Positions 1-24,578 of a stretch of 24,578 nucleotides of DNA are shown piece after piece; the first letter of the stretch is position 1, and the number at the start of each line of letters is the position of its first letter. The stretch comes from a virus. Location: IMG/VR virus record IMGVR_UViG_3300032579_000071, positions 1 through 24,578 of that record, one strand, 5' to 3'. The notes beneath the pieces were generated by a model that did no database searches, was not told the DNA's origin, and saw nothing but the letters and a program-made list of their open reading frames with translations. A program made the translations under genes and the position numbers.

Positions 1-2
1 CA

Positions 3-233
3 TTGTCTAAATTGCATGAAGCAAAAATAGTAGTAATTAAAGAATGGTTTAGGCATTACAAACATTGGATTCCTGTTTATATATTGCGTAAAGCCAGGCG
101 AGCAGATGCGATTAAACCTGAGCCCATGACGAGAAGTGAAATATCAAAACGATATAACGATGATGTTGAACATAAGATTGACAGGTTAATGCGAACAAGG
201 GCTAAACGTACCATAAAGAAAATGGGGATTTAA
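3..233 (+). CDS. Hypothetical small basic phage protein (5' end probably cut by window edge)
   Basis: Open frame of 76 codons from the window edge to TAA at 231-233. The first in-frame start codon is TTG at 3, another TTG lies at 12, and there is no in-frame ATG early on, so the true start is probably upstream of the window. The product is rich in Lys/Arg, with an aromatic N-terminal stretch (EWFRHYKHWIP) and a basic C-terminal helix. I recognise no family. It lies upstream of replication and recombination genes, so a nucleic-acid-related role is possible but is only inference. Confidence 0.5.
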   Translation: MSKLHEAKIVVIKEWFRHYKHWIPVYILRKARRADAIKPEPMTRSEISKRYNDDVEHKIDRLMRTRAKRTIKKMGI

Positions 234-278
234 TATGCTTATTGTGTTAAGATTGCTTAATTAAATAAAGGTAATGAT

Positions 279-653
279 ATGGAATTTATGGACTTTTATT
301 CAAAATATCCACGCAAGATTGCTCGCAAAGAAGCAGAGAAAGCATGGAAATCGCTTAAACAAGATGAAAAAGAATTGGCCATTGAAGCTATAGACATTCA
401 TATTGAATATTGGCGCATCAAAGAAACCAAAAAAGAATTTATTCCGCATCCTGCAAGCTGGTTAAGGGCTGCACGATACGAAGATGAATTGGACATGGAA
501 CCTAAAAAACCAAATAAGCCACCATTGCCTTGGTTTTCTACCGAACAACTTACAATGGCTAAAGCAAAGGAAATGGGTATGTCACCAAGACCAGGAGAAG
601 ACATGGGGCAATTTAGGTCTAGGATTGCAGTTAAAGTTGCGGAGTTAGCATGA
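279..653 (+). CDS. Replisome-organiser C-terminal-like domain protein
   Basis: 124 aa, ATG at 279 with AAAGG at 267-271. Residues about 5-70 carry a pattern I know from the C-terminal part of many phage replication-initiation (O-like, replisome-organiser) proteins: FYSKYPRK, then KxEAxKAW, then IPHPASWL followed by an acidic patch (YEDE). In those proteins this region usually follows an N-terminal winged-helix origin-binding domain. Here it stands alone, because the upstream 45 bases hold no gene. It may recruit helicase or loader in trans, or its DNA-binding partner may lie left of the window. The C-terminal third (proline-rich, then a short helix) is not recognised. The family link is good; the role is inferred. 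Confidence 0.65.
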   Translation: MEFMDFYSKYPRKIARKEAEKAWKSLKQDEKELAIEAIDIHIEYWRIKETKKEFIPHPASWLRAARYEDELDMEPKKPNKPPLPWFSTEQLTMAKAKEMGMSPRPGEDMGQFRSRIAVKVAELA

Positions 654-979
654 GCGATTATTCCCCACATCCAGCAATCGAATATATTTGGGAAAATGCT
701 CCTATATATGCCAAGGCAAAAGGTGAATTAGCTGAGTTGGAATGTTACAAAAGCAGCCTAAAAGCTATTATGATGAAGAAGTGCAATGAAAAGACTACCG
801 CAGCGCAAGAACGAGAAGCCTACGCAAGCGAAGAATATCAAAACCTATGTAAAGCTATAGGCGCAGCTACGGAAAAGGCTGAGACGTTGAAATGGCGGCT
901 TTCAAGCGCACAAATGCGATTTGATGCTTGGCGATCAGAGCAAGCAAACAACAGAACTATTGATAAGGTTTTAAAATAA
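650..979 (+). CDS. Conserved small phage protein, helical, function unknown
   Basis: 109 aa. Its ATG overlaps the preceding stop in an ATGA junction (650-653), so translation is probably coupled. The sequence is mostly helical and charged. It resembles a small protein found in the replication/recombination region of many phages, with the recurring features AQEREAYA, EYQ, a Lys/Glu-rich segment and a Leu-Lys-Trp then RFDAWR end. No catalytic motif is visible and no function is established that I know of. Placement between the replication-domain gene and the nuclease genes fits an accessory DNA-metabolism role, which is inference. Confidence 0.6.
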   Translation: MSDYSPHPAIEYIWENAPIYAKAKGELAELECYKSSLKAIMMKKCNEKTTAAQEREAYASEEYQNLCKAIGAATEKAETLKWRLSSAQMRFDAWRSEQANNRTIDKVLK

Positions 980-1140
980 TGGATTATTCAGAATATTTGA
1001 TCGGAATTACAGCGGCCATTAAAGAATATCGCCAGTTTATGCTTAAAAACGATCATCAAAACGCATTGATTGTTTCTGTTGAAATATCATCTTTGGCATT
1101 AGCTTTAGAAGATTGGACGCTAGATAAAAGTGGCAACTAA
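979..1140 (+). CDS. Hypothetical 53-aa protein
   Basis: 53 aa. The ATG at 979 shares one base with the previous TAA (977-979), and the gene ends in TAA at 1138-1140, overlapping the next gene by 11 bases. The product has an aromatic N-terminus (MDYSEYL) and an amphipathic helical C-terminal half (VEISSLALALEDW). Tight packing on both sides supports a real gene, although no SD site is visible and it would depend on coupling. I do not recognise the family. Confidence 0.5.
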   Translation: MDYSEYLIGITAAIKEYRQFMLKNDHQNALIVSVEISSLALALEDWTLDKSGN

Positions 1141-1396
1141 AGCGCAGCGTGAACATTACGGCAAAGTTGCACAATTAGGCTGCATACTTTGCTTGCATTT
1201 GGGATATGAAGATACGCCATGTGAAATTCATCATATTCGACATTCAGGAAAGCGTGACAATGCGCCTGTAATTGGATTATGTCCAGAGCATCATCGAGGC
1301 AATACTGGTGTACATGGAATGGGATGCAAAGCATTTGCTAGGCATTATGGATTGTCAGAACAAGATTTGCTTGAAATGACAAGTATCAAACTTTGA
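1130..1396 (+). CDS. Ref-type HNH nuclease / recombination enhancement protein
   Basis: 88 aa from a GTG start at 1130; no in-frame ATG precedes the first conserved cysteine, so GTG is the best start. The sequence shows a Cys/His frame typical of small zinc-bound HNH nucleases: C18-x2-C21, C31, the pair H34-H35, C51, the pair H54-H55 and H62. The order CEIHHIR, GLCPEHH, GVHGMG is what I know from the phage P1 Ref family, where the nuclease cuts RecA-bound DNA. Compared with P1 Ref it is short, lacking the long N-terminal extension and keeping only the catalytic globule. Its stop codon lies inside a 13-bp palindrome shared with the stop of the convergent gene. A generic HNH endonuclease is the alternative. 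Confidence 0.72.
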   Translation: MATKAQREHYGKVAQLGCILCLHLGYEDTPCEIHHIRHSGKRDNAPVIGLCPEHHRGNTGVHGMGCKAFARHYGLSEQDLLEMTSIKL

Positions 1397-1397
1397 T
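1385..1397. repeat. 13-bp palindrome holding both convergent stop codons
   Basis: ATCAAA-C-TTTGAT. The TGA of the plus-strand HNH gene (1394-1396) and the TGA of the minus-strand phosphoesterase (1386-1388) sit symmetrically inside it. It is too short and AT-rich to be a strong terminator. It may be only a by-product of tail-to-tail packing. Confidence 0.5.
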
Positions 1398-2333
1398 TAT
1401 CTTGCCGCGGAATACAACTTCATCTTCGCCAAAGACTTGTACAAGTTCAGGCATAAGCAATTTGCCACGTTCAAAAGTAAGCACAGCAAAACCCGATCGC
1501 CAGTCTTTCGGGCTATCTTCTGTATAATCTGCAAATTGATCGCCGTTAGGTTCAGCTAATGTTCCAGTCTGAACGCCCCAAAGTGTGCCGTTGTAATTGG
1601 TAATAGGTTGAACAGCTAAAACGTGAGTATGTCCAGTGACCATATTTACTCCACCGGCAATAATATTTGCATATCCAGCGTTTCTGCCGCCTTTATATCG
1701 GTGTTTGATGCAAGTATCTTCATTGATCCAGTATGACCAGCATGGCAGCCAATTGGGAAAATGGTCTTTAAGACTAAACCCTGAAATCCCCTCGAAAGCC
1801 GAGGCAGAGTTAGCGAGCATGGTTTCAAATCTTGCATCGTGATTACCCATTGTCCAAATCAAAGGACATTTTGCTATTTTTTCAATCTCTCCAAGATAAA
1901 ATTTGCAGGCATTAAGCTCATCTTTAATGGTTGGCTTTTTATCCCATCCAATACGAGGAAAGCGGCTAATTGATCCACCATCAAAGGCATCACCGTTATT
2001 AACAATAACTTTGGGTTTTAATAGCTTAATTATTTTAAGTAATGCACGAAAAGCAGTGGTTGTATCATCAGGCCAGAAGTGAGCATCAGAAAATACAATG
2101 ACAACGCCAGAATCTAAATCTATTCCTCTGCGAACGTGCCCAGGGGTCTGTTCACGTTTAATATTTTGTTGTAGACTACTTTTACTTAATAATGAAATTC
2201 CATGTCTAATTTCAATACTTCGGCGTCTGGAAAATATATTCCGAATAGAAATGCCCGTATTAGCTGAAATCTCCGTAGGACTGCCATGTTCATTCCACAG
2301 TTTAATAAATTCATCATCAGTTAAGATTGACAT
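1386..2333 (-). CDS. Calcineurin-like metallophosphoesterase with N-terminal HTH-like region
   Basis: 315 aa, the only clearly supported minus-strand gene. The full set of metallophosphoesterase motifs is present in order: D83-A-H85, G114-D115, G163-N-H-D166, H211, and G234-H-T-H237. These bind two metal ions and support phosphodiester or phosphomonoester hydrolysis. Residues 1-50 look like a resolvase-type helix-turn-helix (EISANTGISIRNIFSRRRSIE), suggesting DNA binding. Similar HTH-phosphoesterase proteins occur in environmental phages; the substrate is unknown to me. The start ATG at 2333 is two bases from the likely start of the divergent VRR-NUC gene, and the 3' end overlaps the HNH gene by 11 bases. 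No SD is visible upstream. Possible roles are nuclease, nucleotide phosphatase or 2',3'-cyclic phosphatase; the sequence does not decide among them. Confidence 0.88.
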   Translation of the reverse strand: MSILTDDEFIKLWNEHGSPTEISANTGISIRNIFSRRRSIEIRHGISLLSKSSLQQNIKREQTPGHVRRGIDLDSGVVIVFSDAHFWPDDTTTAFRALLKIIKLLKPKVIVNNGDAFDGGSISRFPRIGWDKKPTIKDELNACKFYLGEIEKIAKCPLIWTMGNHDARFETMLANSASAFEGISGFSLKDHFPNWLPCWSYWINEDTCIKHRYKGGRNAGYANIIAGGVNMVTGHTHVLAVQPITNYNGTLWGVQTGTLAEPNGDQFADYTEDSPKDWRSGFAVLTFERGKLLMPELVQVFGEDEVVFRGKIIKV

Positions 2334-2335
2334 AT

Positions 2336-2605
2336 ATGAGAGCCAAGAGGACAGATGTTAATCAAAAAGAGATTGTTCACGCTTTAAGAGAGCATGGAGC
2401 AGTAGTAACAGATTTATCAGGCGTTGGTAAAGGATGCCCTGATTTGTTGGTTGGATTTAACAAAACTACCTATCTTATTGAAATTAAACGAGATAGTAAA
2501 GCAAAGTTTACACCGGAACAGTTAAAATGGTATGACAATTGGTGCGGTGGCATCGTTGCCAGGATTGAAAACGTTAAAGATGCTATTGAATTGATTAACA
2601 AATAG
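2336..2605 (+). CDS. VRR-NUC domain nuclease
   Basis: 89 aa from ATG 2336; a TTG at 2327 would add three residues, but ATG with a weak AAGA at 2323-2326 is preferred. The protein shows the PD-(D/E)xK core of the VRR-NUC family: K32, P35-D36, then E49-x-K51 after two beta strands (DLLVGF, TYLIEIKR), and a conserved Gln at 62 (PEQLKW). Small stand-alone VRR-NUC proteins from phages are known as structure-specific nucleases, with Holliday-junction resolvase-like activity in some cases. The length is normal for the phage type. The gene runs divergently from the phosphoesterase with only two bases between start codons, so the two genes cannot have independent upstream control regions outside coding DNA. 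Confidence 0.82.
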   Translation: MRAKRTDVNQKEIVHALREHGAVVTDLSGVGKGCPDLLVGFNKTTYLIEIKRDSKAKFTPEQLKWYDNWCGGIVARIENVKDAIELINK

Positions 2606-2619
2606 CTTTAAACTATAAT
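2591..2619 (+). promoter_or_regulatory. Sigma70-like promoter for the accessory/late genes
   Basis: TTGATT (2591-2596), 17-base spacer, perfect TATAAT (2614-2619), with an expected start near 2626, 17 bases before the next ATG. The -35 box lies inside the end of the VRR-NUC gene. It is the best promoter I find in the window. It is placed where plus-strand transcription needs to restart after the inverted gene. Confidence 0.65.
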
Positions 2620-2642
2620 TAACATTACTTAAAGGATTTATC

Positions 2643-2855
2643 ATGGGTATCATGGATAAGCGCAGTGCAAAAGGTATGTCAGGCGAAAAAGAGCCAAAAG
2701 GCGTTGATCGTGCTGACAAGTCAGGCGAGCGTAAAGAGCGTGTGATGGGCGGTGTCGGAATGGGTAAAGAAGATATGACCGGCGCTGACAAACTGTATAA
2801 CACTGGCCGCACTGAAGGCATTTGCTATACACACGACAAATCAGGCTATCGTTAA
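2643..2855 (+). CDS. Hypothetical Gly/Lys-rich 70-aa protein
   Basis: 70 aa, ATG at 2643 with AAAGGA at 2631-2636. It is the first gene after the predicted promoter. The product is highly charged and low in hydrophobic residues, with repeated short Lys/Glu-Gly blocks (SGEKEPKG, KSGERKERV) and a Gly-Met-rich centre (MGGVGMGKEDM). It is probably disordered or a small nucleic-acid- or protein-binding protein. I do not recognise a family. A downstream ATG at 2652 is possible but has poorer spacing. Isolated expression from a good promoter suggests early and abundant production, which is inference. Confidence 0.6.
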   Translation: MGIMDKRSAKGMSGEKEPKGVDRADKSGERKERVMGGVGMGKEDMTGADKLYNTGRTEGICYTHDKSGYR

Positions 2856-2862
2856 TAGTGAA

Positions 2863-2888
2863 CGCCCTGTAACTGTAATTACGGGGCG
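2863..2888 (+). other. RNA hairpin between genes (10-bp stem)
   Basis: The arms 2863-2872 and 2879-2888 pair over ten positions, including one G-U pair, around a six-base loop. No T-tract follows (CTCTAACC), so it is a poor intrinsic terminator. It lies 14 bases upstream of an AAGGAG ribosome site and could act in RNA processing, protection or attenuation. Confidence 0.45.
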
Positions 2889-2916
2889 CTCTAACCATCT
2901 ATAAGGAGATTTATAC

Positions 2917-3207
2917 ATGGCTGCTATACATTCTACTGAAAGCTGTTCAGACTGTCTATATTGGATGCGGGGTGACGTTATTGGTCAATGCCGCCGCTTT
3001 CCCGTTTCCGAAACAAAACATCAAAATTCATGGTGTGGTGAATACAGCGAAATAACATTTGAAAAATTAAGCACTGAGTTTATAAGGCTTTACGATCAAA
3101 TAGACGAACAGAAAAAAATTGATGCAGAAATTATTGCAAAATCCAATGCAGAAGTTGAATTGCCAAAAGTAAAGCGTGGCCGTCCAGCAAAGGATAAATC
3201 ATGCTAA
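2917..3207 (+). CDS. Four-cysteine (zinc- or Fe-S-like) protein with AT-hook-like tail
   Basis: 96 aa, ATG at 2917 behind a strong AAGGAG (2902-2907). The N-terminal half has C10-x2-C13-x11-C25-x14-C40 with CRRFP and a WCGEY end, a pattern seen in small uncharacterised phage proteins and suited to one metal site. The spacing also resembles high-potential iron-sulfur proteins (CxxC, C, then Trp-Cys), but there is no export signal, so zinc is more likely. Residues about 50-80 form a charged helix. The C-terminus has KRGRPAK, matching the AT-hook core RGRP, which binds the minor groove of AT-rich DNA. The gene overlaps the co-chaperonin start by seven bases. The binding roles are inferred from motifs only. 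Confidence 0.65.
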   Translation: MAAIHSTESCSDCLYWMRGDVIGQCRRFPVSETKHQNSWCGEYSEITFEKLSTEFIRLYDQIDEQKKIDAEIIAKSNAEVELPKVKRGRPAKDKSC

Positions 3208-3482
3208 AGCCATTGAAAGGAACGATTGTTGTAAAGCCTATTGAACGCATCAAGTCATCTATTATTGATGTGATTATGTCTGAAAAAGATAATATGGGTA
3301 CGATTGTCGCAGTAGGGGCAGAAGCCGCAAAGCATCTTCATGTGGGCGAGTTTGTAAGATACGGGACAATGGGTAAAGATGAATATCTCAAGTATCAAGA
3401 ATACTTTGAAGATGGCAAACGATTACTCATTATGAATTGGAAAGACGTTTGTTTTGTTTCAGAGGAAAATCATGCCGCTTAA
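3201..3482 (+). CDS. GroES-like co-chaperonin (Cpn10)
   Basis: 93 aa, overlapping the previous gene. The sequence follows the Cpn10 pattern: N-terminal PLKGTIVVKPIE, a short mobile-loop-like segment (about residues 17-28, KSSIIDVIMSE), the GTIVAVG strand, VGEFVRYG, and the closing strands with DVCFV. Phage Cpn10 proteins (T4 gp31 is the known example) cap host GroEL to fold the major coat protein. Bacterial GroES is about 97 aa, so the length fits. No GroEL is seen here, so it would use host GroEL. The mobile loop is not the standard GGIVLT-type sequence, though SSIIDVIMS keeps a hydrophobic Ile-Ile/Val-Ile pattern able to dock on GroEL. Co-location with packaging and head genes supports a capsid-folding role. 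Confidence 0.72.
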   Translation: MLKPLKGTIVVKPIERIKSSIIDVIMSEKDNMGTIVAVGAEAAKHLHVGEFVRYGTMGKDEYLKYQEYFEDGKRLLIMNWKDVCFVSEENHAA

Positions 3483-3609
3483 GAAATCAACATCAGAAAA
3501 AGCCTTTAAGTCAAACATTAAGGCAGAAGCAAAAAGTAAACCCATTAAGCAAGCCGTAGCAATTAGTTACGCAGTTAAACGTGAAGCAGCAAAAGGCAAA
3601 AAGAAATGA
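3472..3609 (+). CDS. Small Lys-rich conserved phage protein
   Basis: 45 aa, ATG at 3472 with AGAGGA at 3461-3466, ending in TGA at 3607-3609. The product is basic (14 Lys, 1 Arg). It follows a pattern common in small phage proteins next to terminase genes: an MPLKKS start, then NI(K)AE, then a KQAVAISYAVKR helix. Function is unknown; nucleic-acid binding is possible from the charge. It overlaps the co-chaperonin gene by 11 bases at its start and the next gene by an ATGA junction at its end. Confidence 0.6.
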   Translation: MPLKKSTSEKAFKSNIKAEAKSKPIKQAVAISYAVKREAAKGKKK

Positions 3610-3800
3610 TTAACTTAACGCATACCGTTGATGAGATCAATACAATCATCAAAGCATTAGAAGAAATGCCACATCGCCTGGTGCATGGATTGTTGGTAAA
3701 GATTCATAATCAAGCTGTACCGCAAGCTAATTTCGCTACACAACCAGTTGATAAGACTTTGGCTACAGAAGTAGCACCTGCTGAGACCGATACAAAATAA
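3606..3800 (+). CDS. Conserved small phage protein, function unknown
   Basis: 64 aa, start coupled through ATGA (3606-3609). The N-terminal 40 residues look like one strand and two helices (THTVDEINTIIKALEEMPHRLVHGLLVKIHNQA), a pattern that recurs in small phage proteins near the terminase. The rest is low-complexity and probably flexible. No catalytic or metal-binding motif is visible. Confidence 0.6.
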   Translation: MINLTHTVDEINTIIKALEEMPHRLVHGLLVKIHNQAVPQANFATQPVDKTLATEVAPAETDTK

Positions 3801-4204
3801 TGGCTAGCACAATGGGTAGGCCTACATCATACGATCCTGCTTTCTGTGAGCGGGTTATTGAGTTGGGCAAGCTAGGTAAAAGCATTGAGCAAATAGCTTG
3901 CAATTTAGGGTTTTCCACTAGAGTTATGTATAACTGGAAAGAAGCACATCCAGAGTTTATGCACGCCTTGGAGCAAGCTAAAGAATATGAGCAAGATTGG
4001 TGGGAAACAATTGCTCAAACGCACATGATTGAAGAAAAGGATTGCGCTAAGTTAAATGCGTCAATCTGGTCTCGATCAATGGCTGCTCGATTTCCTAAGA
4101 AGTATCGTGAAAGCGTCAAGCAAGAAATTACAGGTGCGGATGGAACTCCATTGCTATATGGGATTGAAGTATCGTTTGTAACGCCAGTTAAGAAAGATGA
4201 GTGA
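3800..4204 (+). CDS. terS: Terminase small subunit
   Basis: 134 aa. The ATG at 3800 shares one base with the previous stop. An N-terminal helix-turn-helix (about residues 8-50: GRPTSYDPAFCERVIELGKLG, then SIEQIACNLGFSTRVMYNW) is typical of terminase small subunits that recognise the packaging site. A central helical region (LEQAKEYEQDWWE) is probably the oligomerisation part, followed by a conserved NASIWSRSMAARFPKKYRE segment. It sits directly before the large subunit and overlaps it by eight bases, the usual gene order. The complex starts packaging of concatemeric DNA and regulates the motor. The family is clear; the pac or cos site cannot be located from the sequence. Confidence 0.85.
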   Translation: MASTMGRPTSYDPAFCERVIELGKLGKSIEQIACNLGFSTRVMYNWKEAHPEFMHALEQAKEYEQDWWETIAQTHMIEEKDCAKLNASIWSRSMAARFPKKYRESVKQEITGADGTPLLYGIEVSFVTPVKKDE

Positions 4205-5474
4205 TATTAAGTCTGTTATTGCAAAAGTACAGTTTCCAGTAAAGCTGGCTTGTTTATTTGAAAAATCAAGATATAAAGTATTGTTTGGTGGACGCGGGGG
4301 TGCAAAATCTTGGGGAGTAGCGAGGGCTTTGCTTATCCTTGGGGCTAAAAGCGAATTAAGAATATTGTGCGCCCGAGAGTTTCAGACTTCAATTAAGGAT
4401 TCTGTACACAAATTATTGTCAGATCAAATTGATGCTTTGGGATTGAATGGATTTTATGAGATTACGCAAACAAATATCAGGGGCAAGAATGGCACTGAAT
4501 TTGCTTTTGCGGGATTAAAAAACAACGTTACTAACATTAAATCATTTGAAGGTGTTGATATTTGCTGGATTGAGGAAGCTCAGTCAGTTAGCAAACGATC
4601 CTGGGATGTATTGATCCCGACAATTAGAAAGCAAGACAGTCAGATTTGGATTACTTTTAACCCTGAATTGGAATCTGATGAGACATATCAAAGGTTTGTT
4701 CTTAAACCGCCTAACGATTGCGTAGTACAAAAGATCAATTGGTCTGATAACCCTTGGTTCCCTGAAACGCTTGATTTAGAGCGTATCTCATTGCAGCACC
4801 GAGATCAAGAATCGTACAACACTGTTTGGGAAGGAATATGCAGACAGACTGTTGACGGTGCTATTTTTGCCAAAGAAATGCAGCTTGCAGAGTTGCAGGG
4901 CAGAATTACTAAAGTTAATTATGATCCAATGAAGCCAGTACACGTTGTATTTGACTTGGGCTGGTCAGATGCGACTGCTATGTGGTTTGTTCAGTTTATA
5001 GGAATGGAAACGAGAATCATTCGCTATATCGAAGATAGTCAACAAACTATGTCGCATTATCTTTCTAAATTGCAAACTTTTGGATATGTTTATGACACGC
5101 TATGGCTGCCTCACGATGCCGAAAACAAAACTCTTGCAGCAGCAGGCCGATCAATTGAAGAAATTGTCCGAAATGCGGGATTTAAGACTAGGATTATCGG
5201 CAAAGTGCCTATTGTTGACTCCATCAATGCGGCACGTTCAATCTTTGCAAACTGTTGGTTTGATAGAGAAAATTGCCACGATGGGTTAAACTGTCTAAGA
5301 CATTATAAGTATGAAGTTGATCCAGATACTAAACAATTTAGCAAAACTCCATTGCATGATAGTTATTCGCATGGGGCAGACGCATTTAGATATATTGGTT
5401 TAATGATTGCTGAACCTAAAGAAATCAGGCGTAAAAAGCCTTCTTATAACGCACCTTCTAGCTGGATGGGCTAA
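4197..5474 (+). CDS. terL: Terminase large subunit
   Basis: 425 aa, the ATPase-nuclease that drives DNA into the procapsid. Visible motifs: Walker A GGRGGAKS at 31-38, Walker B DICWIEEAQ at 121-129 with catalytic Glu 126/127, and coupling motif WITFNP at 151-156. The C-terminal RNase H-like nuclease has candidate metal ligands D253 (VVFDLGWSD), D307 (LPHDAEN) and D395 (SHGADAFRY). The Walker A form and overall length match the PBSX-type terminase group. The start overlaps the small-subunit gene by eight bases, and no separate SD is obvious, so translation is probably coupled. All key residues are present, so the enzyme looks functional. Confidence 0.95.
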   Translation: MSDIKSVIAKVQFPVKLACLFEKSRYKVLFGGRGGAKSWGVARALLILGAKSELRILCAREFQTSIKDSVHKLLSDQIDALGLNGFYEITQTNIRGKNGTEFAFAGLKNNVTNIKSFEGVDICWIEEAQSVSKRSWDVLIPTIRKQDSQIWITFNPELESDETYQRFVLKPPNDCVVQKINWSDNPWFPETLDLERISLQHRDQESYNTVWEGICRQTVDGAIFAKEMQLAELQGRITKVNYDPMKPVHVVFDLGWSDATAMWFVQFIGMETRIIRYIEDSQQTMSHYLSKLQTFGYVYDTLWLPHDAENKTLAAAGRSIEEIVRNAGFKTRIIGKVPIVDSINAARSIFANCWFDRENCHDGLNCLRHYKYEVDPDTKQFSKTPLHDSYSHGADAFRYIGLMIAEPKEIRRKKPSYNAPSSWMG

Positions 5475-5476
5475 AA

Positions 5477-7573
5477 ATGGCCGATATTATTGATGATGAA
5501 GGCAGGATTGAAGCTGCCAAAGACTTTTTGCGATTGGTAGCTGATGCTGATTCCAATAATCGTTCAGAAGCTCTTGAAGACTTAAAGTTTGCGGCCGGAG
5601 ATCAATGGCCTATTGAAGTACAGAATAGCCGTGGATTGGAATCCCGTCCATGCTTGACGATCAATAAGGTTGATGCGTATGTAAGGCAGATTACCAATCA
5701 ATTCAGACAGCAGCGTCCCAGGATGGTCGCTCATGGCATGAATAGCCAGTCTGATGAAAAAGTTGCGCAGATCATTACAGGCATCTTTCGCCATATTGAG
5801 GTGAACTCCAATGCAGATATGGCATACGATATTGCTAACGATTTTCAAGTGCGCATGGGTTGGGGTTTTTGGCGGGTTAATACGAGATATATTTCTGAAT
5901 CTTCCTTTGACCAAGACATTTACATCGAACCAATTCATAATCCATTTACTGTTTATTTTGATCCTAATAGCGTTCTTCCTGATGGCAGCGATGCAGAAAA
6001 GTGTCTAATTACTGAAATTATCAGTAAAAATACGTTTAGAAAAATGTATCCAGGCGCAGACGATGGACAAGGATTCACAAGTCGTGGCACTGGCGATGCA
6101 AATGCCGAATGGGTAATGAAGGAGGATATTCGGATTGCTGAATACTTCTATACAGATCGTGTCAAAGCTAAGTTATTGATGCTGTCTGATGGGACAAGCG
6201 GCTATTCGGATGAAATGCCATCAGAAGATGAATTGGCCAAAGCTGGCATTACTATTATTGACAAGCGTGATTCATATCGCAAAGTCGTTAAATGGTGCAA
6301 ACTTACGGCAATGGAAATCTTGGAGGAAGGCATTTGGGCTGGTAAGTATATCCCAATCGTTCCTATATATGGTCAGCAAGTTGTTGTCGAAGGCAAGCGC
6401 AAGAAACACGGTTTGGTGCGATTTGCTAAAGACCCTGCAAGAATGTACAACTATTGGTCTACAGCGCTTACAGAGAGCGTTGCATTAGCTCCAAAGGCAA
6501 AATGGTTGCTTGCTGAAGGTCAAGACGAAGGACATGAGAACGAATGGGCGCAAGCTAACATCAAAGCTATGCCGGTATTGCGTTATAAGCAGACGGATAT
6601 TGATGGAAAACCCGCGCCTGTTCCTTCAAGAATTCAGCCAGAAGCACCACCAGCAGGTGTAATGGCCGCAGCACAGGGAATGAATGCAGACTTAATGGCT
6701 GTGATTGGTATTTTTGATCCATCACAATTGCCGCAAGGAAATCAATCGGGCAAAGCAATTAATGGTCAGCAACAACAAGTTGACATGACTAATTACCATT
6801 ATTATGACAATGCGACACGATCCATGCGTCAGACTGGTAAAATTGTTCTTGACCTGATACCTAAAATATATGACACGCAAAGAGTATTGCGAATCATTGG
6901 AAATGATAATAAGCCTGAATTGGTGACGTTAAATCAGCCATCGGTTGATGACCAAGGCGTTGAAAAAGTATTAAACGATGTAACAGTTGGTGAATATGAT
7001 GTGGTTATGGAGACAGGTCCAGGATATAACTCAAAGCGTCAGGAAGCAGTTGGATCAATGATGCAATTGTTAGGCGCGGATCCTACATTGATGCAAACTG
7101 CTGGCGATCTGATCTTCAGAAACATGGATTTCCCTGGGGCAGACATTATTGCTGACCGTATGGCCGCTGCTAATCCATTGGCTCAGATTGATGATAAGTC
7201 AGACATTCCTCCGCAAGCACAAATGCAACTTGCACAGTCTAAGCAAGTTATTGAGCAATTGCAGCAGCAAATTCAAGCTATGCAGATGGACATGAAATAT
7301 GGTTCGTCTATTGCACAGCTTAAAGAAGATGCAGCAACTAAACGCAAGCTCATGGAAGTTACAACCAAAGCGCACGATGTTGAATTGCGTGACTCAGAAC
7401 GTAGGCACGATACCAAGATGCGTACTGATGTTGCAGCGCACGATACGGTTATTAAGACGCAAACTCAGCTTGAAATTGAAAAGATTAAAGGTGAATTTGC
7501 TTTAATGCTTGCAGAATTGGATAAAAGATCATTACACGCTGCATCAGCAGAGACAACCGAACGTGCCATTTGA
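5477..7573 (+). CDS. Portal protein, P22 gp1-like
   Basis: 698 aa (P22 gp1 is about 725). It starts two bases after the terminase stop. The N-terminal region (YVRQITNQFRQQRPRM; YDIANDFQVRMGWGFWRV; HNPFTVYFDP) matches the P22-type portal family. The protein forms the dodecameric ring at one head vertex, docks terminase during packaging and later holds the gp4-like adaptor. From about residue 580 to the end it is a long, charged and Gln-rich helix (QLQQQIQAMQMDM; RDSERRHDTKMRTD), likely equivalent to the P22 portal barrel that reaches into the head. No frameshift or loss is visible. Confidence 0.93.
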   Translation: MADIIDDEGRIEAAKDFLRLVADADSNNRSEALEDLKFAAGDQWPIEVQNSRGLESRPCLTINKVDAYVRQITNQFRQQRPRMVAHGMNSQSDEKVAQIITGIFRHIEVNSNADMAYDIANDFQVRMGWGFWRVNTRYISESSFDQDIYIEPIHNPFTVYFDPNSVLPDGSDAEKCLITEIISKNTFRKMYPGADDGQGFTSRGTGDANAEWVMKEDIRIAEYFYTDRVKAKLLMLSDGTSGYSDEMPSEDELAKAGITIIDKRDSYRKVVKWCKLTAMEILEEGIWAGKYIPIVPIYGQQVVVEGKRKKHGLVRFAKDPARMYNYWSTALTESVALAPKAKWLLAEGQDEGHENEWAQANIKAMPVLRYKQTDIDGKPAPVPSRIQPEAPPAGVMAAAQGMNADLMAVIGIFDPSQLPQGNQSGKAINGQQQQVDMTNYHYYDNATRSMRQTGKIVLDLIPKIYDTQRVLRIIGNDNKPELVTLNQPSVDDQGVEKVLNDVTVGEYDVVMETGPGYNSKRQEAVGSMMQLLGADPTLMQTAGDLIFRNMDFPGADIIADRMAAANPLAQIDDKSDIPPQAQMQLAQSKQVIEQLQQQIQAMQMDMKYGSSIAQLKEDAATKRKLMEVTTKAHDVELRDSERRHDTKMRTDVAAHDTVIKTQTQLEIEKIKGEFALMLAELDKRSLHAASAETTERAI

Positions 7574-7601
7574 TTGACAATTACCAATTTAAGATTAAAC
7601 T
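7574..7601 (+). promoter_or_regulatory. Possible sigma70-like promoter before scaffold/coat
   Basis: Perfect TTGACA at 7574-7579, directly after the portal stop, and a weaker TAAACT at 7596-7601 with a 16-base spacer. The 80-base gap to the scaffold gene is the longest non-coding stretch in the packaging and head region, which supports a control site. The weak -10 box keeps confidence moderate. Confidence 0.42.
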
Positions 7602-7615
7602 ATTAACTATGCTTA

Positions 7616-7634
7616 TTAGTTAGCATTTAACTAA
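7616..7634 (+). other. Inverted repeat in scaffold leader
   Basis: TTAGTTA (7616-7622), five-base loop, TAACTAA (7628-7634), 11 bases before the GAGGAA ribosome site. It is AT-only apart from one G-C pair, so it is weak as RNA structure. It could be an operator-like site for a phage regulator. Confidence 0.3.
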
Positions 7635-7654
7635 GACAATTCTTGAGGAAACTC

Positions 7655-8554
7655 ATGTCCGATGTACGAGAAGCAGGATCAGTTGTAACCAGTGAAAATT
7701 TAGCCGAGTTCCATGCACAAAAACTGGGTTTGGCTGTAGATGATGCTCCTAATGAGGCTGAGGAATCAGAGCCGTTAGTCGAGGCAGAATCACAGAGCGA
7801 CACAGAAGCAGAGAATGAAAGCGAAGTAACAGAGAAGCCGAAAGCTAATCCTAAGTTAGAAAAACGATTTTCTGAGCTAACTAAACAGCGTGAACAAGCC
7901 AGGCAGGAAGCTGCTGCGGCTAAAGCTGATAAGGAAGCGTTAGAGAATCGTATACGAGAGCTAGAGGGCAGAAGCAATCCCGTTAAAAAGGACGTTTCTG
8001 TACTTGATGAGCCTCAGCCGAGCCAGTTTAATGATGCGTTTGAATACGCAAAAGCATTAGCTGAATACTCGACTGAGAAAGCATTGAGCGAGCGAGATCG
8101 ACAAGATGCCGAACGCATTGCAAATAGTCAGCGTGAAAAGGTTATTGATACCTGGACAAAAAGACTAGATGCTGCAAAAGCTAGTTTGCCTGATTTTGAT
8201 GACATGGTGCAAAGCGCTGATGTTGCGGTAAGCAATGATGTGCGTGATGCGATTTTGGAAAGTGAAGTAGGGCCACAAGTTCTATATCATTTAGCCGAAA
8301 ACCCTGAGTTTGCTAAAAGTTTGTCAGAAATGACTACTCAGAAATCTCTGCGTGAACTTGGTAAATTAGAAGCACGTTTTGAAGTTAAAGACGTAGAAAG
8401 CAAGCCTGTTGCTGTGAAGTCTAAAGCACCTGCTCCTATCAACCCTTTGAAAGCTAGTAGCTCTGGTATAGATGTGAAAATGGATACAAATGGTGTATTT
8501 CACGGAACATATCAGCAATACAAAGAAGCTCGCAAAGCTGGCAAGATCAGGTAA
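7655..8554 (+). CDS. Scaffolding protein
   Basis: 299 aa from ATG 7655, chosen over the TTG at 7643 because GAGGAA (7645-7650) lies four bases before the ATG and would fall inside the longer reading. The gene sits between portal and coat, the scaffold position. The product is acidic at the N-terminus (about residues 30-70, Glu/Asp/Ser-rich), then has a helical coiled-coil region (about 70-115: QREQARQEAAAAKADKEALE). A further helical region carries the middle part, and the tail is short and basic (QQYKEARKAGKIR). Such a basic C-terminal tail is where P22-type scaffolds bind coat protein. It directs procapsid assembly and leaves before or during packaging. Sequence identity among scaffolds is low, so the call rests on position and architecture. 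Confidence 0.82.
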   Translation: MSDVREAGSVVTSENLAEFHAQKLGLAVDDAPNEAEESEPLVEAESQSDTEAENESEVTEKPKANPKLEKRFSELTKQREQARQEAAAAKADKEALENRIRELEGRSNPVKKDVSVLDEPQPSQFNDAFEYAKALAEYSTEKALSERDRQDAERIANSQREKVIDTWTKRLDAAKASLPDFDDMVQSADVAVSNDVRDAILESEVGPQVLYHLAENPEFAKSLSEMTTQKSLRELGKLEARFEVKDVESKPVAVKSKAPAPINPLKASSSGIDVKMDTNGVFHGTYQQYKEARKAGKIR

Positions 8555-8580
8555 CACAATTTATCAATTAAGGAAATATC

Positions 8581-9828
8581 ATGGCAAATAACTTGCTAAC
8601 CATTAGTAAAATCACGAACGAGGCCTTGATGGTTCTCGAAAACGAACTTACGTTCACATCAGAAGTTGATCGTAACTATGATGACCAGTTCGCTGTTGTC
8701 GGTGCAAAGATTGGAGCAACTGTAAACGTTCGTAAGCCTGGTCGTTTCATCGGTACAACTGGCCCTGCGCTTAACGTTGAAGATTTCAACGAGAGTTCGG
8801 TTCCTGTTACCTTGTCGACTCAGTTCCACGTTGATACACAATTCACGACACAAGACTTGGCTTTGTCGTTGGATATGTTTAGTGACCGTGTTCTGAAGCC
8901 TGCTGTCGCAGCTATCGCCAACAAGATCGACCGTGATGGTTTGGTTATGGCTAAAAACAGCACAGCTAACATCGTTGGTACTGCTGGCGTTCCACCTACA
9001 GGTCTGATTACATACCTGACAGCCGGTGCATATCTTGATTCTGAAGGCGCACCCCGTGATGGCCGCCGTTCATGTATCGTTGAACCATTCACATCTGCAA
9101 CTATCGTTGACTCGCTAAAAGGCTTGTTTATGCCCGCTACTAAAATCAGCGAGCAATACGAGAAAGGTTTGATGGGTCGTGATTCATCCGGCATGAATTG
9201 GAAACTTGACCAGAACGTTGTGTCACAGACTTTCGGTTCGTATGCAACTTCGGTTTTGACAACCAACACAGCAACATTTGCTGGTTCGCTCACATCCGGT
9301 TGGGCTCAGACTTCAACCATCACAATCTCTGCTGCAACGGCTGCTGCTGCGATTAACCAAGGCGATGTAATCACAATCGCTGGCGTTTACGCTGCTAACC
9401 CACAGAACCGTCAGGCTTACGGCTCGAACAAACTGCGTAACTTCGTAGTGACTTCTGCTGTGACCATCGCTTCAAGTGGATCAGCTTCTGTAACAGTATC
9501 GCCAGCCATCATTACTGCTGGTCAATTCCAGAACGTTGTTGTTTCGACAACATCAAGCTCTGCTGCTGTGACACCATTTAACAACACTGGTATTGTTTCC
9601 CCACAGAACATTATCATGCACAAAAATGCGTTCACACTCGCAGTCGCTGATCTGGAACTGCCAGAGGGCGTTCACTTTGCCGGTCGTGCAAGCGATAAGG
9701 AAATCGGTTTGTCAATGCGTGTGGTTCGCCAATACACGATTAACAACGATTCGATCCCTACCCGTTTGGACGTTCTTTACGGTTGGGCTCCTCTGTATCC
9801 AGAACTGGCTTGCCGAGTTGCAGCTTAA
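8581..9828 (+). CDS. Major coat protein, P22 gp5-like (HK97 fold)
   Basis: 415 aa (P22 gp5 is 430). ATG behind AAGGAA (8570-8575). The N-terminal part (SKITNEALMVLENELTF; VGAKIGATVNVRKP) matches P22-family coat proteins. The segment from about residue 230 to 320 is beta-rich and contains GDVITIAGVYAANPQNRQ, a hallmark of the family's inserted I-domain region. The C-terminal part (DLELPEGVHFAG; RLDVLYGWAPLYPELACRV) is also typical. Codon use differs from the fibre genes: AAC, ATC, TTC and other C-ending codons are frequent, as in highly expressed genes. A strong terminator follows directly. It forms the icosahedral shell, probably with help of the upstream GroES-like protein. Confidence 0.93.
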   Translation: MANNLLTISKITNEALMVLENELTFTSEVDRNYDDQFAVVGAKIGATVNVRKPGRFIGTTGPALNVEDFNESSVPVTLSTQFHVDTQFTTQDLALSLDMFSDRVLKPAVAAIANKIDRDGLVMAKNSTANIVGTAGVPPTGLITYLTAGAYLDSEGAPRDGRRSCIVEPFTSATIVDSLKGLFMPATKISEQYEKGLMGRDSSGMNWKLDQNVVSQTFGSYATSVLTTNTATFAGSLTSGWAQTSTITISAATAAAAINQGDVITIAGVYAANPQNRQAYGSNKLRNFVVTSAVTIASSGSASVTVSPAIITAGQFQNVVVSTTSSSAAVTPFNNTGIVSPQNIIMHKNAFTLAVADLELPEGVHFAGRASDKEIGLSMRVVRQYTINNDSIPTRLDVLYGWAPLYPELACRVAA

Positions 9829-9831
9829 ATT

Positions 9832-9857
9832 AGTGGGGGAGAAATCCCCCGCTTTTT
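9832..9857 (+). terminator. Intrinsic terminator after coat gene
   Basis: Stem GGGGGA/TCCCCC (9835-9840 with 9845-9850) closed by a GAAA tetraloop, extended by three more pairs at 9832-9834/9851-9853 (one G-T), and followed by a run of five T (9853-9857). A classic strong rho-independent terminator four bases after the coat stop codon. It should end much coat mRNA here and protect its 3' end. Confidence 0.88.
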
Positions 9858-9881
9858 GAACCTAATTTAAAGGAATTTATC

Positions 9882-10295
9882 ATGGCTAATCCAGGCCCCG
9901 CAGTAACAGTCAGTAACCACCCACAAAACCTGTCATCTAACCAAGTGTTGCGTTTGATCGCCTATTATCAAGGCGTGAACGTTAATGCAACTGGTGATAC
10001 AGTTCTGCCCGTAATCGACTCGACTACTTATTCAGTGTCAAACGTCATTATGGTCAACGCTTCAACAAGCCTTACAACTGCATTGGCTGGCGTATTTACC
10101 GCCCCCGCTGCCGGTGGTACAGCTATTGTTGCTAACGCAGCATTGTCAGCATTGACAGGCCCGACCGTTGTTTCTCAGCGTACTGTTGCATCTACAGCTA
10201 CGCAAACTGGTCAAAACCTGTATGTAAACGTTGGTACAGCGCAAGGTGCTGCTGCTACTGTTGACGTTTATGTTTACGGTTACGACTTCAGCTAA
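9882..10295 (+). CDS. Probable abundant virion protein (decoration candidate)
   Basis: 137 aa, ATG behind AAAGGA. I do not recognise the family. The product is rich in Ala, Val, Thr, Asn and Ser, has almost no charged residues, and looks all-beta (VIMVNASTSLTTAL; LYVNVGTAQGAAATVDVYVYGYDF). Three facts suggest a capsid-surface or head-decoration protein: it lies directly after the coat gene, it has its own strong terminator on each side, and its codons are C-ending like those of coat (AAC, CTG). P22 has no decoration protein in this position, but relatives such as phage L do carry one elsewhere. A small tail component is the alternative. Confidence 0.6.
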   Translation: MANPGPAVTVSNHPQNLSSNQVLRLIAYYQGVNVNATGDTVLPVIDSTTYSVSNVIMVNASTSLTTALAGVFTAPAAGGTAIVANAALSALTGPTVVSQRTVASTATQTGQNLYVNVGTAQGAAATVDVYVYGYDFS

Positions 10296-10302
10296 ATAGA
10301 AT

Positions 10303-10326
10303 AGCCTCCTTCGGGGGGCTTTCTTT
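10303..10326 (+). terminator. Intrinsic terminator with UUCG loop
   Basis: Stem GCCTCC/GGGGGC (10304-10309 with 10314-10319, one G-T pair), extended by A-T, closed by the very stable C(TTCG)G tetraloop and followed by TTTCTTT (10320-10326). It ends transcription after the 137-aa gene. The T-run lies directly against the AAAGGAA ribosome site of the next gene, so downstream expression must come from read-through, antitermination or a promoter I cannot see. Confidence 0.85.
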
Positions 10327-10338
10327 AAAGGAAACATT

Positions 10339-10665
10339 ATGCCTTCAAGTACCATTGCCCGTGGTAATGCGCTTTCCACATTCTATATTGCTCCATCATT
10401 GACGCCAGCAGCCGTTGCAACAATTACTACCGCAGCGCAAACGTTTACAATTCCAGGCTTACAAACAACTGACATTGTTAGCGTAATTGGTTTTAATGGA
10501 ACGCAAACAGCAGGTATTATTATTGCTGAAGCTGATTGTTTGGCAGCTAACGTTTTGACAATTCAATTTGGTAATGTCACGGCCGGTTCTGTTACGCCTG
10601 CTGCTGGTGTTTATACAATCCAAATTGTTCGTTCTGATGGTCCACTTCCTGTTACGGCTGTTTAA
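10339..10665 (+). CDS. Hypothetical small structural-type protein
   Basis: 108 aa, ATG with AAAGGAA at 10327-10333. Rich in Ala, Thr, Ile and Val with few charges, and predicted by eye to be beta-stranded (ATITTAAQTFTIPGL; IVSVIGFNG; GVYTIQIVRSDG). No family recognised. It sits between the coat-linked genes and the tail-fibre gene, so it is probably a minor virion component. Codon use is less C-ending than in coat, suggesting lower expression. Confidence 0.55.
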   Translation: MPSSTIARGNALSTFYIAPSLTPAAVATITTAAQTFTIPGLQTTDIVSVIGFNGTQTAGIIIAEADCLAANVLTIQFGNVTAGSVTPAAGVYTIQIVRSDGPLPVTAV

Positions 10666-10667
10666 TC

Positions 10668-11015
10668 ATGGCCAGCACAAGCGTAGTTCGCACCGCTGGT
10701 ATGACTTATGCTTTGTCTGTTTCATCGACTGTGCATTCGTCATTATTAATTGATGATACAACTAACGATCAAATCAATTTTGCATCGTTTTTGAATACCG
10801 GATTATCGCCTATTGCTGTTAAAATGGCTAATTACAGCCCTGCACCTAATGCTGTTTTCCCCGTTGATGGTACGCCAGGCGATTATGTTTTGCCTCCATC
10901 AATGACAGAACCAATTGTTTTAGCTGTTCCTACTACACCGTTTTATATGACTGCAATTAGTAATTCGGCTGTAGCCGGTATTTTGTATGTAACACCAACA
11001 GCAGACCAATCGTAA
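10668..11015 (+). CDS. Hypothetical small structural-type protein
   Basis: 115 aa, ATG two bases after the preceding stop. No separate SD is obvious, so it is probably coupled to it. The product is beta-rich and low in charge (TYALSVSSTVHSSLLIDD; NFASFLNTGLSPIAVKM; GILYVTPTADQ). It resembles the preceding protein in composition but I see no alignable repeat between them. Family not recognised; a small virion component is the likely role. Confidence 0.55.
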   Translation: MASTSVVRTAGMTYALSVSSTVHSSLLIDDTTNDQINFASFLNTGLSPIAVKMANYSPAPNAVFPVDGTPGDYVLPPSMTEPIVLAVPTTPFYMTAISNSAVAGILYVTPTADQS

Positions 11016-11023
11016 GGAGTTTT

Positions 11024-14000
11024 ATGGCTGATCCTGCCAAAACTGTAGATCAAAATATATTACCCGTTCAGGCATTGTTTAATGTAGACGGTACATTTAA
11101 TACATTTATTGGTCAGGGTCAGCCATTTTATCCTTCTGTTAGCCCTATTCAATCTGGGCTAACGATTACAAGCAGCTTGATTGACAGTACCCCTATTGGT
11201 TCAAGCGTACCTTCTACAGGTATTTTTACAAATATATCGACCACAACCGGTCAAATATCAACTACACCATCTGGTGTAAACGATATAGTCAACAAAGGTT
11301 ATGTTGATGCGGTAGCGCAAGGGCTTGATCCGAAAGCATCGTGCAGACTTGCCACCACAGCAAATATTACATTGTCTGGATTGCAAAGCATTGATTCTGT
11401 ATCTGCAAATGCGGGTGATCGTGTTTTAGTTAAGAATCAAACAACGCAAGCAAACAACGGCATTTATATTGTTTCTGCTAGCTCTTGGACTCGATCAAGC
11501 GATTTTAATACTTGGTCTGAAGTGCCAGGAGCATTTACATTTATTGAAGAAGGCGTAACGCAAGCTGATTCTGGATGGGTATGTACATCAAATCAAGGCG
11601 GCACTATTGGCGTTACGGCCATTACATTTACGCAATTCTCTGGCGCTGGTACTTATACGGCCGGAACAGGATTGCAGTTAATTGCAAATCAATTTTCCAT
11701 TGATTCGACTGTTGCCACATTATCTGGCGTTCAAACACTCACAAATAAAAAAATTACATCGCCGTTTATTACTGGCGGGACAATTGATAATGCCGTAATT
11801 GGTGGAACAACTGCTGCTGCGGCAAGTGTTACATCATTAAATGTAAGCGGATTGGCTACTTTTGCTCAATCAACAACATTGTCAGCACCAATTACCATTC
11901 CTTATGGTGCTTCTCCATCATCACCTAATAATGGTGATTTATGGACTGCTTATACTGGATTGTATTTTAAAAACGCCTATGGCAATGTAGAACAATTGGA
12001 CGTTGGCGCAGATACGCCAGGTGCGTTATCAAATCCCACAATCACTGTGACAGGCGGTGGAGCAACATTTAATGCCTCATCTGTTAATGCAACATTGTTT
12101 TCTCAAACTGGATGGGCAGGCGATTATAAAACATACGTTATTCCTGCTGCGACAGGACTTTCGTTGACAGATCAATCCGCTAATTATTTGGTTATTAATT
12201 ACAATTCTGGATCACCTGTTTATCAAGTAACAACCAACGTTGGCTTAATTGATAACTCTAGTATTGTTGGAGCCGCATTGTTATGGCGAGCAGGAAGCAA
12301 TGTTCATTTTCAGCCTATTAATTGGGGGCTGTCTACAGCCAGCCGATTAAATCGCCGTTTAGTACAAACTAATCGCTATCAATGGGCATCTGGCTTGGCA
12401 TTAGGTGAAAGTACAGGACAAATTATTACGTCCACTGCTGGCGTGATTTGGTACGGTGTCACGCAATATAATGAGCTTTCAACAACGTCCGCATCAAATA
12501 ACGCTGATTTTTATTACCATGTGTCCGGCGCTTGGACAACTAGCACTGTCTCGACATATAACAACAGTCAATATGATAACGGTACGAATTTAGCCAGTTT
12601 GACTGGTGGCAATCATTATGCTGTCAATTGGGTTTATCGCTATTTAGATGGTTCATCATTGCCTAAATTGGCTTATGTATTGGGTACAACTAATGCAACA
12701 TTGACTGCCGCACAATCATCATCACCACCAGCACCGCCTCCAATTTTGTCAACAATGGCAATCTTGATTGGTCGAATTATTGTTGTTAATAATGGAACCA
12801 CTGCGACACAAATTGATTCAGCATTTACGCAAGTGTTTACAAGTGGCACTGTTGCAAACCATAATGATTTGGGTGGGCTTCAAGGCGGTACAGCAAACGA
12901 AGAATATCATTTAACTTCTGCTGAATATGCCGGAACAGGTACAGGGGTATTTGTTCGAGCATCGTCTCCTACTCTTGTATCGCCAGCATTAGGCACACCA
13001 TCTGCTCTTATTGGTACAAACATTACAGGAACGGCCGCAGGTCTTTCTATTGGTGGAAATGCTGCAACAGCTACGTTTGCAACAAGCGCATCTAGTGCAA
13101 CAACAGCAACAAGTGCAACAACGGCAACCACAGCGACAAACATTGCTGGTGGTGTTGCAAGCCAATTGCATTATCAAAGCGCAGCCAATACGACAGCATT
13201 TATTGCAAATGGAACAAGTGGACAAGTATTAACGTCAAATGGTTCTGGTGTTCCAACTTGGACAACCATCAGTGCTGCGGTAAGCGTAACAGATGATACA
13301 ACTACTAATGCAACAGAATATCCTTTGTTTGGCACAACCACTAGCGGATCATTATCTACTGTTTATACAAGTTCCACTAAATATAAATACAATCCAAGCA
13401 CAGGTATTTTAAGTGCCACCGGATTTAGTGGTTCTAGTTTGATTTCAACTGGAACATTATCAACAGGTTCTAGTCAAACAACATCTTCTACAACCGGCAT
13501 TGCTATTGGCGCTACTGCATCAGGTCAAACTAATACTATTAATATTGGCAATGCAGGTTTAACAGGTTCTACAACCATAATTAGTATTGGTTCCACAGTA
13601 GGTGGTACAACTACATTTAATGGTTTAACATCATTTATAGCAACTGCGTCTTATTCCAACGGTATAAACGTAACCGCAGGCGTAACCACAATTGGAGGTG
13701 CAGCCTCTACCGCCGATATCACCGTTGGTCAATCTACAGCTTCTCAAGCCGTTAGTGTTGCATCCGGTGCGGTTGCATCAGGAAACACCAAAACCCTTAA
13801 TTTTGGAACCGGCGGTTTAACGGGATCAACAACTAACATTGCCATTGGCTCTGCATTTGGTACAACAGTTAATTTAAACGGAATTCTTCAACTTGCTGGT
13901 TCTGCCGGTACATCTGGACAGGTTCTAACGTCATCTGGAACTGGCACACCAACTTGGTCAACTGCAAGTGGTGCAACAATTACAGACGATACGACAACTA

Positions 14001-14134
14001 ATGCGACTCGATATGTAACATTTGCGGCCGCATCTAGTGGTTCACTTTCTACTATATATACATCGTCAACTAAATTAAAATATAACCCATCAACGGGAGC
14101 GATGACTGCTTCCTCTATTATTATTGCTCCATAG
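11024..14134 (+). CDS. Tail fibre protein, repeat-rich, 1036 aa
   Basis: ATG behind AAGGAG. The N-terminus (ILPVQALF, FIGQGQPFY) is a form I know from phage tail fibres. Residues about 98-220 form a known fibre module (LDPKASCRLATT; GDRVLVKNQT; NNGIYIV; DSGWV; ITFTQFSGAG; YTAGTGLQL). A unique beta-rich central domain spans about 340-570. From about 600 come low-complexity Ala/Thr/Ser shaft segments (NAATATFATS) and paired repeats: DDTTTNAT at about 757 and 988, with SGSLST and KYNPSTG, and GNA/GTGG-LTGSTT segments. The protein ends right after the second KYNPSTG copy and shows no peptidase-S74 chaperone end. It probably forms trimeric fibres for receptor contact. The fibre assignment is strong; the exact attachment point is unknown. 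Confidence 0.85.
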   Translation: MADPAKTVDQNILPVQALFNVDGTFNTFIGQGQPFYPSVSPIQSGLTITSSLIDSTPIGSSVPSTGIFTNISTTTGQISTTPSGVNDIVNKGYVDAVAQGLDPKASCRLATTANITLSGLQSIDSVSANAGDRVLVKNQTTQANNGIYIVSASSWTRSSDFNTWSEVPGAFTFIEEGVTQADSGWVCTSNQGGTIGVTAITFTQFSGAGTYTAGTGLQLIANQFSIDSTVATLSGVQTLTNKKITSPFITGGTIDNAVIGGTTAAAASVTSLNVSGLATFAQSTTLSAPITIPYGASPSSPNNGDLWTAYTGLYFKNAYGNVEQLDVGADTPGALSNPTITVTGGGATFNASSVNATLFSQTGWAGDYKTYVIPAATGLSLTDQSANYLVINYNSGSPVYQVTTNVGLIDNSSIVGAALLWRAGSNVHFQPINWGLSTASRLNRRLVQTNRYQWASGLALGESTGQIITSTAGVIWYGVTQYNELSTTSASNNADFYYHVSGAWTTSTVSTYNNSQYDNGTNLASLTGGNHYAVNWVYRYLDGSSLPKLAYVLGTTNATLTAAQSSSPPAPPPILSTMAILIGRIIVVNNGTTATQIDSAFTQVFTSGTVANHNDLGGLQGGTANEEYHLTSAEYAGTGTGVFVRASSPTLVSPALGTPSALIGTNITGTAAGLSIGGNAATATFATSASSATTATSATTATTATNIAGGVASQLHYQSAANTTAFIANGTSGQVLTSNGSGVPTWTTISAAVSVTDDTTTNATEYPLFGTTTSGSLSTVYTSSTKYKYNPSTGILSATGFSGSSLISTGTLSTGSSQTTSSTTGIAIGATASGQTNTINIGNAGLTGSTTIISIGSTVGGTTTFNGLTSFIATASYSNGINVTAGVTTIGGAASTADITVGQSTASQAVSVASGAVASGNTKTLNFGTGGLTGSTTNIAIGSAFGTTVNLNGILQLAGSAGTSGQVLTSSGTGTPTWSTASGATITDDTTTNATRYVTFAAASSGSLSTIYTSSTKLKYNPSTGAMTASSIIIAP
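13094..13129 (+). repeat. 18-bp tandem repeat, two copies, in the fibre shaft
   Basis: Two adjacent copies of AGTGCAACAACAGCAACA (13094-13111) and a near-copy (13112-13129), within a longer GCAACA/GCAACG-rich stretch at about 13060-13140. It encodes the Ala-Thr-Ser low-complexity linker. Repeats of this kind can change number by slippage. Confidence 0.6.
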
Positions 14135-14142
14135 GAAATATT

Positions 14143-15165
14143 ATGGGAACTCTTGTCTTTCAGGGCGCTTCAGGCGGCTCTACAGCATTAACCGGATCAG
14201 ATACAGCGTCTACGCTTGCAATTACTGTTCCTGCTACAAATGGCACAATTGCGTTAGCTGATCCTACAAATCAAGCATTAATGTTACCTTTTGGAACTAC
14301 AGCGCAAAGACCTTCTTCACCACTACCAGGTTGGACTCGTTGGAATACTACGATTAGCCAAGAAGAAACTTGGACGGGTTCAACTTGGCAACCAGTTACT
14401 TCATTATTATATTTAGCTAGTTATTTAGTTGTGGCTGGAGGAGGTGGTGGCGGTGCAGGTCTTTTTGCTGTATCAAATGGAGGCGGTGGTGGCGCTGGTG
14501 GATTATTAACATCAACTGCAACTTTATCTTCTGGAACCGCATATACAATTACTGTTGGTGCTGGCGGTGCAGCTAATAATAATGGTACAAATTCAAGTAT
14601 AAGCAATGGGATTGCAACTGCGATTGGCGGTGGTAAAGGAGGTAACAATTCTGTAGGTGCAGCAGGAGGTTCAGGTGGTGGCGGTTCTGGCGGTTCAAAT
14701 ATTGGTGGTTCAGGTACAAGTGGGCAAGGAAATAATGGTGGTGCTACTGGTGGTAGCGGTTCTGGATGTGGTGGTGGCGGTGGTGTAAGTGCTGTAGGTT
14801 CTAACGGATCAGGATCAAATGGTGGCGCTGGTGGCGCTGGAGTTTCAAATTCAATATCTGGTTTTGCTGTTAATTATGGCGGTGGTGGAGGTGGAGCAGG
14901 TGATACAACTTCTGGTGTTGGTGGTATAGGAGGAGGTGGAGCAGGTGGTGTTTCAGGAACTCCAAATGGTATTGCTGGAACTGCAAACACAGGAGGTGGT
15001 GGTGGTGCTGGATATGCTATATCTAGTGGTACTGGCGCAACAGGAGGTTCAGGAATCGTTATTATTAGTTATTTTGGATCGAAGCGCGGAACAGGTGGTA
15101 CTGTTACATCATCTGGTGGATATACTATTCATACTTTTACATCTTCTGACACATATACTGCTTAA
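14143..15165 (+). CDS. Glycine-rich tail adhesin-like protein
   Basis: 340 aa, ATG eight bases after the fibre stop with AGGAAA. An N-terminal fibre-like segment (residues 1-95) includes TRWNTTISQEETWTGSTW, a familiar fibre end motif. From about residue 100 it becomes a polyglycine-rich region with many GGGGG and GGSGG runs separated by short loops (VAGGGGGGAG, TITVGAGGAANNNG, TANTGGGGGAG), closing with IVIISYFGS and a GGYTIHTFTSS end. This layout matches glycine-rich phage proteins, and is like the polyglycine-helix bundles of T-even-type gp38 adhesins, where loops between Gly stretches bind receptors. Direct linkage to the long fibre suggests it caps or tips that fibre. A Gly-rich structural protein of other role is the alternative. 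Confidence 0.75.
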   Translation: MGTLVFQGASGGSTALTGSDTASTLAITVPATNGTIALADPTNQALMLPFGTTAQRPSSPLPGWTRWNTTISQEETWTGSTWQPVTSLLYLASYLVVAGGGGGGAGLFAVSNGGGGGAGGLLTSTATLSSGTAYTITVGAGGAANNNGTNSSISNGIATAIGGGKGGNNSVGAAGGSGGGGSGGSNIGGSGTSGQGNNGGATGGSGSGCGGGGGVSAVGSNGSGSNGGAGGAGVSNSISGFAVNYGGGGGGAGDTTSGVGGIGGGGAGGVSGTPNGIAGTANTGGGGGAGYAISSGTGATGGSGIVIISYFGSKRGTGGTVTSSGGYTIHTFTSSDTYTA

Positions 15166-15173
15166 GGATAATT

Positions 15174-15578
15174 ATGGCACATTACGCAAAAGTCGTTGAT
15201 GGAAAAGTCACGCAAGTTATCGTAGCTGAATCTGAATTTTTTAATACATTTGTAGATTCAAGCCCTGGCGCATGGATTGAAACTTCATATAATACAATAG
15301 GTGGAAAACATTATGATCCAAAAACGGGATTAGAAAACACATCTATTATTCCTGCGTTGCGTGGAAATTATGCCGGAATTGGTTATGTTTATGATTCTGC
15401 TAATGATGTATTTTATGCGCCAAGACCTGTAGATCGAAATTCAATTTTATGTACAAGCTGGACAATATCTGCTCCAACTTGGTTATGGACGCCACCAACA
15501 GCAATGCCAACTGCTGCATTAGAGCCAAATCAATCTTATGTTTGGGATGAACCTACTAAAACTTGGATGGTTTTATAA
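15174..15578 (+). CDS. Conserved phage virion protein, 134 aa
   Basis: ATG with AAGGA at 15164-15168. The sequence (HYAKVVDGKVTQVIVAESEFF; PGAWIETSYNT; NYAGIGYVYDSANDVFYAPRP) is like small conserved proteins from many environmental phages, usually next to fibre or structural genes. It is all-beta in look, with several Trp residues at the C-terminal end (WTISAPTWLWTPP, YVWDEPTKTW). No enzyme motif is visible. A fibre-associated accessory or chaperone role would fit the neighbours, but is inference. Its stop shares one base with the next start. Confidence 0.6.
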   Translation: MAHYAKVVDGKVTQVIVAESEFFNTFVDSSPGAWIETSYNTIGGKHYDPKTGLENTSIIPALRGNYAGIGYVYDSANDVFYAPRPVDRNSILCTSWTISAPTWLWTPPTAMPTAALEPNQSYVWDEPTKTWMVL

Positions 15579-16237
15579 TGTCTAGCGTATATTTATCCGG
15601 TTTTGCTGGTGCAGGATGGCAATTTTTTAATAACAATGGAATTCCGCTTGCTGGTGGACAAATATACACTTATTCAGCAGGTACTTCTTCGCCATTAGCT
15701 ACATATACGTCTAATCTTGGAAATATTGCCAATACAAACCCAATTATTTTAGATGCTTATGGTCGTGTTCCAAATGAAATTTGGCTAACTGTTGGTTCAG
15801 CTTACAAGTTTATTTTGCAAGATGCATCAAATAATCAAATTGGATCATGGGATAATATTAGTGGCGCAGTAGGAAGTCAAAATATTGTCACTTCATTTTC
15901 GGGTGGAACTACTGGATTAACACCTGCAACTCCTTCAATTTCTGATGTTGTATTGTCAGGAACACTGTCTGTTGCAAATGGTGGAACCGGATTAACATCA
16001 GCCGGAACCGCTGGAAATATTGTAACGTCAACGGGAACAGGGTTTGCAGTATCAGCTTTCCCTGCATATAACTCTGTCGGTAGTTATGCTTTTGCATACT
16101 CAACAACAAGTTATGCTGCAAATACTAGCGTTGCTGGTTCTGGATTTACTCCTGTATTAACTGGCACATGGCAAACAATGGGCGGCTCATTGTTATCTGG
16201 CAGTAATTATTATTACTTATTGCAAAGAACAGCATGA
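15578..16237 (+). CDS. Tailspike/fibre protein with head-binding-type N-terminal module
   Basis: 219 aa from ATG 15578, which overlaps the previous stop (TAATG); an in-frame TTG at 15563 would add five residues but lies inside the upstream gene. Residues about 10-95 form an N-terminal tailspike-like module (FFNNNGIPLAGGQIYTY; TYTSNLGN; NPIILDAYGRV; YKFILQD; WDNISGA), similar to head-binding domains of P22-like tailspikes. The rest is a fibre-type stretch (LSVANGGTGLTS; GNIVTSTGTGF) with no sign of a catalytic or beta-helix domain. So it may be a short anchor or adaptor that holds another fibre, or a spike that lost its enzymatic domain. Confidence 0.72.
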   Translation: MSSVYLSGFAGAGWQFFNNNGIPLAGGQIYTYSAGTSSPLATYTSNLGNIANTNPIILDAYGRVPNEIWLTVGSAYKFILQDASNNQIGSWDNISGAVGSQNIVTSFSGGTTGLTPATPSISDVVLSGTLSVANGGTGLTSAGTAGNIVTSTGTGFAVSAFPAYNSVGSYAFAYSTTSYAANTSVAGSGFTPVLTGTWQTMGGSLLSGSNYYYLLQRTA

Positions 16238-16545
16238 TTACTTGGAAAATATTAGATATTCAAGCTGACGCAGAGTTAATCACTTATGCTAAATATCATG
16301 TGGCTATTGTTGAAAACGGCAATATCATTGAAACTGAAGGCAATTGGAAGTTTCAAGGAGATGTTGCGTCAATTCCATTTAAAGATATAACTGAAGAAAT
16401 TGTTATTAATTGGATTAAAAATGAATCATTTATAGATGGAAAATGTATCATTGAATCTAGATTAATAGAGCAATTACAAAATATTCAAAAGCAAAATACT
16501 GTTGTCGCTCCTTGGTTGCCACAAGTATTCACGCCCACGATCTAA
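16234..16545 (+). CDS. Conserved small phage protein next to tail genes
   Basis: 103 aa, start coupled through ATGA (16234-16237). Beta-rich first half (MITWKILDIQADAELIT; YHVAIVENGNIIETEGNWKF), then a helical stretch with ITEEIVINWIK and ESRLIEQL, and a Pro/Trp end (VAPWLPQVF). Similar small proteins occur in other phages, often near fibre genes; no function is established to my knowledge. Candidate roles are fibre assembly or attachment. Confidence 0.6.
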   Translation: MITWKILDIQADAELITYAKYHVAIVENGNIIETEGNWKFQGDVASIPFKDITEEIVINWIKNESFIDGKCIIESRLIEQLQNIQKQNTVVAPWLPQVFTPTI

Positions 16546-16555
16546 GGATTAAATT

Positions 16556-17527
16556 ATGACAATGCCCATTGATATTATTAGCCGATCTTTGAAAGACATT
16601 GGCGCATTAGAGGCCGGAGAAAATCCTACTCCTGAAGCAGCACAAGACGCTTTTGATATGCTTAATGATATGGTAGATCAATGGTCAAACGAAGATATGA
16701 TGGTCTATTATAAAAATGAGATCATATTTCCAATTACTAATGGTCAAACTCAATACACTATTGGGCCAGGTGGCGAAATCGGATCAGTTATAACAGGTTC
16801 AATTTCAGGAAACGTTTTAACGGTTACGGCAATTGCTTCTGGGGCGGTTTCGCTTGGGCAAACATTGTCAGGAACCGGAGTATCTCCAGGAACTACCATT
16901 GTTGGCTTTTTAACTGGTGCTGGTGGCAATATCAATGAGGCAGGTACATACACTGTCAACATTTCTCAAACTGTAGCATCAACGACAATTAACGCTTATT
17001 ATCAGCGTCCATTGACAATAAATTCTGCATTTGTTCGGATTAATACTAATTCAAATGGTCAGCCAATATTAAACGGTGGATTAGATTATCCAGTTGCCGT
17101 ATTAAACATTGAAGATTATGAAATGATTGGTTTAAAAACGCTTAACGGTCCGTGGCCTAAAGCGCTTTATTACCAGCCATCCGAAAGCCTTGGTAACATT
17201 TTTGTATGGCCAAATCCCGCTCAAGGTGAAATGCATATTTTTGCAGATTCATTGTTTAGTCGGTACACAACTTTATATGATGTAATTAACCTTCCTCAAG
17301 GCTATACAATGGCTTTAAGGTGGTGTCTTGCTGAAAGATTAATGCCTATGTATGGCAAAGCATCTCAAGTACAATCATCAATGATTATGAATTTTGCTGC
17401 CCAAGCAAAAGCAACATTAAAACGCACAAATATGCGTCCTGTTCAATCAGCTAGATTCTCCGATGCATTGTTAAGCGGTAGACAACGTGATGCTGGTTGG
17501 ATTTTGACAGGTGGCTTTTTTAGATAA
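16556..17527 (+). CDS. Tail accessory factor, P22 gp4-like (head-to-tail adaptor)
   Basis: 323 aa, ATG with AAGGA at 16544-16548. The N-terminal helices ([35 protein letters not shown]) are typical of P22 gp4-type adaptors that bind the portal ring and plug the head after packaging. Residues about 76-148 interrupt the fold between QYTIGPGGE and [12 protein letters not shown] with a beta-rich module ([35 protein letters not shown]), a form seen as a shuttled domain in other phage structural proteins. The C-terminal part ([28 protein letters not shown]) returns to the adaptor family. The protein is much longer than P22 gp4 (166 aa). Family call good; the module's role is unknown. Confidence 0.82.
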
Positions 17528-17536
17528 GGATGGGCT

Positions 17537-19123
17537 ATGCCTGATTTTGGATTTGTTGGCCCGTCTTATGAAGCACCCTCTATTTATCAGGATGCACAAG
17601 AATGTATTAATTTTTACCCTGAAATTGATCCATTAAAGCAACCTGGTGATCGAGGCGTTGTCTCTTTATACCCTACCCCAGGCTTAACTCAATTATTTAA
17701 ATTTAATAATGCGCCTGTGCGTGGTATGCATACCATGTCAGGTGGAAAATATCTTGTTGTTGTCATTGGATCATTTGTTTATTCAATTGATACTAACAAT
17801 AATTCGTCATTTATTGGATCGTTATCTAGTTCAACTGGTTATGTATCAATAACTGATAACGTAATGACGAGTTATGGATTAACAGCATATATAACTGATG
17901 GTACTAACAGATACTATTGGCAAGTTAGTCCAAACGTATTTGCACAATTATCCAATTCTGATGGCCCGTGGGTTGGATCAACTGTTTGCGATGTTGTTGA
18001 TAATTACATTGTTTACAATCAGCCTGGTACTCAAAATTGGGCTGTGTCTGATCTTGGATCGCCATTTTCATTAAATGGTTACTATGGCACAAAAGATGGT
18101 GCGCCAGATAGCTTGGTTTCATTAATTGTAGACCACAGACAAGTATTTTTGCTTGGTGAAACAACTACCGAAGTATGGGTAGACGTTGGTAATGTAATCA
18201 CAGGCATTACGTCTTTTCCGTTTCAGCGTGTTCCAGGCACTTCATTGCAGCATGGTATTGCTGCGCCATTTTCAATAGCTCGATTTTCGGAACAATTCTT
18301 ATTCGTAAGTAAAGATGCAAGAGGTCAAGCCATTATTGGTGGGATTATCGGTTATCAATTTCAAAGGGTATCAACTCATGCTGTCGAAGCTACGCTCGCT
18401 GGCCAATACATTGCAGACGCTATTGCATACAGCTATCAAATTGAAGGTCACGAATTCTATGTGGTAAGTTTTCCTACGATTGATATTACATGGGTTTATG
18501 ATTTAGCATCAAAGATGTGGCATAAATGGTTATCTGTTGACGCTCAGGGCATTTACCACCGTCATCGTAGTAATTGCGCTGCATTTTTTAATGGCGTTAA
18601 TTTGGTTGGTGATTATCAAAATGGCACGATTTATGCCATTGATCAAAATAATTACACTGAAAATGGCAATACGATTAGAAGATTGCGGAGAGCGCCGCAT
18701 TTAGTAGCTGATTTACAGCGAATGTATTTTGATGAATTACAAATCCAATTTCAGCCAGGCGCAGGAATTAATGGATATACATTCACAAATAAACATTTAT
18801 CACCTACTTCAATTGTTATTGCTCCATCACAAACATTTAATATTGCACCAACTCAAATTGTTACAATTTGGTATTACTTTAATATAAATGGCGAAACTGT
18901 AGGCGCTGATCCGCAAGCTATGCTTAGATGGTCAAATGATGGTGGATCTACTTGGTCAAATGAGCATTGGGTTAGTATTGGTAAAATCGGCAAATACAAA
19001 AATCGTGCTATTTGGAGGCGATTGGGTTGGTCAAGAGATCGAGTATTTGAAGTTGTTGTATCTGATCCAATAAAAGCTGTGATTGTTTCTGCAAACCTTA
19101 AATCAAGCATGGGCGAAAACTAA
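17537..19123 (+). CDS. Packaged-DNA stabilisation protein, P22 gp10-like
   Basis: 528 aa (P22 gp10 is 472), directly after the gp4-like gene as in P22. The N-terminus (FGFVGPSY; ECINFYPEIDP; VSLYPTPGL) is typical of the family, followed by repeated beta-blades (GGKYLVVVIGSFVYSID; TAYITDGTNRYYW; VVDNYIVYNQPGT; VFLLGETTTEVWVDVG). Conserved elements include PFQRVPG, HGIAAP and a WHKW segment near the middle. The product forms the tail hub that closes the portal channel and carries needle and spikes. It has an AAGGA site just after the preceding stop. Confidence 0.88.
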   Translation: MPDFGFVGPSYEAPSIYQDAQECINFYPEIDPLKQPGDRGVVSLYPTPGLTQLFKFNNAPVRGMHTMSGGKYLVVVIGSFVYSIDTNNNSSFIGSLSSSTGYVSITDNVMTSYGLTAYITDGTNRYYWQVSPNVFAQLSNSDGPWVGSTVCDVVDNYIVYNQPGTQNWAVSDLGSPFSLNGYYGTKDGAPDSLVSLIVDHRQVFLLGETTTEVWVDVGNVITGITSFPFQRVPGTSLQHGIAAPFSIARFSEQFLFVSKDARGQAIIGGIIGYQFQRVSTHAVEATLAGQYIADAIAYSYQIEGHEFYVVSFPTIDITWVYDLASKMWHKWLSVDAQGIYHRHRSNCAAFFNGVNLVGDYQNGTIYAIDQNNYTENGNTIRRLRRAPHLVADLQRMYFDELQIQFQPGAGINGYTFTNKHLSPTSIVIAPSQTFNIAPTQIVTIWYYFNINGETVGADPQAMLRWSNDGGSTWSNEHWVSIGKIGKYKNRAIWRRLGWSRDRVFEVVVSDPIKAVIVSANLKSSMGEN

Positions 19124-19770
19124 TGGCTCAAGCACCAAGTACAAATATTGTATATCCTCAAAGTCCATTTCTTGATCCTCAAACGGGGCGACCATCAAGA
19201 GAATGGATGCTTTGGTTGCTTAACCCGTCTTATGTTGGCATTAATGTGGCTAACATTGTCCCTGTTATATATGGTGGAACTGGATTAAGTACCGTTCCTG
19301 CAAATGGTCAAATATTGATTGGCACTGGCATTGGATATGCTTTAAACGGATTGACTGCTGAAACTGGAATTAATATAAATTCTACGTCTGGCGCAATTAC
19401 GATTAGCTTATCAAATTCTTCGGTAACGGCTGGATCGTATGGTTCAGGATCGCAGATTGCCACGTTTACAGTTAATGCAAAAGGTCAAATTACGGCCGCA
19501 TCTAATACTTCGATTACTGTACCAGGATCAAGCGTAACTGGAATTGTTGCGGTTCCTAATGGTGGCTCAGGCGCTAATTCATTAACAGGATATTTAAAAG
19601 GGAATGGCACTTCTCCTTTTACTGCGAGCGCATCTATCCCAAATACTGATGTTTCAGGGCTTGGAACAATGTCCACGCAAAACATTGGGGTATCTGGAAC
19701 ATTTAAATCCGGTGATGCCGTTCAAAAAACAATTACAGTGACTAACGGAATTATTACTAGCATCGTATGA
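19123..19770 (+). CDS. Fibre-like tail protein in tail-needle position
   Basis: 215 aa, ATG sharing one base with the previous stop. In P22 the gene after gp10 encodes the tail needle gp26 (233 aa), so position and size fit a needle. The sequence differs: instead of a long coiled coil it has a short N-terminal PFLDPQTGRPSREWMLWLL segment, then fibre-type beta repeats (YGGTGLSTVPANGQILIGTG; SYGSGSQIATFTV; GQITAASNTSI; VAVPNGGSG). I read it as a tail fibre or a non-homologous needle replacement. No catalytic domain is visible. Confidence 0.65.
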   Translation: MAQAPSTNIVYPQSPFLDPQTGRPSREWMLWLLNPSYVGINVANIVPVIYGGTGLSTVPANGQILIGTGIGYALNGLTAETGININSTSGAITISLSNSSVTAGSYGSGSQIATFTVNAKGQITAASNTSITVPGSSVTGIVAVPNGGSGANSLTGYLKGNGTSPFTASASIPNTDVSGLGTMSTQNIGVSGTFKSGDAVQKTITVTNGIITSIV

Positions 19771-20291
19771 ATATTACATATAGCGGAATTCTTAATCCTG
19801 AATTTAAAAAAGAAAAGTTTAGAAATGATATTTTATGCGTTCAGCAAGGATTGCAAGACGCAATTGATTCTGGAGCAATTGAATCAACGCTTGAAGATTG
19901 CGAATTAAATCATTATTTCACGCCAAAAGATGAAAAATATGGTTGCTGTACTTATGCAAGGGAAATGCTAATTCCTAAAGGAACCCTAATAATAGGTAAA
20001 ATACATAAGCATCAGCATTTAAATTTTATTACCAAAGGAAAAGTAAAAGTTTTTACCGAATTTGGTAATAAATATTTGATTGCACCATGCACTTTTATAT
20101 CTGAAGTAGGATTAAAAAGAGCGGTATATGCAGAAGAAGATACATTATGGACAACTATTCATTTGACAGAATATGTTGGGGAATCTAATTTAGATAAAAT
20201 TGAATCAGAAATTATCGCACCAAGCTATAATGATATAGGCTTAATTGCGAATATTGAAACGAATAAGCTGGATAAAAAGGAAACATTATGA
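19767..20291 (+). CDS. Cupin-fold protein in tail/ejection operon
   Basis: 174 aa, start coupled through ATGA (19767-19770). The centre shows a cupin signature: G77-x2-H80-K-H82-Q-H84 with a Gly at 91, followed by the second-motif elements P107, G115 and H132. The histidines could bind one metal ion. Strands such as YAREMLIPKGTLIIGKI and KVKVFTEFG fit the double-stranded beta-helix. The first 55 residues are helical and the last 40 are charged. Related cupin-like proteins are found next to phage structural genes; no enzyme activity is proven that I know. A structural or assembly role is as likely as catalysis. Confidence 0.68.
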   Translation: MNITYSGILNPEFKKEKFRNDILCVQQGLQDAIDSGAIESTLEDCELNHYFTPKDEKYGCCTYAREMLIPKGTLIIGKIHKHQHLNFITKGKVKVFTEFGNKYLIAPCTFISEVGLKRAVYAEEDTLWTTIHLTEYVGESNLDKIESEIIAPSYNDIGLIANIETNKLDKKETL

Positions 20292-21364
20292 CTTGGGGAC
20301 TTACTGCCGTTGCAGGCGCTTCATTAGTGGGTAGTGCGCTATCTGCTGGCGCATCAAAATCTGCTGCTCAAACACAAGCGGATGCCGCTACGCAAGCAGC
20401 ACAATTGCAACAACAAACCGCACAAGCTAATATTCCTGTTTTGCAAAATGCTTATGGAAATGCTCAGACAGCGCAAACTAATGCATACGGCAATGCTCAA
20501 AATGCTCAAAGTAATGCTTATGGACAAGCGCAAAATTATTTGACGCAAATGCAAGGTTCGCAAAGCGATTATTTAAACAATTTATATAATCAAAATTATG
20601 GAACTCAATCTGGATTATATGGCAGTAATTTAAGTGCATTGGTTCCATATCAAAATGCAGGTACGGCCGGTGCAACAGCATTGCAAAATTTAATTCCAAG
20701 TTTAAGCCATGAATTTACATCAAGTGACTTAAATAGTTATTTAGCACCTAATTATCAATTCATGTTAAATCAAGGTCTTGGTGCGACCAATCAACAAATG
20801 AATGTTGGTGGTGGTGGCTCAAACATTGCAACAAACGCTGCAAAATTTGCAGAAGATTATGCTGGAAATGCATATCAAAACGCATTTAATAATTATCAAA
20901 CGCAACAAAATAACATTTATAACAGATTGTCTGGAATTGCTGGATTAGGGCAAACAGCTAATTCTCAACAAATTCAGGCAAGTGGTCAATTTGGTAATAC
21001 ATTAAGTAGTATGTTTGGTACTTTGGCTCCTACGTCCACAGGCTTGGCACAAAATACATCACAAAACTTGGCAAGTTTGGCTTCAGGATACGGCACAAAT
21101 ACTGCAAATTTGGCAACAGGTTATGGTTCAAATACAGCAAACTTGGCAACAGGTCTTGGTGCTAATTTGGTTGGATTAACAACAGGCAGCGCAGCAGCAG
21201 GAGCCGCAGGATTAACTGGCGCGGCACAAGCAAATGCAGCAGGAACGGTTGGGAGCGCTAACGCAATTTCTTCTGGGCTTAGTAATGTTGGAAATACTTA
21301 TATGCTAAGTCAATTGCTTGCACCTAAAGCAAATACAGCGCCTTCAACTCCAGTTGCTTCTTGA
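20288..21364 (+). CDS. DNA ejection/internal virion protein (DNA transfer p32-like)
   Basis: 358 aa, ATG 20288 behind AAAAGGA (20275-20281), overlapping the cupin stop. It begins with a hydrophobic segment (residues 2-20) that could insert in a membrane. The middle (YLAPNYQFMLNQGLGATNQQM; NIATNAAKFAEDYAGNAYQNAFNNYQTQQ; GLGQTAN) matches the pattern of P22 gp7-type and DNA-transfer p32-type ejection proteins. Two sets of 11-residue repeats are visible: residues 54-86 (NAYGNAQTAQT type) and 264-296 (LATGYGSNTAN type). Such hendecad repeats suit helices that line up in a channel. It is expected in the head and ejected to help DNA cross the envelope. Confidence 0.78.
   Translation: MTWGLTAVAGASLVGSALSAGASKSAAQTQADAATQAAQLQQQTAQANIPVLQNAYGNAQTAQTNAYGNAQNAQSNAYGQAQNYLTQMQGSQSDYLNNLYNQNYGTQSGLYGSNLSALVPYQNAGTAGATALQNLIPSLSHEFTSSDLNSYLAPNYQFMLNQGLGATNQQMNVGGGGSNIATNAAKFAEDYAGNAYQNAFNNYQTQQNNIYNRLSGIAGLGQTANSQQIQASGQFGNTLSSMFGTLAPTSTGLAQNTSQNLASLASGYGTNTANLATGYGSNTANLATGLGANLVGLTTGSAAAGAAGLTGAAQANAAGTVGSANAISSGLSNVGNTYMLSQLLAPKANTAPSTPVAS
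20447..20545 (+). repeat. Three 11-codon repeats, first set
   Basis: Three tandem 33-base units encoding residues 54-64, 65-75 and 76-86 of the ejection protein, each starting with Asn-Ala-Tyr-Gly and going on with Asn/Gln and Ala-Gln positions. The period is eleven residues, which is three turns of helix. Confidence 0.7.
21077..21175 (+). repeat. Three 11-codon repeats, second set
   Basis: Three tandem 33-base units encoding residues 264-274, 275-285 and 286-296 of the ejection protein, each of the form Leu-Ala-(Ser/Thr)-Gly-(Tyr/Leu)-Gly. The third copy has diverged at its end. Confidence 0.7.
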
Positions 21365-21373
21365 GGATAAATT

Positions 21374-22615
21374 ATGCCAATAGATAACAGCATTGCATTG
21401 CAAGCAAAAGCACCGACAACAAGCCTTAGCGATATGATAAACATTGCCAGGGGAGCGCAAGCATATCAACAGCAAGCGCAATCTTTCCCTGTTGAAATGC
21501 AAAGATTAAGCCAATTGGCAGAAAAAGAAAAACAAATTAATCCACAAGAAATTGCACAAGCTGAAGAAGCAACTAAGCAAGTACAGTTTGGAACAAAACA
21601 AAAATATCAAGAAGCCGCTGATCGTGGTTTGTCTGCATTAAGTCAAGACCCAGATATTCTTGCTGGAAAAGACCCAATGGCAATAACTAGAAAAATCATG
21701 ATAGTTAAAAATAAATTAATTGATAGCGGTGTGCCATTAGAACAAGCAGAAATTGGAGCAGCTCATCTTATTTCTGCGGCACATCAAAATCCTGCTTCTG
21801 TCGTTGATATGATTGCTTTGGCTAGACGTAATCAAATTCCTGCATCACAACAACAAGCTAATATTACTGGTCAACAATCTATTGCTGGAGAAACACCAAC
21901 AGGTAAACCACTTGTTCAAACAATTAATCCTAGCACTGGTCAAATTACAGTAGGAACGCCACAAGAAACATCGCCACAAGCAATGTTGCCGCCTACGGAA
22001 ACAAAACAAAGTTATGCTCAAATGCAAGAGCAACGCAATTCATTAGCCAATAGCGCACCTGATATAAATAAAGGCATTTCAAGAATAAATGAAGCAACAG
22101 AAGTATTAGATAAAATAAATGAAGGAAGTTTAGGAGAAGCATTGGCAAAATTATCTTCTGCTACTGGATATTTTATTCCTGTAGGAACAGATGAAGCCGC
22201 AGCAAAAGCTATACTTGCTAAAGATTTGGCAGGTATAACAATTGAAGTTAATAAAGCAACAAATGGTAAATTTGCAAGTTCGCTTGAAGCTGCTGCATCA
22301 TCAATAGCAAATCCTAATGCTCCTGTTTCAGCAATAAAAGCATCTTTAGAGCAAATTAAACCAATTATGCTTCATGCTCAAAACATGAATAACGGTTTAC
22401 AAAAAGTCATTAAAAATACTAATGGCGATATTCAGGCAGAACGTTTATTTCACAATGAAATGGCTAATGCTTATGATCCAAAAGCTATTCTTGCAATTGA
22501 TGCTATGAAAAATGGCAAGTTACCAGAATTCCTTAAAAACATAACTGCTGAAGAACGTAAAAAGATTAAAATTAAAGCTGAAAAATACGAAAACCTGATG
22601 AATGGGAACTTGTAA
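21374..22615 (+). CDS. Probable internal virion/ejection protein
   Basis: 413 aa, ATG 21374 with GAGGA at 21363-21367. It sits between the p32-like and lysozyme-fusion genes, the position of P22 gp20. The product is mainly helical: an N-terminal Gln/Ala-rich region (ARGAQAYQQQAQSF; MQRLSQLAEKEKQ), a helical middle, a Pro/Gln/Thr-rich linker (about 160-215), and a second helical domain (ISRINEATEVLDKINEG; LEAAASSIANP) ending in a Lys-rich helix. No enzyme motif. Family identity is not certain. The role as ejection protein is inferred from position and composition. Confidence 0.65.
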   Translation: MPIDNSIALQAKAPTTSLSDMINIARGAQAYQQQAQSFPVEMQRLSQLAEKEKQINPQEIAQAEEATKQVQFGTKQKYQEAADRGLSALSQDPDILAGKDPMAITRKIMIVKNKLIDSGVPLEQAEIGAAHLISAAHQNPASVVDMIALARRNQIPASQQQANITGQQSIAGETPTGKPLVQTINPSTGQITVGTPQETSPQAMLPPTETKQSYAQMQEQRNSLANSAPDINKGISRINEATEVLDKINEGSLGEALAKLSSATGYFIPVGTDEAAAKAILAKDLAGITIEVNKATNGKFASSLEAAASSIANPNAPVSAIKASLEQIKPIMLHAQNMNNGLQKVIKNTNGDIQAERLFHNEMANAYDPKAILAIDAMKNGKLPEFLKNITAEERKKIKIKAEKYENLMNGNL

Positions 22616-24578
22616 TGGCTTCTATCGCTGATGCGTTTGACGAATTTGAAACTAATAGAATCGGCCCTGAACCAAAAAAATACGATCAATACATGGATGA
22701 CCCCCTTGTAAATGGATTGTTAGCAGGTATTCATAAGAACGAAGGGTTTCCCGCAGCCAATGAAACTGTTGGCTACAAAAAATTTAAAGATGATTCAGAT
22801 CATCCAAATATTCGTGTTCCATTTAATAGTCGTGGTGATGTAAGTACGGCTGCTGGTAAGTATCAAATTTTGAAGTCTACTTGGGACGATCAAAAAAAGA
22901 AACAAGGTTTGCCAGACTTTACCGAAGAAAATCAAAAACGTGCGGCGATTGGATTGCTTGACGAATCGGGCGCACTTGATGCTATTAACAATGGCGATAT
23001 TGAATCTGCTGTAAAACTTGCTGGTAAACAATGGGCTGGATTGCCAGGTAGTACGATTGGTATTCCTACTGGTCAGCGAGCTAAACCATATACAAAAGAA
23101 TCATTAAAAGACTTTCAGCCTAGAGAAACTGCAAACGGTATTTCTAGCGCTTTTGACCAAGCGGAAGAAGAAATCGCAGGACGTAAACAAAAGCCTGTTT
23201 TTAATCCTGAGCCTGTTGCACAAGCACCTATGGCTCAACCAGAACAAAATCAAACAATTCCTGAATCAATGGGAATGACGCCACAAACTAAATCATTAAA
23301 AGAATTAGACATTGTTGGTGGATTTAAGCCTAGTACGTCTGCAATATCAAACGTGCAAACCCTTGCAAGTATGCCAGCTGGATTAGCAAGCGTAGCATCC
23401 AAGGCATATACTTATCTTGCAGATAAAGCTATGCCAGGATCATTCCCTGTTGAAAAACGAGATGAGATTGCAAACAAAATAAACGAAGCGCTAACGCCTG
23501 ATATTGCAGGCCGATTTGGTGTTGATGTAAATAGCAAAGATTATAAAGACGCATTGCTTACCAAAGTAATGGGCTATGTAGGTGAAAACGTTGAAAAAGG
23601 CGTTGATAAGATAGCCGAAGAAACGGGCTTACCAAAATCTGACGTTGATACTTTTGTTAATTTAATTGCAATACCTGGCGTTATGAAAGGCGCAGGATTA
23701 CTTAAAGGTGCTGGTAAAACAACATCAGCATTAGAAGAACAGTTTGCAGCAAAGAAAGGTTTAACTGAGCGTGTAGAGCCAACACTCGGTAAACCTGAAA
23801 TTGCACCAGAGAATCTTGCTGAACAACCTACAGCAGCAGAACAGCTTAATAAACAATTTCAGCAAAAAGGAATTGAACAATTACCTGTTGAAAAATCAGC
23901 AAATGAATCAATTGCAAATATGGAAAAAACAGGAAATATTTCTGTTCCTGAAGAAAATCCACCTATGCCAACCGCTAAACCAACAGCAGAAAACTTGTCT
24001 GAAAGAGAGCAAGTGCTTCGTGATGTTGGAATGAAATCAATTAGACAATCTGCATTAGAGGGAAATCCAAAAGAAGCAAGCGCTCAGTTAATTACTTCTA
24101 AAGCAGATCAAGGGCCGTATGCTACTGGAATTACACAACAAATCAATCACGAAAAAACTGTTTTAAATAATCATTTTGAAAAAATAACAGCCGATTCAGG
24201 TGGAACTGTCGTTAGATATGGCACTCCAGAAGAAGGCGCAGACAAAATGGCAATAGGTAAAACTATTAAAAGTGGTCTTGAAGAAGGTCATCAAAAATGG
24301 ATTAAAGAAGGTCAAAATCTTTATAAAGAAGCCGAAAAAGTACATGGTGACAAACCTGTAACTATTGAAAAATTTGATGATTTTCTTAATAAAGATGAAA
24401 ATTTTACTTATACAGAAGAAAAGAATTTGCAGTCTGGAATTAAAACTTATATGCAACGTGCTGGTCTTTTAGATGAAAACGGTGCTGTTAAACCAATGAA
24501 TGTAAAACAAGCTGAAGAATTAAGAAAATTTATCAATAACAAATATAATTATCAAACAGCACAATTAGGTGGTCAGCT
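22615..24578 (+). CDS. Virion lysozyme (GH104-like) fused to large ejection protein; 3' end outside window
   Basis: At least 654 codons without a stop, from ATG 22615 (sharing a base with the previous TAA) to the window edge. Residues about 33-160 match the lambda R-type transglycosylase family: catalytic Glu43 in GIHKNEGF, a GYKKFKDDSDHP segment, STAAGKYQILKSTWDD, QKRAAIGLLDE, then a KQWAGLPG end. These enzymes cut peptidoglycan. The region after about 165 is Pro/Gln-rich, then helical with a hydrophobic stretch (about 345-365, NLIAIPGVMKGAGLLKGAG), then low-complexity and charged helical parts. Fusion of muralytic domain to a large internal protein is known for other podoviruses. Position last in the ejection block matches P22 gp16. 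It should make a local hole in the cell wall during infection, not lyse the host at the end. Confidence 0.8.
   Translation, partial: MASIADAFDEFETNRIGPEPKKYDQYMDDPLVNGLLAGIHKNEGFPAANETVGYKKFKDDSDHPNIRVPFNSRGDVSTAAGKYQILKSTWDDQKKKQGLPDFTEENQKRAAIGLLDESGALDAINNGDIESAVKLAGKQWAGLPGSTIGIPTGQRAKPYTKESLKDFQPRETANGISSAFDQAEEEIAGRKQKPVFNPEPVAQAPMAQPEQNQTIPESMGMTPQTKSLKELDIVGGFKPSTSAISNVQTLASMPAGLASVASKAYTYLADKAMPGSFPVEKRDEIANKINEALTPDIAGRFGVDVNSKDYKDALLTKVMGYVGENVEKGVDKIAEETGLPKSDVDTFVNLIAIPGVMKGAGLLKGAGKTTSALEEQFAAKKGLTERVEPTLGKPEIAPENLAEQPTAAEQLNKQFQQKGIEQLPVEKSANESIANMEKTGNISVPEENPPMPTAKPTAENLSEREQVLRDVGMKSIRQSALEGNPKEASAQLITSKADQGPYATGITQQINHEKTVLNNHFEKITADSGGTVVRYGTPEEGADKMAIGKTIKSGLEEGHQKWIKEGQNLYKEAEKVHGDKPVTIEKFDDFLNKDENFTYTEEKNLQSGIKTYMQRAGLLDENGAVKPMNVKQAEELRKFINNKYNYQTAQLGGQ

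Follow-up and report, generated by a model that had tools for sequence, protein, structure and literature searches.

The locus described here raises the question of whether a minus-strand gene for an HTH-metallophosphoesterase (MPE), lodged between two plus-strand nuclease genes, forms one unit with these nucleases or belongs to something else. The gene lies in the record IMGVR_UViG_3300032579_000071, a freshwater bacterial virus that was recognised as a P22-like podophage by its portal (PF16510) and terminase, and all 24.6 kb of which were analysed (the window). The plus strand carries, in this order, a replication-like gene, a gene for a 109-aa protein, a Ref-like HNH nuclease gene, a VRR-NUC gene and the packaging genes, so that the MPE occupies a nin-like region with the terminase downstream (Table 1). 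The layout reported in the initial annotation was borne out: the MPE and HNH genes overlap by 11 bases at their 3' ends, the MPE starts two bases from VRR-NUC, and the MPE is the only convincing reverse gene in the window (27 plus-strand against two minus-strand genes, the second of the latter being an overlapping ORF). Elsewhere, the window contains a GroES-like co-chaperonin gene (3201–3482, phrog_3188), whose position upstream of terS is conserved among related phages, and the contig end (22615–24576) codes for a large protein that matches tail fibres and endolysin/metallo-endopeptidase-like proteins.

Table 1. Features of the MPE locus (window coordinates).
Feature	Position	Strand	Evidence or remark
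HTH-metallophosphoesterase (MPE), 315 aa	1386..2333	-	PF00149; phrog_221, E=3.5e-28; eight metal ligands; AlphaFold pLDDT 82
MPE three-helix HTH (residues 6–44), invariant RRR (36–38) in third helix	2202..2318	-	Alignment and AlphaFold
MPE calcineurin-like catalytic domain (residues 76–314): SDAH, GDxFD, GNHD, KHR, GHTH	1392..2108	-	PF00149, alignment, AlphaFold
MPE/HNH convergent stop-end overlap, 11 bp	1386..1396	.	Slot of a minus-strand protease gene (~115 aa) in nearly all close relatives; empty here
MPE/VRR-NUC start-start gap (divergent), 2 bp	2334..2335	.	Relatives: 11 bp with MPE Shine-Dalgarno, or ~45 bp with promoter-like element
Ref-like HNH nuclease, 88 aa	1130..1396	+	PF16786 RecA_dep_nuc, 39.8 bits
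VRR-NUC/Hjc-like resolvase, single-domain, 89 aa from ATG	2336..2605 (TTG alternative 2327)	+	PF08774, 24.2 bits; PF01870, 22.9 bits

Relatives of the window MPE were encoded by 223 stretches in a first scan, which identifies it as a real gene. Its metal motifs are complete, as had been noted at the outset: the profile score against PF00149 was 38.6 bits (cut-off 21.5), and the ligands D83, H85, D115, N164, H165, H211, H235 and H237 were all invariant among 48 aligned relatives. The HTH-like nature of the N-terminus is likewise supported by AlphaFold helices at residues 6–16, 19–26 and 30–44 (pLDDT about 85) and by the invariant RRR. Mre11/SbcD, which has a calcineurin-like fold and the GDxFD and GNHD motifs in common with the MPE, ranked top in a Foldseek search of the PDB, although with a TM of about 0.39 this is a generic match only, and VPS29, LpxH and purple acid phosphatase likewise scored against the model. 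Unlike Mre11/SbcD, the MPE has an N-terminal HTH, gave no match to an Mre11 family profile in profile searches and is encoded with no recognised SbcC/Rad50 gene adjacent; a sequence search of the PDB returned nothing meaningful. Among 84,980 genomes there were seven matches, all on metagenome-assembled contigs whose neighbouring genes give them a phage-like appearance, and a cellular origin of the MPE was rejected.

Among the 94 MPE-seeded relatives in which both flanks were covered, 93 carried a small protease gene adjoining the MPE on the same strand, 90 of them coding for SprT-like zinc proteases and three for HslV-family peptidases, whereas the trio of HNH, MPE and VRR-NUC was present in only 37. 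A SprT-like gene directly followed the MPE on the same strand in 112 of 126 distinct untruncated loci, and in 78 of these 112 its start overlapped the MPE stop by 4 bp (ATGA). Reciprocal searches agreed: at 70 of 75 loci found with SprT as the seed, the gene immediately upstream codes for an MPE (the exceptions include L311, where the order is swapped, and L368, with a weak and different MPE-like gene), and 29 of 50 HslV-seeded loci lay adjacent to an MPE on the same strand. Seeded lists are biased to query-like loci and close loci are phylogenetically dependent, so that the at least six changes of protease type counted on the MPE tree, next to at least eight changes of location, are the safer figure. 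Together, these counts identify the unit as very probably a mobile two-gene cassette of an HTH-phosphoesterase and a small protease, either a SprT-like zincin or an HslV-family peptidase.

Within the family at or above about 50% identity the association is tight, and it is loose beyond. Among distant homologues, an HExxH protein was adjacent in L083 and L089, and no protease was found beside the MPE in L084, L085, L088, L090–L092 and the mycobacteriophages. In one relative (L022), a GNAT acetyltransferase occupies the protease slot. Twenty HslV-like and three SprT genes had no MPE, and those inspected lay in the capsid-gene region, suggesting that the proteases can act without the phosphoesterase. 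These lone SprT (L318, L319, L321) and HslV-like genes (L382, L384, L394, L401, L407) stand among capsid-region genes with a small HNH gene adjacent, a locus that constitutes a second site used by both protease types. Two further arrangements were observed, namely an HNH/endonuclease-VII-like gene between MPE and SprT (L045, 6930–7502; L054, 6939–7499) and distant MPE copies in or beside lysis genes coding for endolysin, holin or spanin-like proteins (L083, L084, L088–L091, L311).

Against PF10263 (cut-off 25.6 bits), the SprT-like proteins of L026 and L056 scored above the cut-off (27.0 and 29.2) and that of L002 just below it (24.4). The residues H76, E77, H80 and H92 of the HExxH...H motif are invariant in 40/40, and the structural model (pLDDT 94.6) has human SPRTN (6mdw, TMq 0.65) as its best fold match in the PDB. 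The cassette protein differs from SPRTN in being minimal (114–118 aa), in having no C-terminal regulatory part and in its coupling to a phosphoesterase. The alternative partner falls below the Pfam Proteasome cut-off and matches phrog_1040 (peptidase HslV family) with E about 1e-25 (4.7e-25); all four such proteins begin with MTT, which is typical of HslV, Thr2 is conserved, and so are Lys and Ser positions. These peptidases are set apart by their length of 139–154 aa and their site beside the MPE. HslV normally depends on the ATPase HslU. No meaningful match was returned for either protease by sequence searches of the PDB. In podovirus ctn9Y15, a SprT-like gene beside the MPE (L082, 8951–9295, corresponding to 8513–8857 of MW202674) is absent from the GenBank annotation. 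Membership in a known defence system was rejected for MPE and SprT, as neither matched a PADLOC model (a library of defence systems, outside which anti-defence falls); VRR-NUC gave a weak match to LmuA (E=0.001).

The HNH and VRR-NUC genes are native, co-oriented neighbours that lie outside the cassette. Both gene products scored above the profile cut-offs (26.9 bits for PF16786, matched from residue 2; 23.8 for PF08774 and 21.1 for PF01870). The window HNH shares the PF16786 core with P1 Ref and, at 88 aa, has no counterpart of the 76-aa basic N-terminal segment that anchors P1 Ref to DNA (PMC4330346). In L111, L112 and L097, the HNH and VRR-NUC genes are directly joined without an MPE, overlapping by 4–19 bp, and of 31 terL-related contig clusters spanning the region, only two had the MPE. 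Conversely, there are phages with an MPE but neither nuclease, and the gene also occurs in divergent orientation to RusA, to a Q-like gene or to the terminase gene (terL), or follows the gene of a giant virion protein. The co-occurrence of the three genes expected from the initial annotation was thus not upheld, and the trio was rejected as a linkage claim. What stood of the proposal of an exchangeable cassette is that the MPE belongs to one of fixed orientation, divergent from VRR-NUC wherever the two occur together (53 loci) and convergent with HNH in 74/74; the trio itself is not that cassette. The replacement of VRR-NUC by RusA upstream of the MPE (L018, L023–L028, L082) represents an exchange of non-homologous Holliday-junction resolvases.

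The cassette is inserted gene-exactly and in inverted orientation between the co-oriented HNH and VRR-NUC genes. In L103, the two nuclease genes are separated only by a gene that is PAPS-reductase-like by eye; on one side, the sequence matches the flank of L102, a phage that has the cassette, as far as the SprT stop, and on the other side the match is to the L007 VRR gene and sets in at the start of that gene, so that the insert runs exactly from the SprT stop to the MPE leader. The gene of L103 (1680–2470) has counterparts in L007, L010, L017 and L019, coding for 220–284-aa proteins that are PAPS-reductase/DndC-like by eye, and their presence in the same interval indicates that the HNH–VRR interval is an insertion hotspot. 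The distances of MPE and SprT were moderately correlated (Mantel r 0.475), no better than those of MPE and VRR. About 45 bp upstream of the MPE in L052, L059, L060, L254–L262 and others, a conserved, partly palindromic, promoter/operator-like element (GTTAGTrTTTAGyAACTTA..TATAAGGGGAA) lies between the MPE and VRR starts.

Overall, the explanation that we consider best, and probable, is that the window MPE is what remains here of a mobile MPE–protease cassette with a DNA-directed mechanism. The mechanism taken by itself is tentative and argued by analogy: the HTH would bring a two-metal phosphodiesterase or nuclease to DNA, the coupled protease would strip proteins bound or crosslinked there, and phage DNA would thereby become free for replication, resolution or packaging. 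The cellular parallels would be Mre11/SbcD and SPRTN or the proteasome, which act separately in cells. SbcCD cleaves DNA beside protein blocks (PMC6265447), and SPRTN and the proteasome are the proteases named for eukaryotic DNA–protein crosslinks (PMC11098752). A role on DNA is suggested indirectly by the recombination and packaging neighbourhood, by the Mre11-type fold matches (at low TM) and by protease classes resembling those that remove crosslinks; processing of DNA ends by the predicted MPE is possible. The most specific form of this reading, a phage module for clearing DNA–protein crosslinks or protein blocks in which an HTH-targeted, Mre11-like phosphodiesterase is translationally coupled to an interchangeable SPRTN-like or proteasome-like protease, appears doubtful; if true, it would mirror the two eukaryotic routes of proteolytic crosslink repair.

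Almost equal in standing to the DNA-clearance mechanism is the possibility, similarly tentative, that the cassette is a moron for host takeover or counter-defence, in which the MPE would hydrolyse a nucleotide, a cyclic nucleotide or a phosphoprotein and the protease would degrade a protein of the host or of its defences. Their joint travel would then reflect the use of both genes against host resistance, with no common DNA substrate. The polymorphic presence of the cassette, its frequent relocation and its swapping of partners are in line with this reading, as are the promoter-like and Shine-Dalgarno signals of its own in relatives, the generic MPE fold and the occurrence of the proteases without the MPE. 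The conserved basic HTH, however, points to binding of DNA or a promoter, and the lack of PADLOC matches for MPE and SprT also counts against a moron, although less so given that the library excludes anti-defence.

The window is an exception among its relatives in that its MPE is the surviving half of the cassette, the protease half having been lost. Neither SprT or HslV profile matches nor HExxH ORFs were found in the 24.6 kb of the window, a contig that is probably incomplete, so that a displaced protease may lie elsewhere; no other viral contig with the MPE–HNH junction of the window was found, and the protease-less junction rests on one assembly. The gap between MPE and VRR is 2 bp here against 11 bp, with an AAGG-type ribosome site, in the closest relatives, and the window MPE has no Shine-Dalgarno sequence (upstream pairing energy -1.5 against a median of -5.8 kcal/mol, the fifth weakest of 101). 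Potential sigma-70 promoter sites were no commoner than in shuffled sequences, and none was suitably placed just upstream of the MPE. The missing protease, the shortened gap and the lack of a Shine-Dalgarno sequence, together with a terminal tree branch of 0.48 that is longer than those of its neighbours, could be read as a decaying remnant whose expression disappeared after the loss of the partner and the translation signal. We regard this as unlikely, since the ORF is intact with all catalytic residues kept and the contig is probably incomplete. Moreover, relative-rate tests with four outgroups gave no significant acceleration (p>0.05 in 27 of 28 comparisons; the remaining one pointed to a slower rate), and accelerated decay was not pursued as a reading. 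Given this and the intact active site, a working MPE with weak translation or altered expression and a decaying one are equally likely.

Two further readings fare worse. The nin region of lambda contains, beside a junction nuclease, the gene for the phosphatase NinI (lambda phosphatase), and the similar setting of the MPE, with Holliday-junction nucleases and a Q-like gene adjacent, might suggest a comparable protein phosphatase. This is very unlikely, as the MPE has GDxFD and GNHD rather than GDxVDRG and GNHE, the motifs of PPP phosphatases, and carries an additional DNA-binding-like HTH. Least probable is one DNA-end-processing or recombination cassette of HNH, MPE and VRR-NUC, since the adjacency and fixed orientation of the three genes at a minority of loci are outweighed by nuclease pairs without an MPE, MPEs without the nucleases and the assortment of genes (RusA, Q-like, terL or virion) that takes the place of VRR upstream of the MPE.

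Phage MPEs (phrog_221) and SprT-like proteins are each already known, and their coupling is apparently undescribed; no description of an MPE–protease pair was found in the open-licence literature. The MPEs of cluster A mycobacteriophages (PHROG 221, e.g. Chargerpower gp54) belong to the same catalytic family, with 26–29% identity to the window MPE, but lie in a DNA-replication operon with no protease adjoining. SprT-like proteins are known singly, for example in mycobacteriophages (PMC12363180). As a rule, annotations treat phage phosphoesterases and SprT-like proteins singly and assign them no function. With the two genes tightly coupled, the protease independently replaced and the cassette repeatedly relocated, a functional link becomes testable and would offer an entry point to the role of enzymes that are common in freshwater phages. 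Should the cassette act on protein-blocked DNA, its two proteins would make up a minimal equivalent of the crosslink repair of eukaryotes.
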